From NCBI RefSeq assembly GCF_000023125.1, contig NC_013037.1, forward strand, positions 6,240,501 through 6,304,500: a DNA stretch of 64,000 nt, given 5' to 3'. The notes beneath the pieces were generated by a model. It did no database searches, was not told the DNA's origin, and worked only from the letters and a program-made list of their open reading frames with translations. Of the stretch, positions 1-64,000 are shown piece by piece. The first letter of the stretch is position 1; every line of letters starts with the position of its first letter. This DNA is from Dyadobacter fermentans DSM 18053 (GTDB lineage: Bacteria; Bacteroidota; Bacteroidia; Cytophagales; Spirosomataceae). Position numbers and translations under genes: made by a program.

Positions 1-3000
1 GCCGCGTTCTTTCAATGCATTGCGAAGCTGTTCCACGTTTTCCGCACTGTGGCTCGATTTTTCCAGCTCCGTCAGCCAGAATTGTTGCTGCGACTGTGCC
101 TCTTTGAGTTCGGTAATGTCGAGGCCGGTTAGAACCACGCCGTCGTCCTGCCTGCTGATGGAGACACCCAGCCAGCGCTCGGTACCGGAAAGGCCTGTCA
201 ACTTTTCATCATAGCGCGCTTGCTATGATAGGTAAATTTCGCGCAGATTTTCCAGCGTCTCAGGCCCCCACAGCAGTCGCTCGAATAGGCTTGCCGGACT
301 GCCAAGCAGTTCTTCGAGTGGTTTACCTAAAAATGTTGATAGTTTCTGGTTGCCTACGACGAGTGTAAAATCAACGACCTCGTCGGGCGAGCCGTCTTTA
401 CGGACCGCTTTGAGCAATGCAATGAATGCAGGGGAGGCGTCTAGCACAGCTTGCAGGTTTTCGGCAAGCTGCCGGATTTGCAGCTGGGCATTCTGCAAGT
501 CGGTAATATCCCGGGCAATGGCGAGCACGGTCTGGATAGAATCGTCCGGGCCACGCTCGGGTACCATTCGTGAATAGAAGGTCAATTCCCCGTCCGGTGT
601 GGGAAAGGCATTGTAATGTTCCTGCGGATGGCCGGTGCGGAAAACCTTTTGCAAACTGGCCATGTAAGGCTTGGCAATATCGTCGGGCTGGCCCATCTGA
701 ATATTGTTTTTACCCAATAAATCTTCAAGCTGCTGCCCGGTTTTGACTACAAAAGCATTATTCGCGAAAATAAGCCTGAGGTCGCTGTCCCAACGCGTGA
801 TCACGTCCGGGGTGTTTTCAACGAGCGTTCTGAGCTGGGCTTCACTTTGCCGTAGCTGCTCCTGAGCGAGAATGTGATCCGTAATGTCCCAATCGATACC
901 CAGCATTTTTTGAGAAACCTCGTCCTGCGAGGGCAGGGGTACCCCTTTTATTTTGAGATACTTGACCGTTTCTAAATGGTGAATGCGTAACACCTGCTCG
1001 AAAGCCTGCTCACCGCTTTCAAGCCATTCAATGAACGCTTCCGCGATGTGCTGATCGGGTCTGACGGTTTTTTGAAGATATACATCCGGCTGCACTGGTT
1101 TACCGATCGGCAGTCCGAAAAGCTGGTACATGCCTTCCGACCAACTGAAATTGCCCGTTATCCGGTCGTATTCCCAGCTTCCGGTGCGGGCCATGGATTC
1201 GGTTTGCTGTTGCAAAGTGAGGTTCTTGAGGGCTTGCTCATGTTCGGCCAGCTTCCTCATCGTGATATCGCGCGCAATCGTCGATACACCGATCGGCCTG
1301 CCGGAAGCATCTTTAACAGGCGACATGACGACCTCCAAATGCATTTCGCGCCCATCTTTATTTACGCGGATCGTATCGAAAATTTCGACGCGTTGCGAGT
1401 GCTTGATTTTATCGGTGTCGCTGAGCACGCGGGCCAGGTCTTCCGGGAGTGTGAGCATAGTCAGTGGCTTACCGATCGCCTGGGCTGCGGAATAGCCATA
1501 GAGATCTTCGGCTGCCTTGTTCCAGCTGGTGATAATGCCGTCAAAGTTGACGGTCATGATAGAATCCTGCGATGATTCGACAATGGCAGCGAGAAACGAG
1601 CGTGCTTCTTCGGCGGCGCGGCGCTCGGTGAGGTCACGCATGATCTTAACCCATCCCAGCACTTTACCATCATCATCCTTCAAAGGTGACATTGAACCGG
1701 AGCCCCAGTACCGGCTGCCGTCTTTGCGCACATGCCAGCGCTCGTTTTCGGCGTGCCCGTTTTCGCGGGCTATCTTTTCTTCCAAAGCGGGCTGGCCGCT
1801 CTCCTGGTCTTCGGGCGTAAACAGGATGTCCCCTGGCTGCCCGAGAATATCCGCTTCGGTGAAGCCCGTCATCGCTTGCGCACCGGGGCTCCAACTGGTT
1901 ACCTGCCTTTTCAGGTCAAGCGTCAGGATAGCATAGTCCTTGGCGCTTTCAAATACCAGCCGCATCCGCTCCTCGGATCGCCTCACGGCTTCTTCTGCTG
2001 CTTTTCGCCTTGTAATATCCACAAATGTGAGCACGATGCCGTTGATCCGGTCCTCGGCAGTGCGGTAGGGGAGAATGCGCGTGAGGAAAACACGCTGGTC
2101 GTGCGTTTGCACCTCACGCTCTACTGGCAGCAGCGTTTCGAGTACTTTGCGGGCATCTTCCTGCAAGCCGCTGTAATCGAGTGAGTTGGTGATGTCGCTC
2201 AACGGCCGGCCGCTGTCCGTAGGGATCAGGTTGAAAATAGATCTTGCCGCGGGGGTGAAGAGGTTGACGCGCAGGCTGCGGTCTAAAAACAATGTCGCGA
2301 GATCAGTCGAGTTGATCAGGTTCTGGAAGTTGTTGCTGGTCATGGATATTTCTTCCACTTTTACCTTCAACTCCTGGTTCACCGTCGTCAGCTCTTCGTT
2401 GATCGACTGCAACTCTTCCTTGCTCGTTTCGAGTTCTTCGGCCGCTGAGCGGAGCTCCTCGTTCATGGCCTGCAATTCCTCGTTGGAGGCTTTGAGCTCC
2501 TCGGCCTGCGTCTCATGCTGCTCTACGGCCGAGCGCAGCTGCGTCCTGACGTGCATTAGCTCGGCTTCCAGCTGCTGCGCCATGGGCTCTTCGGAGGTGA
2601 GCACACTCTTAATGGGGCCTTCCGGCGTATCGGTTGGTTCAAAAAGGACGAGGATCAAACCCTGTGCCGGGTTATTGCGTGACTGGCTGCCATCCTCCAC
2701 TACCGGGCGTACGTGGAGGTTAATGACTTCGGTCTTGTCTTCGATCTGCACCCGCAGATTGCGGGCTTCCACGTTGGTTTGCCTTTGAACGGCCTGATAC
2801 AATGCTGTGCGCAGTTCAAGGCGCAATTCGGGCCTGACGAGTTTCAGGAGGTTTTTGGACGGTTCGCCGAAAATATGCACATATCTGCCTGCCTTGCCCG
2901 ACAGGTGAAGAATATCATATTCCTCATTTACAATGATGGAAGGCGGCGCATATTGCTCAATCAACTGGTGATGCAGGTCCCCGAAATTGGCCCTTTCGCT

Positions 3001-4555
3001 GAGATGCCGGCTTTCGCTGCTGGAAACTGCCACGGGCTCGTGCCGTTTCTGGGGTATGGCCAGCGGTGTGTTTTCCGGGACGGGATAGGGACGGATCGCA
3101 ACCGGCCTGCTTTGATAAATATGGTATTCACGGCTGATATTGGCAAACAGATCACCAGCGCTGTCGGTCGTTTCGGAAAGCCCCAGCATCAGATAGCCGC
3201 CGGGCTTCAATGCAAAATGGAAAGTCTCCATCACGCGTTCTTGCGCAGCCTGGTTGAGATAAATCAGCAGATTTCGGCAAGTTACCAGGTCAAGCCGTGA
3301 GAATGGAGGGTCTTTGAGCACATTCTGATGGGCGAAAAGGATCATTTCCCTAATTTCCTGGCGGACACGGTATTCGTCGCCTTCGCGGACAAAGAAGCGC
3401 TGCAGTCGTTCAGGAGAGATGTCGGCGGCATCGTTGATCGTGTACTTGCCTTCCCGGGCCGTGATAATGGCTCCTTCGTCGATATCGGTAGCGAAAATCT
3501 GTACTTTGGGCGCGTCTATGACGCCGAAAGTCAGTTCTGCCATCAGCATCGCGATCGAATACGCTTCTTCTCCTGTGGCGCAGGCTGTCACCCAAATCCG
3601 GATAGATTCGTCCGATTTCCGCTCGCGAATGAGACGCGGCAATATGTCCTCTTCCAAAGCCGAAAACACCCTTCCATCGCGAAAGAAGTTGGTCACGGAA
3701 ATGAGTAAATCCTTCAACAATGCCCTGCTTTCCTCGGGATTCTCGCGTAAATAGCCCGCGTAAGCAGGCAGGCCATCCAGGTTTCTGACGCTGATCCTGC
3801 GTTCGAGCCGGCGCATAAGCGTTGGCCTTTTGTAATTGGAAAAATCATGGCCGGTGCGCAGCCTGAGGTGGGTGAAGATCTCGCGCAGGGCTTGCTGCTG
3901 CTCCTCGGGCCGCATGCGCGCTTCTGCCGGGATAGAGACCGTATGCAGGCTGTCGCGATACTCGCGTAACCGGGCCGGGATTTCAGATGCCGAGAGGATG
4001 CCGTCTACCAGATCAGTAGCGATTGTATGGCGCGGCATTTCATTAAATAGTGCTTCTTTGGGGTTTTGGACAAATATGGCCCCGCCATTTTCCTTGATCC
4101 GCTTAACACCCATCGAGCCGTTGGCACCGGTCCCTGAAAGTACAACGGCGATCGCGTGCGGGCCGTGAGACTCTGCCAGGGTTCTGAAAAAAATATCAAC
4201 CGGCGCCCTGCGGTCTTCGATATGCATATTTTGAGAAACGGTAATAGTGCCGTCCAGCATTCGCAGATGCTGGTTTGGCGAAACCACGTAAATGTGGTCG
4301 GTTGCGATAGACATGTCCTCTTCCACCTTCACGACCGGAATTTGCGCGACCTGCCTCAGTACATTGGCCAGGTGGCTTTCGTAATCGGGAGAAAGATGCA
4401 GGATCACCACATAGGCCATTCCGGATTCCGGATACACCTGTCCAAAAAAGCTTTGGAGCGCTTCGACGCCCCCAGCGGACGCACCCGATACCGACTACTA
4501 CCATCGGGCTTTTACCTGGCTCGATTGCTTCGTTCTTTGACTTCTTTTTACCCAT
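1..4555 (-). pseudogene. CheB-CheR-multi-PAS sensor protein, disrupted, runs off left edge
   Basis: The main open frame is 223-4437. It holds most of a CheB methylesterase domain (first ~165 residues), a CheR methyltransferase (about residues 190-430, with ACATGEEAYS and VTCRNLLIYL), a Glu-rich coiled coil (~640-725) and about six PAS domains. Two lesions break the gene. First, the natural start (MGKKKSK, ATG at 4555) gives SPMVVVGIG and then loses frame; one extra base in the C run near 4484-4486 separates it from GASAGGVEALQSFFGQ in the next frame, which holds the catalytic serine loop. Second, an in-frame TAG (223-225) cuts the last PAS domain, whose end (RYDEKLTG, GLDITELKEAQ) continues in the same frame to base 1. 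The family methylates and demethylates chemoreceptor-like targets while PAS domains sense signals. The gene is either decayed or the sequence has two errors. Confidence 0.75.
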
Positions 4556-4601
4556 TATCGTCAAGAATTTAGAATATTTCTTCAACCGCGCAGCCAGCAG
4601 G

Positions 4602-5639
4602 TCAGCCCGGCAGTTGTTCCTGATTTTCCTGTTGTATCGGTTCAAATGTCGCGGGCAGCATGGCGGCCTGCCGGATCAGCGCGGCACGCTCGGCGGTATG
4701 TGCGGCTTGCCGGAAATAGACTGCCGCGAGCCTTGCGTGGTTTGCCTCCGCAAAATGGTCCCCAAGCTGGTTAAGGAGCATGATCGTTTCGTCCAGGCCA
4801 CGGAGCGTACCGTAGATATCTTCTTCCATTCTTTCGGTTAATGAGCTTAGCAACGAGCCCGACGAGTAGGCATGGCCTGTATGACAACGGAACCGGGTAA
4901 TGTCCCCTTCCTTAATCAATGTGAGCACGCCATGGCATTCGGGGCAAGCATACGGGCTTAATTGTCCGAATTTTTTGATATCCACGCCAACCGGGTTCAC
5001 TTCTGTTACCATGCGAATTTCGGCCTTCGTTTTTTCTTTTTCTTTCATTGCCGCCGGTTTTTTTTCACCGACCTGCTCCGAAGCCAGACGGACGAGCAGC
5101 TGCGCCGTTTCGGCCAAAGGAACAATGTAGTCGGTTTTTACCTGCCTGATAGCGCTTTCGGGCATGGACGCCACTTCAGCGTCCAGTGGATTTTGAACCA
5201 AAGCCAGTCCGCCCAGATACTTTACTGTCCAAAGCCCTGCAGTACCGTCGTCAAGGGCTCCGGAAAGGATCACGCCAATCACACGGTTGCCGTAAATGTA
5301 AGCGGCCGAACGAAAAAGGGGATCGACGGCCGGTCGGAACCGGTTCTCCTTTGGGCCATGCGTTACCCTGATCATTCCGTCTTCGAGGATCATGTGGTGG
5401 TCTGGCGGGGCGACGTATATCCGGTTCATGGCAATAGGCTCTCCGTCAAATGCATGCGCGGCAGGAATGCCGCATAATTTGTTGAGGGTTTGAGGGAGCA
5501 CGCCCCGGACGAAAGGCGACATATGCCAGACAATGAAAATGGCTGCATCCAGGTCTGCCGGAAGCTCCGCAAACATTTTTCTAAGTGCATCAAAGCCACC
5601 CATGGAAGCCCCTATTACAATGATGTTACGTTTCTCCAT
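4602..5639 (-). CDS. Stand-alone CheB-type protein-glutamate methylesterase
   Basis: A methylesterase domain fills about the first 190 residues. It has the catalytic serine loop GASMGGFDALRK, the histidine in IVWHMSPF and the aspartate in LSGALDDGTAG. There is no N-terminal receiver domain, so it is not a classical phosphorylated CheB. The C-terminal third carries a putative zinc-binding segment (CPEC, then CHTGHA) followed by a helical tail. The chosen start (MEKRNII) places the first beta strand at the N-terminus; an in-frame ATG lies 24 bases upstream. It sits just upstream of the CheB-CheR-PAS gene, ending 47 bases before that gene's ATG, so the two probably share a transcript and a signalling role. 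Its substrate is not evident. Confidence 0.85.
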   Translation of the reverse strand: MEKRNIIVIGASMGGFDALRKMFAELPADLDAAIFIVWHMSPFVRGVLPQTLNKLCGIPAAHAFDGEPIAMNRIYVAPPDHHMILEDGMIRVTHGPKENRFRPAVDPLFRSAAYIYGNRVIGVILSGALDDGTAGLWTVKYLGGLALVQNPLDAEVASMPESAIRQVKTDYIVPLAETAQLLVRLASEQVGEKKPAAMKEKEKTKAEIRMVTEVNPVGVDIKKFGQLSPYACPECHGVLTLIKEGDITRFRCHTGHAYSSGSLLSSLTERMEEDIYGTLRGLDETIMLLNQLGDHFAEANHARLAAVYFRQAAHTAERAALIRQAAMLPATFEPIQQENQEQLPG

Positions 5640-5765
5640 GATCGTTTTCTGAATGCAGCCCAATTGTACTGATACCGTACGGCGGCAGGTGGATGGTGGC
5701 AGTAGATGAGTACTAAAAAGGTGTTGTTGGCGGCAAGTTGCACAAAAACTGCGCCAGCCAGACGC

Positions 5766-5800
5766 AAAAAGGGCAAAGGCGGTTTAATGCCTTTGCCCTT
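5766..5800 (-). terminator. Intrinsic terminator of the DUF4142 gene
   Basis: A perfect 12-bp inverted repeat (AAGGGCAAAGGC and its complement, 5769-5800) is followed on the minus strand by TTTTT. It lies just past the stop of the DUF4142 gene. Confidence 0.8.
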
Positions 5801-5844
5801 CTCAGATAGATGTCCGCTGAAGATGCGGTTGGGAAGTGCCCTGC

Positions 5845-6396
5845 TTATTGATCGTGCATCATTTCAGCCATTTCCAAATGGTGTTTCAGTGTAGGAAGCG
5901 TGGCGGTAGCCCATGATTTGAGATCCGCATCCTGGCCCGAGCCGGACTCCTTTTCGAACAAGGCCACAGTTTCGCGGTGTGAACTAACCATCATCCGGGT
6001 GTACATCGTATTGAAAGCCGCGCCGGATGCAGCCGAAAGACTGTCAATCATTTTCTGCTTGGCTTCGGAAAGGGTTGTTGGAATACTTACCTGCTTTCTG
6101 TCGGCGATTGTTTTCAGCTCATTGTTTGCCTTGGTGTGGTCTGTGATCATCATCTGGCCGAAAGACTTGATGCTCATCGAGTCGCCTGCCATTACCATTC
6201 CGGTTTTGGTGGAATCGCCTTTGGAAACGGCCAGTTCACCGGCTTTGACTTCAAACATTCCCCCATCCGCGGCGTTCATGACAAACATTCTGTCGTTTTC
6301 CGGTAGGACGTTATTGGGCTGATTATCATCGTCATCGTTGCAAGAAACTACGGCCATGCCGCATAAAAGGATAAAGATTACACTTAGCTTCTTCAT
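5845..6396 (-). CDS. DUF4142 lipoprotein
   Basis: 183 residues. The N-terminus is a lipoprotein signal peptide with lipobox VVSC, followed by an Asp-rich linker, as in many exported Bacteroidota lipoproteins. The mature part is helical and fits DUF4142: FVMNAADGGMFEVKAGELA, then MITDHTKANNELK and a terminal helix with HHLEMAEMM. DUF4142 proteins are ferritin-like four-helix proteins of unknown function, often found in envelope or stress contexts. It is transcribed alone, with a strong terminator after it. The function is unknown; the family call is confident. Confidence 0.85.
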   Translation of the reverse strand: MKKLSVIFILLCGMAVVSCNDDDDNQPNNVLPENDRMFVMNAADGGMFEVKAGELAVSKGDSTKTGMVMAGDSMSIKSFGQMMITDHTKANNELKTIADRKQVSIPTTLSEAKQKMIDSLSAASGAAFNTMYTRMMVSSHRETVALFEKESGSGQDADLKSWATATLPTLKHHLEMAEMMHDQ

Positions 6397-6469
6397 AGGT
6401 ATTTTAGTTTTTGATTTGGCCGGCGTGCTTATTAAATGTGTGCCAGAAGCGCAGCGGCCGTATCAAAAA

Positions 6470-7348
6470 CTATTGCAAAGGACGCGGCGGGCGAACGGTG
6501 TCGGACCAGAAATGAAGCATGTTTTCAAAGTAAAACGACCAGCCCGACAGATCCAGCGGCTTGATCAGGTAGGCACTGGCCTGACTGCTGTAAGCGTCGT
6601 CGATATCGCGGGGATCGTCCGAATAACTGAACACGATCACCGGGATGTTTTCAAGCCCTCCCGTGCCGGGCGAGTTGCGTATTTGCCTGATCAGGTCCAG
6701 CCCTTGCTGGCGGTCAGGAACATAAAGATCAACGAGGATCAGATCAACCGGGGGGAGAATACTGCTCAATTCGTGGTTTAGAAAGTTGACCATCTGCTCG
6801 GTGTCGACAATCCGGATGATGTTGTACTGTTGCATGCAGCTTTTGAGCGCGGTGCTCATCAGGTACCAGTAATCGTCATTGTCTTCTACCACAACTACGC
6901 TTTTGACCTTTGCATTATGCGCCGAAGGTGCTTCACATGCACGCCGGTAGCTGTTCAGAAAACACATTCCCACCCCGCGGGCCATGCTCCGGTACTCATC
7001 CATGGTAACGGGTTTCACAACAAACGCATTGGCGCCCATGTTGTACGCCTTGTTTACCTGCTGCTGATGCGTAGTAGTTGAAACCATCACTACCGGGATT
7101 TTCATGTAGCGCTGGTCTTGCCTGATACTTGCAAGCAGTTCAAAACCGTTCATCGCAGGCATATTTACGTCCATTAATATAAGCCTTGCCGAGCCGTCGC
7201 GGTTGGCTTCAAGGGCGCGCGTGAGATGCAGCGGATTTTGCACCTGTATCACCCGCGCCCCGTCGATCGCTTCTGTTAATGCCTCCTGCATCAACTCGCA
7301 ATCATCTTCATCATCATCGACCAAAAAAATTGTTTTTCCCTGTGCCAT
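6470..7348 (-). CDS. Tandem receiver-domain response regulator without output domain
   Basis: Two CheY-like receiver domains fill the protein. The first (about residues 5-130) has the acidic cluster DDDEDD, phospho-acceptor LMDVNMP, switch residue VSTTT and lysine VVKP. The second (about 145-280) has VVEDNDDYW, LVDLYVPD, VFSYSD and LIKP. All catalytic residues are present in both, so both could be phosphorylated. There is no DNA-binding or enzymatic output, which suggests a phosphorelay or protein-interaction role. The start MAQGKTIF is chosen because the first strand follows at once; an ATG eight codons upstream (7372) is possible. No histidine kinase is adjacent, but the methylesterase genes lie next to it. 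Confidence 0.85.
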   Translation of the reverse strand: MAQGKTIFLVDDDEDDCELMQEALTEAIDGARVIQVQNPLHLTRALEANRDGSARLILMDVNMPAMNGFELLASIRQDQRYMKIPVVMVSTTTHQQQVNKAYNMGANAFVVKPVTMDEYRSMARGVGMCFLNSYRRACEAPSAHNAKVKSVVVVEDNDDYWYLMSTALKSCMQQYNIIRIVDTEQMVNFLNHELSSILPPVDLILVDLYVPDRQQGLDLIRQIRNSPGTGGLENIPVIVFSYSDDPRDIDDAYSSQASAYLIKPLDLSGWSFYFENMLHFWSDTVRPPRPLQ

Positions 7349-7448
7349 GTGTGATCGCATTTTCCTGAGCATTAAATCCGTCAGGCCTTCGAAAATATGC
7401 GCACGATGATCAAAAGGTGTGCCAACTTAGTGTGGATTTGGACTTCTA

Positions 7449-9551
7449 CTATTTGATCTTTTCAATTCCGTAAACTCTCGCGTCAAACTGTTGTGAAATC
7501 TCCACCGGGATTCCTTTTTCGTTCAGTTCCTTCCCCGTAAAAACCCCCAAATCCTTGCCATCTTCCGGCGAAAAAAGCCGGTACCGACTGCCCGGCTCGC
7601 CAAGCGGGAATGCGAATGTGCGCATTGTTTCTACGGATCCATTCCGGAAGAAGAACAGCACGCCGCCCTGTTTTTCCTTGTTGAATTTGTAAACGCCGTC
7701 CCAGTTGCTCATGGTCGGGCGCTGGAAGATGTCCGACACGTACGAGAATCGGGTGAACTGGTATTTCTTGTCCATCATTTTGAACCAGGTGTTCCATTTC
7801 AGGTACCACGGTTTCAGCTCGGCGGGGAGTTTGCGCGTGTCGCCTACGAGGATGGGCTTCACGGAGGCAAGCGAGAGAAATGTGAATTTGGAATAGGGTG
7901 AATCCATGAACTGGTTGCCGATCAGGTTGGTGGCGGTGGGAATGGCGCGGCTGCGGTCGAAGGCCATCTGGCGGATGTTGATCGGGCCTACGGGTGCGTC
8001 GTCGTCGTAGTTGGTGAGCCAGTCGTAGTCGGCGTGTTCGATGAGCGCGTAGTCATTAATATAATATTCTCCCCAAACTTCGTAGGTACAGTCCACGAGC
8101 AGGTCGGGAAACTCCTTGTGCAGGTCGTCAAAAAGCTGCAATGCTCTTTCATAAATGGCATAGTAGGAGCTTTCGCGGTCTTTATGGTTCTTTCCTTCTG
8201 ATTTGTAATCTCCTTTTTTGGAGTAATCAAGGACATATGCAGAGTTGGCGATGGCCAGGTCGAGCTTGATGTAAGCAAGATCGTTCTCCCGTACATGGCG
8301 CTTTATTTTGGCTAGAATGTAATCGTAGTAGCCGGATGCGAGCGACATCGTCACGCGGTTCTTCATTTCCTCGTGCAGGTAAGCCGGTTCACCGTTTTTA
8401 TCGTAAATGGCCCATTCGGGATGTTCTTTGTATAGTTTACTGCTTTTATCCACTGAGGCGAGGCCCATCCAAAGGCCGGCTTTCATGCCCCGCTTGCGAA
8501 TATGATCGGTGATCGGTTTCAGTCCGTTCGGGAATCGCTTCGGATGTGGTTCCCAGTCGCCGTAATTGTTTTCCCAACCGGCGTCCATGATAAACAGGTC
8601 GGTGCCGGTGCCTTCGAGGCCGTCGGCTAGTTGCGTTACGAGCGTGTCGTTGATGTTCGTATAAAAAGGCCGCCACGTATTGTAGAATGTGAACGGAATT
8701 TCCTTCCGCTCAAACAATTTCACGCCCATGCGTGTACGTACGAAGTCGGCGAAGTGGCCTTCGAATGCATCTTCCCACTTTTGGGACTGCACGAGACAGA
8801 TGAATGTCCGTGGGCTGTTAAATGTTTCCTGCGGTTCAATCCATTTTTTAAACGGATAATGGTCCGTCAGGCTCGTCATACCGGTCGAAATGCGGTGGTG
8901 ATCGGTGTATACCTCGGTCTTTTTGAGAATGCTGGGTGCTTCATTACCAAGGATAAAGCCTTCTTTCGCGTAATTATTATACACAAAAACGGCTGCATCG
9001 TGGTGGTCGCCGTGGTAGGGCCGCCAGGCGAAACGGGAACCGTAGTTGGTATACATCTCGCTTTGCTGGGAAGAAACGGGCACCAGGTTTAGCCGCTCCA
9101 CTTCCAGGTCGGCAATGGCAATGGCTTTGGCGCCCTTGTTGGTAATGCCGACCTGCTTCCGGACTACCGGCAGTTCGTCGTAGACTTCATAGGTTAAATC
9201 CACTATTACATTTTCGGCTTCCGTACCAGGCTTGCCGGCCAGCTGGACAGTCGCTTTCTGGATGCCGTTGCCCGCCCGGACGAGTGAATGCTTTACGTGC
9301 CTGAATAACCCATTCGCGCCGTTGGCACTCGCAGGCTTGCCGTTAATTGTAAAATAAAACTCTTCCGAGCCAGGGCGGCTGTAATCTTTGTTCGTCAGAA
9401 GATGCTGGAAGCGGGATGTGTGGAAAGAATTATCACTGATCGTGAATTTTCTTTCCAGGAAGCGGTTTTTAATGATAAGCGAATCTTGCGCAAACGCATT
9501 GCACGAAACGAGGACCGCCCAAATGGCGACCCGGATGGAAAGGTTGTACAT
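7449..9551 (-). CDS. Secreted GH36-like alpha-galactosidase (melibiase family)
   Basis: 700 residues with a signal peptide ending near CNAFAQ. An N-terminal beta-sandwich is followed by a TIM barrel and a C-terminal beta domain, the layout of GH36. Barrel motifs include FYNTWRPFY, FIMDAGWENNYGDWEP and GLWMGL. The probable nucleophile is the aspartate in YIKLDLA near residue 428. The acid/base is probably one of the aspartates in NYDDDAPVG near residue 516. Both motifs depart from the common KWD and SDN patterns, so the exact sugar is uncertain. It should act in the periplasm or outside on alpha-galactosides. It is a single gene divergent from gnd, with no SusC/SusD pair beside it. Confidence 0.75.
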   Translation of the reverse strand: MYNLSIRVAIWAVLVSCNAFAQDSLIIKNRFLERKFTISDNSFHTSRFQHLLTNKDYSRPGSEEFYFTINGKPASANGANGLFRHVKHSLVRAGNGIQKATVQLAGKPGTEAENVIVDLTYEVYDELPVVRKQVGITNKGAKAIAIADLEVERLNLVPVSSQQSEMYTNYGSRFAWRPYHGDHHDAAVFVYNNYAKEGFILGNEAPSILKKTEVYTDHHRISTGMTSLTDHYPFKKWIEPQETFNSPRTFICLVQSQKWEDAFEGHFADFVRTRMGVKLFERKEIPFTFYNTWRPFYTNINDTLVTQLADGLEGTGTDLFIMDAGWENNYGDWEPHPKRFPNGLKPITDHIRKRGMKAGLWMGLASVDKSSKLYKEHPEWAIYDKNGEPAYLHEEMKNRVTMSLASGYYDYILAKIKRHVRENDLAYIKLDLAIANSAYVLDYSKKGDYKSEGKNHKDRESSYYAIYERALQLFDDLHKEFPDLLVDCTYEVWGEYYINDYALIEHADYDWLTNYDDDAPVGPINIRQMAFDRSRAIPTATNLIGNQFMDSPYSKFTFLSLASVKPILVGDTRKLPAELKPWYLKWNTWFKMMDKKYQFTRFSYVSDIFQRPTMSNWDGVYKFNKEKQGGVLFFFRNGSVETMRTFAFPLGEPGSRYRLFSPEDGKDLGVFTGKELNEKGIPVEISQQFDARVYGIEKIK

Positions 9552-9726
9552 AGTAATGTGTATAGTTAAATGTAACTACTGAACTAACTATGGATAAGCC
9601 ATAGTTTGGTCGAATTTAATAAAATATCGAGAACAATTTAAATTTTAAACAGATAATCAAGGAAGATGTGAGCTGGTCTTCGAAAAACCCTGATATTGCA
9701 GCTTCTTAATTCAAGACGTTTAATCT

Positions 9727-11139
9727 ATGTCACAGAACTTATTCGATTTTGGAATGATCGGACTGGGCGTAATGGGGCGAAACCTGTTACTGAACATGGC
9801 CGATCATGGCTTCTCTGTTATCGGTTTCGATAAGGATGAAACCAAAAATTCCGCGTTGGAATCAAGCGCCACGCCGGGTACTACCGTAAAAGGCGTTTCA
9901 GAACTCGCCCAGATGATCCAGCTCCTGCAACGTCCCCGCAAGGTGATGATGCTCGTGCCTGCCGGTCAGCCGGTTGACGATGTCATTGCATCCCTTTTAC
10001 CTCTTCTTGAAAAAGGCGACGTTATTATCGACGGAGGAAATTCCCATTATACAGATACGCTCCGCCGCGTGAAATACCTCCGTGAAAAGGATATCCATTT
10101 CATGGGAATCGGCGTTTCGGGCGGAGAAAAAGGCGCCCGCACAGGCCCTAGCATTATGCCGGGCGGCGATAAGGAGGCTTATGCGCACGTACAGCCCATG
10201 CTGGAAGCAATTGCAGCGAAAGTGAACGGCGAGCCTTGCGTGGCTTACCTGGGCAAGGAAGGTGCCGGCCATTATGTGAAAATGGTGCATAACGGTATTG
10301 AATATGCGATCATGCAGCTCATCAGCGAATCGTACGCGATCCTGAAAAAAGCCGGTTTGAGCAACCAGCAGCTTCACGAGACATTCAAAAGCTGGAACGA
10401 CGGCGACCTGCAATCGTTCCTGGTGGAAATTACCGCCGATATTTTCCTGCAAAAGGACGACAAGACCGACGCCCACCTGGTAGATGTGATCTCCGACAAA
10501 GCGGGCTCGAAAGGAACCGGTAAATGGACGTCGCAAGATTCGATGGAGCTGCCCGTGGCCGTTCCGGTGATTGACACAGCGGTGGCTATGCGTACGTTAT
10601 CGGGCTACAAGGATGAAAGAACGGTTGCTGCCGAATTGTACGGCGCAAGCAATGCGATTTCAGAAGAAACCCAGGTGCTGATCGAGCAGGTGCACGATGC
10701 ATTGTATTTTGCCACCATTCTCGCTTACGCGCAGGGACTTGCAATGCTTTACCAGGCATCGAAAGATCTGCAAATGGAGATCCCGCTGACCGACGTCGTG
10801 AGCGTGTGGAGAGGCGGCTGCATTATCCGTTCGTCGCTGCTTTCGGTGTTTACCGATGCCTACAAGCAAACCCCGGATTTGTCCAATATTCTGTTGAACC
10901 AAGAAGTAGCCGCATTGGTTAAATCTGCGGAAGGTAACACGCGTTCGCTGATCGCATTTGCCGCCCAGTCGGGCATCCCGGCCGCTGCGCTGATGTCGTC
11001 GCTGGCTTATTTCGACGCATACAAAACAGCGTACATGCCGACCAACCTGATCCAGGCGCAACGTGACTACTTTGGCGCGCATACGTACCAACGTACCGAT
11101 ATCCCAGGTACATTCCACACAGAATGGGGTCAACAATAA
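9727..11139 (+). CDS. gnd: 6-phosphogluconate dehydrogenase, decarboxylating
   Basis: 470 residues, the full length of the family. The NADP-binding Rossmann motif GLGVMGRNLLLNMADHG lies at the N-terminus, followed by the substrate motifs IIDGGNSHYTDT and GVSGGEKGARTGPSIMPGG and the catalytic lysine region GAGHYVKMVHNGIEY. The C-terminal all-helical domain has YFDAYKTAYMPTNLIQAQRDYFGAHTY, cut off here to key parts YFDAY and QRDYFGAHTY. It oxidises 6-phosphogluconate to ribulose 5-phosphate and CO2 in the cytoplasm. It is the first gene of an operon with zwf (12-bp gap) and pgl, which together make up the oxidative pentose phosphate branch. Confidence 0.97.
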   Translation: MSQNLFDFGMIGLGVMGRNLLLNMADHGFSVIGFDKDETKNSALESSATPGTTVKGVSELAQMIQLLQRPRKVMMLVPAGQPVDDVIASLLPLLEKGDVIIDGGNSHYTDTLRRVKYLREKDIHFMGIGVSGGEKGARTGPSIMPGGDKEAYAHVQPMLEAIAAKVNGEPCVAYLGKEGAGHYVKMVHNGIEYAIMQLISESYAILKKAGLSNQQLHETFKSWNDGDLQSFLVEITADIFLQKDDKTDAHLVDVISDKAGSKGTGKWTSQDSMELPVAVPVIDTAVAMRTLSGYKDERTVAAELYGASNAISEETQVLIEQVHDALYFATILAYAQGLAMLYQASKDLQMEIPLTDVVSVWRGGCIIRSSLLSVFTDAYKQTPDLSNILLNQEVAALVKSAEGNTRSLIAFAAQSGIPAAALMSSLAYFDAYKTAYMPTNLIQAQRDYFGAHTYQRTDIPGTFHTEWGQQ

Positions 11140-11151
11140 ATCAGAAATTTT

Positions 11152-12660
11152 ATGCAAAGCAATAAACGTCCCCCTGCCTCGGTACTCTTTATTTTCGGAG
11201 GAAGCGGTGACCTCAACTACCGGAAGCTCACACCGGCCCTCTATAACTTGTTCCTCGACAACTGGATGCCCGATCAGTTTGCGATCGCGGGTATCGGCCG
11301 GAGTGCTTATTCCAATGAAAAATACCATGAGCACCTGCTCGACGGCGTGACGAAATTCTCACGTCGGAAAGGCAAGCAAAATGGCCACTGGACGGATTTT
11401 ACGCAGCATGTTTCGTACCTGCAAATGGACGGCGACGATGCGGCAGCTTACCACAAAATCACCGATCTGGTAAAAGAAAAGGAAGAAGAATGGGGAGTTC
11501 ATCCCAATGTCATATTCTACCTTGCGGTAGCGCCTCAGCTCGTTCCTTCGATCGCCCAAAAGCTGGGTGCATTGAAGATCTGCGGAGAAAAAAGCACTAC
11601 GCGCATTGTTGTAGAAAAACCATTCGGTCATGACCTGGAAAGTGCCCACGAACTGAACCTGCTGCTTTCCAGCATGTTCGCCGAGGAACAAATATTCCGT
11701 ATCGACCATTATTTGGGTAAAGAAACCGTTCAAAACATCCTGGCATTGCGTTTCGCGAATGCGTTGTTCGAGCCGCTCTGGAACCGTAACTACATCGACC
11801 ACATCCAGATCACCGCTGCCGAAGCAGTAGGCCTGGAAGGTCGCGGAGGCTATTTCGAGCACGCAGGTGCATTGCGCGACATGGTGCAGAACCACATCCT
11901 GCAAATCCTCTGTATGATTGCGATGGAGCCGCCGGTATCGTTCGATGCGAATGAGATCCGTAACAAAAAAGTGGATGTGCTCAATGCAATCCGCCGGATC
12001 GGTAAAGACCAGGTTCACGATTTCGCGGTTCGCGGTCAGTACTCGGGTGGCTGGAAAAAGGGTGAGAAAGTGGTTGGTTACCGTCAGGAAGAAGGTGTGA
12101 ACCCGCAGTCGAATATCGATACATTCGCGGCTGTGAAGTTTTACATCGACAACTGGCGCTGGCAGGGCGTGCCTTTCTACGTTCGTACCGGTAAGTACCT
12201 GAACCAGAAAGCGACCCACATTACTTTGCATTTCAAACAGGCGCCGCATTATGCATTCCCGCCTGAGTCTGCTGAAACATGGCGCTCTAACCGTCTGACT
12301 ATCAGCATTCAACCTAATATGGACATCAGCATCCGGTTCCAGGCCAAGCGCCCGGGACAGACCATGATGCTCGACCCGGTGGATATGACCTTCGATTACG
12401 ACGCAGTTGCCGGCGAACACGCTCCCGAAGCGTACGAAACGCTGCTTCTGGACGTGATGGAAGGCGACGCGACGCTGTTCATGCGTAACGACCAGGTGGA
12501 TGCCGCGTGGAGAGTGATCATGCCGATCCTCGAAGCATGGGAAAACCGCCCGCCGCAAGACTTCCCGAATTACGCACCCGACTCATGGGGCCCGGATACG
12601 GCCGATGCGCTCATCGCCCGCGATGGTCACACATGGCTCAACCTGCCACCAACCCCGTAA
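11152..12660 (+). CDS. zwf: Glucose-6-phosphate 1-dehydrogenase
   Basis: 502 residues, normal for the family. The coenzyme motif appears as IFGGSGDLNYRKL, with N replacing the A or T more often seen after DL. The active-site signature RIDHYLGKE is intact near residue 185, and EKPFGHDLESA precedes it. It oxidises glucose 6-phosphate to 6-phosphogluconolactone, making NADPH. It starts 12 bases after the gnd stop and ends 3 bases before the pgl start, so the three genes are cotranscribed. Confidence 0.97.
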   Translation: MQSNKRPPASVLFIFGGSGDLNYRKLTPALYNLFLDNWMPDQFAIAGIGRSAYSNEKYHEHLLDGVTKFSRRKGKQNGHWTDFTQHVSYLQMDGDDAAAYHKITDLVKEKEEEWGVHPNVIFYLAVAPQLVPSIAQKLGALKICGEKSTTRIVVEKPFGHDLESAHELNLLLSSMFAEEQIFRIDHYLGKETVQNILALRFANALFEPLWNRNYIDHIQITAAEAVGLEGRGGYFEHAGALRDMVQNHILQILCMIAMEPPVSFDANEIRNKKVDVLNAIRRIGKDQVHDFAVRGQYSGGWKKGEKVVGYRQEEGVNPQSNIDTFAAVKFYIDNWRWQGVPFYVRTGKYLNQKATHITLHFKQAPHYAFPPESAETWRSNRLTISIQPNMDISIRFQAKRPGQTMMLDPVDMTFDYDAVAGEHAPEAYETLLLDVMEGDATLFMRNDQVDAAWRVIMPILEAWENRPPQDFPNYAPDSWGPDTADALIARDGHTWLNLPPTP

Positions 12661-12663
12661 GCT

Positions 12664-13383
12664 ATGGAGTTGCATATCGAGAAGGATACCAAAGCATTAA
12701 GCGCCAGCCTTGCTGAATGGATTAACAATTACATTCAGCAGGTGCTTGCCAAACAGGACCGTTTTACATTCGTACTCTCGGGTGGAAGCACGCCGAAAGC
12801 ACTGTACGCGCTGCTGGCCGAATCGCCTTATAAAGAGTCGGTTCCCTGGGAGAAACTACATTTTTTCTGGGGCGACGAGCGGGCTGTTCCGTTTGAGGAT
12901 TCGAGGAATAATGCTAAAATGTGTTATGATGAACTGTTGGATAAAGTGCCTGTGAAGGCTGAAAACATCCACATCATGCGCACCGACATTACACCCGAAG
13001 AATCGGCTGCGGAGTATGAAAAGATCATGAAAACCTATTTCGAAGGCTCCGAAACCACTTTCGATTTCGTGTTGCTTGGAATGGGGGACGATGGTCATAC
13101 CTTATCGCTCTTCCCGGGCACCGAGGTGATCCACGAGCAGGAAGCCCTGGCGACGTCATTTTTCCTTCAAGCCCAGGACATGTACCGCATTACCCTCACC
13201 GCCCCGGTGGTGAACAACGCGGCTTGCGTGGCCTTCCTGGCCGCCGGCGCCGGTAAAGCGGAAGTTTTGAAACAGGTTTTAAAAGGAGAAAGGAATATCG
13301 ACCTCTATCCCTCGCAGATCATTCAGCCTTCGAAAGGCCAGCTGCACTGGTTTGTGGATGAAGCTGCCGTTGCGCTGCTTTAA
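12664..13383 (+). CDS. pgl: 6-phosphogluconolactonase
   Basis: 239 residues of the SugP/DevB type. Family motifs seen are VLSGGSTPKALYALLA, FFWGDERAVP, NAKMCYDELL, LLGMGDDGHTLSLFPG and TLTAPVVNNAACVAFL. It hydrolyses 6-phosphogluconolactone, the product of Zwf, before Gnd acts. It is the last gene of the gnd-zwf-pgl operon, with a hairpin about 27 bases after the stop. Confidence 0.96.
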   Translation: MELHIEKDTKALSASLAEWINNYIQQVLAKQDRFTFVLSGGSTPKALYALLAESPYKESVPWEKLHFFWGDERAVPFEDSRNNAKMCYDELLDKVPVKAENIHIMRTDITPEESAAEYEKIMKTYFEGSETTFDFVLLGMGDDGHTLSLFPGTEVIHEQEALATSFFLQAQDMYRITLTAPVVNNAACVAFLAAGAGKAEVLKQVLKGERNIDLYPSQIIQPSKGQLHWFVDEAAVALL

Positions 13384-13410
13384 GATTGATATTATTGTTC
13401 CAAATACTGC

Positions 13411-13438
13411 AAAGCACGCTGATCCAACGGCGTGCTTT
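13411..13438 (+). terminator. Probable terminator of gnd-zwf-pgl
   Basis: A 9-bp stem (AAAGCACGC and its complement) lies 27 bases after the pgl stop. There is no clean T run right after it (GTGCTGTTTATGGGG), so it may be a weak terminator. Confidence 0.5.
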
Positions 13439-13551
13439 GTGCTGTTTATGGGGTTTTTGAAGCGTTCAACAATGCGCAGCGCCATTGGATAAAATTCAAC
13501 GGCCGCTGATCTGCCCGGGTATTAATTTTACGCAAAACAAACCTTACTCAC

Positions 13552-13728
13552 ATGATGCACATTCTGAAAATCGTGGCGGTTATCATCGTGGTAACCTACG
13601 CGCTCAGGCTCATAAATGCCCAATCCGATTGGCTCGTTTTTGCCGGTCTGGGCGTAATCGGGCTTACATTCTACTTCCTATATATTGTCCTCGGACAAAT
13701 TGTAAACCAATTGAAATCTAAACTGTAA
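13552..13728 (+). CDS. Small hydrophobic membrane protein
   Basis: A 58-residue frame starts MMHILKIVAVIIVV, with a second possible ATG at codon 2, and ends IVNQLKSKL. It has two hydrophobic stretches (about residues 3-20 and 28-50) and a basic C-terminus, so it is probably a two-pass inner membrane protein. It stops 6 bases before the SPFH gene, which suggests cotranscription and perhaps a physical partner. I do not recognise the family. Confidence 0.6.
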   Translation: MMHILKIVAVIIVVTYALRLINAQSDWLVFAGLGVIGLTFYFLYIVLGQIVNQLKSKL

Positions 13729-13734
13729 TCGAAT

Positions 13735-14568
13735 ATGAAGCGAAACATTATTATCGGAATCCTGACTACCATCGTATTGATCATGGCGCTCGTCATCCAG
13801 CCTTTCTCGTTCGAAAACATCGACGCCGGTAATGTCGGTATCCGCATTAACCTGTACGGCAGCGAAAAGGGCGTCGATAATATCACGCTGGTGACCGGGC
13901 GCGTTTGGTATAATGCCTGGACCACCAAGATCGTGGAATTTCCGACTTACACGCAGAGTGTTGATTACGAATCGTTTGTGATTACTACCAAGGATGCTGC
14001 GGAGTTCAAAGTCGACCCGAAGCTGAACTATCACATCAACCCCGACAAAGTACCGCAGATTTACCGCCAATACAGACGACCGTTAGCGGAAATCCAGCAG
14101 GGTTTTATGAAAAATACGATTTATGATGCGTATCGCATCGTAGCCAATTCGTTCACGTCCGACAGCGTGATGTCCAACCGCGAAGTGTTCGAAGACCGTG
14201 TGCAGAATGTATTGACCAAAACCCTCGGCAAGGACGGTTTCATCTACGACCAGCTCACGTCGGCCATTACCCCGCCGCCATCGCTTCGTCAGATGATCGA
14301 CGAGAAGAATGCTTCCATTCAGGCCCGTTTGAAAGCCGAAAACCAGGCAAAACAAGCGGAAGCCGAAGCAAAAGTCCTCATCGCCCGCGCCGAAGGACAG
14401 GCCAAAGCGACATTGATTAAGGCGAAGGCCGAATCGGAGGCCAACCAGTTGAGACAAAAGACATTGACACCGTTGCTCATCCAGCAGGAGTGGGTGGCGA
14501 AGTGGAATGGCGTGCTGCCGACTACCAATGCAGGCGGCAGCACAAGCCTGATGCTGGGAGTGAAGTAA
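13735..14568 (+). CDS. SPFH/prohibitin-family membrane protein
   Basis: 277 residues. An N-terminal membrane anchor (IIIGILTTIVLIMALVI) is followed by an SPFH/Band 7 domain (about residues 28-190) beginning ENIDAGNVGIRINLYG. A long Ala-Glu-Lys-rich coiled coil follows (about 190-245: AENQAKQAEAEAKVLIARAE), then a short tail. Proteins of this class form large rings or rafts on the membrane and often modulate proteases or membrane order. The partner here is unknown. It follows the 58-residue membrane protein by 6 bases. Confidence 0.88.
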   Translation: MKRNIIIGILTTIVLIMALVIQPFSFENIDAGNVGIRINLYGSEKGVDNITLVTGRVWYNAWTTKIVEFPTYTQSVDYESFVITTKDAAEFKVDPKLNYHINPDKVPQIYRQYRRPLAEIQQGFMKNTIYDAYRIVANSFTSDSVMSNREVFEDRVQNVLTKTLGKDGFIYDQLTSAITPPPSLRQMIDEKNASIQARLKAENQAKQAEAEAKVLIARAEGQAKATLIKAKAESEANQLRQKTLTPLLIQQEWVAKWNGVLPTTNAGGSTSLMLGVK

Positions 14569-14603
14569 GCTTACGATTACTCGCATTTGCATCAATGCAT
14601 CCG

Positions 14604-14633
14604 ACCCCGGGGATTTACCTCGGGGTTAATTTT
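14604..14633 (+). terminator. Terminator of the SPFH gene
   Basis: A 9-bp stem (ACCCCGGGG / CCTCGGGGT, 5-base loop) is followed by TAATTTTT. It overlaps the last bases of the convergent minus-strand gene ending at 14615. Confidence 0.75.
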
Positions 14634-15316
14634 TGCTCCCGCACCATCTTCCTGATCATACTGCCGGGCAGGCTGATGTACGCCGAGCTGTCGATCAGCG
14701 CATCAAAATTGCCGAAAACATCCTTCTCCGCATTGAAAGTGCTCTTATCACGAATATCGATGTCGGCTAATTCCACCTTGCACTCGGGGTTCAGGCGCAG
14801 GTAACCATTTTTCGAAATTGTCGCTTTCAGGTTGCGGACGGTCGCGTGGTCGAGCATCAGTGCGTCGCCTTTCTGGTCAACCACCAGGTCGCCGAATTGG
14901 TAATTTTTCACTTTCGCACGAATGCTGTCCGACACAATGGCTTCTAGCTGCGGCGCGATAATGTAGATCGAAGGCAGCGTGCCGAATGCGTCGTGTGCCT
15001 GGTAGCCCTGCTTCCAGTCGGCTTTGTAGGTGACCACCAGGGTGTCGCCGGAGGTTTTCCATTCGAGGTATTTGGGAAGGGTAATCATGCGGATTTCCGC
15101 TTTCGTGCCCTGCTGTATTTCAGTCAGCCCAAATCCTTTGCCTTTCAGGTGCAGGTATTTGAATGTCCCCACAGGATGTTTTGAGAAACCGTGATACTTA
15201 TCGTCCTTATCGATTTTATCAAACTGGTTTTTCAACACGAAATTGGACGACAATGTCACCAGAACGAATATAGATAATGTGATGATTAACAGAAGATTGC
15301 TGGTTTTCATGGGCAT
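14615..15316 (-). CDS. Membrane-anchored hypothetical protein of the ABC operon
   Basis: 233 residues. One N-terminal membrane segment (LLLIITLSIFVLVTLSS) is followed by an exported beta-rich domain. The C-terminal half, with repeated short strands (LMLDHATVRNLKATISKNGYL), resembles the DUF2807/GIN adhesin-head type of repetitive beta fold, but only weakly. Its ATG overlaps the stop of the GntR gene by one base (TAATG), so it is translationally coupled and last in the ABC transporter operon. A shorter start two codons later is possible. The function is unknown. Confidence 0.7.
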   Translation of the reverse strand: MPMKTSNLLLIITLSIFVLVTLSSNFVLKNQFDKIDKDDKYHGFSKHPVGTFKYLHLKGKGFGLTEIQQGTKAEIRMITLPKYLEWKTSGDTLVVTYKADWKQGYQAHDAFGTLPSIYIIAPQLEAIVSDSIRAKVKNYQFGDLVVDQKGDALMLDHATVRNLKATISKNGYLRLNPECKVELADIDIRDKSTFNAEKDVFGNFDALIDSSAYISLPGSMIRKMVREQKLTPR

Positions 15317-15696
15317 TACTTGGTTAACGGGTACATTTCTTCGATGAACTTCTGGTAAAGGCTGTACAGCTCGTCGATCCCGATGTCGAGCAGGTACAAA
15401 TTCTTGAACACCTCGGGCAGTTCGTTGGTCAGGAAGCGCTCCTTGCGGTAGGCCAGGATTTTCTCGTTCGCGTGCTCGTCGGCCGAGTAGCCGATGCCGC
15501 GCTTGTTGAAAATGATCTCCTTGTTTTGCAGAAAATCATAAGTACGCATCACGGTATTCGGGTTCACTTCCATCATCGCGGCAAGGTCCCTCACCGACGG
15601 AATGCGCTCGCCGGGCGGCCATTTGCCCAGTAAGATCTGCTCACAGATATAATCCGCGATTTGCAGGTAAATGGCTTGTTTATCTTTAAACTCCAT
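15316..15696 (-). CDS. GntR-family transcriptional regulator, YtrA type
   Basis: 126 residues. An N-terminal winged helix fits GntR: QIADYICEQILLGKWPPGE, IPSVRDLAAMMEVNPNTVMR and FNKRGIGYS. The effector part is only a short helical tail (~50 residues), which is the mark of the YtrA subfamily. These regulators usually repress their own ABC transporter operon and bind inverted repeats of the AGTGTA/TACACT kind. Such a site lies at the operon promoter (17476-17499). The gene sits between the permease (12-bp gap) and the coupled membrane protein. Confidence 0.9.
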   Translation of the reverse strand: MEFKDKQAIYLQIADYICEQILLGKWPPGERIPSVRDLAAMMEVNPNTVMRTYDFLQNKEIIFNKRGIGYSADEHANEKILAYRKERFLTNELPEVFKNLYLLDIGIDELYSLYQKFIEEMYPLTK

Positions 15697-15708
15697 AATG
15701 GGTGCGAA

Positions 15709-16521
15709 TTAAATTTCTCGTTCTTTCAGCCGGTAATAAGCTGCAAGCCAAATCATGACTGCCACTGCCACGGTAAATGCCTGCACGGCATGCAGCATCG
15801 GCTCCGACAGTGTGATGTGGTAAAAACCGGCCATGTATCTCGGGCGCGACATCCCGTCTTCCACATTAAACCATGTTTTCCAGCCGGTAAGCGGATAAAC
15901 GGTGAGCATGCTTGGCCGCGAGGCAAACTGCATCGACAGGATGTAATTGAAATAGCTCAATACAGCTACAAAAGCAATCCCGATCGCGGCAGTTTTGATG
16001 TACGCAAACTTTTTGAAATAAACCGACCCGCAAAACACCACTGCATGAATGAGAATGTAGGCATAAATGGTGTAATCGGCGAAATCCTTGGGAATGTACT
16101 GGTAAGGATTGGCCCCGGGCGGAAGCAATGTATTCGCATGATCGACCGTGCGGTAATGCAACTGCCAGAACAGCAAAAGGAAAGGCAGCACAAAGGCGAG
16201 GTTGAGCAGCAGCGAGCTCAGGAATTTTTCGATGCGCGAGGCGGGGATCATCAGCGAGGCAATGCCGGTGTCAGGGCTGGAATATTGGGATAATGCATTG
16301 CTGGTGTACAGGCTGGAACCGAAGAGCGCAATCATGAACAATGCCATAAAATGCAGTATCCTGCGAAATTCGCTGTATTCGTTCGTCATGGTGATGGGCA
16401 GCAGCATGGCGAGCAGGCAAAAAACAAGCACGCCGGCCATCATCAGGTAGTTTTTTCCTTTCTCTGCCGCGTCGAATCGCAGCATCAGGGCAAATCGGTG
16501 AATGTCGAATGTCTGGTTCAT
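15709..16521 (-). CDS. ABC transporter permease, ABC-2-like
   Basis: 270 residues with about six hydrophobic segments, for example YLMMAGVLVFCLLAMLLPI, ILHFMALFMIALFGSSLY and LLNLAFVLPFLLLFW. The layout fits the membrane half of a YtrB-type ABC exporter. It follows the ATPase gene through a 34-codon frame whose TGA overlaps this ATG (ATGA). The substrate is unknown. In other bacteria, YtrA-controlled transporters respond to cell-envelope stress. Confidence 0.8.
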   Translation of the reverse strand: MNQTFDIHRFALMLRFDAAEKGKNYLMMAGVLVFCLLAMLLPITMTNEYSEFRRILHFMALFMIALFGSSLYTSNALSQYSSPDTGIASLMIPASRIEKFLSSLLLNLAFVLPFLLLFWQLHYRTVDHANTLLPPGANPYQYIPKDFADYTIYAYILIHAVVFCGSVYFKKFAYIKTAAIGIAFVAVLSYFNYILSMQFASRPSMLTVYPLTGWKTWFNVEDGMSRPRYMAGFYHITLSEPMLHAVQAFTVAVAVMIWLAAYYRLKEREI

Positions 16522-16622
16522 AGGATTTCGATTGGGGACACGGGGACTGGGGTTAGGAAGGGCAGAATGTACCGGAGTGTTGCCGCTGCCAATGCAAGCA
16601 ACAGGATGATGATTATTTTCAT
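16518..16622 (-). CDS. Small hydrophobic peptide between ABC genes
   Basis: A 34-codon frame starts 2 bases after the ATPase stop and ends in an ATGA overlap with the permease start. The peptide is strongly hydrophobic at its N-terminus (MKIIIILLLALAAATLRYI) and Pro-rich after that. The spacing at both ends suits translational coupling. It could be a real single-pass peptide or only a coupling leader. Confidence 0.45.
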   Translation of the reverse strand: MKIIIILLLALAAATLRYILPFLTPVPVSPIEIL

Positions 16623-16624
16623 GG

Positions 16625-17461
16625 CTAATAGGCGAATATCTGGCTGATCCGCTGGGGATTCTCGATCACGGCATTGAACAAGTGTTCCAGGTCGACACGG
16701 CTCTCTTCCTGCGTAGAATTTTCGAAAACGGCTTTGTACCCGCGCAGCGAAGGCTCCGAATACAGCACCCGTGCATCATACTCAATGCTGGGCAACGTGC
16801 CGAAGCACAATCGTTCCGAAATGGTATCGAGGCTGTGGCGGATCAGTATTTGGCTGTTTTCGAGGATGATAATCGCGTCGATGAGGTTATCGAGATCGCG
16901 GACCTGGTGGGTCGAGATCAGGACCAGGCGGTCTTTGTCGAGCGCGGATGATACCAGTCTTCGGAACTGGCTTTTGGAGGGAATATCGAGGCCGTTGGTC
17001 GGCTCGTCCATGATCAGCACGCGGGTGTTGGTAGCTAATGCGAATGCGATCAGCACCTTTTTCTTCTGGCCGTACGACATACCCGTGAGCTTATTGCCTT
17101 CCGGAATGTCGAACTCGGCAATGTAGGCCCGGAAGAGCTGCTCGTCGAATTTGGGGTAAAACGGCGCCATCAGCATCAGGTACTTGTCCACCGTCACCGA
17201 CGGGAGGTAAATCTCCTCGGGAAGGAAGAAAACATCCTGCAAAAACGCCGGCTGGCGCCTGCGCGGCTCGAAGCCTGCCACTTCAATGCGGCCGCCGGTT
17301 GGGAAAAGAAGCCCGGCCATGTTGCGCAGCAAACTCGATTTGCCCGCTCCGTTTTTGCCCAGCAGCCCGTAAATGTGCCCGGCGTCGAGGTGCAGGTCAA
17401 GGTTTTCAAACAATTTCTTACGCGTTCCGTATCCAAAAGAAACCTGGTCGAGGTGAATCAT
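16625..17461 (-). CDS. ABC transporter ATP-binding protein
   Basis: 278 residues with a full nucleotide-binding domain: Walker A GLLGKNGAGKSSL, signature MSYGQKKKV, Walker B VLIMDEPTNGLD and switch histidine ISTHQ. The YGQKKK form of the signature and the short C-terminal extension are typical of YtrB/CcmA-like export ATPases. It is the first gene of a five-gene operon: ATPase, small peptide, permease, GntR regulator, membrane protein. A good promoter and an inverted repeat lie just upstream. Confidence 0.92.
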   Translation of the reverse strand: MIHLDQVSFGYGTRKKLFENLDLHLDAGHIYGLLGKNGAGKSSLLRNMAGLLFPTGGRIEVAGFEPRRRQPAFLQDVFFLPEEIYLPSVTVDKYLMLMAPFYPKFDEQLFRAYIAEFDIPEGNKLTGMSYGQKKKVLIAFALATNTRVLIMDEPTNGLDIPSKSQFRRLVSSALDKDRLVLISTHQVRDLDNLIDAIIILENSQILIRHSLDTISERLCFGTLPSIEYDARVLYSEPSLRGYKAVFENSTQEESRVDLEHLFNAVIENPQRISQIFAY

Positions 17462-17475
17462 GGCTCAATTGTTTT

Positions 17476-17499
17476 AGTGTTCTAGTTAAATAGTACACT
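17476..17499. promoter_or_regulatory. Probable operator for the YtrA-type regulator
   Basis: An imperfect 24-bp palindrome has outer arms AGTGTT and TACACT separated by 12 bases, and inner arms CTA/TAG and TTAA. Only two of its twelve base pairs are mismatched. It lies between the -7 box (17501-17508, read on the minus strand) and the ATPase ATG, where bound repressor would block transcription. I recall the B. subtilis YtrA site as AGTGTA-N13-TACACT, so this differs by one base and one in spacing. Confidence 0.65.
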
Positions 17500-17500
17500 G

Positions 17501-17530
17501 CAAATGTAACTGATGATTCCAGAAACGCAA
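17501..17530 (-). promoter_or_regulatory. Promoter of the ABC transporter operon
   Basis: Read on the minus strand, TTG (17530-17528) is followed after 19 bases by TACATTTG (17508-17501). This matches the Bacteroidota -33/-7 pattern TTG and TAnnTTTG. The ATG at 17461 leaves a leader of roughly 30 bases that contains the palindrome. Confidence 0.7.
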
Positions 17531-17583
17531 CAGTTGTGGTTAAAAAAATATTTGGAATAAAGAATGAACGGAATCACGACCGC

Positions 17584-18180
17584 CTACCTGTCGGAAATCA
17601 GGCGTTGATAGTCTTCCTGCGTGTCGATGTCGATGCTGCCTTGCGGAAAGGGGTGGGTAGAAATGTCGGCTGCAAAACGTGCGAAGAGCTTTTTTGCACC
17701 TTCGGCGCCGGTGAGTTGGAGCAGGGATGGGAAATAGGAAGCGGCAAAAAAAGCCGGCGTGCCCAGCGAACCGCCATATTCCGAGGCTACAATGCCGGTT
17801 TCCGCTTCTTCAAAAATGCGGAGCAATGCATGAAAAGTAGCCGCGGTAACGAATGGCTGGTCGCTCACGGCGAGGATAGCGCCTTTCACGCCCGGAGCAT
17901 GGGATTGCAGCGCCTTGATGCCGGCTTTAATGGACGCCGACATGCCTTCCGGCCAGTCGGGGTTGAATACGAGCCGGCAGGGCAAACCTTCCAATTCCTT
18001 CCCGATCAACTCCGCATTGGCGCCCGTTACCACAACCACCTCCGTCACCGCTTCCAGCGCTGCCTCGGTAATGTGCCGGATCAGGCTTCTGCCCTGGTAT
18101 TGAAGTATTTGCTTCGGTTCGCCGAGCCGGGATGAGCTGCCTGCCGCGAGGATAACAATGCCATAGTGGTTTGGGATCAT
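17584..18180 (-). CDS. MobA/MocA-like nucleotidyltransferase
   Basis: 198 residues of the NTP-transferase fold. The nucleotide-binding start is GIVILAAGSSSRLGEPKQIL, followed by VVVVTGANAE, NPDWPEGMSASIKAG and the metal-binding AVSDQPFV. This set is typical of MocA, which transfers CMP to molybdopterin to form the cytosine dinucleotide cofactor, and of related MobA-like enzymes. It follows xdhC by 6 bases, which favours a role in maturing the cofactor of a xanthine-dehydrogenase-type enzyme. The exact nucleotide is not certain. Confidence 0.82.
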   Translation of the reverse strand: MIPNHYGIVILAAGSSSRLGEPKQILQYQGRSLIRHITEAALEAVTEVVVVTGANAELIGKELEGLPCRLVFNPDWPEGMSASIKAGIKALQSHAPGVKGAILAVSDQPFVTAATFHALLRIFEEAETGIVASEYGGSLGTPAFFAASYFPSLLQLTGAEGAKKLFARFAADISTHPFPQGSIDIDTQEDYQRLISDR

Positions 18181-18186
18181 GGTAAA

Positions 18187-19389
18187 TCAGGATGCCGGTG
18201 TTTGAATGGCGCAAAGGAAATCTTCCTGCTCGTCGCGGGTATAGGTGACAGGCTGGTCGGTCCGGTTGTGGATCGGTTCAAGTTTTTCACGCAGCGAAAG
18301 CCCCACGCGCCGTCCCAGCACAGCCTTAATCTCGGCCAGCACCGATAATGCGATTTCTTCCGACGTTTCAGCCCCGATATCGAGGCCCACGGGGCCATAA
18401 ACCTTGGCCTTCTGCGCGTCGGTAATCACCATTCCTGAATTTTCCAGCTCGGCATACATCCGTTCCAGTTTCTTCTTCGGACCCAATGCACCCACGTAAC
18501 GGCACGCGTCCACGTCCAGGAGCTGTTTCAGCAATGCGATGTCGTAGTTGTAATTGTGTGTCATGAGCAGCACAAACGTGCGGTCGTCTATGACAATGTG
18601 TTTCAAAACATCGTCGGCCCGCGCCACGAGCACTTTTCCTGCTTTGGGAAACCGCTGCCGCGTGGCATGACTGGAACGGCCGTCGACCACGGTAATATCC
18701 CAGCCGAGCACGGCCGCCATTTCGGTGATCGGGATGGTATCGTTGCCCGCGCCGGCGATCACAAGCGAGGGCGGGGTGTTGAAGTATTCGATAAAACCAG
18801 TCAGCGATTGGTTATCACGCTCGAATGCTTTGAAAAACGAATCGCCGCGCTGGTAGGCTTCATGCGTCTCCGCAAGCAGCGTATCGAGCAATGCCGGTTC
18901 GGTACATTTGCAGGTGAGCTCGTCGTCAGTTTGTAAATGCAGGAAACACGTTCCCGGCTGTGCGCCCGTGCGCGATTGGAGCGAGAACAAGGTTATCAGC
19001 ACCGCATTTTGCCTTTGGGCCAATACCTTTTTCAATAACTCCACGGGATTCTCGGGGTCATCTGTCCGGATAGGCTCGAAAAGGATATGCACAATGCCGT
19101 TGCAGCCGAGCTGTACGCCGAGGGTTGTGTCGTTTTCGTCGGTAGTATCGTAGGTAACCAGCTTGTTTTTCTGCTGGGAAATGGCGAGCAGGGCCTTGCG
19201 CAGGGCATCTCCTTCAAGACATCCGCCGCTGATGGCGCCTGTGAGCTGGCCTTCGTCCGTCACGAGCATGCGTGCGCCCGGGCGCCTGTACGACGAGCCC
19301 TCTACGTGCACGACGGTCGCAAGCGCCATGCGCTTACCCGCCGCCACTTCCTGCTCATACGACCGGATGATGTCCGTGATTTCTTTCAT
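18187..19389 (-). CDS. XdhC/CoxI-family molybdoenzyme maturation protein
   Basis: 400 residues. The N-terminal XdhC/CoxI domain has VHVEGSSYRRPGARMLVT and GAISGGCLEGD. The C-terminal Rossmann domain has LVIAGAGNDTIPITEMAAVLG, LLMTHNYNYDIALL and GPVGLDIGAETSEEIALSVL. XdhC binds molybdenum cofactor, has it sulfurated by a cysteine desulfurase and inserts it into xanthine dehydrogenase. The start overlaps the end of the cysteine desulfurase gene by 35 bases, so the two are cotranscribed. The molybdoenzyme itself is not in this window. Confidence 0.9.
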   Translation of the reverse strand: MKEITDIIRSYEQEVAAGKRMALATVVHVEGSSYRRPGARMLVTDEGQLTGAISGGCLEGDALRKALLAISQQKNKLVTYDTTDENDTTLGVQLGCNGIVHILFEPIRTDDPENPVELLKKVLAQRQNAVLITLFSLQSRTGAQPGTCFLHLQTDDELTCKCTEPALLDTLLAETHEAYQRGDSFFKAFERDNQSLTGFIEYFNTPPSLVIAGAGNDTIPITEMAAVLGWDITVVDGRSSHATRQRFPKAGKVLVARADDVLKHIVIDDRTFVLLMTHNYNYDIALLKQLLDVDACRYVGALGPKKKLERMYAELENSGMVITDAQKAKVYGPVGLDIGAETSEEIALSVLAEIKAVLGRRVGLSLREKLEPIHNRTDQPVTYTRDEQEDFLCAIQTPAS

Positions 19390-20533
19390 GGCGATGTTGT
19401 TTTACAATCTTTGAAATAACAGAAACCGCGTGGTTTACATGCTCCTCGGTAGAAAACCGTCCGAAACTGAAACGGAACGAATTATGAATGCGTTCGTCCG
19501 AAAGGCCCATCGCTTTCAGCACATAGCTGGGTTCCAGTGTGGCGGAGGTGCAGGCCGAGCTGCGCGAAAACGCCAGGTCGCTGCCCGCCTCGAAAATCAG
19601 TTTCTCCCCATCCACCTGTCCGAACGAAATATTGGTACAATGCGGCAGCCGGCGGGCGTCTTCGGCATTGATCTCGATATCTTGCAGTACCAATAGTTCC
19701 ACTTCCAACGCATTCCGCAGTGCGCTGAGCCGCTTGCTTTCCCGCGCCATTTCGGCCCCGGCAATTTCACAGGCCCAGCCAAGCCCGACGATCCCCGGCA
19801 CATTGAGCGTGCCGCTACGCATATTGCGTTCGTGGCCGCCGCCGTCGATCTGGGCGGTGAGGATAATGGCGGGGTTCTTTTTGCGGACGTAGAGTGCGCC
19901 CACGCCTTTGGGCCCGTAAATTTTGTGCGCACTTAATGCAAGCAGGTCGATGCCGTCGCTCAGGACATTCACGGGGACCTTGCCCACAGCTTGCGTGGCG
20001 TCGGACAGGAAGGGAATGTGGTGTGATTTGGCAATGGCAGCAATCTCACGGATAGGCTGGATCACGCCGGTTTCATTGTTGGCGTACATCACCGCGATCA
20101 GGATCGTGTGCGGGGTAATGGCGCTTTCAAGCGCGGTCAGGTCGATCAGCCCGTTGGCATTCACGGGCAGGTAGGTAACTGTACCGCCGAGCCGTTCGAT
20201 ATGCTTGCAGGTGTCGAGCACCGCTTTGTGTTCGGTAGCGACGGTGATGATGTGTTTCTCCGGTTGTAAGGAATTTTCGAAAATGCCTTTAATGGCCAGA
20301 TTGACGCCCTCGGTAGCACCGGAGGTAAACACAATCTCCTGCTGGTGTGCGCCAATGAGGCCGGCGATCTGCTCGCGTGCAATATCCACCGATTCTTCCG
20401 CCTCCCAGCCATACAAATGCGTACGACTGGCCGCATTGCCGAATTTCTCGGAAAAATAGGGCAGCATTTCCTGTAAAACCCTCGGGTCCACAGGGGTTGT
20501 AGCATTATTGTCCAAATAAACAGGCAGTTTCAA
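19355..20533 (-). CDS. Cysteine desulfurase, NifS/IscS class
   Basis: 392 residues, fold type I PLP enzyme. The N-terminus is VYLDNNATTPVDPRVL, the PLP lysine is in SAHKIYGPKGVGALY (near residue 203), and the mobile active-site cysteine is in SRSSACTSA (near residue 327). It takes sulfur from cysteine. It would be named IscS from sequence alone, but its overlap with xdhC and the adjacent MocA-like gene suggest its main job is sulfurating molybdenum cofactor, as NifS4 does in Rhodobacter. No iscU or other iron-sulfur gene is adjacent. Confidence 0.9.
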   Translation of the reverse strand: MKLPVYLDNNATTPVDPRVLQEMLPYFSEKFGNAASRTHLYGWEAEESVDIAREQIAGLIGAHQQEIVFTSGATEGVNLAIKGIFENSLQPEKHIITVATEHKAVLDTCKHIERLGGTVTYLPVNANGLIDLTALESAITPHTILIAVMYANNETGVIQPIREIAAIAKSHHIPFLSDATQAVGKVPVNVLSDGIDLLALSAHKIYGPKGVGALYVRKKNPAIILTAQIDGGGHERNMRSGTLNVPGIVGLGWACEIAGAEMARESKRLSALRNALEVELLVLQDIEINAEDARRLPHCTNISFGQVDGEKLIFEAGSDLAFSRSSACTSATLEPSYVLKAMGLSDERIHNSFRFSFGRFSTEEHVNHAVSVISKIVKQHRHERNHGHHPVV

Positions 20534-20593
20534 GGGCTAGGTCGGTTTTTAGATTCAAAAAAGCAAAATGGGGCAGGTTAGTTCAAAATAAAC

Positions 20594-20626
20594 AAAAAAC
20601 CATCTCATTTTAAACATGAGATGGTT
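20594..20626 (-). terminator. Terminator after the dabA remnant
   Basis: An 11-bp perfect stem (AACCATCTCAT at 20598-20608 and its complement at 20616-20626) is followed on the minus strand by TTTTTTG. It lies between the dabA remnant and the cysteine desulfurase gene, both on the minus strand. Confidence 0.75.
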
Positions 20627-20766
20627 TCCGAAACTAAACGAACAGGTTAACTATAATTATGAAATTGGTAATCAGTTTGCTGAGGCGCTACGGCCGGGCA
20701 GCTTGTCAGAGAGCAGCGGGAGCGGTACCAGCGCGGAAGTTTCCAGCAACAGCAGATACGCGAGCG

Positions 20767-22164
20767 TTACACGATCCATATCCGTTGCTCGTGCGACTCG
20801 GGGTCCAGTGCAGCCAAATGCACCCATTCGTTCCTCAGCCAATCGCTATTCACACGGGCGGCTACCTGCCGAACGGTTTCCGGGAAATGTTCTACGATGC
20901 AGAGCAGCCGCACGGGCCCGGTTGCATTTCGCGGGCCCGTGCCTGCGTTGGCCGTTTGTGAGAAGAAACATTCAAGGTTTGCGGCGGCACGAAGCGGAAG
21001 TTCAGTTTGGAATATTTTTTCCAATGCATCACCATTCAAATCCAGCTTGAAATCGTACCCGGTCACAAAAGCAGCATAGCCGGATGGAATATCCCTTTTT
21101 AGCGTCGGTTGGCCGATGATATAAATGCACTCGGGCGCATTAGCAGTATCATTTACATGCATTTGGTTTGCAGGTTCTTCGCGTTGGTGATGAGGATTAT
21201 GTTTTAATGCGGCCAGCAGGCCTTCGTAATGGCTCCATTCAGATGCTTCCTGCCAGATGCTGAGTACTTCGCTTTTTTCACTCGGCGGAATGGGGGCAAA
21301 GAGGTCGTCGGGAAGACCGGTCAGGCGGGACGCCAGCGGTTGCCAGCGATTGCCTGGCTGATCTTCCAGCACGTCGATTTCAAGCAGCAGTTCGAATACA
21401 ATCAGGTCGTGCAGCGAGATCGTGCTGCCGTTGGGCAGCGAGCCGGGGGTATTTTCGAGAGTCGCCACCAGTCCCGACCAGTCGCGATGCGCAAATTGCT
21501 GATCGAAAAGGTATTGTTTGAAAAACCGTTCATCTCCGACAAGTACCGCCAGCAGGTCTGAAATAGAGGGGCTTTCGTGTAGGAGCAGGTTGCGCGCCCG
21601 CGGGCTGTTGAATACGCTCACAAAGCTGTGCGATTCCATTTCGCGCATGGAATCGAGGAAACCTTGTCCGCGTACGGGGAATATCCAGTCGGCGGTGCCG
21701 TGGTCGATGTAGCTCGCTACAATGCGGAACAACCTCGGGTGGACGCGCTTGCCAAGATCGGTTTTGTATTGGCGCTGCCAGTTCGCCCTCAGCGCACCGA
21801 TTTTGGGCGGGGCGTCGGGCGGAAATTTCTTCATCAGCACCTTGTCCTGCCATTCGAACAAGCGGTCCGGACCTTTTCGTTTTACCAGCACTTTTTCGAG
21901 GATTTCCGGCTTCACTTTTTTGGCATTGTACAGCGAGCGGTATGCTTCCAGCGAAAGGGTTGTCGGCGTTCCGAGCATTCCGCCCGCCTGATGCAGCGCA
22001 TCTTAGAAATGCAGGTGCTGGAATGCCGCGAGCGGATTCCGGTGATTCGCTTTCCCCGCGGGCGACAGCTCGGGCAGGAATTGTTTCAACTCATCCAGCA
22101 CGGCGTGTTCTTCGAATGGGTTGTTCCGGGCTGTCACGGGTTGAGGCTGATCGCGTTTAGTCAT
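20767..22164 (-). pseudogene. Decayed dabA (DUF2309, inorganic carbon transporter subunit)
   Basis: Reading from ATG 22164, 53 codons are followed by an in-frame TAA (22003-22005), and the same frame then runs on to 20767 (from ATG 21978, 403 residues). Both sides of the stop match DabA/UPF0753: NPLAAFQHLHF before it, DALHQAG, HPRLFRIVASYIDHG, LFDQQFAHRDWSG and IVFELLLEIDVL after it. The last ~90 residues match the normal C-terminus (PVRLLCIVEHFPETV, NEWVHLAALDPE). The zinc-site segments of DabA (CIDVRSE-type and the CGACGG region) are absent, so a few hundred central residues are gone in frame. DabA works with a NuoL-like DabB to take up bicarbonate or CO2. No dabB is adjacent. I infer a relic. 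Confidence 0.75.
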
Positions 22165-22350
22165 ATCGTTCTTTCCAGCTGCGGCGGGCCGGTACCGGCT
22201 GCCGTTTTGCATTTCAAAAGAGCCGAACAGCAATTAAAACACAATTAAACAAGCCTTAAAATGCAGTTAAAATTGGCTGGAATCAACATTATAGTGCCGT
22301 GACCGCGAAACCTCCTCAGTTTTTTACCGGCTGATTTATTAATCAGATAA

Positions 22351-22383
22351 TTGGGCGTGAATGAAACTATTTATTTAATTTTG
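22351..22383 (+). promoter_or_regulatory. Promoter of the peroxiredoxin gene
   Basis: TTG (22351-22353) is followed after 22 bases by TAATTTTG (22376-22383), matching the Bacteroidota -33/-7 pattern. The ATG at 22440 leaves a leader of about 50 bases. Confidence 0.6.
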
Positions 22384-22439
22384 TGTTCTACTCTACAATA
22401 TTAGTAGATTAATGTTTCATTCTTTAAACCTTCACCATT

Positions 22440-23075
22440 ATGTCACTTCGATTAGGAGATATCGCACCGGACTTTGAAGCAAATACCACGCAGGGACCCA
22501 TTAAATTCCACGAATGGCTGGGAGATAGCTGGGGATTGTTGTTCTCTCACCCGGCCGACTTTACGCCTGTTTGTACAACTGAATTGGGTAAAACAGCGCT
22601 GCTGAAAGGTGAATTTGAAAAACGCAATGTGAAAGTGCTCGCGGTGAGCGTCGACGACCTGGATTCGCATAACCGCTGGATACCGGATATCAACGAGGTA
22701 AACGATACGGAAGTGAACTTCCCGATCATCGCCGACGAAGGCCGCCAGGTAGCACAGCTATATGATATGATCCACCCGAACGCCAGCGAAAAAGCGACGG
22801 TACGCTCGGTATTCGTGATCGGCCCGGACAAGAAGATCAAGCTTACCCTTACTTATCCTGCATCGACAGGCCGTAATTTCAACGAAATCCTCCGCGTGGT
22901 GGATTCCTTGCAGCTGACGGCAAACTACTCGGTAGCCACACCGGCCGACTGGAAAGACGGCGAGGATGTGATCGTGGTGCCGGCGGTAAGCACCGAAGAC
23001 GCCCAGAAGAAGTTCACCAAGGGTTTGAATATCGTGAAGCCGTATTTGCGCTACACACCGCAACCGAACAAGTAA
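22440..23075 (+). CDS. 1-Cys peroxiredoxin (Prx6-like)
   Basis: 211 residues. The thioredoxin-like domain holds the peroxidatic cysteine in HPADFTPVCTTELG (near residue 45). The catalytic Arg is in the FVIGPDKKIKLTLTYPASTGRNFNEI region; key parts are TYPASTGRN. There is no second catalytic cysteine in the usual resolving position, and the C-terminal extension (AVSTEDAQKKF, YLRYTPQPNK) matches Prx6. It reduces peroxides in the cytoplasm using an external thiol. It is transcribed alone, between a promoter and a strong terminator. Confidence 0.93.
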   Translation: MSLRLGDIAPDFEANTTQGPIKFHEWLGDSWGLLFSHPADFTPVCTTELGKTALLKGEFEKRNVKVLAVSVDDLDSHNRWIPDINEVNDTEVNFPIIADEGRQVAQLYDMIHPNASEKATVRSVFVIGPDKKIKLTLTYPASTGRNFNEILRVVDSLQLTANYSVATPADWKDGEDVIVVPAVSTEDAQKKFTKGLNIVKPYLRYTPQPNK

Positions 23076-23093
23076 TTGTTCCGGTATGCAAGA

Positions 23094-23130
23094 AAAAAGC
23101 GGATGTCCTGTTTCAGGGCATCCGCTTTTT
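23094..23130 (+). terminator. Terminator between peroxiredoxin and a convergent gene
   Basis: A 12-bp perfect stem (AAAAAGCGGATG and its complement) has an inner CCTG/CAGG pair and ends in a run of eight T. The A-rich left side lets it also serve the convergent minus-strand gene, which ends at 23132. Confidence 0.85.
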
Positions 23131-23131
23131 T

Positions 23132-23866
23132 TTAGCGCTCGCTTTCGCTCTCGATCACCTCCTCCGGAACGATCGTTTCGTCGCCGTAATAGGTCATGTG
23201 CCGCGCGCCCTGGTAGTAGAACCAGATGGACAGGGACATCGGAATGTGGGCAATGTCGTTGTAATTGAACCAATCGCCGAAGCTGAACTTCAATGCGTGG
23301 AAACCGGCGGCAATGGCGCCCATTAACGTAGCGATGAATATGTATTTGCTCCCCGGGTCCTTTCTTTTTTTATACACATAAATTTCGATCATAAAGAGCA
23401 TCAGGAACAGTCCGTAGAATGCGTGAACTTCCACCACACGAAAATCGAGGGTGATGAAAGTCAGTGCGAAAAATATGGCGAGTTCCAGGTAATTGAGCCA
23501 GCCGAGGATGAGCCCGTTGCGGCGGTGGAGCAGGGGCTTGATATGCCAGATCGCCGCACGTTCGAACAATGCCACGGCGATCATGCTGGCAAACCAGCCC
23601 GGGATTTTCCCCACCTTGCCGGTAAGATACAGGAAGCCGTGGCCCAGGATGCCGCCGATGGCCGTTGCGATGGCCATGAACAGGAAGAAATACTGGATTT
23701 GCTTGTACATGCGGTGCGCGCGCCCGAGTTTGTTGAGATGGAAAAACGCGTAAATGCATACAGCGGTCATCATCAGGCTCGACAACACCGTCGAGGGTTC
23801 CAAAATGGTTATTCCGAATAGGTTTATCTGGTGGACTTTGCTGAAATCTATGACGACATCGTTCAT
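23132..23866 (-). CDS. Seven-helix-like membrane protein of unknown function
   Basis: 244 residues with about seven hydrophobic segments, including PSTVLSSLMMTAVCIYAFF, FFLFMAIATAIGGILGHGF and YGLFLMLFMIEIYVY, and a polar acidic tail. Conserved-looking polar residues inside helices (GHGFLY, GFHALKF, YNDIAHI) recall membrane hydrolases of the CREST type, but the match is weak. It is transcribed alone, convergent with the peroxiredoxin gene. I cannot assign a function. Confidence 0.65.
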   Translation of the reverse strand: MNDVVIDFSKVHQINLFGITILEPSTVLSSLMMTAVCIYAFFHLNKLGRAHRMYKQIQYFFLFMAIATAIGGILGHGFLYLTGKVGKIPGWFASMIAVALFERAAIWHIKPLLHRRNGLILGWLNYLELAIFFALTFITLDFRVVEVHAFYGLFLMLFMIEIYVYKKRKDPGSKYIFIATLMGAIAAGFHALKFSFGDWFNYNDIAHIPMSLSIWFYYQGARHMTYYGDETIVPEEVIESESER

Positions 23867-24153
23867 GAACAGAAGAGTAAGTTAGTGCATCGGCGTCCGG
23901 CCGGTTTGCATTTGTATTTCAAAAGTAAGTCTGTCTTTCCTCTTCACCAAAATTATACCAAGTCACGCGCGCCGGCGCGCCGGCTCTGATACACCGTTAC
24001 CCATTTTCAGTTTGGTATCCCGAAAGTGCCGATTCGCAGATGAATTCGGGGGAGTTGTCTATTATCAAATAATAAATATAAAGTATGTTTTTCCTTTGTA
24101 TTGAGAATTGTATTTAAGTAGGACAGCACCGAAGCACCCTCGTTAATTAACTT

Positions 24154-26643
24154 ATGGAAACCATGAACACCTCATTCCTGTCAGCCGTCAGATTAGTCTT
24201 TTTGACATTATTTCTGGGTATTGCAGCCCATCACACCTTCGCCCAGGCACCGGCACCGGGAAATTCTAAGATTTCCGGAATTGTACTCGACTCAGCGGCC
24301 GCTAAGGGCGTGGAGTTTGCGAGTATTGCATTATTCAGTGTCGCTGACAGCAAGGTCATTGACGGCACAACGGCCGATGAAAACGGCAAATTCGCGCTTG
24401 CGAAAGTAGCGCCTGGTGCCTACCGTCTGATGATCTCGTTCATCGGGTATAAGGACAAGGCCGTGGATGTGAAGGTGGAAAAGGGCAAAGATGTGGAACT
24501 CGGGTCGGTTCAGCTAGCGTCGAGCGTGCAGAATTTGCAGGAGGTGACGATCACAGGCGAAAAATCGCTGATCGAGGAGAAGGTGGACCGGATGGTTTTT
24601 AATGCAGAAAAAGACATTACTTCGAAAGGCGGCGATGCGTCCGATCTGCTGCGGAAAGTACCGATGCTTTCAGTGGACCTGGACGGCAACGTGTCGCTGC
24701 GGGGGAGCTCCAATATCCGTGTTTTGATCAACAACAAGCCTTCGACGATCATCGCGAGCAACGTTGCGGATGCCTTGAAGCAGATCCCGGCCGATATGAT
24801 CAAGTCCGTGGAAGTGATCACGTCGCCTTCCGCCAAATACGACGCCGAGGGCTCGGGTGGGATCATCAATATCATTACCAAAAAGAACAACCTGCAAGGC
24901 CTGACGCTGAATATCGATTCGGGGGTAGGTAACCGCGGCTCGAACCTCGGCTTGAACGGCAGCTACCGCAAAGGCAAAATGGGTTTCACGCTGGGCGGTT
25001 TCGGGCGCGCATTCTACAATAAAGCGACATCCGTGCTCGACCAGACGACTTATTCGGGCGGCAGCTCGTTCCTGACCAACCAGAGTTCTACGGCCAAAGA
25101 TCGTGGGATGTTCGGGCAATACTCGCTGGGTTGGGATTATGATTTGGGTAAAAACCAGGCATTATCGGCCGGCTTGCGCTACGGAACACGGAATTTTATC
25201 CAAAAACAGGACCTGACGATCAATCAATACGAAAATAGCGCGCTAAGCAACAATTCTTTACGCAAAGTCGACCGGAAGGATTTGTCGGGAACCGTGGATT
25301 TCAATATCGATTATATCCGGACTTTCAAGCCGCAACAGGAGTGGAGCATTTCGACCTTGTACAGCCGCACGGGCCTCACCAATAATTTTAATACCGATTT
25401 GCTCAACGAATCGGGCGCGGTGGATAGCAAGCTGAAAAACGAGAACAAAAATGAAAATTCGGAGTTGACGCTCCAAACGGATTATCAGACACCACTGGGT
25501 AAAAATCAGATGCTCGAATTTGGTGCAAAAGGAATTTTCCGGACCGTGGACAGTGATTTCAAATACCTCACCGCAGGCGAATCGGGCGATTTCGTTTTGA
25601 GCCCAACCAACCCGTCGGGCGTTTTGAACTACAAGCAGAATGTGGCTGCGGGATATCTTTCCTACACACTTTCGACTCAGAACAAATACACATTCAAACT
25701 GGGAACGCGCTACGAATATACGGGCATCACGGCCGATATGGGCGCGGGCAAGGCGATTGACATTCCGGCTTACGGAAACCTGGTGCCGAGCATCAATGTG
25801 TCGAAGGTGCTGTCGGGCAGCACTACGCTGAAAGCCGCTTACAACCGCCGTATCCAGCGCCCGGGCATCCAGCAGCTGAACCCCAATGTGAACCTGGCCA
25901 ACCCGCAGAGCATCAGCACCGGTAACCCGGCATTGAGCCCCGAACTGACCGACAACTTCGAGCTCGGATTGAGCACGAATATCAAGAAAACGTACATTAA
26001 TGCCTCTGTTTTTGCACGCCAGACCAATAATTCGATCACGCAGGTGAGAATGGCCGTGGATACGCTCCAAGGCGCTATCGTCACCACTTTCGAAAACATC
26101 GGCAAGCAGCGCGCATACGGCGCCAACATCTTCGCCAACGTGTACCTGACCCCGAAATGGACATTGAACGGAAGCATCGACATTCTGCATTCGTACCTCG
26201 AAGGACAAACGACCGGTCTGGACGGTACTTCGGTGGGCATCAGTAATTCGGGTTTCAATTATGGCGGCCGGTTAATGTCACAGCTTTCGCTGCGGAACGG
26301 CTGGGGATTGCAGGCATTCGGCTTTTACCGGGGCAAGGAAATCCAGTTACAGGGAACGCGCACCGGTTTTTACCTATATTCACTAGGGTTCAAAAAGGAT
26401 TTTGCCAACAAGAAAGGCAGCATTGGTTTCGGAGCGGAGAATTTCCTGACAAAAGGCGTGCGTTTTACGTCCGACCTGACATCGCCGCAATTCGTCCAAA
26501 CCGGCTCCACGCAGCTTTATAACCGCAATTTCAAGGTGACATTCAGCTACTCGATCGGGAAGATGAGTTTTAATGCGCCGAAGAAGAAGACGAAGTCAGT
26601 AAACAATACGGATGTTGTAGGAGGCGGAGGCCAGCAGAACTGA
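24154..26643 (+). CDS. TonB-dependent receptor-like outer membrane protein
   Basis: 829 residues. A signal peptide ends near HHTFAQ. A carboxypeptidase-regulatory-like domain follows (about residues 38-120: ISGIVLDSAAAKGVEFASI, GAYRLMISFIGYKD), then a plug domain (ASDLLRKVPMLSVDLDGNVS, GIINIITKKN) and a large beta-barrel of the type found in outer membrane family OMP_b-brl_3. It should sit in the outer membrane and move a ligand inward with TonB energy; the ligand is unknown. No SusD-like partner lies beside it. The first ATG is used; another lies 9 bases later. Confidence 0.88.
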   Translation: METMNTSFLSAVRLVFLTLFLGIAAHHTFAQAPAPGNSKISGIVLDSAAAKGVEFASIALFSVADSKVIDGTTADENGKFALAKVAPGAYRLMISFIGYKDKAVDVKVEKGKDVELGSVQLASSVQNLQEVTITGEKSLIEEKVDRMVFNAEKDITSKGGDASDLLRKVPMLSVDLDGNVSLRGSSNIRVLINNKPSTIIASNVADALKQIPADMIKSVEVITSPSAKYDAEGSGGIINIITKKNNLQGLTLNIDSGVGNRGSNLGLNGSYRKGKMGFTLGGFGRAFYNKATSVLDQTTYSGGSSFLTNQSSTAKDRGMFGQYSLGWDYDLGKNQALSAGLRYGTRNFIQKQDLTINQYENSALSNNSLRKVDRKDLSGTVDFNIDYIRTFKPQQEWSISTLYSRTGLTNNFNTDLLNESGAVDSKLKNENKNENSELTLQTDYQTPLGKNQMLEFGAKGIFRTVDSDFKYLTAGESGDFVLSPTNPSGVLNYKQNVAAGYLSYTLSTQNKYTFKLGTRYEYTGITADMGAGKAIDIPAYGNLVPSINVSKVLSGSTTLKAAYNRRIQRPGIQQLNPNVNLANPQSISTGNPALSPELTDNFELGLSTNIKKTYINASVFARQTNNSITQVRMAVDTLQGAIVTTFENIGKQRAYGANIFANVYLTPKWTLNGSIDILHSYLEGQTTGLDGTSVGISNSGFNYGGRLMSQLSLRNGWGLQAFGFYRGKEIQLQGTRTGFYLYSLGFKKDFANKKGSIGFGAENFLTKGVRFTSDLTSPQFVQTGSTQLYNRNFKVTFSYSIGKMSFNAPKKKTKSVNNTDVVGGGGQQN

Positions 26644-26661
26644 TTGCCGGACGACCGCCAT

Positions 26662-26695
26662 AGCGCAGGGGCAATGTGCCTCTGCGCTTTTTTTG
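26662..26695 (+). terminator. Terminator of the TonB receptor gene
   Basis: An 11-bp stem with one G-T pair (AGCGCAGGGGC / GCCTCTGCGCT) is followed by TTTTTTTG, shortly after the stop codon. Confidence 0.85.
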
Positions 26696-26751
26696 TGTGT
26701 ACATTGTAAAACAGATATTACATTGCCTACTTATTCGTTAATATAGAAAGA

Positions 26752-26759
26752 TATTTTTG
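26752..26759 (+). promoter_or_regulatory. Possible -7 box for the MCP-type sensor gene
   Basis: TATTTTTG matches TAnnTTTG 60 bases before the ATG at 26820. The nearest upstream TTG is about 26 bases away, farther than usual, so this is a weak call. Confidence 0.35.
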
Positions 26760-26819
26760 TATTTTGTAAATACATTGATACCTTAGGAAAGTTAATTATC
26801 AATCTGTGAAGAGGTTGCC

Positions 26820-27521
26820 ATGAAGTGGTCGTTTGTTATTCAGCAGAAGTTCAAAGCTGCGATTTTGTTGGGAGGGATCATGGCAATGATCGTGGGGGGC
26901 ACGCTGATCTCGCGTTACAATGTGGAGGGGATTGACGAGTCGTTTTCGTCCATTTACCAGGACCGCCTGGTTCCGGCGACTACCATTTTGTACCTCACCG
27001 AAAACTTGTACAGGAAGCGGTTATCGCTCGAAAATTACCTTTATTCGGATGAGCGGCAGTTGCCCGCGCATGTGAAGGCGCAGCTGCGCGCGCACGACCG
27101 GAGCGTCGATTCGCTGATCCGGTTGTTTGAAAAGACCTATCTGGTGGATGAAGAGGCGAAAAGTCTGCAAGCATTCAAAAGCCAGATTGCCCGTTATTCG
27201 AAGCTCGAAGAGCAGGTGCTTGCATTGTGTGCGAGCGGCGCATTTGCCGATGCGAAGCAGTTGTTTTCCGCGCCAGGTGCCACCACATTCGAAAGTACCA
27301 TATTGAATTTGAATGAGCTGGCAGGCATCCAGTCGACGATCGGCAAGGACCTGATGAAGGCTTCGAAGGTGAATGTGGCGAGTTTCGGTATTATCTCATT
27401 CCTGCAAATCGCGCTGGCGATCATCACCGGCCTGGTGGTTATCGTGCTGATCCGCAATTCGCAGATTATCCAAAAGCCGCGTTCGGATAGAAATAAGAGC
27501 CAATATTTTAACCTGAACTGA
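26820..27521 (+). CDS. Four-helix-bundle MCP-type sensor without signalling domain
   Basis: 233 residues. It has an N-terminal membrane segment (AAILLGGIMAMIVGGTLI), a periplasmic four-helix bundle of the 4HB_MCP type (about residues 33-185, with YQDRLVPATTILYLTENLY), a second membrane segment (FLQIALAIITGLVVIVLI) and only ~20 cytoplasmic residues. There is no HAMP, methyl-accepting or kinase domain, and the terminus is a clean stop followed by a terminator, so it does not look truncated. It may work with a separate partner. The ligand is unknown. Confidence 0.8.
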   Translation: MKWSFVIQQKFKAAILLGGIMAMIVGGTLISRYNVEGIDESFSSIYQDRLVPATTILYLTENLYRKRLSLENYLYSDERQLPAHVKAQLRAHDRSVDSLIRLFEKTYLVDEEAKSLQAFKSQIARYSKLEEQVLALCASGAFADAKQLFSAPGATTFESTILNLNELAGIQSTIGKDLMKASKVNVASFGIISFLQIALAIITGLVVIVLIRNSQIIQKPRSDRNKSQYFNLN

Positions 27522-27542
27522 TAAAAGGAACACTTAAAAATA

Positions 27543-27573
27543 AAAGGTCGGGGTTTCCCGACCTTTCATTTTT
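27543..27573. terminator. Bidirectional terminator
   Basis: A 10-bp perfect stem (AAAGGTCGGG / CCCGACCTTT, loop GTTT) lies between two converging genes. T runs or A runs flank both sides. Confidence 0.85.
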
Positions 27574-27586
27574 GGACTGGACCAGC

Positions 27587-28138
27587 TTACTGGTTCACTT
27601 TACGTCCCTTTAATGTTTCTCTTTCGTTTTTAACCTGCTTCAAAAGATCTTTTTTGACAAACAGGCGCGTTCCGTTGCCGCTTTGAAGATCGAACGTGCG
27701 CTCTTTGTAATCGAATTTGTTGTTAGGCAGCACATCGAGGAAATAGTTCTGGCCGCTGAGGTTGAACTTCATTCCTTTGGTATCCTGCTGGGTGTCGTCC
27801 CACGAAACGTTGATCGTACCGTCGCCGGTGCTCAATGCCACGCCCGGCGTGAATGGCAGCACGTTGATCGTCTGAATGCTTTTTCCGTTGCTCATCGTGA
27901 TCTGTCCTTCCGGATTGACCTTGATATCGTTCGGGTCGGTCACCTCGCGGCGGATGTTGATCGACTTGTCGTTGAAGAACTGAACTTTCGTGAGGGAAAT
28001 ATTGGCAGCTTCCAGGTCGCGACGGAGGTCTTCGGTAAAAACAGTGTAGTTCGAGAGGGGAACGGAGTTCATGGTGGTGCAGGCAGAGAACCCGCTGATG
28101 AATAGTACTCCTACAAAAAGTTTTTTAATCAGATTCAT
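27587..28138 (-). CDS. Hypothetical lipoprotein
   Basis: 183 residues. The lipoprotein signal peptide has lipobox GFSAC. The mature protein is beta-rich with no catalytic motif that I recognise: an N-terminal helix (FTEDLRRDLEAANISL), then strands such as NINVSWDD-type and NYFLDVLPNNKF, and a Lys-rich C-terminus. It is probably a periplasmic or outer membrane lipoprotein. It stands alone, convergent with the MCP-type sensor gene. Confidence 0.7.
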   Translation of the reverse strand: MNLIKKLFVGVLFISGFSACTTMNSVPLSNYTVFTEDLRRDLEAANISLTKVQFFNDKSINIRREVTDPNDIKVNPEGQITMSNGKSIQTINVLPFTPGVALSTGDGTINVSWDDTQQDTKGMKFNLSGQNYFLDVLPNNKFDYKERTFDLQSGNGTRLFVKKDLLKQVKNERETLKGRKVNQ

Positions 28139-28380
28139 GTCAGAAAATTGGTGTTCGTCTGAACTGGTTTGGTGATTTTAGTTGAGTTGTTTACCGGTCG
28201 CAATATTAGTAAAAAAGCCTTTCAGATACCAGCGGATTGAGTGATCGTACCACCGGATAGGCTAGTACTGACAATGTGTCAGCCGATGCGCATTTTGATT
28301 GTTATTGGAACGCATATTTCTGGCGTGTATTGCAAAGCGAAATTACATTCTTAAAATATAAAACAAACGACAACATTACT

Positions 28381-30213
28381 ATGGAATCAGTGATTCAGGA
28401 AAAAGGGAATTTGAGCATTCACACCGAGAACATCTTTCCGATTATCAAGAAATTCCTTTATTCGGACCACGAAATTTTTCTTAGGGAACTTGTTTCCAAC
28501 GCGGTTGACGCGTCACAAAAAATCAAAAAACTGGCTTCGTACGGGGAGTACAACGGCGAGCTGGGCGATCTGAAAGTGGTTGTTAAGCTGGATAAAGATG
28601 CCAAAACGATCACGATCAGTGACAATGGTATCGGTATGACAGCCGACGAGATCAAAAAATACATTAACCAGATCGCTTTTTCGGGAGCGACTGAGTTTGT
28701 AGAGCAGTACAAAGACAAAGGCGAAGGCGACAAAGGCATTATCGGTCACTTTGGTTTGGGCTTCTATTCGGCTTACATGGTGGCCCAGAATGTAGAGATC
28801 ATTACAAAATCCTACAAAGAAGGCGCTGAGCCGGTCCGCTGGGAATGCGACGGTTCGACGGAATTTGAAATTTCGCCCGTTGAGAAGGCAGAACGCGGTA
28901 CCGACATTATCCTGCACATTGCCGAAGATTCCGAGGAATTTCTGGACGCACACCGTTTGAGAGGCATTTTGGAAAAATACGGCAAATTCCTGCCGATCGA
29001 AATCGAGTTTGAAGACAAGGTGATCAACAATCCGAGCCCGATCTGGACAAAAAGCCCTTCCGATCTGAAAGACGAAGATTACCTCGCATTCTACAAAGAA
29101 TTGCACCCATTCAGCGAAGATCCGCTTTTCTGGATCCATTTAAATGTGGATTATCCATTTAACCTGACCGGCGTACTTTATTTCCCTAAACTGCGCAACG
29201 ACTTCTCAGGCCAGCGTGAGAAAATCCAGCTTTACAGCCGCCAGGTGTTCATCACCGATGAAGTGAAGGACATCGTTCCCGACTTCCTGCAACTGCTGCA
29301 CGGTGTGATCGACTCGCCGGATATTCCGTTGAACGTATCGCGCAGCTACCTGCAAGCGGATGGTAATGTGAAGAAAATCAATGGCTACATTACCCGCAAA
29401 GTGGCCGATAAGCTGCTCGAAATCTTCAAAAACGATCGCGAGGGCTTCGAGAAGAAATTTGATGATATCGGCTTGTTTGTCAAGTATGGCATTATCAGCG
29501 ATGATAAATTCTATGAAAAAGCGAAGGATTTCTGCCTGCTGAAAAATACCGACGGCAAATACTTCACTTTCGAAGAATACCGCGAGCATATCAAGGAAAA
29601 CCAGACGGACAAAAACGAATCGCTCGTTTGGTTGTACACCACCGACGAGAAAAAGCAGGATGCATTCATTCAATCGGCGAAGAAGCGCAGCTATGACGTG
29701 CTTGTGCTGGACACCGTGATCGACTCGCACTTCATCAATGCATTGGAGCAGAAGCTGGAAAAAATCAGTGTGAAGCGCGTTGATGCCGACACGTTGGACA
29801 AACTGGTTGAAAAAGAAGTGAAGCTGGAAAGCATTCTTTCTTCCGACGATCAGGAGAAGGTGAAGAAGGTTTTTGAGGGCATTTCGGAGAACAAAACGGC
29901 GCAGATTGCCGTGGAGGCCATGCCGGTAGACGAACTGCCGGTGGTGATCACTTTCCCGGAATTCATGCGCCGCATGACGGACATGCAGGCGAGCTCAGGC
30001 CAGCGTTCGATGTTTGGCGATATGCCGCTGATGTACACCGTTTCGCTGAACTCGAACCACCCGCTGATCGGCAAGATCGCCGGCTCGGATAATGAAGATG
30101 AGCAAAAGGCGCTGGCGAAGCAGCTTTACGATCTTGCATTGCTTTCGCAGGGAATGCTGTCGGGGAACGACCTCACGCAGTTTATCCAGAGAACGGTAGG
30201 TACACTTTCATAA
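28381..30213 (+). CDS. htpG: Molecular chaperone HtpG (Hsp90)
   Basis: 610 residues from ATG 28381. The start is set by the family N-terminus GNLSIHTENIFPIIKKFLYSDHEIFLRELVSNAVDA; the key part is HEIFLRELVSNAVDA. The GHKL ATPase motifs are ISDNGIGMT, GATEFVEQY and GHFGLGFYSAYMV. The middle domain has PFNLTGVLYFPKL and NVSRSYLQ, and a C-terminal dimerisation domain follows. The frame is open upstream to 28276, but that part has no similarity to Hsp90. It folds client proteins in the cytoplasm and is usually heat-induced. It is a single gene with its own terminator. Confidence 0.96.
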   Translation: MESVIQEKGNLSIHTENIFPIIKKFLYSDHEIFLRELVSNAVDASQKIKKLASYGEYNGELGDLKVVVKLDKDAKTITISDNGIGMTADEIKKYINQIAFSGATEFVEQYKDKGEGDKGIIGHFGLGFYSAYMVAQNVEIITKSYKEGAEPVRWECDGSTEFEISPVEKAERGTDIILHIAEDSEEFLDAHRLRGILEKYGKFLPIEIEFEDKVINNPSPIWTKSPSDLKDEDYLAFYKELHPFSEDPLFWIHLNVDYPFNLTGVLYFPKLRNDFSGQREKIQLYSRQVFITDEVKDIVPDFLQLLHGVIDSPDIPLNVSRSYLQADGNVKKINGYITRKVADKLLEIFKNDREGFEKKFDDIGLFVKYGIISDDKFYEKAKDFCLLKNTDGKYFTFEEYREHIKENQTDKNESLVWLYTTDEKKQDAFIQSAKKRSYDVLVLDTVIDSHFINALEQKLEKISVKRVDADTLDKLVEKEVKLESILSSDDQEKVKKVFEGISENKTAQIAVEAMPVDELPVVITFPEFMRRMTDMQASSGQRSMFGDMPLMYTVSLNSNHPLIGKIAGSDNEDEQKALAKQLYDLALLSQGMLSGNDLTQFIQRTVGTLS

Positions 30214-30233
30214 AAGTACCTTTTTAATAAGAA

Positions 30234-30266
30234 GAAAGCCGCTGTAAAAGCGGCTTTCGTGTTTTA
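30234..30266. terminator. Terminator after htpG
   Basis: A 10-bp perfect stem (GAAAGCCGCT / AGCGGCTTTC, 5-base loop) is followed by GTGTTTT. It also lies close to the 3' end of the convergent gene at 30264. Confidence 0.75.
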
Positions 30267-30782
30267 TGACCTTCCTGAGGTAAGTTTCAGTTTCAATTTG
30301 TCCAACTCCTCCCATTTCTGTTGCCTGGCTAATGAGGCCTGCTCCGGCCAGGTGGAGGGATCGTGGAGCTGGTAGCGCGGGCCGGCTTTTTTGAGGAAAC
30401 CTGCTACCCGGAGCAGCGATGTCTCCATAAGCTGCTCATAAGTGTGGATGCCTTCTTTATTAAGTATTTCTTCAATTTTCGGGCCGATGCCTTCGATAAT
30501 TTTGAGATCGTCGGGAGCGTGGTCGGGGCTGATGGTGGGGTAAACTGTTTTGTGGGCGTTGGTAGCAATCGGGTAATCCACTGTGGTGTTCGTTAAAGTC
30601 CGGATTTGAGCGAGTTCGTATTTCTTTTCCTCGATTAATTCCTGCAAGTTATCAATTCTCTTTCTGATAATCACTTTCGCAAGAAACCAGCCGGCCGTAG
30701 CGGCGGCGATCAGCAGCACCGTGATTTCGGCTACTGCCACAGGCAGACTGTCCAGATCGAGAGAAAACATGGGCAGGTTCAT
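30264..30782 (-). CDS. Membrane-anchored helix-hairpin-helix protein
   Basis: 172 residues. One N-terminal membrane segment (about residues 17-37), then a short coiled coil (RIDNLQELIEEKKYELAQ), then a helix-hairpin-helix domain (about residues 90-150) with the classic DDLKIIEGIGPKIEEILN and GIHTYEQL. Similar domains occur in predicted DNA-binding proteins, yet here the domain is tethered to the membrane; it may bind protein rather than DNA. Its start overlaps the upstream gene's stop by 4 bases, so the two are coupled. Confidence 0.78.
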   Translation of the reverse strand: MNLPMFSLDLDSLPVAVAEITVLLIAAATAGWFLAKVIIRKRIDNLQELIEEKKYELAQIRTLTNTTVDYPIATNAHKTVYPTISPDHAPDDLKIIEGIGPKIEEILNKEGIHTYEQLMETSLLRVAGFLKKAGPRYQLHDPSTWPEQASLARQQKWEELDKLKLKLTSGRS

Positions 30783-31132
30783 GGTTTTGATTGATAGTAA
30801 GCCAGCTCGCGGTGAATGCGGTTCAGTTTATAGCGCAGGTCACGTGTTTTCTTCACTTCATAGGCACGCCCGAGAATGAACCCGATGAAGAGCGTCACGC
30901 CGATCATGATGGTATGCTGCAAGAAATGCGATAGTTCAATGCGATAGGAGGGTAGCCCGAATTCCCGCAGCGAAACACGCAGGAGTCCGCTTTGCGTGGA
31001 TGTTTCCGGGAGCAGGGCCTGGGAGTCGAAGAGCATGTCGCAGAACTGCTCGATTTTACATATATGCCAGTAAATAGAACCTGCTATCCAGAATCCCAGG
31101 AAGGTCCACCAAAGCGCCTTGCTATTGAACAT
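30779..31132 (-). CDS. Small two-helix membrane protein
   Basis: 117 residues with an N-terminal membrane segment (WTFLGFWIAGSIYWHICKI) and a second one (HTIMIGVTLFIGFILGRAYEV), followed by a basic tail with a helix (RDLRYKLNRIHRELAYYQSK). It overlaps the helix-hairpin-helix gene by 4 bases, so they form a two-gene operon and may make one membrane complex. I do not recognise the family. Confidence 0.7.
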   Translation of the reverse strand: MFNSKALWWTFLGFWIAGSIYWHICKIEQFCDMLFDSQALLPETSTQSGLLRVSLREFGLPSYRIELSHFLQHTIMIGVTLFIGFILGRAYEVKKTRDLRYKLNRIHRELAYYQSKP

Positions 31133-31212
31133 GCGGAACAGAGTTTGACGGGTGAATGCTGTAACCTAAAAATAGGATTTCGTCAAATAAGATGCAATAG
31201 AAGTGCTTATTA

Positions 31213-31247
31213 CAAAACAAAGCCCGGGCTAACGTCCGGGCCTTGTT
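31213..31247 (-). terminator. Terminator of rho
   Basis: A 12-bp stem with one mismatch (31216-31227 with 31236-31247, GCCCGG core) is followed on the minus strand by TTTTG. It starts 2 bases after the rho stop codon. Confidence 0.8.
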
Positions 31248-31249
31248 AT

Positions 31250-33058
<1,809 letters not shown>

Positions 33059-33553
33059 ACAGAAAATGGAAAGTAAAGGGTCACTTTACCAATTGGACAA
33101 TAAGGTTGTGAATATAATTGGATGTAACAGGACAGCGCGCCCTGCGGTCACGTGATGGTCATTGATAGGTTTATAAGCATTTGATGCGAAAGCCCGCGCG
33201 AAAGGCTTTACTAACTGCAAAACTTTGATGGATCAAATCTGAAAATTGTAACTGGTACAAACAGGAAGTATTGACAATAAATCGGCAAGATTTTGAACCT
33301 CGATAACGCTGGGATAAGAAGTTACCGCAAGATGGAATTTGGATTTATAAGTCGATACTGACTTGGATGGACGAAAGTAAATAGATAACGTTTAATTTCC
33401 AAATATTTAGCTTAAAAACCGTGCCAAGCGGCTTGTTATTGCTTTTTAATGTCAAAAAATCTTGGACAAAGTGGTTGCACTGATTATTTGGCGGAATGCA
33501 ACGGCTTAATAGTCTTAGTTTTTGTGCCGGGAAAATCGGATTTTTGCCGGACT
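33059..33553. other. 495-bp divergent intergenic region between rho and coaX
   Basis: No gene is supported here. The frame of coaX is open back to 33449, but that extension has no family similarity. I see no strict TAnnTTTG box; TAGTTTTTG near 33520 is one base longer than consensus. The region probably holds promoters for both genes and the rho leader. Confidence 0.5.
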
Positions 33554-34276
33554 ATGAACATTGTTGTGGATTCGGGGAACACCTTTTCGAAAATCGGATG
33601 GTTCGAAGGGGAAAAACTTATACGATATACGACGCACCTGGATTTCCCGGAATTGATCCGCAATATCCAAGCGGAGCTTCCGGAATACCTCTTCTTTTCG
33701 TCGGTCGGACCTACGCAGGAAGAGTTCCAGCAGGCGCTCGGAGCATCGCTGCCGGTGATCGGACTCACGCCCGACACGCCATTGCCGATCGTTAAGCATT
33801 ACGACACCCCGCAAACGCTTGGCGCCGACCGCATTGCCGCCGCCGCGGGTGCCAATTTCCTGTTCCCGGGTGAAGACCTCGTCGTGATCGATATGGGCAC
33901 CTGCATTACTTACGACGTGATCGACCGCGACGCGACGTTTCAGGGCGGGTTAATTTCTCCCGGCGTGCGGATGCGATTCAACGCCATGCATACGTTTACC
34001 AAAAGGCTCCCGCTATTCGAACCCGAAAAAGGCCCGGAACTGATCGGGAAAAGTACACGGCAAGCCATGCAAAGCGGCGTCATGAATGGTACCCTGGCCG
34101 AGATCGAAGGAATTATTGAACGTTACCGTCACAAATACCCAACTTTACGCGTAGTATTATGCGGTGGCGACGCGGCTTTTTTTGAAAGTAGCTTGAAACC
34201 ACCCATCTTTGCGGTGCCGGAACTGGTTTTAATAGGATTGAACAGAATTTTAACATATAATGTCTCTTTACAGTAG
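33554..34276 (+). CDS. coaX: Type III pantothenate kinase
   Basis: 240 residues from ATG 33554, where the ASKHA fold begins (MNIVVDSGNTFSKIGWF). Further motifs are TPQTLGADRIAAAAGA, VVIDMGTCITYDVID, GGLISPGVRMR and VVLCGGDA. CoaX phosphorylates pantothenate in the first step of coenzyme A synthesis and needs a monovalent cation. The next gene starts 17 bases before its stop. The later step enzyme CoaBC is encoded at 40.7 kb. Confidence 0.95.
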   Translation: MNIVVDSGNTFSKIGWFEGEKLIRYTTHLDFPELIRNIQAELPEYLFFSSVGPTQEEFQQALGASLPVIGLTPDTPLPIVKHYDTPQTLGADRIAAAAGANFLFPGEDLVVIDMGTCITYDVIDRDATFQGGLISPGVRMRFNAMHTFTKRLPLFEPEKGPELIGKSTRQAMQSGVMNGTLAEIEGIIERYRHKYPTLRVVLCGGDAAFFESSLKPPIFAVPELVLIGLNRILTYNVSLQ

Positions 34277-35549
34277 AATAGGAATAGTCACGCTTGCCAT
34301 TACACTCGGTTGGGGTTGTACAAATCTTGCAAAGGCACAAGGATTGGGCAATTCTCCGTATTCATCCCTGGGAATGGGTGAGTTTTACGGAGATGCATAT
34401 TCCGATAATACTGCAATGGGAGGTTCCGGTGTGAGCACGGGAGGTGGTTTTCAGATCAATAACCTGAACCCCGCACTTTGGGTCCGCAACCGCTTTACCA
34501 CGCTCGATGTGGGGCTGGTAGGCCAGTACAAAGAGGTTGCATCGGGCAATCTGCAACAGCGGAATGCCGGCGGAAACCTGGCGTATTTGTCGCTGTCGTT
34601 TCCCGTTACGCCCCGGTGGGTAATCGGTGCCAGCCTTAAACCTTACAGTTTCATCGACTACGAAAACTCCTTCACCCGCCCCGTTTCAGGATCCACGGGC
34701 GTTGCCGAATATACGGTTTCAGGAAAAGGCGGTGTGAACAAAGCTTCACTCGTCAATTCATTCCAGATCGGAAGATACGTAAGCCTGGGGTTGGAGAGCA
34801 GCTATTTCTTCGGCAACGTTCGCCGCTCTTCGGATGTACTGCTTTATGCCAACGGCGCTGCGTCCGATTACCTGGTAAGCCTCAACGAGCGTAACACCTA
34901 TTCCGACATCGCTTTTCGTGCGGGCGGTACCGTACGAATTCCTCTCAAAAAGGCAAACAAGCTGAACCTGAACCTCGGTGGTGCATACAGTTTCGGCACG
35001 TCGCTGAATGCTACGAAAACCACCTCATTCGAATTGACACAAGGCTCTTTCCCGGTTGCATTGCCGGATACGCTGGAAAACAACCTCGGAGGTTCCATGA
35101 AAGTGCCGGAGCAATACCAGGTAGGCGCCAGCCTCGAATGGCCATTCAAAATGATTGTCTCGGTGGATTACAGTCACCAGAGTTGGTCACAATACAGAGG
35201 CTTTGGAAATGTCAATGAATCGCTCAACGATGTGAACCGCATGCACGTCGGAGTCGAGTACCTTCCGCGTTTTACGTCACTCAATTATTTCGACATTGTG
35301 CGCTATCGCCTCGGTTTCAGCCATGGCAATACGCCTTACACCATTGGCGCGACCAAAATCAAAGATACGAATGTAAGTCTCGGCTTTACGTTCCCAATGG
35401 GCCGTGGGTATGCCAACTTCCTGTCGGTAGCGCTGGTAGGCGGTCAGCGGGGCGTCAACTCCAACGGCGCGATCCGCGAGCGTTACGGAAAGGTTGTGCT
35501 GGGTATTACATTGTTGGAAAAGTGGTTCCAGAAGCGCTTGATCGAATAA
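34260..35549 (+). CDS. Outer membrane beta-barrel protein
   Basis: 429 residues. A signal peptide (IGIVTLAITLGWGCTNLAKA) is followed by a protein made of alternating amphipathic strands with Gly- and Tyr-rich turns, ending in a strand that closes a barrel. The N-terminal part (NSPYSSLGMGEFYGDAYS, AMGGSGVS, INNLNPA) resembles FadL-like barrels of Bacteroidota. It overlaps coaX by 17 bases and lies 9 bases before lptC, so it may serve in outer membrane assembly or transport. The cargo is unknown. Confidence 0.75.
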   Translation: MSLYSRIGIVTLAITLGWGCTNLAKAQGLGNSPYSSLGMGEFYGDAYSDNTAMGGSGVSTGGGFQINNLNPALWVRNRFTTLDVGLVGQYKEVASGNLQQRNAGGNLAYLSLSFPVTPRWVIGASLKPYSFIDYENSFTRPVSGSTGVAEYTVSGKGGVNKASLVNSFQIGRYVSLGLESSYFFGNVRRSSDVLLYANGAASDYLVSLNERNTYSDIAFRAGGTVRIPLKKANKLNLNLGGAYSFGTSLNATKTTSFELTQGSFPVALPDTLENNLGGSMKVPEQYQVGASLEWPFKMIVSVDYSHQSWSQYRGFGNVNESLNDVNRMHVGVEYLPRFTSLNYFDIVRYRLGFSHGNTPYTIGATKIKDTNVSLGFTFPMGRGYANFLSVALVGGQRGVNSNGAIRERYGKVVLGITLLEKWFQKRLIE

Positions 35550-35558
35550 CAGATTGCT

Positions 35559-36137
35559 ATGCGTAAATGGCTGATAGATATTTTTTTACCGAAAGGAGAT
35601 AGTTGCTTATCTCCTTTTTGTATTGTGGCCATCTGCTCGATGCTTTTCCTGGCGTGCGAGTCCAAAAAGGATAAGATCGGCGCTGTGTACAACGGCCCGC
35701 TTGAAATCGTCAACGATCTGACGCTCAAATACAGCGAGCAGGGCAATATGAAGGTTTTGGTAAGAACACCGAAGTCCCTCACTTACCAGAACGAAAGCCG
35801 CGTTTTCCCGGATTCCGTCAACATCAGTTTCTTCGATTCGCTGGGTACCGTCGTAACGACGCTCCGTTCCGATTCGGGCCGGTACGACCGCAGTGCGGAC
35901 GTGTATATTGTGAAGGGAAATGTGCGCGTGGTGAAGTCCGAGACGCGCGAGATTTTGACCACTTCCGAACTCAGCTGGAGCCCCGGCACGAGAAAGGTGT
36001 TTACGGATAAGGCTTTGTCCGTAAAAAATACGCAGACCTCGGAAATCACCAATGCGATCGGGATGGATGCGGAGCAGGATTTTTCGCGGATCAAGTTCCG
36101 GAAAGCGACGGGCGTCTACAAATTTACGGGCCCTTAG
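35559..36137 (+). CDS. lptC: LPS export factor LptC
   Basis: 192 residues. An N-terminal hydrophobic segment (IVAICSMLFLACES) looks like a lipoprotein signal with a cysteine, and the rest is a beta-jellyroll of the LptC type: YNGPLEIVNDLTLKYSEQG, YDRSADVYIVKGNVRVVKSE and DFSRIKFRKATGVYKF. LptC links the inner membrane LptBFG transporter to the periplasmic LptA bridge. It follows the barrel gene by 9 bases. Its last 4 bases overlap the stop of the convergent cytochrome c gene. Confidence 0.85.
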   Translation: MRKWLIDIFLPKGDSCLSPFCIVAICSMLFLACESKKDKIGAVYNGPLEIVNDLTLKYSEQGNMKVLVRTPKSLTYQNESRVFPDSVNISFFDSLGTVVTTLRSDSGRYDRSADVYIVKGNVRVVKSETREILTTSELSWSPGTRKVFTDKALSVKNTQTSEITNAIGMDAEQDFSRIKFRKATGVYKFTGP

Positions 36138-36571
36138 TCAGGCTTGCATTCCACCAAAGCCTTGTGCACAAATTCGATCGGCGTGTAAACGCTGTCCTTC
36201 CCCCATTTCATCGATACAAAGCTTACGATTTCCGCAATCTCGATCTCCGTTAATTTCGGGTTAGGAGGCATTGGCCGGCTGAATTTCTTGCCGTTCACGA
36301 TAATCGTGTCGCTCATTCCGTACTGGATAATGCAGGCGACGCGGGCTTTGTCGGTCAGGATGGACGATCCCTCGATAGGCGGGTAAAGGTTGGACATTCC
36401 CTTGCCGTCCATTTGATGACAGTTGGCGCAATTCGTCATGAACAGCTGCTGCCCGGTCACGAAATACTGCTCACTTTTCAGTTCTTCGGAATTGCGGCAG
36501 GATGCCAGGCCCAGCATGGCCGATGCGAGCACAAGAGCCCTGGCACCCCGGTTACCTTGGAATAGTTTCAT
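36134..36571 (-). CDS. Exported class I cytochrome c
   Basis: 145 residues. A signal peptide with possible lipobox GLASC is followed by a mono-haem domain: haem site CANCHQMDG, and the methionine ligand probably in FSRPMPPNPKLT. The C-terminal helix is ELEIAEIVSFVSMKWG-like. It overlaps the SCO1 gene by 4 bases, so the two are coupled. Together they suggest a role in electron flow to, or assembly of, a haem-copper oxidase. Confidence 0.88.
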   Translation of the reverse strand: MKLFQGNRGARALVLASAMLGLASCRNSEELKSEQYFVTGQQLFMTNCANCHQMDGKGMSNLYPPIEGSSILTDKARVACIIQYGMSDTIIVNGKKFSRPMPPNPKLTEIEIAEIVSFVSMKWGKDSVYTPIEFVHKALVECKPD

Positions 36572-37230
36572 TTCTTGTACTCGGCCAGTAACCGTTCCAT
36601 GTCGTTAAGCAGCTTTTTTGTACCCTCTTCGGTAGTGCCATCGTACATTCCGCGCACGTGTTTCTCCTTGTCTACGAGGATGAATGCACCACTGTGAATG
36701 TAGCCGCCTTGTACGGTGGAATCTTCCTTTGCGGTAGACATGTAGTTATTTTGTCCTATTTCATAGATCTTCGCTTTGTCGCCCGTAAGAAACTGCCATT
36801 GCTTGCCCTCCACGCCCAGATCTTTCGCAAACTTGTTCAGTACCGCCGGCGTATCGTGTTCGGGGTCGATAGAGTGGGAGAGGATCATGACGTCGGGATT
36901 ATTCTTATACGCCTCGTAAACCTTCACCATTTGCTTTTTCATAACAGGGCAAATGGTAGGGCAGGTGGTGAAAAAGAAATCGGTCACATAAATTTTATCT
37001 TCCACGATCTTCTCAGTGATCGTGTCGCCGTATTGATTTACGAATGCAAACTTGGGAATCTTGTTATAAATGGTGTCAACAACTTCTTTTCCATCCACGG
37101 TCTTTTTTACCCAGTCGCGCTCGCCCAGGATCGGTAGTTTCTGGTCCGAACTACCGCAGCCGGCAACAGCCGCAACGCAGGACGACACAAACAGGGAGCG
37201 GAAAAGAATTGATTTTACTTTCGAGTTCAT
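36568..37230 (-). CDS. SCO1/SenC copper chaperone-like lipoprotein
   Basis: 220 residues. The lipoprotein signal has lipobox VAGC. The thioredoxin-like domain has the copper-binding pair in FFTTCPTICPVMKKQ and the histidine in LSHSIDPEHDTPAVL. SCO1 proteins deliver copper to the CuA centre of cytochrome c oxidase or act as thiol-disulfide factors. It is coupled to the cytochrome c gene and follows a small coiled-coil lipoprotein gene by 7 bases. Confidence 0.92.
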   Translation of the reverse strand: MNSKVKSILFRSLFVSSCVAAVAGCGSSDQKLPILGERDWVKKTVDGKEVVDTIYNKIPKFAFVNQYGDTITEKIVEDKIYVTDFFFTTCPTICPVMKKQMVKVYEAYKNNPDVMILSHSIDPEHDTPAVLNKFAKDLGVEGKQWQFLTGDKAKIYEIGQNNYMSTAKEDSTVQGGYIHSGAFILVDKEKHVRGMYDGTTEEGTKKLLNDMERLLAEYKK

Positions 37231-37237
37231 AAACGGG

Positions 37238-37675
37238 TTATTCTAAAAATGTTTTTGCCTCCTGAATGGATTTCAACGTGGCTTGTTTCACGAGCATGAT
37301 CCTTTCTTTTTCTTTCTCAAAATATTGGACAGCTTGCTGGGAATCCAGTTTTTTGGCCGAATCTCCCCGGTATTCGTGCATCCAGTCCATCATCAGCTTG
37401 TCGGCATCGGCGAGTTTTTGGTTCAGGTCCACGGCCTTGATGCGCTGCTCGGCCATCGTGTTGCTGCTCACGCCTACATTCTGAAGGCTGTCAATGTCCT
37501 GGATTTTTTTTGAAATCTGCGTTTTCAGGCTCATAATGTCTTCCTGTTTCGGCATCACTTCGTCGTGGATCGCAAGCACTTCGGTTTCGAGGCCGGCTAC
37601 CTTTTCCTGGTCTTTGTCGGTTCCGCAAGCCAGGCTGAATGCAGCCAGTAATGATAGAAGGATAAGGTTTTTCAT
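37238..37675 (-). CDS. Small coiled-coil lipoprotein
   Basis: 145 residues. The lipoprotein signal has lipobox SLACG. The mature part is almost all charged helix (ETEVLAIHDEVMPKQEDIMS, SLKTQISKKIQDIDSLQ), so it probably forms a coiled coil in the periplasm. It is the first gene of a likely operon with SCO1 and cytochrome c, which hints at a role with respiratory copper proteins. The function is unknown. Confidence 0.75.
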   Translation of the reverse strand: MKNLILLSLLAAFSLACGTDKDQEKVAGLETEVLAIHDEVMPKQEDIMSLKTQISKKIQDIDSLQNVGVSSNTMAEQRIKAVDLNQKLADADKLMMDWMHEYRGDSAKKLDSQQAVQYFEKEKERIMLVKQATLKSIQEAKTFLE

Positions 37676-37710
37676 GTAGAACAGAGTTTGTCGATGTAAG
37701 TACAGCGTTT

Positions 37711-39366
37711 TCAGCCTTTCAGAATCATTTCGCGCGCATTGTGCAGCACGGCTTCCGACGGGTTATTTCCGCCGATCATCTGGGCGATCTCCTGTACACG
37801 TTCATCGATGGTGAGTTTTTTAATCCTGCTGACAGTCCTGTCGGAGGAATGGTCCTTATAAACGAAATAGTGCGCGTCGCCGCTGCTGGCGATCTGATGG
37901 AGGTGTGTGATGGCAATAATCTGGTGGTTAATAGCCATATTATGCATCATTTTACCCATTTTCTTGGCGATCTCGCCCGAAACACCCGTATCGATCTCGT
38001 CGAATATAATGGTCGGCAGCTTTCGCTTGTCGGCGAGTATATATTTAATAACCATCATCAGCCGGGAAAATTCCCCGCCGGAGGCGACTAATTTCAATTC
38101 CTGCGGCACAATGCCCTTATTCCCGCTGAAAAGAAACGTTACCGAATCGATTCCGGTCGTGGAAGGCGCTGTTTCGTTGATCTGGATGCTCAGCGACGCG
38201 TTAGGAATCCCCAGCTCGATCAAACGGTCCAGAATGAGTTTTTCAATGGCCTTCGTCACGTTCCTTCGCCGCTCGGAAAGCACTTTCGCGCCGGCGAGCA
38301 TTTGGTCGTGGGCTTGTAGCGCTTTTTTTTCAGCAGCCGCGAGGGCATCGTCCAGGTTGAGTACAATGCTCAGTTTCTCCTGCAACTCCGCTTCGAGCTC
38401 CAACAGCTGCTCGACGCCCGACACCTGGTGTTTTTTCAATAATGAATAAATCAGGTCGAGGCGCTCCTGCACGACCTCCGTGCGCGCCGAGTCGAGTTCG
38501 ACATTGCCGTTTACCTGGTCGATCTCATCGGCAAGATCGCGCAGCTCGATAAGCGCACTTTGCGCGCGCTGGCGCAACACGTCATATTCCGACACGAGGC
38601 GCGATGCCTGCGTAAGCGAGCTGACGGCGTTTTTCAACAAATCGAGTGCAGAATTTTCGGGATTGTCCAGGTATTCATGCGCCAGTTGAAGCCGCTCCTT
38701 AATCTCCACGGCGTTTTCAAGGATCGTGAGCTCCTGTTCCAGCTTTTCCTGCTCTCCGGCCTTTAAACCCGCATTATTCAACTCCTGGAAGAGGAATTGG
38801 TCATAATCGAATTCTTTGCGGAGCTGGTGCGCCTGCTTTTTCAGCTCGTCGGAAGCTTTCAGCGCTTCGCGGTATGCATTGAAATTTGCCTGGAATGCTT
38901 TCAGCAGGTCGCCGTTTTCGGCATAGGCGTCCACCACGCGCAACTGAAATTCGTTGTTGCCGAGCAATATCGAATCGTGCTGGGAATGGATATCGAGCAG
39001 TTGCATGCCGATTTTCCGGAGAATTTCGAGGTTAACCGGCGTATCGTTGATAAATGCCCTGGATTTGCCGGCAGCGGAAATTTCACGCCGCACAATGCAT
39101 TCGTCTGAAAAGTCGAGATTTTCATCCTCGAAATTGGGGGCGAGGTCGTAACCTGCCAGGTTGAATGTGCCTTCGATAACGCATTTCTCGCTGCTGTCGT
39201 ACAAGGACTTAGCGTCCGCCCTATTGCCCAATAGCAAGCCGATCGCCCCAAGCATAATGGATTTACCGGCACCCGTTTCGCCCGTGATGATGTTCAGGCC
39301 GGGATCAGGGGACATTTCGAGGTGCTTTATCAGCGCATAATTTTTGATCAATAAATTAGATAGCAT
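37711..39366 (-). CDS. recN: DNA repair protein RecN
   Basis: 551 residues from the ATG at 39366, where the SMC-like head begins (MLSNLLIKNYALIKHLEM). Walker A is ITGETGAGKSIMLGAIGLLLG, with core GETGAGKS. A long coiled coil lies at about 160-370, and the C-terminal head holds the signature SGGEFSRLMM, Walker B IIFDEIDTGVSGE and ITHLHQIA. RecN is an SMC-type ATPase that holds DNA ends in double-strand break repair. An upstream in-frame start at 39411 lacks support. Confidence 0.95.
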   Translation of the reverse strand: MLSNLLIKNYALIKHLEMSPDPGLNIITGETGAGKSIMLGAIGLLLGNRADAKSLYDSSEKCVIEGTFNLAGYDLAPNFEDENLDFSDECIVRREISAAGKSRAFINDTPVNLEILRKIGMQLLDIHSQHDSILLGNNEFQLRVVDAYAENGDLLKAFQANFNAYREALKASDELKKQAHQLRKEFDYDQFLFQELNNAGLKAGEQEKLEQELTILENAVEIKERLQLAHEYLDNPENSALDLLKNAVSSLTQASRLVSEYDVLRQRAQSALIELRDLADEIDQVNGNVELDSARTEVVQERLDLIYSLLKKHQVSGVEQLLELEAELQEKLSIVLNLDDALAAAEKKALQAHDQMLAGAKVLSERRRNVTKAIEKLILDRLIELGIPNASLSIQINETAPSTTGIDSVTFLFSGNKGIVPQELKLVASGGEFSRLMMVIKYILADKRKLPTIIFDEIDTGVSGEIAKKMGKMMHNMAINHQIIAITHLHQIASSGDAHYFVYKDHSSDRTVSRIKKLTIDERVQEIAQMIGGNNPSEAVLHNAREMILKG

Positions 39367-39496
39367 GTCTAATTCAGGCCGCCGATTGCCGGAGATAATG
39401 CAACCTGGCAACGATGAAGGGAATCAAGTTCGTCTCCGATACGAATATAGCTACGATCTTCCCAATTAAGAAATATAAGCGGAAGTAACCCGGATT

Positions 39497-39751
39497 TTAT
39501 AAAGTTGCGTGCCTGCTGGGCGGTACAACGCCGCTATTGTCATCGTACACCAGCTCGTAGAGCTCGCCAACGGCAATTTCGTGCCGGTGGTCGCGGGTGT
39601 CTTTCACAATAAGCTGCGTGGCGTCGGCGGAAAGCAGTCTGCCGAAAATCGTGTTTCCGTTTGCGACGACGATGTTGAGGGGATGTTTCAGCAAAACGTC
39701 GATTTTGCCTTGTATATCAGCCGGTTTTATCCGAATTAATCTTTTACTCAT
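39497..39751 (-). CDS. Small LSm/Hfq-like hypothetical protein
   Basis: 84 residues. The core (PLNIVVANGNTIFGRLLSAD, TQLIVKDTRDHRHEIAVGEL) reads as five short beta strands with a conserved Gly turn, which recalls an LSm/Hfq-like barrel, but the match is only by pattern. It begins one base after the porD gene and lies in the conserved cluster ending with recN. Whether it binds RNA is not known. Confidence 0.7.
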   Translation of the reverse strand: MSKRLIRIKPADIQGKIDVLLKHPLNIVVANGNTIFGRLLSADATQLIVKDTRDHRHEIAVGELYELVYDDNSGVVPPSRHATL

Positions 39752-39752
39752 A

Positions 39753-40679
39753 TTACATGGACAGCCGCTGGTACAACTGGGTTTTGGCGGGATCGAGGCT
39801 CACGAGCAGGGCATAGGCTTCGGCGCGCTGTTCGGGGAGGCCTTCGATCATGATCTTGTAAAGTTCGTCCGACTTGGCGTCGAAGAAGGAGTTGATCACC
39901 AAACTCGCCGGGCGCATTTGATTGACGTCCCTAACGGTATTAAGAAATTCGAGGACCTTCGCGCGGGTTTCGGCCGGATTCTGCGTCGCTACGTCGAGGC
40001 CCTGGCGATAGTATTTGTAAAGTCCTTCGCGGAATGGAGTAAATTGTTGGCTTTGAAGGTTTTCGATCAGCCAGTAACGATTTTTTGAATCGGCGTTCGA
40101 GTCCCATCCGCGTTTGTTGGGAGAGGAGTTCCGGGCCAGGTTCACCAGGTTGAAAGCTTTCTGGACATAAGGCGATCCGCCCAATTTGCTGAATGAGTCG
40201 TAATCGAATATCAGTGCGATATTGGCGTAGAAGGCCAGGATGTAGGGAAGCTCCTCGGTGTAGCTGTTTTCATTGAAATACAGCTGTGTGCTGGGCAGAT
40301 ATGTGAATGCGAAATTCTTATCGACATACGTGAAAAGCACCGTTTCGTAGGTCGAGCCGTACACCGGACGCGAAACGATCAGTTGGGCATTCGCCTCGTA
40401 ATTCCCTTGCTGCGGCGAGCGGGTCAGGTTTACATTGAGCTTGCATTTAATCTTCTCGTCCTTGCCGAACTGGTCGTTGGTCCAGCGGGTATTGTTGAGA
40501 AAATCGTTCATGTAAGTCTGCAACTGGCTCATCGACTGCGGGTCGGTCTTTTGCTGAGCTACCAGCTGCTCGTAATTGAGATTGACCGTAAACTGAAATT
40601 CCTGCGCATGTGCACGTGGCGCAAGCGCGGCGAAAAGCAGCGGAATGATCAGTACAAATGCTTTTATGCTTCGTTCCAT
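39753..40679 (-). CDS. porD: DUF4835/PorD family exported protein
   Basis: 308 residues. A signal peptide ends near APRAHAQ. The mature protein fits DUF4835, named PorD: QFTVNLNYEQL, LQTYMNDFLNNTRWTNDQF, NPKRGWDS-type KRGWDSNADSKNRYWL and PASLVINSFFDAKSDEL. PorD is linked to type IX secretion in Bacteroidota, although its exact role is not settled. Its ATG lies inside the end of coaBC (16-base overlap), and it is followed by the 84-residue gene. Confidence 0.88.
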   Translation of the reverse strand: MERSIKAFVLIIPLLFAALAPRAHAQEFQFTVNLNYEQLVAQQKTDPQSMSQLQTYMNDFLNNTRWTNDQFGKDEKIKCKLNVNLTRSPQQGNYEANAQLIVSRPVYGSTYETVLFTYVDKNFAFTYLPSTQLYFNENSYTEELPYILAFYANIALIFDYDSFSKLGGSPYVQKAFNLVNLARNSSPNKRGWDSNADSKNRYWLIENLQSQQFTPFREGLYKYYRQGLDVATQNPAETRAKVLEFLNTVRDVNQMRPASLVINSFFDAKSDELYKIMIEGLPEQRAEAYALLVSLDPAKTQLYQRLSM

Positions 40680-41872
40680 TGAGCTAGTACAAGATTGAGA
40701 ATGTCCCGGGCAACTTCATCTTTGGATTTAAGATCAAATTGCTGCACATTATTATTTTTGTCAATAACGGTTATTTTGTTGGTATCGTGTGCAAAGCCTG
40801 CGCCCGGATCGTTGAGGGAGTTTAAAACAATGTAATCGAAGTTTTTCCGGACCAGCTTGTCGTGGGCATGTGCTAGTTCGTTTTCCGTTTCCAGCGCAAA
40901 TCCGATGATCAGTTGCCCGTTTCGTTTCCCCGGACCGAGCGTTCCTGCAATATCGGTTGTTTTGGCGAGGTCGAGCGACATGCTATCGCCTTGTTTTTTA
41001 ATTTTTTGTTCGGCAACGACGCGCGGCGCATAATCGGCTACGGCAGCGGCAAAGATCACCAGGTCACTTTCGCCGAAATGGTCTTCTGCCGCCTCGAACA
41101 TTTGGTGCGCTGTCTCCACATGCACCGTCGAGATATTTGCATTAAATGCTTTCAAATGGGTAGGCCCGCTCACGAGCGTTACCTGCGCACCCGCCGCGGC
41201 AAATGCCTCGGCCATCGCATAGCCCATTTTACCCGATGATCGGTTGCTGATGAAACGGACCGGGTCGATGGGTTCCACGGTAGGGCCGGCGGTGATCAGC
41301 ACACGTTTAGAAACAGCCGAGGGTTGTTTTGCGAAATGTGAATCGAGCACTTTAATAATGTTCTCGGGCTCGGCCAGTCGTCCGTCGCCGATGAGCCCGC
41401 TCGCCAGTTCACCATGCTCGGGATAGACGAAGAAATTGCCGTAAGCGACGAGCTGCCGCATATTCTGCTGTGTGGACGGGTGGCGGAACATATCCACGTC
41501 CATGGCCGGCGCGAAATAGACCGGACAACGCGCGGAAAAGTAAATGGCCGTCAGCAGATCGTCGCAATGGCCGGTAGCGCATTTCGAAAGCGTTTTTGCC
41601 GTCGCCGGTGCGATTATCATCAGATCCGCCCAAAGCCCGAGTTCGACGTGGTTGTTCCATTCGCCGGTTTCGCTTTTGGTAAACGACAGCAGGACCGGGT
41701 TTTTGGACAGCGTCGACAACGTGAGCGGCGTAATGAATTCCTTCGCCGACTGGCTCATCACCACCCGGACTTCGGCTTCTGCCTTCACCAGCAGCCGGAC
41801 GAGCAATGCGGATTTGTAAGCGGCAATGCTTCCCGAAACGCCCAGTAATATCTTTTTACCTTTCAGATTCAA
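40664..41872 (-). CDS. coaBC: Bifunctional phosphopantothenoylcysteine decarboxylase / synthase
   Basis: 402 residues. The CoaC flavin domain has [39 protein letters not shown] and [10 protein letters not shown]. The CoaB domain has [33 protein letters not shown] and AAVADYAP. It joins cysteine to phosphopantothenate and decarboxylates the product on the way to coenzyme A. The start codon appears to be TTG (41870-41872 on plus reads CAA): no ATG lies in frame between it and the upstream stop, and the family N-terminus starts here. A terminator upstream separates it from rpoZ. Confidence 0.94.
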
Positions 41873-41939
41873 TTGACAAAGATTTGAGGCTCGCGGCGGG
41901 GCCCATGTTCATTGGATGTAAAGTTAAAGAGATAAAAAC

Positions 41940-41973
41940 AAAAAGCCCGCCATCAATCAGATTCATGGCGGGC
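41940..41973 (-). terminator. Terminator of bamD-rpoZ
   Basis: A 9-bp perfect stem (GCCCGCCAT at 41945-41953 and its complement at 41965-41973) is followed on the minus strand by TTTTTGTTTTT, 20 bases after the rpoZ stop. Confidence 0.85.
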
Positions 41974-41992
41974 CGGGATGTGTACGGTTGTA

Positions 41993-42304
41993 TTATTCTT
42001 CGCTGGCGTCGCGGTAGCTGTGGTACGTTTTGCCCTCGATAAATTCATCGATCGCAATGCTTCCAGCCTTTGGCATACGCTCGTAAAACTTCGAAATTTC
42101 GATTTGCTCTCTGTTTTCGAACACTTCTTCAAGGTTGTCCACTCCGGAAGCAAACTCGGCCAGTTTGTTGTTCAGCTCTTCCTTCATTTTGCTGGAAATC
42201 TGGCGTGCCCTTTTGGAAATGACAGATACGGATTCATACAGGTTACCTGTTACCGCCGCTATCTTGTCTGTATCACGGGTAATGATCGATGGATTCGTTG
42301 CCAT
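41993..42304 (-). CDS. rpoZ: RNA polymerase omega subunit, Bacteroidota type
   Basis: 103 residues. The Rpb6/omega core reads NLYESVSVISKRARQISSKM, with an acidic helix after it and the Bacteroidota tail PKAGSIAIDEFIEGKTYHSY. It helps assemble and stabilise RNA polymerase. It lies 46 bases after bamD and is followed by a strong terminator. Confidence 0.88.
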   Translation of the reverse strand: MATNPSIITRDTDKIAAVTGNLYESVSVISKRARQISSKMKEELNNKLAEFASGVDNLEEVFENREQIEISKFYERMPKAGSIAIDEFIEGKTYHSYRDASEE

Positions 42305-42350
42305 AATGGTCTGATATAGTTAAAATTTTTAAAACAATGTAATTAAATCC

Positions 42351-43274
42351 CTATTGGCCATTGGGTTCGGTGACCGCCGGGGTGGTAACCTTCGCCGGTT
42401 TGGTGGCAGGGTCGGGTTGTGATTCTTTCAATTTCTGTCTTTCCGCTTCGGCCTTGGCGATTACCTCGATCTGTTTCTGGCTCTCGTCGTACATTCTTTC
42501 AGCGTCGCGGTTGTATTTGCCGGTTGGATATTTGTCCACAAGCTCCTGGTAAAATTTTACTACTTCCTGGTACCGCTCTTTTTGTTTGTCGATGAAGCTG
42601 TTGGAAGCCAGGTTGTACTGCGATTCCACTTTCAGGAATGCAAGTTCTTCATTGTATTGGGAATCAGGGAAATCTTTCCGGAAATTCTCGATCGAAATAA
42701 CGGCCGATTTAAGTGACATCGGGTTAAAATCGCTGATCTTGTGGTACAGCCTCGCACGTTCATAGGCCTTCTTTTCCAGTTTCGAGCGCAGTTCGAGGAT
42801 GTAACGAGTACATTCTTCGCGGAACGGGCTGTCAGGATATGCATTGATAAAATCCTGCATGGCCGAAATGGCTGTGAAAGTGCTCGACTGGTCAAGATTA
42901 TACGGCGACGAATCCTTATACAGCGAAAATGCATGCATATATAATGCTTCCTGAGCGTAATCGCTGCGTGCGTAAGTGTCGTAAAATTTCTTGAAAAGAA
43001 ACTGGCTGGTATTGTACTGGCCCTGATGGTACTGGGTGTAAGCGTAATAGAACTGCGCCAGCTCCGACTCGGTGCTGCCCTTGAGCAGGGGAATCAATTC
43101 CTCAAAAAGCAGTCCCGCGCGGTAATAGTCCGCCTTCTTATAATAGGCCATAGCAGCATCGTATTTCTGCTGATCCGTACCTGTCTTCTGTAACTTGGAG
43201 AACTTACTGCAGGAAGTAACAACAAGGATTGCAATGAATAGCAAGAAATAGCTTGCCGGACTGTTTTTTCGCAT
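42351..43274 (-). CDS. bamD: Outer membrane assembly lipoprotein BamD
   Basis: About 307 residues from the ATG at 43274. The lipoprotein signal has lipobox VVTSC. TPR-like repeats of the YfiO type follow: YDAAMAYYKKADYYRAGLLF, FYYAYTQYHQGQYNTSQF, FINAYPDSPFREECTRYI and ENFRKDFPDSQYNEELAF. The C-terminus is a Lys-, Glu- and Pro-rich tail. BamD is the essential lipoprotein of the BAM complex that inserts outer membrane barrels. It leads the bamD-rpoZ unit. A TACCTTTG box (43290-43283, minus) sits only 9 bases before the ATG. Confidence 0.9.
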   Translation of the reverse strand: MRKNSPASYFLLFIAILVVTSCSKFSKLQKTGTDQQKYDAAMAYYKKADYYRAGLLFEELIPLLKGSTESELAQFYYAYTQYHQGQYNTSQFLFKKFYDTYARSDYAQEALYMHAFSLYKDSSPYNLDQSSTFTAISAMQDFINAYPDSPFREECTRYILELRSKLEKKAYERARLYHKISDFNPMSLKSAVISIENFRKDFPDSQYNEELAFLKVESQYNLASNSFIDKQKERYQEVVKFYQELVDKYPTGKYNRDAERMYDESQKQIEVIAKAEAERQKLKESQPDPATKPAKVTTPAVTEPNGQ

Positions 43275-43298
43275 ATTAACTGCAAAGGTAATAAAAAA

Positions 43299-43328
43299 AG
43301 CTACATCATCCATAACGAATGCGTAGCT
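43299..43328 (-). terminator. Weak terminator of the sorting-domain gene
   Basis: A 6-bp stem (AGCTAC / GTAGCT, 18-base loop) is followed on the minus strand by TTTTTTT. It lies between the stop of the sorting-domain gene and bamD. Confidence 0.4.
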
Positions 43329-43349
43329 GATATAGTGTTAAAAGTTAGC

Positions 43350-43970
43350 CTATTGCTGATGGCGAACGAGCATTTTTTTGGTTGCAACCTTTTTGCCGTC
43401 GACGGACAACTGATAGAAATAAAGCCCGGTAGGCAAGTCTTTGGTGTTCACGCGCAGCTTACGGTCATTTCTGTTCAGCGTAAATTCCTGCAAAACCTGT
43501 GAGCCTAACACATTGTAGAACGTCAGCTTCGCGTCGCGCAGGCCGGTTGAAATAGTAAAATCCAGTTCTGCGTACTCGCTGGCGGGATTAGGGTAGACGT
43601 TCGAAACTGAAATTTTGTCATTCACGAACAACAATTCTTCCGCTCTCATCTGGGCCTCCAGTGCCGGAGACTTCCTTTCACTGCCTTTTTCGGCTACTTC
43701 TGCCGCGAGTGTGTTATTATCGGCCGGATTGCCGGATGCAAAAAGAAACGAAGTGTAGAATCTATTCAGCGCTTTTGGATTTTGCAAAGTCAGTGGCTTG
43801 TAACTGACACGACCTGAAAAGTTCGAAAATTTAATGTTCTGAGCGGCGGGGGCTTTCTTCTTGCCAACCATGTTCAGGCGGCTTCCCCCTGAGACGCTTT
43901 GGGCCTGTAACCCTTGAAAACTCAGGGCCAGGGCTAAAATTATATATAGAAGACGTATAGTTCTTTTCAT
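43350..43970 (-). CDS. Small secreted protein with type IX sorting domain
   Basis: 206 residues. A signal peptide ends near FQGLQAQS. The middle ~100 residues have no family that I recognise. The last ~80 residues are a type A sorting domain: NVYPNPASEYAELDFTISTG, LTFYNVLGSQVLQEFTL, DLPTGLYFYQLSVDGKKV and a final KKMLVR. This domain directs proteins through the type IX secretion system to the cell surface. It has its own promoter (44030-44060). The rest of the secretion system is not in the window apart from porD. Confidence 0.88.
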   Translation of the reverse strand: MKRTIRLLYIILALALSFQGLQAQSVSGGSRLNMVGKKKAPAAQNIKFSNFSGRVSYKPLTLQNPKALNRFYTSFLFASGNPADNNTLAAEVAEKGSERKSPALEAQMRAEELLFVNDKISVSNVYPNPASEYAELDFTISTGLRDAKLTFYNVLGSQVLQEFTLNRNDRKLRVNTKDLPTGLYFYQLSVDGKKVATKKMLVRHQQ

Positions 43971-44029
43971 AGCTGCAATCGGATACTTTTTACTAATGCG
44001 TTATGTGTTTTTAGCTGAAAAGTACGCTA

Positions 44030-44060
44030 CAAAAATATAGAGAAATAATTGTATATTCAA
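44030..44060 (-). promoter_or_regulatory. Promoter of the sorting-domain gene
   Basis: On the minus strand, TTG (44060-44058) is followed after 20 bases by TATTTTTG (44037-44030), a full match to the Bacteroidota -33/-7 pattern. The ATG at 43970 leaves a leader of about 50 bases. Confidence 0.65.
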
Positions 44061-44149
44061 AATATATTGTGCGAACGGGTCACTTTATTTTTCTAAGGTA
44101 AAAAACCGTGCCGAGTGTGTGTATTATAACTGAAATTGTCAGTCTAAAT

Positions 44150-45760
44150 CTATTTTTCCTGCCAGGTCGCCTTTTCCTTCGTCGGCTTCTCTGTAATGCG
44201 CCAATTGAAGCCATCGAGCTGTCGCTCGGCGGGCTTTATTTTGGATGGAGGGATCAGCTTTCCATCCGGTTTCCCGATGAATGCAATCCGCTGCACCCGG
44301 TTATCCTCGAAAAGCAGGTTCATTCTCCCGCATTCGACCCTGTTCAAACCGATATTTTTCTGCTTATCGTCCACTGCATAGTAAGCACTTTCCCCGTTGC
44401 CGTCCACCAGGACCTGTTTTAACTTATTGCCCGTCTGGAAATAGGCATTGATCGTCCGGCCCTTCACCTGGTTAAATTGCTTCACCAGGGTATCCTCGGT
44501 GATCACAAAAGACTTCCCTTTGAGCAGCATCCGGTTGATCTCGTTGCTCACAAGGAACGCGGTGATAGAATCGGCTTCCATCTGGTAATGCTGGTCGCTC
44601 CAGAGGATCGGTTTGCGGAAGAAGCGGATGATCGAATCGGCGGTGTCGTAAGTGATCGAATCACATTTTCCCTGGAAATCCGACTTGTAAATGAACACGT
44701 TACGGTCTCCGATGAGCTTTCTCGTGCTGTCACGGGCATTTTCATACGAATGCAGCGTGTCGGCGCGGATGTAAAGAGTATCTTCCGATACGACATTTCT
44801 AACAAATGCATGTCCGAATATTTTGGAGTAACCCTTTGTTTTCCAGTAATATCCCTCGTCGCCATTAAGGACCGTCCGGTCTTTTTTGGCTACAATCACC
44901 ACATTACCTTTTCCTTTACCGTCGTTGCTTTTGCCATCGACCACCAGTGAATCTGCGGTGAGTGTATACGTTTCGTTATCGACCGTCGTGCGCGTGTGAA
45001 ATGACGACTGTGTAGACTCCGTGTTGTATTGCCCCTTCGTGCCAACCACCGTGCCGTCTTTGTTAACGATCTTGGTCTTCCCATTGAAGTACGACCATTT
45101 GTTGATCGAATTATAAAGCAGCGTGTCCGTTGTGAGGGTGTACTTTTTATTCACCAGCTTCACATTCTGGTAATAGGTAAACTCCTTGGTGGCTGTGTTG
45201 TAAAAACCTTCCTTGCTCGTGAGCACGTTTTCCTCGTCGACGGTCCGGCCGGGCTGCTTGTAATAGGCAATGCCATTGGCCATGTCGTACTCGATTTTAC
45301 GGGTCGTAAGCGTTTTTTTGGTGTCTTTCAAAACGGTTTTCTTTCCGCTTACAATGGCCAGCCGGGTGTTTCCGTAATAATACAGCGTATCCCCGGTGAC
45401 CGTCACTGTATCGCCCTGGACGATTCTTACATTACCAAAAGCTTCGATTACGTTGGAATTGATATGCTGAATGGCCAGGTTGCTATACAGAAGTGCGCCC
45501 TTGTGCTTGAAAACGCCGTTGGTAACACGCCGGGAATCATCGCCCGGTTGGTTGATGATTTCGAGCTCATCCGATTTAAGGATTTCCACAAGATCCTCAC
45601 TTTGAGGAGACTGCGGCTGAGCCGGTGCTTTCTGTGCAAACAGATAAGGCGAAAAAATCAGTAAGGCAAAGAACGTCAGTTGAAATATATTTCTTTCGAT
45701 ATGGATGACGCCGAAAAGTTTAAAAGGGTTGCAGATTCCCGCACTAATTTTTTTATTCAT
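44150..45760 (-). CDS. OstA/LptA-like LPS transport protein
   Basis: 536 residues from MNKKISAG (ATG 45760); an in-frame start exists 51 bases upstream. A hydrophobic export signal (NIFQLTFFALLIFSPYLFAQ) is followed by repeated OstA-type beta strands: LLYSNLAIQHINSNVIEAFG, GDTVTVTGDTLYYYGNTRL, FTYYQNVKLVNKKYTLTTD and HSYENARDSTRKLIGDRNV. This is the jellyroll of LptA and of the N-terminal part of LptD. It lacks the LptD barrel, but is longer than enterobacterial LptA. It probably forms the periplasmic LPS bridge with LptC. It is divergent from tilS. Confidence 0.85.
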   Translation of the reverse strand: MNKKISAGICNPFKLFGVIHIERNIFQLTFFALLIFSPYLFAQKAPAQPQSPQSEDLVEILKSDELEIINQPGDDSRRVTNGVFKHKGALLYSNLAIQHINSNVIEAFGNVRIVQGDTVTVTGDTLYYYGNTRLAIVSGKKTVLKDTKKTLTTRKIEYDMANGIAYYKQPGRTVDEENVLTSKEGFYNTATKEFTYYQNVKLVNKKYTLTTDTLLYNSINKWSYFNGKTKIVNKDGTVVGTKGQYNTESTQSSFHTRTTVDNETYTLTADSLVVDGKSNDGKGKGNVVIVAKKDRTVLNGDEGYYWKTKGYSKIFGHAFVRNVVSEDTLYIRADTLHSYENARDSTRKLIGDRNVFIYKSDFQGKCDSITYDTADSIIRFFRKPILWSDQHYQMEADSITAFLVSNEINRMLLKGKSFVITEDTLVKQFNQVKGRTINAYFQTGNKLKQVLVDGNGESAYYAVDDKQKNIGLNRVECGRMNLLFEDNRVQRIAFIGKPDGKLIPPSKIKPAERQLDGFNWRITEKPTKEKATWQEK

Positions 45761-45873
45761 GTTGCTTTTCTTTCTCTTACCTTTGGCTGGTTCGTGTCCC
45801 AACACCATCATTTTGGGAAGAGATAAACCGGTTCTCTTTATTCAAAAGTACATCAAATACGATTCGCAGGTTC

Positions 45874-47208
45874 ATGTTGGATTCGTTTTTAACTTTTATT
45901 AACCAACACACGCCGGATCTGAAACACCAGCCGACCTTGCTCGCCGTAAGCGGGGGAATCGACTCGGTGGTCATGGTGCATCTTTTTCACGAACAGGGAC
46001 TTCCGGCGGGCATTGCGCATTGTAATTTCGGTTTGAGAGGGGAGGAGTCGAACGCCGACGAGGCGTTTGTGCGTGCGCTGGCGGCCCGCTGCAACTTCCC
46101 GGTTTTTGTATCGGATCCCGACGTCAAAACCTTTTCAAAATCACATTCGATCTCTACCCAGATGGCGGCGCGGGAGCTGCGTTACGAATGGTTTGAAGAA
46201 ATCCGGCGTAGCTCTGGTTACGGGTGGATCGCCACCGCCCACCACAGCAACGACTCCCTCGAAACACTCCTGCTCAACCTCGCCCGCGGGACCGGGCTGC
46301 CGGGTATGTGCGGGATCGCGCCTGTGAGAGACCACCTGATTCGTCCGTTAATCCTTTCTAATCGCGCTGAAGTCCGGAGGTATGCAGAAGAAAATGGCAT
46401 TACCTGGCGGGAAGATAGGAGCAATGCGTCCGACGATTACCAAAGAAACAAAGTTCGCCACCACGTAGTCCCGGTGCTCACGGACCTGAATCCATCGTTG
46501 GAAACGACATTCAATGCCTCTGCGGAACGCCTGCGGGCGGCGAATACCTTGCTGGACGAATACCTGGGAGCATGGAAGTCGCGGATTATGCGTGACAGCG
46601 GGGGCAGCATGAACATCCCGATCGACGAGATCCTGGGGAAAAGTGAACCCATTTACCGGCTATGGTACATTTTGCAGGATTTTGGCTTTTTGTATAGTCA
46701 AGTGCGCGCCATCGCAGTGGCGCTTCACGGAAAGCCCGGAAAGCAGTTCCATTCACCGACGCACGTTTTATTAATTGATAGAGCGTTGCTGATTCTCAAA
46801 GCACATGGAGAGCAGTCGAATGAGGGCCAACTCTTAATCGAGGATACTGAAACGCCTGTTGAATGGCTTGGAATGACACTATGCTTTGAAAAGCTTCCTT
46901 CGGCCGGGGCTTTGGATTCCGGTCCGTTCGCAATTGCCGTCGATGCAAACCGGCTCACATTCCCGCTCATGCTTAGGAAATGGCGGCCAGGCGACATTTT
47001 CCAGCCTTTTGGCATGGCTGGCCGTAGTAAAAAAGTAAGTGACTTGCTCATCGACCGCAAAATAGACCGCTTTGAAAAAGACCGTATTGTGGTTTTACTG
47101 GATGGAAATGGCGAGATCATCTGGGTGGTGGGCCAGCGTGCGGACGAGCGTTTCAGGGTAGGGGAGACTGCGCAGGAGATTCTGAAAATTTCAATTGGCG
47201 CATCATAA
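45874..47208 (+). CDS. tilS: tRNA(Ile)-lysidine synthase
   Basis: 444 residues. The PP-loop is LLAVSGGIDSVVMVHLFHEQ, with core SGGIDS. Further N-type ATP pyrophosphatase motifs are GIAHCNFGLRGEESNADEAF, ATAHHSNDSLETLLLNLARG and WREDRSNASDDYQRNKVRH. The C-terminal domain has KWRPGDIFQPFGMAGRSKKV and VSDLLIDRKI. TilS modifies cytidine 34 of the tRNA-Ile that reads AUA. It is a single gene with a hairpin terminator and is essential in most bacteria. Confidence 0.95.
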   Translation: MLDSFLTFINQHTPDLKHQPTLLAVSGGIDSVVMVHLFHEQGLPAGIAHCNFGLRGEESNADEAFVRALAARCNFPVFVSDPDVKTFSKSHSISTQMAARELRYEWFEEIRRSSGYGWIATAHHSNDSLETLLLNLARGTGLPGMCGIAPVRDHLIRPLILSNRAEVRRYAEENGITWREDRSNASDDYQRNKVRHHVVPVLTDLNPSLETTFNASAERLRAANTLLDEYLGAWKSRIMRDSGGSMNIPIDEILGKSEPIYRLWYILQDFGFLYSQVRAIAVALHGKPGKQFHSPTHVLLIDRALLILKAHGEQSNEGQLLIEDTETPVEWLGMTLCFEKLPSAGALDSGPFAIAVDANRLTFPLMLRKWRPGDIFQPFGMAGRSKKVSDLLIDRKIDRFEKDRIVVLLDGNGEIIWVVGQRADERFRVGETAQEILKISIGAS

Positions 47209-47212
47209 AGCA

Positions 47213-47243
47213 AAAATGGCCAGGTTATCAACCTGACCATTTT
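47213..47243. terminator. Terminator after tilS
   Basis: A 14-bp stem with one mismatch (AAAATGGCCAGGTT, loop ATC, then its near complement) lies just after the tilS stop. It has TTTT on its right arm. Confidence 0.7.
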
Positions 47244-47364
47244 CCACGAATTTCTATCCTAACGTATTGCGGTTAGCTCTATCGCTTGCAATAACGGAAG
47301 AGCGTACGAGCGGAAAAATGACATTCGTCATGTGCAAGCCATTCGTTTTCGAAATACGCTACAC

Positions 47365-47943
47365 CTATTTGCTGCGCGCAGGGATCGCGAAGAACAAGCT
47401 GAATTGGATCACGCTGTTCTTGAAATCCGGGTTCATCGCTGCATTCTGGTCAAAATCGCCTACTTTGGAAAAACCTGCGATATAACGCGCTCCGATACCC
47501 AGCCCGAAGTTTGCCTGATACCCCAGTCCGACCGCACCGGCCAGATCCAGGTTTTTGGCGAAGTGATCGATGGTCTGATCGGGAATATCCTCGCCGGTTT
47601 TGAACGATGCCTGCGGACCAAACTCAAAATAGAACCCGCCTCTCGCACGGAATTTCAGCATGACCGGCACGGAAACGTAGGTGGTTTTAAACTCCTGTTT
47701 GCTACCGTTGTTGATTTTGGCGCCCTGGGTAGAAAAGAGAACCTCAGGCTGGATTGAAAATACCTGTCCGATCCCAAAGTTGAGAATCCCGCCCAAATGG
47801 TAACCCACGCGGGCATCTGATTCAATATCGCTGCCGGTGTAATTACTTACATTGATCCCCGCCTTAGGTCCGAAGGAAAACGACTGTGCAAATGCGGCAC
47901 TTCCGAACATCGAAAGAAGAGCGAGCAGAAAGATTTTTCTCAT
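47365..47943 (-). CDS. Small outer membrane beta-barrel protein (PorT/OmpX-like)
   Basis: 192 residues. A signal peptide ends near FGSAAFAQ. The mature part is an eight-stranded barrel pattern: FSFGPKAGINVSNYTGSD, GYHLGGILNFGIGQVFSI, PVMLKFRARGGFYFEFGPQA and VGLGYQANFGLGIGARY. It fits the outer membrane protein beta-barrel family 2 (PorT-like) common in Bacteroidota. The role is unknown. Three 25-bp tandem repeats lie directly before its ATG. Confidence 0.85.
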   Translation of the reverse strand: MRKIFLLALLSMFGSAAFAQSFSFGPKAGINVSNYTGSDIESDARVGYHLGGILNFGIGQVFSIQPEVLFSTQGAKINNGSKQEFKTTYVSVPVMLKFRARGGFYFEFGPQASFKTGEDIPDQTIDHFAKNLDLAGAVGLGYQANFGLGIGARYIAGFSKVGDFDQNAAMNPDFKNSVIQFSLFFAIPARSK

Positions 47944-47947
47944 GGTT

Positions 47948-48022
47948 GTTGATTTGCTAATGTGATTTTGAAGTTGATTTGGTACTGTGACTTTGATGTT
48001 GATTTATTGATGTGATTTAAAA
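47948..48022. repeat. Three 25-bp tandem repeats before the barrel gene
   Basis: Copies start at 47948, 47973 and 47998, each beginning GTTGATTT and sharing TGTGA(C/T)TT in the middle. They start 5 bases upstream of the ATG of the minus-strand barrel gene, so they lie in its leader or promoter. They may be binding sites or a variable-number repeat. Confidence 0.75.
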
Positions 48023-48230
48023 TGTGGATTACGGGAAGGAATTCAAAAAGCGTGCCAAGGGCCTTAGCGGAGCGGCTGCGCGAGCAATGCGATGCCTAGC
48101 ATCCCTTTGTTCGAAGACCTAGCAGTATCACAGGATTGTGCCCCACAATTTAATTTGCCACAAGCGCCTGTGCAAATATTCTCACAGTGAGCTGCTTACG
48201 AATAGTATAAAAAAATTAACCAAAAAATTC
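48023..48230. other. Rest of the 346-bp intergenic region before tRNA-Ser
   Basis: Between the tandem repeats and the tRNA promoter I see no open frame of note. A short inverted repeat (GGATGCTAGGC-like, around 48090-48104) and a G+C-rich patch near 48060-48110 are the only structure. Confidence 0.4.
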
Positions 48231-48260
48231 TTGCGCTTATCGTCAATAACAGTACCTTTG
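48231..48260 (+). promoter_or_regulatory. Promoter of tRNA-Ser
   Basis: TTG (48231-48233), 19 bases, then TACCTTTG (48253-48260): a full match to the Bacteroidota -33/-7 pattern, about 30 bases before the mature tRNA. Confidence 0.75.
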
Positions 48261-48289
48261 CACCATGAATCGCGTACGGCGAATCAGAT

Positions 48290-48374
48290 AGAGAGATGGC
48301 AGAGTGGTCGATTGCGACGGTCTTGAAAACCGTTGACTGTAACAGGTCCGGGGGTTCGAATCCCTCTCTCTCTG
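48290..48374 (+). tRNA. tRNA-Ser (anticodon UGA)
   Basis: 85 bases with a 7-bp acceptor stem (AGAGAGA 48290-48296 with TCTCTCT 48367-48373), discriminator G, anticodon loop CTTGAAAA with TGA, a long class II variable arm (GACTGTAACAGGTC) and T-loop TTCGAAT. The long arm and G73 fit serine. CCA is not encoded. It has a strong promoter and a terminator hairpin 24 bases downstream. An integrase gene follows, so its 3' end is the probable insertion site of the island. Confidence 0.95.
48350..48374. other. Candidate attachment site (tRNA-Ser 3' end)
   Basis: The T arm and 3' acceptor strand of the tRNA lie beside a tyrosine integrase, the usual attB position for such elements. I found no second copy in the window, so the other end would lie beyond 64000. 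This is inferred from position only. Confidence 0.4.
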
Positions 48375-48397
48375 CAGGACATGATGTCAAAACATTC

Positions 48398-48432
48398 AAA
48401 AACCCCGTTTAAACGCTTTAAACGGGGTTTTT
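48398..48432 (+). terminator. Terminator of tRNA-Ser
   Basis: A 16-bp perfect stem (AAAAACCCCGTTTAAA, loop CGC, then its complement) ends in TTTTT. Confidence 0.9.
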
Positions 48433-48622
48433 GCTTTTTACGGGCTACCAAAAAATTCAAAAATTCCCAATGTTTTTTGACGTTAATCGTGGAAAACCTG
48501 ATCCAAGAAAAATTGCGCACAAAACTGCACTTAACTAACTGGTTAGCAACCTGTTCACGCCGTGGACATCTTGCGTTTCAATGGTAACAATTCGACTTTT
48601 GTTCATCTAAAACAGTCGTATT

Positions 48623-49843
48623 ATGTTAGAAAACAGTTTCGGGTTAAATTTCTTTTTGAAAACACCAAGTACCGAAAACGAAGATGGCACGAGAGCTATC
48701 TACATGCGCGTGACCGTGAATCGCCAAGCAAGGGACATCGCTACGAGGCGAATTTGGCACCCATCCAAATGGAATGTCAGAGCAGGTAGAGCCACAGGAA
48801 ACAAAGAGGAAACCAAGGAGCTAAATGCCTACTTGGACTCGTTGACCGCCAAAGTATTCCAGGCAAAGAAAGCTTTACTTGATGCCGACAAGGAGTTGAC
48901 CGCAGACGCGATCAAAAATTTGATGCTTGGCAAGGAGGAAAGCAAAAGAACTATTCTCAAAATCTTCCGGGAGCATAACGATCAAATCGCAGCCCTAGTG
49001 GGTGCCGATTTCGCTCCTGGCACGCTTGAACGTTACGAGACGTCCCTCAAACACACTCGTGACTTCATTAAATGGAATTACCAGGAGGACGATTTAGACA
49101 TCAAGAAGCTGGACTACGAGTTTATTTCGCAATTCGAGTTTTGGCTTAAAGCCAAGAAAAAGATTAGTCACAATACCACTATGAAGTATTTGGCGAACTT
49201 TAAAAAAATCGTTCTGCTCTGCGTCAAGAGAGGCTGGCTTATGCGTGATCCTTTCTTTGCATTCAAGTTTACGAAACGAGAAGTTGATCGACAAGCTCTA
49301 ACTGAGAGTGAGTTGAAAAAAGTTTGGGAGAAGGATATGGGTACAGGCCGTTTGGCTTATGTGAAAGACATCTTCCTATTCTGCTGTTACACTGGACTCG
49401 CATATGCTGATGTATATAAGTTAAAGCGAACGGAGATCATCGAGGGAATTGATGGCGGGAAGTGGATTACGACGAAACGACAGAAGACTGACACACCTTC
49501 CAGAATCCCTCTTCTGCCGATGGCGCTGGAAATTATGGAGAAGTATGAAGATCATCCTCAATGCGAGAATGAAAATCGTGTACTGCCTGTGCTATCTAAT
49601 CAAAAGATGAATTCGTACTTGAAGGAGATTGCGGACTTATGTGGGGTTAAGAAAAATATCACTTTTCACTTGGCGCGGCACACGTTCGCTACAACGGTTA
49701 CTCTGACTAATGGGGTACCGATTGAGAGTGTATCCAAGATGCTAGGGCATCGGAATATTAAGACTACTCAGCAGTATGCGAAAATTGTCGACAGGAAGAT
49801 TAGCGATGATATGGCAAGGTTGAAGGATATTCTATCTAAGTAA
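48623..49843 (+). CDS. Tyrosine recombinase / integrase
   Basis: 406 residues in the layout of Bacteroidota integrases: an arm-binding domain (about 1-95), a SAM-like core-binding domain (about 105-205) and a catalytic domain (about 220-400). The catalytic motifs are HLARHTFAT (His and Arg II), LGHRNIKTTQQYAKI (His and nucleophile Tyr) and a Lys on a beta turn (TTKRQKTD). The position of the first Arg is occupied by Ala in CYTGLAYADVY, a known variation in this group (IntDOT also lacks it). It lies 248 bases after tRNA-Ser and probably inserted the island there. Confidence 0.92.
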   Translation: MLENSFGLNFFLKTPSTENEDGTRAIYMRVTVNRQARDIATRRIWHPSKWNVRAGRATGNKEETKELNAYLDSLTAKVFQAKKALLDADKELTADAIKNLMLGKEESKRTILKIFREHNDQIAALVGADFAPGTLERYETSLKHTRDFIKWNYQEDDLDIKKLDYEFISQFEFWLKAKKKISHNTTMKYLANFKKIVLLCVKRGWLMRDPFFAFKFTKREVDRQALTESELKKVWEKDMGTGRLAYVKDIFLFCCYTGLAYADVYKLKRTEIIEGIDGGKWITTKRQKTDTPSRIPLLPMALEIMEKYEDHPQCENENRVLPVLSNQKMNSYLKEIADLCGVKKNITFHLARHTFATTVTLTNGVPIESVSKMLGHRNIKTTQQYAKIVDRKISDDMARLKDILSK

Positions 49844-49851
49844 CGCAGTAC

Positions 49852-49892
49852 TTTCGGCACGCAGGACTTAAAAAAAATCCTGTGAGCCGAAA
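49852..49892. repeat. Imperfect inverted repeat directly after the integrase
   Basis: TTTCGGC and CAGGA are mirrored by TCCTG and GCCGAAA around an A-rich loop, with symmetrical 3-base internal bulges. It starts 9 bases after the integrase stop. Confidence 0.6.
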
Positions 49893-49932
49893 CGCTCCTA
49901 CGAGTTCGATTTCCCTACACTGCACTGATCAT

Positions 49933-49967
49933 AAAAGAGTTACGACGAACATTGTAACTCTTTTTTT
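49933..49967 (+). terminator. Terminator of the integrase gene
   Basis: An 11-bp perfect stem (AAAAGAGTTAC / GTAACTCTTTT, 10-base loop) ends in a run of seven T. Confidence 0.8.
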
Positions 49968-50400
49968 ATGCAAAATATTTCGTGCCGAACATTTGCCAAA
50001 CAATTCGGCGTGTAAGCTTTCCCGATTTTGTAAGCTGTGTTTACGATAAGGCTTCAGGACTATTCTCAAAGATAGACACAATCACCGGATGAAACTACTA
50101 TTCCATAATAGTAAAATCACCGCGGATATGAATACACACCAAGCCAGAGCAATCCTGGACATCCCTCACAAAGAATGTGCGGTTAGTGATTTTTAATATA
50201 TAATATCTCTCTCAATCAGAATACACGATTGACAGTCTCCAGCACGAAATGTTTGGCGAGGAGCATCAGAAACTAATCCTGGATAAGATAATTTTAAACT
50301 TGAATGATAAATCTCCCAAAGAAAAACTACTTGGAATTCAAGTAGTTTTTGAATACGACAGCTGACTGAGATGTGCGACCCACAACTTGCCAATTATAAA

Positions 50401-52164
50401 TCAGACGTCTTTAAAAATATTTGAAATCATCTCTTTGATGGTGCTGTTCTCTAGTCTTAGCCCGAGTGATTGAGACACATCTTGCCCTTCTGTTAAATGT
50501 AATGAGGTATTATAAACGATTCCCAGCAGAAAATATATTTCTGGCAACACTACGTTTATACTTTCTGCATAACGAAGCTTTTCTTTGGTCCCTCTCTTTT
50601 CGTTCAAAAATATTTCTTTAAACTCATCGCTTTCAATTTTGTCATAAACTAGTTTTTCTATCCTCACACGCGCTCCAAAACAAACAGAAATGGGGTCGAA
50701 CGGAGAATCTTCAAGTAAATATCTTCTGACTTCTCGGGCAATTTTTTTCCAGAAATTCGAAGGCGTTGCCCAATCCGTGTTGAGCTTTAGCGCTGTGAAC
50801 TCGGCCAATAAATTGACATCGTCGAAATTAGGGTGATAATGGAAATAGTATAGATCTAAGTCGATTTTTACCTTTGGATCTTCACGCTTGTAAATGATTT
50901 TAAGTATTTCTTTATTCGGTCGAAGCCGCACCTCTTTCAAGTAACATACCTTGATCCTGTTGTCGTTAAAACAAAAATGATTGAAAAATTTGGGATCCAA
51001 GTGTGTTAATAGAATAGGAAATATTCTTCGCTTAGCACGCTTCATTTCATCTATAAAGGTGGAGATGTAATATTGAAAAGCAATCAAATTAGCATCATCC
51101 AAATAGTCGAATATTTCGTCTATTATAAGAATACAATTGTCCTTTTTAAAATCTCGCCTTGATTTTAGTAACAAAGCTATGAAAGTAAGAATATCGCGTT
51201 GCCCATTGGAAACCTCATGGGCTTTTGGCCACTTGATAGTGAGCTTATTTCTCACTTCTTTTGGACTCAAATCAAACCTGTCGCCTACCGGATTGAAGGA
51301 TGATATAGTCTGAGTTAGTTGATCCTTCTCCCTAAGATAATCAAGATATTTCACAGCTTTCTTAAAGCGCCCCCCCATCGAATCCTTAACTTGAATGATC
51401 TGCCATGCTGACAAATAAAGATCTACTTCATCGCTGATTATTGAGAAATTATATGTCGCGATCACATTTGCTAGTTTTGTGAGCTCTTCCAATGCCCGAA
51501 ACGAGGGTAAGAGTTCTCTTTCAATCCATTGTTTAATATCCGAGCCAGTTCCTGTTTGCTCATTGATTGAGGTTACTCCATGGGCAATAGTGCGGCTATT
51601 ATTTACGAGACCAAATCGAGAAAAATCTATCTTCGCAACTATCTCGTTCAACAGGTTTGCCGACGAAAACAATTCGCCGATATTGAGTAAAACTCTATTA
51701 CCATTGAGACCAAAAGCCCGCTTCATATTCGCAGATGAATAATCAAAGCCAATTCGTTCTGGAATAGTATTTACCAAAACAGTTGTAACAATATCTAACG
51801 AAGTCTTCGCGAATGACCGACCGCCGAAAGATTGTACAACTGATTTTGGCTCCGTCTGATTATTTATAACGAAAACATCAAATACATCACCTATGGTGTT
51901 CTGGTTGTCATCGGCAATTAAAATTCGACCATCAGTTAAGGAGATAGAAAGCGATGGGCGGTTTTCCGATTTTCCTAAATAGTAATTATTTTCATCAAGT
52001 TCGATACGATTGGAACGCAATGAGTTAAATGCAATTGCAAATGAGCTTTTGCCAAACCCATTTGGAGCAACCAAGATATTTGGCTTATTAGGAATAGCAT
52101 CAAGGCTAAACTCCCGCTCCTCAATTCCTTTCACATTTTCAATTTTTACAGTTTTAAGATTCAT
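50401..52164 (-). CDS. ABC/SMC-class ATPase of a putative defence pair
   Basis: 587 residues. The N-terminus is the RecF/SMC-like head: VKIENVKGIEEREFSL and Walker A APNGFGKSSFAIAFNSL. The ABC signature appears as EVSNGQRDILTF (near residue 318), Walker B as CILIIDEIFDYLDDA and the H-loop as ILLTHLDPK. There is no long heptad coiled coil, so it is not a full SMC protein, and no TOPRIM motif that I can see, so it is not a simple OLD nuclease. The last ~190 residues are unassigned. It follows the helicase-nuclease gene by 110 bases on the same strand. The base composition is much richer in A and T than the core genes. Confidence 0.8.
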   Translation of the reverse strand: MNLKTVKIENVKGIEEREFSLDAIPNKPNILVAPNGFGKSSFAIAFNSLRSNRIELDENNYYLGKSENRPSLSISLTDGRILIADDNQNTIGDVFDVFVINNQTEPKSVVQSFGGRSFAKTSLDIVTTVLVNTIPERIGFDYSSANMKRAFGLNGNRVLLNIGELFSSANLLNEIVAKIDFSRFGLVNNSRTIAHGVTSINEQTGTGSDIKQWIERELLPSFRALEELTKLANVIATYNFSIISDEVDLYLSAWQIIQVKDSMGGRFKKAVKYLDYLREKDQLTQTISSFNPVGDRFDLSPKEVRNKLTIKWPKAHEVSNGQRDILTFIALLLKSRRDFKKDNCILIIDEIFDYLDDANLIAFQYYISTFIDEMKRAKRRIFPILLTHLDPKFFNHFCFNDNRIKVCYLKEVRLRPNKEILKIIYKREDPKVKIDLDLYYFHYHPNFDDVNLLAEFTALKLNTDWATPSNFWKKIAREVRRYLLEDSPFDPISVCFGARVRIEKLVYDKIESDEFKEIFLNEKRGTKEKLRYAESINVVLPEIYFLLGIVYNTSLHLTEGQDVSQSLGLRLENSTIKEMISNIFKDV

Positions 52165-52274
52165 ATGGACATTTATATGGAGGGGTAAGTAGGAACTAAG
52201 TTTATATTACATGTTCCTGCGTCAAGATTAAACTTCATCGCTGATTTAAAACGCTATTTACCACAAAATGTTTT

Positions 52275-55200
52275 CTATTCGCTACAAGCGACAACGAGCT
52301 CAACACCTACAGTCTCTTTGATATAAGATGCAGCCGCTGCCAGCAGCATTTTTTGACTGCCTGATACAGTTGTTCGAGATATCCCGGGCTGTACGATCAC
52401 AATCTCTGGCCTTACTTCCTTAAAACGGGACGCACGCAATAATTTGTTAACGTCAGCAATGTTTCCATTCAACACAAACGTGCGATGGCCCGTTGACGGT
52501 CGTCTAGCTCTATTTGTGATGTGACGACAAAGCTCTTTAAATCTTCCTGCCCACTTGGCTGACCTTATTGCCTGAGAGGCTACTTCTGCAACGTCTCCAA
52601 CCCTATTCCCCGCCTGTTCGCTTTTTGAAAATTTACAATGTACAAGCACAAGACGTATGAAATGCGCCTCCTCCTTTAAGCACACTAAATCAGCAGCCTC
52701 ACCAGGACCATCATCATCAATAACGACCTCGAAGTCATCATTGATAAACTTTTGGGCCGCAGCCCATTGAACTGAATTCCTCCTTTCAAAGCCATCTTTC
52801 CAAATGGATTCCCTTGTAATGTCCACCCCAACCCAATCCCACGGATCTAAACTATCTTCTGGCAATTCGAAATTGTAGGGATTTTCAGGACGTAGTACGA
52901 GGTTTCCGTCTAGCTCCGTAAGGTCAAAGTATCTAACCAACGGTGGGTAGTCAGAAAAATAAGATTCTGCTATAAATTCCTTAGACCCTACGTGAAATAT
53001 GATTTCTTCGTCCGAAACTCGAACAACCTCGAATCCCTGCGGGCCACCAATTTTCAAATCAAAAGTGCCTAGTACATCTGCCTGACTGTCTAGAAGCTCG
53101 AACCTTATTGAATTACCTGCTCGGTCTACCGAGCTAAGTTGAATATCGCATAGGTAAATTGGTATCTCTTTGCCGCCTAAACTAAGATCGACTCGATCCT
53201 CCGATTGCCGTAGTATTTCAAATGGCCATTCAATTCCCATTATTTCCCCATCGGGTAATGAAGTCACTTCAATCGGAATGAGAACATTTTCGATTATCTC
53301 CTCTGTTGTGATAGTTGCATCAAGAAGCTTTTCACCGACAGCCTCTGACCAGCCAATAAGTTGAGGTATTGTGCCGGATTCTTTTGACCAAACTCTTCCC
53401 TTATAAGAGCAACCAATTGTCACGTGTTTTCCTCTTTCCCAGCCCGACCCGCTCAAGTTTGCTTTTCTTGACCCTGGCGCTGCTGCAAAGGTCAATGCAT
53501 CCCTTACATTTGCTCCAGTATACATAGCATAGCTAAGATTCCGTCGACCATGCTTACTGACTCCAAGATTGTTAAATACAAGTCTGCCAATATTCCCCAA
53601 ACTCTTAAAAATTGGCTCTCCATCAATTATTGTAGTTGCTCCAACAGCGGCAGCAAGTTTCGCATGGTTAGATGTTTTGTCTGAAGAAGCCAGATAAAGT
53701 AAATTGCGCTTTTCGTCGAAGTGTAAAACAAAGAGATGCCAATCAGTCTCCACGAGGTCTTTTGATCTAGACCATTTGACGCGGACCTTCGACCTGGTAA
53801 CAAAATACAATGTCTGACTGTCCACATGCAACCAGACGCGTGTCACCTCAACATCTTTGGATATTGCTTCATGAAATTTCTTCGGGCTAAATGCAGGACA
53901 ATTGTAAGTCAGCGTGCTAAATACTGGACGTAACAAATGGTGGGAAATACTAGGAGCATCCTCTCGATCTTCTCCAAGCGATATAGAAGAATTTAAAAAG
54001 TCGACTAGCTGAGCATGATCCCGAGAAGCCTCGGAACTCATTTCACTGAGTAGCACATTCCAATCAGAGTCCTCACTATAAAGTCGTTCAAGCGCAGAGG
54101 ATATATTCGTATCTGTAATATTTGCGATTACTGTTGCATCACCAAGGTGCTCCCCTGATGTTCGAGTAAAACGTCCAGTAAACTGAAGAAGTGGGGCTAA
54201 ACTTTTCTGCGGATCGTGTAATGCCGCTATTTTCAATGGTGGCAAATCAAATCCTTCACCCAACATATTTACACAGACGGCTATTCGGCTGTCCCCAGTT
54301 ATCAAGCGATTGATACGCTCTTGACTATCTTGCAACTCAGAATGAATTATTTGAGGAGAGAACTCTGATCCATGCACTCGATAAAGCATAAGGATTTCTT
54401 GGGCTCTATCAATTTTTGAACATCGAGCCATGATTAGGTGGTTATTTCCAACAGCCAGATCTTCACGTAGTGTTTTACAAGCGAGATGCGCTATCGCGTC
54501 ATCAGCAGAATCTTGATGGAGTTCATGAACAGGAAGAAACTTAATCGGCTTAAAGTAACCGTCCTCCTGAGCTTTTCGAAGAGAATAGCTATATATGACG
54601 TCCCCATCAACGAGTTTTCCATCTTCGCGGAATGGTGTCGCTGTGAACTGCAGTGTGTATTTTCCGGAGAACGCCGAGCGAAGGTCACTCCAGCTGGTTG
54701 CCGCGACATGATGGGCTTCATCAACTATAAGAACACCACTGCGGTTAGCAATTTTCGAAGCAAGGTTTTTTGCTTTACCACCCGTAAGAGATGCCATCGC
54801 GGATACAACAACATTGCAATCCTCAAAAATAGCCAAGTCGTTCTCGCCACCCGGCTGCTTTGACAACAAGCCAACGATGGGATTTTCAACTTCTTCTGGT
54901 AGCAACGTCAACTTTCGTAACAACCCGAATGTTAAGAATTTTCGGGTCGTCTGATTCCGTAACGCCTTAGAGGGGACAGCGACTACCATCGGGCCGCGCG
55001 GGAATGCCGCCAATGCTGATAGCATTGTTTCGGTCTTTCCAGTTCCGGTCGGCATAACTACAGTGGCGATACTACTATTTTGAGTCCAATGAGATCCAAT
55101 AGCGTATAAAGCCCCAAGTTGTGGCGGCCTCAAACCCTTACGATCTCCAATTGGCTTTCCCTGTGCATCATATTCTTGGGCGGCAAAGCGGAAGGATCTT

Positions 55201-55568
55201 GGCCAGGTTCCAGCTATCGCTGCAGATCTTGACTTCATGCCAACAGCAACTGTTCGTTCCATTGCTTGGTCCAATAGCTTATGAGATATCCATCTCTTTC
55301 CACCGTCATCATACAGCCTTATGACTCCATCAACATCGGCAGGCCTCTCGAGCTTTGTCCTACTGGTTACAATGATCCGTTCGCCATTTTCAAGAACATA
55401 GCATTTTTCGCTAGTTCTTGGTCCGGTTCTAACATCCTCAATGTTCAGAACGCTGACTGTTGTTTCGTTACGCAAAAGTTGACAAGCGATACCAACCGAA
55501 TACCGTTTCAAAACAAGCAGTAACTCGGGCAAGACCAAGTTTTCGTTTATGATAGAAGAGAATTCCAC
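52275..55568 (-). CDS. SF2 helicase with putative C-terminal nuclease domain
   Basis: 1097 residues. After an N-terminal domain (~1-150), the DEAD/DEAH core has Walker A VVMPTGTGKTETM (near 176), LIVDEAHHVAATSW (near 284), TLQFTATPFR, and helicase C motifs NMLGEGFDLPPLKIAAL and QFTGRFTRTSG (near 466). About 400 residues with no assigned fold follow. Near the C-terminus, EAADLVCL (near 960) followed by VLVHCKFSKSE (near 977) resembles the D...(Q/H)CK arrangement of Mrr-like PD-(D/E)xK nucleases. It pairs with the ATPase gene downstream. Such helicase, nuclease and ATPase sets usually restrict phage or plasmid DNA, but I cannot match this pair to a named system. Confidence 0.78.
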   Translation of the reverse strand: MEFSSIINENLVLPELLLVLKRYSVGIACQLLRNETTVSVLNIEDVRTGPRTSEKCYVLENGERIIVTSRTKLERPADVDGVIRLYDDGGKRWISHKLLDQAMERTVAVGMKSRSAAIAGTWPRSFRFAAQEYDAQGKPIGDRKGLRPPQLGALYAIGSHWTQNSSIATVVMPTGTGKTETMLSALAAFPRGPMVVAVPSKALRNQTTRKFLTFGLLRKLTLLPEEVENPIVGLLSKQPGGENDLAIFEDCNVVVSAMASLTGGKAKNLASKIANRSGVLIVDEAHHVAATSWSDLRSAFSGKYTLQFTATPFREDGKLVDGDVIYSYSLRKAQEDGYFKPIKFLPVHELHQDSADDAIAHLACKTLREDLAVGNNHLIMARCSKIDRAQEILMLYRVHGSEFSPQIIHSELQDSQERINRLITGDSRIAVCVNMLGEGFDLPPLKIAALHDPQKSLAPLLQFTGRFTRTSGEHLGDATVIANITDTNISSALERLYSEDSDWNVLLSEMSSEASRDHAQLVDFLNSSISLGEDREDAPSISHHLLRPVFSTLTYNCPAFSPKKFHEAISKDVEVTRVWLHVDSQTLYFVTRSKVRVKWSRSKDLVETDWHLFVLHFDEKRNLLYLASSDKTSNHAKLAAAVGATTIIDGEPIFKSLGNIGRLVFNNLGVSKHGRRNLSYAMYTGANVRDALTFAAAPGSRKANLSGSGWERGKHVTIGCSYKGRVWSKESGTIPQLIGWSEAVGEKLLDATITTEEIIENVLIPIEVTSLPDGEIMGIEWPFEILRQSEDRVDLSLGGKEIPIYLCDIQLSSVDRAGNSIRFELLDSQADVLGTFDLKIGGPQGFEVVRVSDEEIIFHVGSKEFIAESYFSDYPPLVRYFDLTELDGNLVLRPENPYNFELPEDSLDPWDWVGVDITRESIWKDGFERRNSVQWAAAQKFINDDFEVVIDDDGPGEAADLVCLKEEAHFIRLVLVHCKFSKSEQAGNRVGDVAEVASQAIRSAKWAGRFKELCRHITNRARRPSTGHRTFVLNGNIADVNKLLRASRFKEVRPEIVIVQPGISRTTVSGSQKMLLAAAASYIKETVGVELVVACSE

Positions 55569-56111
55569 AATGCCTTCAAGGGTAGGTGTTCACAAACTAT
55601 AAACTTACCCATAAAGAATTTCAATATATTAATCCCAGATGCGAATCTTATTTATCGGCCAAAAGAGCCATTATCGGTGCATGCCTCAAACCGAATTTTC
55701 TATACAGCTTGTCAACATCAATTACGCGACCTATCAGCCCGGAAAAACGCACTGTTTATCGTTATAGAATTGTCACCATTCAAAATCTAATTCGTTTCAA
55801 TCTTGTACCTAACAACTTCAAACTTGACTGTCATGGCGCTAAATCCTGCGGTAGATTTGTACCCCAATAGGTCCGAAAATCTTCGAAGAAGAAGTGACAA
55901 AAATTTGACATTGGAAATAATTGAGCGATTACAGGAATCAATATCTCCCTAGTAAATAGCGTGCGACGGAATTGAAACTATGTCTTGGAAGGGGATCATT
56001 CAAGGAGGACTCAACCTGTTCACCTGTAAAGCTTTTACGATCGTGACTTGCAAGGGTGGTGCTAGATAGGATCGGGCAACTCGTACTGTCCCACATGACT
56101 TCTTGCGATAC
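55569..56111. other. 543-bp intergenic region between the two island modules
   Basis: It separates the helicase-nuclease gene from the DUF4391 gene and should hold the promoter of the former. A 94-codon plus-strand frame (55586-55870) looks like chance. A 39-codon plus-strand frame (55833-55952: MALNPAVDLYPNRSENLRRR) has a more protein-like look and may be a fragment. I see no clear hairpin. Confidence 0.4.
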
Positions 56112-56756
56112 TTACCGTACCAAAGTCTCTAAACTTTTCTCGTAGTTCTGCAATTTGATGTTGAGCTCTACTTTTCGATTGAACTGCCTGCACCTAGCAA
56201 TTTGGGCTTTCAAACTCGCGATAGCCTTTTGTAGCTCCGTTCTTGTTCTCTCAGTTGTTACCAAATCAGACAAAGTCTCCTTTTGCCTTCCACTTATTTG
56301 CTGACAGATATCCAGGTAGACGGAATCAAGGCTCTTTCTTAAATTCAGAGAAAAATGTTGCTGGTCCTCGAAAATCCACGGGCTATTGAACATCCAGTCG
56401 ATCACAGCGACATCAGTATTCAAAGGATTGGGATGCTTCTGACAGGCTGATATCAATAATTCATGTCCATAGGTAGCACAGCAAATCAAGTGATACGGAA
56501 TTGCCTTATTAATGAGTTCAAGGACGACTTCAATCCCTTCTTTCTTTCTCAGTTCGAGGCTGAAAATCTGTATTTCCTGAATTTCATCTCCCGTTAAATT
56601 AATTGTATCGAAACTGAGCTTGTTTATCCATCGCATCCTCTCGATTACTTCAATTAAGAGCTTTTTTTGTTGCGATGTAGCATGTGCATCAAAAGCATTT
56701 TTGGGAATGCTCCTGCCGATCATAGTTCTTGAAGGAAGGTTAAATACATCCATCAT
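56112..56756 (-). CDS. DUF4391 domain protein of the type III restriction operon
   Basis: 214 residues. The N-terminal ~150 residues fit DUF4391: FNLPSRTMIGRSIPKNAFDA, IERMRWINKLSFDTINLTG, EIQEIQIFSLELRKKEG and NKAIPYHLICC. The C-terminal ~60 residues form a charged coiled coil (LQKAIASLKAQIARCRQFNR). The function of DUF4391 is unknown, but I recall it beside helicase and Mod/Res genes. The start ATGATGA overlaps the helicase stop. It is the last gene of the four-gene operon. A second ATG follows at once. Confidence 0.8.
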   Translation of the reverse strand: MMDVFNLPSRTMIGRSIPKNAFDAHATSQQKKLLIEVIERMRWINKLSFDTINLTGDEIQEIQIFSLELRKKEGIEVVLELINKAIPYHLICCATYGHELLISACQKHPNPLNTDVAVIDWMFNSPWIFEDQQHFSLNLRKSLDSVYLDICQQISGRQKETLSDLVTTERTRTELQKAIASLKAQIARCRQFNRKVELNIKLQNYEKSLETLVR

Positions 56757-59700
56757 TTCACGATAACAAAACTTACAAGGGTAAAATCTTCAATTCCCTT
56801 GGGCATTCCTATTGTTGCAGTTCCACCTGCTTTAAATAGGCTAAGTACCTCTTTCTCATCTCCAGTTTTCAGAATGGAACGGATACTTTTCTGCAATAAC
56901 TGGGAATAGTCGTGCATATCGCGGAAATCCCGTGTTTCCAGATTAAGCTGCTTGCAAAGTTCCTTCAACGGTTCAGTTTTGCCCTTGCAAAGTAGCCGTA
57001 GCATATCCAATGATTTCTTCGCTTCTAAATAGCCATGTAATACATTCTCATTTTCCTGAATGTACACCACGTAATACGGGGCTAATCGGTTCAGTTTATC
57101 CTTGTCTACAGAATCACTTATGTTCTTTAAAACAAAAATCACCCCGCGTTGATCGACATCACTTGCTGGCGTAACCGCATGCAATCCCAAGGGAATAGAG
57201 TCGGGATTGGGATATATTTTAACGAAATTAGCCAGATCCACCCTAAAATCATTTAATCCAAGATCAGTTATACTGACCCCTTCACGAAGATCTTCCAGGT
57301 CAACAACTTCTTCTTGCAGCCTTTTCAGTTGGATTTTTCTGTATTCCAGATCTTTCTCATCGGCATTGAGTATATTGTCATCGCCTGTGCTGGCGAGGTT
57401 ACTGATGGCCATTTTATTCTCAACGCGCTGCTTGAGATTAATATAGGCGTCCAGTGTAACGTCCGGCCAGAAATTAACCATGGTGATGGTGTCGTTCGCT
57501 GAGCCAATCCTATCAATACGACCAAACCGCTGAATGATACGAACGGGGTTCCAATGAATATCGTAATTAATCAGGTAATCACAATCCTGTAAGTTCTGGC
57601 CTTCCGAAATGCAATCTGTTGCAATCAGAATATCGATTTCTTCCTGAATATCGGGATAAATGATTGCCTTCCCTTTTGAGCGTGGGGAAAAGCAAGTCAA
57701 TAGCGTATTCAGATCAGACGGAACAGTCTTCGATGAACAAGCACGTTTTGATCCCGTGATTAGAGCGGTATTCAGGCCATACTCATTCCTAAAATAATCT
57801 TTCAGCTCTGAATAAATATAATTTGCTGTGTCTGCAAAAGCGGTAAATACGATCACTTTTTTGTTCCCGGCATTAGCCGGATTTTGGATCTTATCCACAA
57901 TAATCTTTCTAAGCTTGCCTAGCTTCAGATCACATTTCCCTCTCAGTAATTCGATTTCTTTCAGGAGTTCATTGATTACCAAGAGATCAGCAGAGAGGTC
58001 TTCCTGCCATCTTACTTTATCCATATCAGCGATATGAACTTTCACCTTGCTCCCGAAAACATTTTCCTCTTCTCCCCAATCCGGCTCCCAATCGAACTCT
58101 TCAGATGTAGGGTCTGCCGGAAGGCCTGAATACGTGTTAGCATCCCCCCGCGCAATTGCGCCTAAACCTTCTTCAATTAGCGCACGAATATTCAGGAGAG
58201 TCAGAGCAAAAGAATCGACGGAACTTTCTATTCGCTTTAAAAGATTGATGCGCATCAAGAGTTGCAAGCTCTTTTCACGGTCCCTTTGCTTGAAGGTTCC
58301 CGACTTTACGCGCTTATCATATTTCTCCGCGTAAAACGGAATTTTGCTTGGCAGAATATAATTTAAAGGTGAGTAAATAGAAAGATTCAGAAACTCTAAC
58401 CAATCGGCGATATGTTTGTAATTTAACTCCGTTCCTTCTTTTAGTGGGCTGTAAATCGAGATTGGTTTATTCCGTTGAGGAAATTTTCCGATTGCTGCTG
58501 TGTCGTAATAATTGGTTATATGTTTTCGGGACCGAGCAATCGTCAAACTGTCCAATATTTGGAAAAAATCAAAATCTAGCGCTTCCAACAGCCGGTCTGA
58601 GGTTCTTTCTTCGGTAGGTAGTTTAGACCAACTGTTGAAAGCCTGCTGTGCCCGCCGGAAGACCAGTTCGATTCCAAGGTCTGTATCCAGTTTCTCATCA
58701 ATTTGCCCTGCTGCACCCTCATAGGCCAGGGCAAGCTGATTACGCAGATCGTTAAAGCGGTTGTTGACAGGAGTGGCCGAAAGCATCAATACTTTCGTTT
58801 CAATACCCTCCTGAACAATCTTCCGAAGCAATTTTTGATAGCGGTTTTCTTTCCCTACGACTGTGTTGTTGTTACGAAAATTGTGTGATTCATCAATGAC
58901 TACCAGGCCATAGTTCCCCCAGTTAACACTTTCAAGATTCCTACCATTGCTAGTTCCTTTGTCTCGCGATAAATCTGTGTGAAACAAAACGTCGTATCGG
59001 AAGCGATCTTTACCCAAGATATTGTTTTTATCGTTGTGGCGGTAGGTGTTCCAGTTGGCCTCAAGCTTTTTAGGGCATAATACCAGAACATCTTTATTTC
59101 GCTTCTCGTAGTATTTGATAATCCCCAGAGCTGTAAAAGTTTTCCCCAGGCCCACACTGTCGGCGATGATACAGCCGTTGTACTTTTCCAGCTTGTTAAT
59201 TCCACCAATGACAGCATCCTGCTGAAAATTATACAGCCTATTCCATATGACGGTTTCTTTAAAACCGATGCTGTCATTTGGTAGATTGTCCAGCGACAAG
59301 TCACTGAGGAAGTCGCGAAAAATATTGTAGAGCGTTACAAAATAGACAAATTCCGGACTGTTCTCCTGATAAGCTCCCGCCAGATAACGGAGCACGCTTT
59401 CCGTTACTAGATCCGTATTTTCATCGTTATTCCATATCTCGTCAAACCATTCCAAATAGCCTTCGGCCATGGGGTAGTTGACTTTTGTTATCATTGAGCG
59501 ATGGCCTTTCCGGGAAGTAAAACCCAGGTCGGGAGATGTAAATCCAGCAAATCCTGAATAGGATGCACTATCTTCAGGCCCATTATCAACGTGAATCAGG
59601 CTATTCATAGGCGAATTACCAAGGGTGTTTGTTTTAAACACAGCTTTGTCCTTAACCCACTGGGCGCACTCCCGTGAGATGGCTCTCTGAGTCATCTCGT

Positions 59701-59977
59701 TTTTTAACCGTAACTCAAACTCACCACCACACAAATCAGACTCTTTCCGGATGTTCGGAATGTAAAATTCCCGCAGCTTTGGTTTAGACTTCTCCTCCAG
59801 AAAAGTGGGAGTTGTAAAAATAAACCGAAGCTCTTCAACGCTTTTCAGCTCTTTCCTTAGTGCTTCAAACGCATAGATTGAAAAAGCAGACGCTGCTACA
59901 CTTAGCTTACTACCCTTTCTGAATTCAAGCTTCAGATCGTCTCCCAGCCGACTATCTATGTTATTGAATATTTTCAT
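56753..59977 (-). CDS. SNF2-type helicase with PLD-like N-terminal domain
   Basis: 1074 residues. The N-terminal ~170 residues have a phospholipase-D-like look (KLSVAASAFSIYAFEALRKE, SGFAGFTSPDLGF) without a clear HKD catalytic motif. The SNF2 core follows: Walker A IADSVGLGKTFTALGII (near 273), LVVIDESHNFRN (near 363), LMLSATPVNNRFNDLRNQLA, then helicase C with ATDCISEGQNLQDCDYL and QRFGRIDRIGS (near 822). A ~200-residue C-terminal domain ends the protein. It lies 6 bases after res and overlaps the DUF4391 gene by 4 bases. It is likely an ATP-driven DNA translocase working with Mod and Res. Confidence 0.88.
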   Translation of the reverse strand: MKIFNNIDSRLGDDLKLEFRKGSKLSVAASAFSIYAFEALRKELKSVEELRFIFTTPTFLEEKSKPKLREFYIPNIRKESDLCGGEFELRLKNEMTQRAISRECAQWVKDKAVFKTNTLGNSPMNSLIHVDNGPEDSASYSGFAGFTSPDLGFTSRKGHRSMITKVNYPMAEGYLEWFDEIWNNDENTDLVTESVLRYLAGAYQENSPEFVYFVTLYNIFRDFLSDLSLDNLPNDSIGFKETVIWNRLYNFQQDAVIGGINKLEKYNGCIIADSVGLGKTFTALGIIKYYEKRNKDVLVLCPKKLEANWNTYRHNDKNNILGKDRFRYDVLFHTDLSRDKGTSNGRNLESVNWGNYGLVVIDESHNFRNNNTVVGKENRYQKLLRKIVQEGIETKVLMLSATPVNNRFNDLRNQLALAYEGAAGQIDEKLDTDLGIELVFRRAQQAFNSWSKLPTEERTSDRLLEALDFDFFQILDSLTIARSRKHITNYYDTAAIGKFPQRNKPISIYSPLKEGTELNYKHIADWLEFLNLSIYSPLNYILPSKIPFYAEKYDKRVKSGTFKQRDREKSLQLLMRINLLKRIESSVDSFALTLLNIRALIEEGLGAIARGDANTYSGLPADPTSEEFDWEPDWGEEENVFGSKVKVHIADMDKVRWQEDLSADLLVINELLKEIELLRGKCDLKLGKLRKIIVDKIQNPANAGNKKVIVFTAFADTANYIYSELKDYFRNEYGLNTALITGSKRACSSKTVPSDLNTLLTCFSPRSKGKAIIYPDIQEEIDILIATDCISEGQNLQDCDYLINYDIHWNPVRIIQRFGRIDRIGSANDTITMVNFWPDVTLDAYINLKQRVENKMAISNLASTGDDNILNADEKDLEYRKIQLKRLQEEVVDLEDLREGVSITDLGLNDFRVDLANFVKIYPNPDSIPLGLHAVTPASDVDQRGVIFVLKNISDSVDKDKLNRLAPYYVVYIQENENVLHGYLEAKKSLDMLRLLCKGKTEPLKELCKQLNLETRDFRDMHDYSQLLQKSIRSILKTGDEKEVLSLFKAGGTATIGMPKGIEDFTLVSFVIVK

Positions 59978-59983
59978 CCGTGA

Positions 59984-62900
59984 TTATTTCACTTGCACTA
60001 TTTCCAGCATTTGCTGGTAGTTGCTGACTTTTGAAAACTTCATCTCTTGTCCACTGATTGCTTTGAAATGTTCCCCGGCACAATGGATTTTCAGCTTTTC
60101 TATCTCGCGTAGCTCTAGGTCTGAATCCGTACCCTTGGTTTCTGCTACAAAATAGATGTGGCGGATAGTGTCCTTATCAAACACAATCGCCCAGTCAGGA
60201 CTATAATTAGCGACAGGCGTGGTAATGTAAAAACTTTTCGGAAGCTTAGCGTATACCTGAACATGGTTGCTGTTTTCCAATGCTTCGGCAAAACGTGCTT
60301 CGGTTTGTGAATCAGTAGTCAGAAAGTCATAAACATGCTTTTTCAATATTTCTGACTGCCGAATAACGGATTTGTCATTCACAAATACGGTTTTAGCATC
60401 ATGCCTGTCATCAACTTTGTGATAGACGATGTTATTGATGATCAGACTGGCCTTAACTTCATTGATTAGCTTGCTGGTTCGGGCTATAAACTCCTCTGGA
60501 TTTTTCCGGATCATCAGGAACTTGCTCGTGTCAATGCTCTTTAATATCTCGACGATGGTTTTTCGGGTAAGGTTGGTATGTTTGACAATCTCTCCAACCA
60601 CATCATATCTTGTATTTGTATAGACATCGGAATTGAGCTTCTTGTGTTGGCGGGAAGTCTCCTGAAAGGCATTCTTTTCCTGCAACTGCTCTTTCGTACT
60701 CTCCTCCAGCTCTCCGCTGCGGATTTCATACGTACGCTCCGAAATATTCAAATCTGCGTTTATCCGAATTTTGGCATCAGAAACCAGCTTTTCCGAGTTA
60801 AACTGTACTTCATAAATGGTTTTCAGGTTGATCTTATTCCAAAGCTTCTGAAATTCCTTCTTATGAAAGTTACTGTTCGTCTGAATTGTAATGCTTTGCC
60901 GGTCATTCTCAGGTTTGATGGCTTCGCCCATATAAACGGATCGTAGCAATTGATTTATGCTATCCCGAAATGCTTCCAATTGGTCAGGAAGGGGGATATT
61001 GTTTTCTTCAACCAACCTCCGTCCATCATCCGTAATTTTATCGTCATCGTCCAAAACATCCTCTTTATAAAGATACTTGTTCAACTTTTTCGCTTCTTCG
61101 AAGGTCAGGCGTTTTTGATTTCCATGCTCGTCAGTCAAAAGTTTACCAGTCAAAAATTCAACGGTCGCTTTTTGAGGTCGATCTTTTAAGGTCGCGGCAA
61201 TTTCTGATTGCAGGCCTCGGGCAAATTCTTCATAGCTTTCAGAGGCGATAATCGTCAGTTTATTGATTTCATGTACCTGCTCGCCAATGGCCTCTTCGTC
61301 CTGCCGTATGCCATGTTTATTGACCGAAAGACGCATACCGCGCCCTACTTCCTGACGGCGGCGAATGGACGCATCCGAATGCTTGAGGGTACAAATTTGA
61401 AAGACGTTCGGATTGTCCCATCCTTCTTTCAAGGCAGAATGCGAAAAAATGAAGCGGGTGGGTTCGTCAAAACTTAGCAATCGCTCCTTATCCTTCATAA
61501 TCAAGTCATAAGCGCTGATATCATCCGTCTCTTCACTTCCCCGCTTTACTAAGGGGTCAATCATTTTCCGTTGCTTATCAATGGAAAAATACCCGTTGTG
61601 CACCCTCTCTGCCGGATCACGTTGCAGATATTGATTGTAATCGGGATAGAACAGATCTAGATATTCGTTCCTTAGTTGAACGTATTCCTCCTCAAACATC
61701 TGGGCATATTCACCTAAACCAGGATTACCTTCCTTATCATAGATACGGTATTTATCTACTGTATCTATGAAGAAGAGCGATAGTACCTTGATTCCCTTGT
61801 CAAAAAGCTCTCGTTCTTTTTTTAAATGAGAACTGATCGTTTCGCGGATTTGTATTCGCCGGAATGCCTTTTCGTCCAGATCGCCAATAGCCTCTCCGGC
61901 TTCAATTATTTTCCCATTGATCACCACCCGGTTAAAATAGCCATCAACCTCCTCTAACAGCCAGTTTTTATACTGGGGCATTTCGCCGGAAAGTTCAAAC
62001 AGGTTGGCTCCTTTTTCAAGTTTCTCGCGTACCCGCCTGACGCCCGTCCCATTACGCTTTTCGTACTCCAAGACAGCAAGTGGGGGACGTGAGGTAGAAA
62101 GCTGGATTTGTTCCAGATATAGATATCCACTGGTACCCGTAGTACCTTTGATGTTGATACCTTTTACCTGGATTTTCTTTACGAGCTTCTTGTTATAGGC
62201 ATCCAGTGCATCGAGACGATATACCTTGTTATACTCAAATTTATGGGTAGCGGAATAACGGAGTGTAAAAAGCGGGTTGAAATCCTGCATACTCTCCAAG
62301 GTTTTATCGCCTTCTACCGATTGTGGTTCATCAATAATCAGAATGGGATTAGTCTGAGCGATAATCTCGATGGGCTTTCGAGTGCCGAACTGATCAAGTT
62401 CCATATAAATACGACGTGCATCTTTACCTTTAGCATTAAATGCCTGCGTATTGATGATCATCACACTAATGCGGCTATCCGACGCAAAACTCTCAATGTC
62501 CTGTGGACGAGATGAGTTATAAATAAATGGGCTAATGCGGTGTCCGTATCGCTCCTGGAAGTGGTCTTGCATCACCTGGAACGACTTATAGACCCCTTCA
62601 CGGATTGCAATACTGGGAACAACCACAATAAACTTACTCCAGCCATAAAGCTGGTGCAGTTCATACATGGTGCGGATATAGGTGTACGTTTTACCCGTTC
62701 CAGTCTCCATTTCAACGGTGAACTGATAGCCCTTTTTTACACCTTTGGGTTTTTCAAGGGATTTACTTTGAGTGATATCATTTTGCCGCTGAACCTGCTG
62801 AATGTTCTCTAGTAACTGATCTTCGGTAATCTGGATCTGCCGGTTTCGGTACCCGATCAGCTCCTCTACCTCCAGATCCATACCAAACTGACCTTTGCTT

Positions 62901-63040
62901 GCCGACCTTGCTTTGGCAATCAGTTCCTTGCTTTTTTCCAGTGTAAAACGGTTCGTTTCTCTGGGTTGCCCCAGAAAGCAGTCGGTGATGGCCTGAACAG
63001 CATCTAACTGAAAGCTTTGCTCTTTAAATTGTAGTTTCAT
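59984..63040 (-). CDS. Type III restriction enzyme Res subunit
   Basis: 1018 residues. The helicase core has Walker A VEMETGTGKTYTYIRTMYEL, motif II ILIIDEPQSVEGD (DEPQ, typical of Res) and RYSATHKFEYNKVYRLDALD; motif VI is in RRRQEVGRGMRLSVNKHG. The C-terminal endonuclease domain has PDWAIVFD followed by IYFVAETKGTDSD (near residue 955), the PD...ExK signature of type III restriction subunits. Together with Mod it cuts DNA near unmethylated, inversely oriented sites. It starts 3 bases after the mod stop. It is complete. Confidence 0.94.
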   Translation of the reverse strand: MKLQFKEQSFQLDAVQAITDCFLGQPRETNRFTLEKSKELIAKARSASKGQFGMDLEVEELIGYRNRQIQITEDQLLENIQQVQRQNDITQSKSLEKPKGVKKGYQFTVEMETGTGKTYTYIRTMYELHQLYGWSKFIVVVPSIAIREGVYKSFQVMQDHFQERYGHRISPFIYNSSRPQDIESFASDSRISVMIINTQAFNAKGKDARRIYMELDQFGTRKPIEIIAQTNPILIIDEPQSVEGDKTLESMQDFNPLFTLRYSATHKFEYNKVYRLDALDAYNKKLVKKIQVKGINIKGTTGTSGYLYLEQIQLSTSRPPLAVLEYEKRNGTGVRRVREKLEKGANLFELSGEMPQYKNWLLEEVDGYFNRVVINGKIIEAGEAIGDLDEKAFRRIQIRETISSHLKKERELFDKGIKVLSLFFIDTVDKYRIYDKEGNPGLGEYAQMFEEEYVQLRNEYLDLFYPDYNQYLQRDPAERVHNGYFSIDKQRKMIDPLVKRGSEETDDISAYDLIMKDKERLLSFDEPTRFIFSHSALKEGWDNPNVFQICTLKHSDASIRRRQEVGRGMRLSVNKHGIRQDEEAIGEQVHEINKLTIIASESYEEFARGLQSEIAATLKDRPQKATVEFLTGKLLTDEHGNQKRLTFEEAKKLNKYLYKEDVLDDDDKITDDGRRLVEENNIPLPDQLEAFRDSINQLLRSVYMGEAIKPENDRQSITIQTNSNFHKKEFQKLWNKINLKTIYEVQFNSEKLVSDAKIRINADLNISERTYEIRSGELEESTKEQLQEKNAFQETSRQHKKLNSDVYTNTRYDVVGEIVKHTNLTRKTIVEILKSIDTSKFLMIRKNPEEFIARTSKLINEVKASLIINNIVYHKVDDRHDAKTVFVNDKSVIRQSEILKKHVYDFLTTDSQTEARFAEALENSNHVQVYAKLPKSFYITTPVANYSPDWAIVFDKDTIRHIYFVAETKGTDSDLELREIEKLKIHCAGEHFKAISGQEMKFSKVSNYQQMLEIVQVK

Positions 63041-63043
63041 ACT

Positions 63044-64000
63044 TTAAATCACACGCATTTCAGTATCAGGGCTCAATTGCTTCAACAACTGGCGAACATT
63101 TTCCTTTGCTGTATCATCTTTGAAACTCTGGTCCCGAAACACAATTCGCAGCGGTTTATAGGATGCTATTTCCTTTGCAAAGGCCTCATCTATTCCCTTA
63201 TCGAAACAGGCTAGCAATGAGTCCTGGGCAACGCGGAACACCTTTTTATCAAGTACAAACAGTTGCTCAATCTTATAGGAAAGCGGCAAGCCCCAGTCCA
63301 GCATTACTTGGGCTAATAGATCATCAGCCGTACGATCAGGTTTGATATTGTCTGTAAATATGTCCATTTGATCCTGTTGATAATCCTGCGGACGGTAATA
63401 TACATCTTGCATATTACTGGAATCTAAGCGGAATGCACGAAAACCTATGTCTGGTCGTTTCTCGCTCCGATCCCTAAAATCCAGTTCTGCCGTTCTCTTT
63501 TGATCGTACTGTTCGCCCAGCGCTTTTCCTACTTGTCGGATGCGTTCCCTGCCTATCTGACAAATATCTGTGTACCCGTTAATGTATGCTCCCGATTCAT
63601 TAGGAGTTGGTTCTGGAAGTTGCACCATGATGAATTTTCGATGCGAGTTTTCACTACTGTTTGAATCTAGAATGGCATGCGCCATTGACGCCGAACCTGC
63701 AAAAAAATCAAGCACAATATCATCTGGGCCTAAGTTTGCCACTCGAATTAAGTGTTTCAAAAGCCGTAATGGTTTAGGGTTACTAAAAATCTTTGGGCCT
63801 ATTAACTTAGCTAATTCTTGTCCACCATCTCGATTTCTACCGTGTATATTCTCAACTAAAAGACTTCTAGGGGTAACTCCATCAAGAGACTCCCAAGTAC
63901 GTGTATAGACCCTCCACTCTCCGGTTTTTTTATCCCTATGAAATTCTATCTCACTTTTTTCCGTTTCAATTTTGTCCTTGCTCCATCTCCAAATTGTTGT
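63044..64000 (-). CDS. Type III DNA methyltransferase Mod, 5' part outside window
   Basis: The frame is open from the stop at 63044 to the right edge (319 codons seen). The visible part starts TIWRWSKDKIETEKSE, then FSNPKPLRLLKHLIRVANLG and SAM-binding motif I IVLDFFAGSASMAHAIL, then RKFIMVQLPEP and the C-terminal Mod domain (EQLFVLDKKVFRVAQDSLLA). The order, with motif I near the C-terminus, fits beta-class N6-adenine methyltransferases, whose DPPY motif would be upstream of the window. It methylates the recognition site of the Mod-Res enzyme and is the first visible gene of the four-gene operon. Confidence 0.92.
   Translation of the reverse strand, partial: TTIWRWSKDKIETEKSEIEFHRDKKTGEWRVYTRTWESLDGVTPRSLLVENIHGRNRDGGQELAKLIGPKIFSNPKPLRLLKHLIRVANLGPDDIVLDFFAGSASMAHAILDSNSSENSHRKFIMVQLPEPTPNESGAYINGYTDICQIGRERIRQVGKALGEQYDQKRTAELDFRDRSEKRPDIGFRAFRLDSSNMQDVYYRPQDYQQDQMDIFTDNIKPDRTADDLLAQVMLDWGLPLSYKIEQLFVLDKKVFRVAQDSLLACFDKGIDEAFAKEIASYKPLRIVFRDQSFKDDTAKENVRQLLKQLSPDTEMRVI

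Follow-up and report, generated by a model that had tools for sequence, protein, structure and literature searches.

Two adjacent genes of Dyadobacter fermentans DSM 18053, encoding an SF2 helicase with a C-terminal Mrr-type domain and an ABC ATPase with a putative PrrC/RloC-like nuclease domain, are both cargo of an integrative element, and in the genomes tested the two were not found as a pair. We lean towards regarding them as independent cargo genes, in which the helicase would be a single-protein DNA-processing defence and the ATPase a PrrC-like backup of modification defence.

Side-by-side cargo genes of an integrative element

The window, i.e. the whole stretch of 64,000 nucleotides that was analysed, contains the helicase-nuclease gene at 52275..55568 (minus strand; 1097 aa, GTG start) and, as a separate gene, the ABC-ATPase gene at 50401..52164 (minus strand; 587 aa, unnamed family), with a gap of 110 bases (52165-52274) between them. 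When the ORFs were re-read, both frames, their sizes, order and spacing agreed with a preliminary description of this DNA. The start codons of both ORFs are uncertain, since the public copies of the proteins are shorter (helicase 1085 aa, P0001; ATPase 577 aa, P0121). At E<=1e-3 we got 2885 relatives of the helicase among 7996 candidates scored and 1273 relatives of the ATPase among 7995, so both are conserved genes and not chance ORFs. Scans for promoters and terminators gave numbers close to chance (19 versus 15.0 +/- 4.3 and 5 versus 5.5 +/- 2.7).

The element is about 27.7 kb long, sits in a tRNA-Ser gene (tga; 48290..48375, plus strand) and is bounded by a 22-bp repeat, one copy of which is the 3' end of the tRNA gene (48355..48376, plus strand), while the second is located outside the window at 76034-76055 in window numbering. 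Its tyrosine integrase (48623..49843, plus strand) contains the Pfam domains Phage_integrase and Phage_int_SAM_5. GC drops here from about 0.50 to 0.38-0.45, as expected from the AT-rich island described before, and the restriction operon reported next door is indeed present and is of type III (56112..64000, running on to 65083; minus strand). This operon comprises a DUF4391 gene (56112-56756), an SNF2/HKD helicase gene (56753-59977), res (59984-63040) and mod (63044-65083, passing the window end), all on the minus strand, and the ATPase gene of the window is not embedded in it.

The preliminary description had treated the helicase and the ATPase as one two-gene defence module, and this part of it did not survive the survey of co-occurrence. 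The ATPase was found in the retrieved flanking DNA of relative helicases at 0/80 loci (the best 80 of 395 found) and in 0/23 genomes with the nearest helicases, a search without an internal positive control whose query gave matches in other searches. Conversely, the helicase was found at 0/12 other ATPase loci, several of the loci surveyed for pairing having short flanks, and in 0/4 other ATPase genomes, where the window's own genome was detected as the positive control. Each gene also occurs on plasmids without the other. The lack of pairing in the genomes surveyed means that the two genes are not a conserved two-gene system, and we rejected the module. A two-gene system is thus very improbable, even with the shared strand and the 110-bp gap in the window and with the equal length (8700, compared by eye) of the metagenomic contigs that carry helicase P0003 and ATPase P0182, a coincidence that could arise by chance among 120 x 120 listed proteins and that would allow for a rare genuine pairing.

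A wider grouping, in which mod, res, the SNF2/HKD gene, the DUF4391 gene, the helicase and the ATPase would act together as a composite type III R-M system that has several effectors, is also unlikely, if somewhat less so. All these genes lie on one strand within the element, and at locus L173 a single operon has the order mod-res-X-Y-ATPase. However, 543 bp separate the DUF4391 gene from the helicase ORF, the neighbours of the helicase (not annotated gene by gene) differ among loci, and X and Y of L173 have no Pfam match, which leaves neither of them identifiable as the helicase, SNF2/HKD or DUF4391 gene.

The ATPase and its putative R-x3-E...H triad

The Walker A motif of the ATPase is PNGFGKSS (residues 34-41; 52042..52065, minus strand), in which N35, G36 and K39 are invariant in 29/29 aligned sequences and G38 and S40 are kept in 28/29. 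All three motifs listed earlier for this protein are present (GFGKSS at 36-41, SNGQRD at 319-324 and IIDEIFDY at 347-354), and the RecF/SMC-type ATPase proposed from them is upheld, the protein being a Rad50/PtuA-like ABC ATPase. Foldseek placed its ABC part near Rad50 (among the top matches), SMC, PtuA and retron ATPases, and the ABC C-lobe (residues 260-402) matched a set of RloC-like proteins (hhalign Prob 74, P 2.9e-5). The whole ATPase aligned only weakly with the PrrC-like set in local hhalign (Prob 7), and AAA_13 (PF13166) was found by Pfam scan in 0/13 ATPase members at E<=0.01. No family of PADLOC, Pfam or NCBIfam claimed the ATPase above cut-off; the PADLOC matches were weak and N-terminal (best 23 bits), and the NCBIfam PtuA model matched 2/13 members weakly. 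A PDB sequence search with the ATPase profile gave nothing usable, and no match to the ATPase was present among 50,697 phage records.

In the AlphaFold2 model (whole-protein mean pLDDT 87.2), residues 410-587 (50404..50937, minus strand) form a mainly helical C-terminal domain, where the invariant residues R499, E503, K529, N552 (28/29) and H556 cluster. Three of them, R499 (50668..50670), E503 (50656..50658) and H556 (50497..50499, all minus strand), make a signature R499-x3-E503-x52-H556 that fits the Arg-X3-Glu-X36-52-His motif published for the PrrC/RloC anticodon nucleases (PMC2610378), and we regard them as a putative triad. The R, E and H are invariant in 29/29 ATPases, down to about 30% identity, the H lies in an N552-x3-H556 motif, and the spacing from E to H is 50-52 in 24/24, i.e. 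in the 24 of the 29 aligned ATPases on which the count is based. R499 and E503 are within the model's helix 491-509, and H556 is just past helix 542-555, placements that are compatible with a HEPN RNase domain. The motif test was made post hoc; the signature is absent from the preliminary description.

For comparison, R-x3-E-x36-52-H occurs within the 190 C-terminal residues of 20/32 AAA_13-type proteins from other genomes, and 13 of these 20 also contain N-x3-H. The 12/32 without the motif include several truncated frames and 5 PrrC-like proteins with shorter spacing. From the 32 extracted proteins, sets of RloC-like (15), PrrC-like (5) and other AAA_13 (7) C-termini, as well as all 27 together, were aligned to the C-terminal domain of the ATPase, and the hhalign matches were not significant (Prob < 1%, P 0.13-0.41). 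Because of this result, we only infer the RNase activity. The R-x3-E is in register in the RloC-like and other AAA_13 alignments, which we did not count as evidence. No HEPN entry was among the matches listed in the fold search with the whole ATPase model, which were filled by ABC domains.

We summarized the neighbours of the ATPase gene at 13 loci, counting L172 and L174, which repeat L082 and L083, once. At 6 of the 13 the gene belongs to, or immediately adjoins, a set of modification-defence genes: inside a type I R-M operon at L143 and L144 (which carry the same operon), inside a type III R-M operon at L173, with PglZ and BrxL of BREX at L176, in a C5-methyltransferase operon at L092, and adjacent to a methyltransferase at L088. 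In a matched count, a same-operon methyltransferase occurs at 5/13 ATPase loci versus 6/80 helicase loci (the best 80 of 395). No modification gene was seen nearby at 5/13 ATPase loci, and a contiguous methyltransferase is absent from 8/13. The neighbours vary, no partner gene is constant, and no HNH, RT or TOPRIM partner was recognised beside the ATPase. Further loci were sought in families of 46 and 86 and in an order of 16 genomes, and only the known ones turned up.

This association and the triad suggest that the ATPase is a PrrC-like backup RNase. In such a mechanism, an ABC-ATPase dimer would silence an RNase domain at the C-terminus that needs no metal (R499, E503, H556) as long as the partner R-M or BREX system functions; a phage that defeats or overloads the modification system would release the RNase, which might then cut an RNA, most likely a tRNA, and so stop translation. 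A possible but doubtful alternative is that the ATPase itself lacks a nuclease and serves as an ABC sensor or scaffold like AriA or PtuA, in which the C-terminal helices would bind a partner protein or DNA, and R, E, N and H would be structural or contact residues. The non-significant C-terminal profile match to HEPN nucleases, the Foldseek neighbourhood of the ABC part and the weak PtuA matches all speak for a sensor, whereas the lack of a constant partner gene from locus to locus and the cluster of invariant C-terminal residues with RloC-type spacing speak against one.

The helicase-nuclease

The helicase has a RadD/XPB-like SF2 core (residues 126-537, Walker A lysine K178, DEAH box D283-H286; 53958..55193, minus strand) and a C-terminal Mrr-type PD-(D/E)XK domain (residues 933-1097; 52278..52772, minus strand). 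The latter matched Mrr_cat in hhalign with P 9.9e-5, a score reached by 0/200 shuffles. D960 (52689..52691), a putative metal-binding residue, and K979 of H-C-K (52632..52634, both minus strand), the putative catalytic lysine, are invariant in 58 sequences; D960 and H-C-K979 align with Mrr in catalytic register, with D and x-x-K on core strands (order of elements H933-943, E948-951, E961-966, E970-978, H988-1008, E1051-1064). The SF2 helicase and the Mrr-like D...HCK site of the preliminary description are therefore both upheld, D960 and H977-C978-K979 standing at the positions it gave.

Judged from its domains, the helicase is probably a single-gene DNA-cutting defence, whose RadD/XPB-like motor would travel on DNA while the fused Mrr-type domain cleaves it. 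It might instead be a DNA-repair enzyme carried along with the element, as its core is nearest RadD and XPB and the gene follows radA on one Bernardetia plasmid. This is rather unlikely, as the helicase is patchy (2/48 genomes of the genus), also occurs on plasmids, adjoins Azaca-type genes in an alphaproteobacterial subset and is fused to the Mrr-type domain.

Known systems and biological meaning

Under PADLOC 2.0, neither protein was matched full-length by a named system, Gabija, Lamassu, Wadjet, Hachiman, PARIS and Septu included, and the component matches were only weak and partial; PADLOC-based annotation would thus miss both proteins. Hna, an 845-aa DinG-like SF2 helicase with a C-terminal PD-(D/E)XK domain described as a single-protein anti-phage defence (PMC13381803), shares the combination of motor and nuclease in one protein, but the core of our helicase is RadD/XPB-like and the protein has 1097 aa, a distinction drawn from the description of Hna. 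SauUSI (7clg) and EcoR124I HsdR are also SF2 motors with a nuclease, though their matches to the helicase lie, as far as seen, in the motor only. The best PADLOC and NCBIfam matches of the helicase are PbeA and dnd_restrict_1, but the match (62 bits in PADLOC) is confined to the helicase core, and the nuclease of PbeA is HKD (PMC10853773) instead of PD-(D/E)XK.

PrrC, which accompanies the EcoprrI type I R-M system, resembles the ATPase in having an ABC ATPase with a C-terminal R-x3-E...H, and at some loci (L143, L144, L173) the ATPase gene is likewise inside an R-M operon. However, the ATPase is not PF13166 by sequence, is longer (577-602 aa versus 373-381 aa in the PrrC-like proteins found here), has an E-to-H spacing of 50-52 versus 31 in PrrC (calculated from the residue positions given in PMC2610378), and also occurs with type III R-M and BREX genes, its RNase being putative. 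RloC is similar in the ABC C-lobe and in the R-x3-E-x36-52-H spacing, but where RloC has a long coiled coil, the model of the ATPase shows a short helical insert, its 587-aa sequence has no CxxC zinc hook, and the gene often adjoins modification genes, whereas linkage of RloC to type I R-M is described as rare (PMC2610378). PtuA, the retron ATPases and AriA share the Rad50-like ABC fold and the weak N-terminal PADLOC matches, but none of the partners HNH, RT or TOPRIM was recognised next to the ATPase gene. A 2013 list of ABC-HEPN fusions in R-M operons or prophages includes APECO1_4465 and ERFG_01251, likewise ABC ATPases with a proposed C-terminal HEPN (PMC3710099), and the ATPase family may be one of these two groups. 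In the literature consulted (including PMC2610378, PMC3710099, PMC10853773, PMC12839542 and PMC13381803), neither family appeared under a matchable name.

The helicase represents an additional family of single-protein SF2/Mrr nucleases that has no name. PrrC is the textbook tRNase that guards one R-M system. For the ATPase we tentatively propose, as a possibility, a so far undescribed family of suicide RNases resembling PrrC that would act as a portable guard, plugging into type I and type III R-M, BREX and solitary-methyltransferase operons and sensing their failure through a common signal instead of a dedicated partner. If this is true, it would be a second, sequence-distinct ABC-ATPase family with a triad of the PrrC kind, occurring with type I R-M, type III R-M and BREX genes; RNase guarding of modification-based immunity would then look general, raising the question of which common signal such a guard reads.

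Separate occurrence of the helicase and the ATPase

The preliminary description took two adjacent minus-strand genes, an SF2 helicase-nuclease (52275-55568, 1097 aa) and an ABC-class ATPase (50401-52164, 587 aa), for a two-gene module, possibly a defence system. Strand, lengths and spacing of both ORFs, the quoted motifs of the two proteins, the GC drop and the adjoining restriction operon, which is of type III, were all confirmed in the sequence, while the pairing was not conserved in what was examined. When genome contigs were scanned with an alignment of the helicase, 395 relatives were found, of which the best 80 were kept with flanks of up to 10 kb per side (shorter at contig ends), and none of these 80 loci has an ATPase of the same family (A1) in the fetched DNA. 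Nor did the ATPase profile match any of the 23 genomes of the closest helicases, in a search that had no positive control of its own, though the same profile gave matches elsewhere. The ATPase is present in 12 further distinct loci, on viral contigs (L082, L083, L173, L175, L176), in genomes (L087, L088, L143, L144) and on plasmids of Brochothrix, Sinorhizobium and Agrobacterium (L090-L092), and the helicase was found in none of them by profile search of the fetched DNA or, for L143 and L144, of the whole genome. It is also missing from all four other ATPase genomes (G316, G371, G537, G707), in a search that did match the window's genome. Of 48 genomes of the genus, 2 carry the helicase, and of 37 members examined for the ATPase, 1 has it; a protein of Dyadobacter sp. 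BHUBP1 shares 97% identity with the window ATPase. One case hints at the opposite, as the helicase relative P0003 and the ATPase relative P0182 both lie on contigs with a length of 8700. In what could be tested, the two genes very probably form no conserved module.

For the two proteins, PADLOC 2.0 has no full-length model and only generic helicase domains exceeded the cut-off in Pfam/NCBIfam. The helicase is likely to be a helicase-nuclease. Its alphaproteobacterial relatives, scanned with one representative per gene cluster, adjoin ZacABC (Azaca) homologues in seven loci (L064, L072, L073, L075, L077, L078, L080), and L017, L055 and L061 share this neighbourhood in part. Several such loci also have, upstream, a gene for a UvrD-type helicase with partial PADLOC hits to GajB/RTasHel, one of 884 aa that resembles AddB, and a WYL gene.

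The integrative element and its type III operon

Near the two genes lie a tRNA-Ser (48290-48375) and a tyrosine integrase (48623-49843). The final 21 bases of the tRNA-Ser and one following base (48355-48376) recur as an exact 22-bp copy at 76034-76055 (window numbering), the sole match of that length to the 100 bases round the tRNA end on that strand of the 161 kb examined. This exact repeat of the tRNA 3' end thus bounds an integrative element of about 27.7 kb, which carries the integrase, the helicase, the ATPase and the type III operon; beyond the window, further ORFs of the element can be read tentatively as genes for a ParA-type ATPase and for mobilization/relaxase functions. The operon (56112-65083; mod 63044-65083, window numbering) is an extended type III R-M system, in which mod-res is followed by an SNF2/HKD helicase, matching PADLOC candidate C3a139 with 397 bits, and DUF4391.

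A PrrC-like motif in the ATPase C-terminus

The protein is a Rad50/SMC/PtuA-like ABC ATPase (structure model with mean pLDDT 87.2), whose final 180 residues are mostly helical. There, 17 residues are invariant in 24 of 24 ATPases: Y408, R427, H442, F471, R499, E503, T526, K529, L530, P541, E542, L546, L547, N552, H556, L571 and N573. With five sequences added (29 in all), R499, E503 and H556 remain invariant, while N552 and E542 are each replaced by D once. The Glu-His distance in the 24 ATPases is 50 (2), 51 (6) or 52 (16). If these 17 invariant residues are placed at random, the R-E-H arrangement arises with a post hoc probability of 0.0029, and R-E-H plus N-x3-H with one of 2e-5, also post hoc. 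In the copy at L087:933-2696 (G371), the Walker A glycine G38 is replaced by R, which may impair its ATP binding.

The RloC paper describes a conserved motif Arg-X3-Glu-X36-52-His and sets it beside Arg320-Glu324-His356, the triad of PrrC; in RloC, it reports, activity was abolished by substitution of any one of these three residues (PMC2610378). Such a motif stands near the C-terminus in 20 of 32 AAA_13-type proteins from other genomes, 13 of which have the N-x3-H ending (e.g. INDGSH); 3 of 5 PrrC-like proteins end likewise (LNLLSH), at a shorter spacing, and the counterpart in the window ATPase is YNTSLH. Since the ATPase C-terminal profile gave no significant match to AAA_13-type C-termini and 0 of 13 family members match PF13166, the ATPase may be called PrrC-like in design rather than a proven member. 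Short PrrC-like proteins (373 aa) adjoin an hsdM-like gene in L098, L099 and L100; the last two come from the window's genus, which thus also carries classical-looking PrrC genes.

Modification systems beside the ATPase

Modification-defence genes lie with or directly beside the ATPase in 6 of 13 loci. Its start lies 13 bases (L143) or 12 bases (L144) past a gene that fuses methylase and specificity parts, in a type I R-M operon whose members also include HsdR and a Y1-transposase-like gene. The type III operon of L173 has the ATPase behind mod, res and two small genes (gaps of at most 9 bases). In L176:550-8740, it comes after PglZ (1120 bits), BrxL (1014 bits), both BREX components, and a HARE-HTH/Mrr gene that it overlaps by 4 bases, and precedes an ADP-ribosylglycohydrolase gene. 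In L092 the genes overlap from a C5 methyltransferase through a small ORF to the ATPase, and L088 has an N6/N4 methyltransferase gene that begins 204 bases downstream. Farther off, a type III res gene starts about 3 kb away on the opposite strand in L090, and the window's own type III operon begins at a distance of 3.9 kb (DUF4391; res 7.8 kb), with the helicase in between. No modification genes were found by the ATPase in the fetched DNA of L082, L083, L087, L091 and L175. A mechanical operon rule (same strand, gaps of at most 300 bases, methyltransferase motif), which misses BREX and counts the related L143 and L144, gave 5 of 13 ATPase loci versus 6 of 80 helicase loci. Directly 3' of the L143 ATPase (L143:5484-8930) are a 93-aa ORF and a 284-aa ORF, the latter with no Pfam match, and farther downstream a HipA-like gene.

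An RNase role of the ATPase is somewhat favoured. ABC-ATPase/HEPN fusions are already known, some given in the 2013 HEPN survey under locus names (PMC3710099), among which the present family may itself be listed, so the novelty of the ATPase is limited. The same survey proposed R-M-linked HEPN proteins, with PrrC as the model, as parts of a multi-pronged, second-line defence (PMC3710099). This proposal agrees with the conserved ATPase, its triad and its recurrence beside modification systems of unlike kinds.
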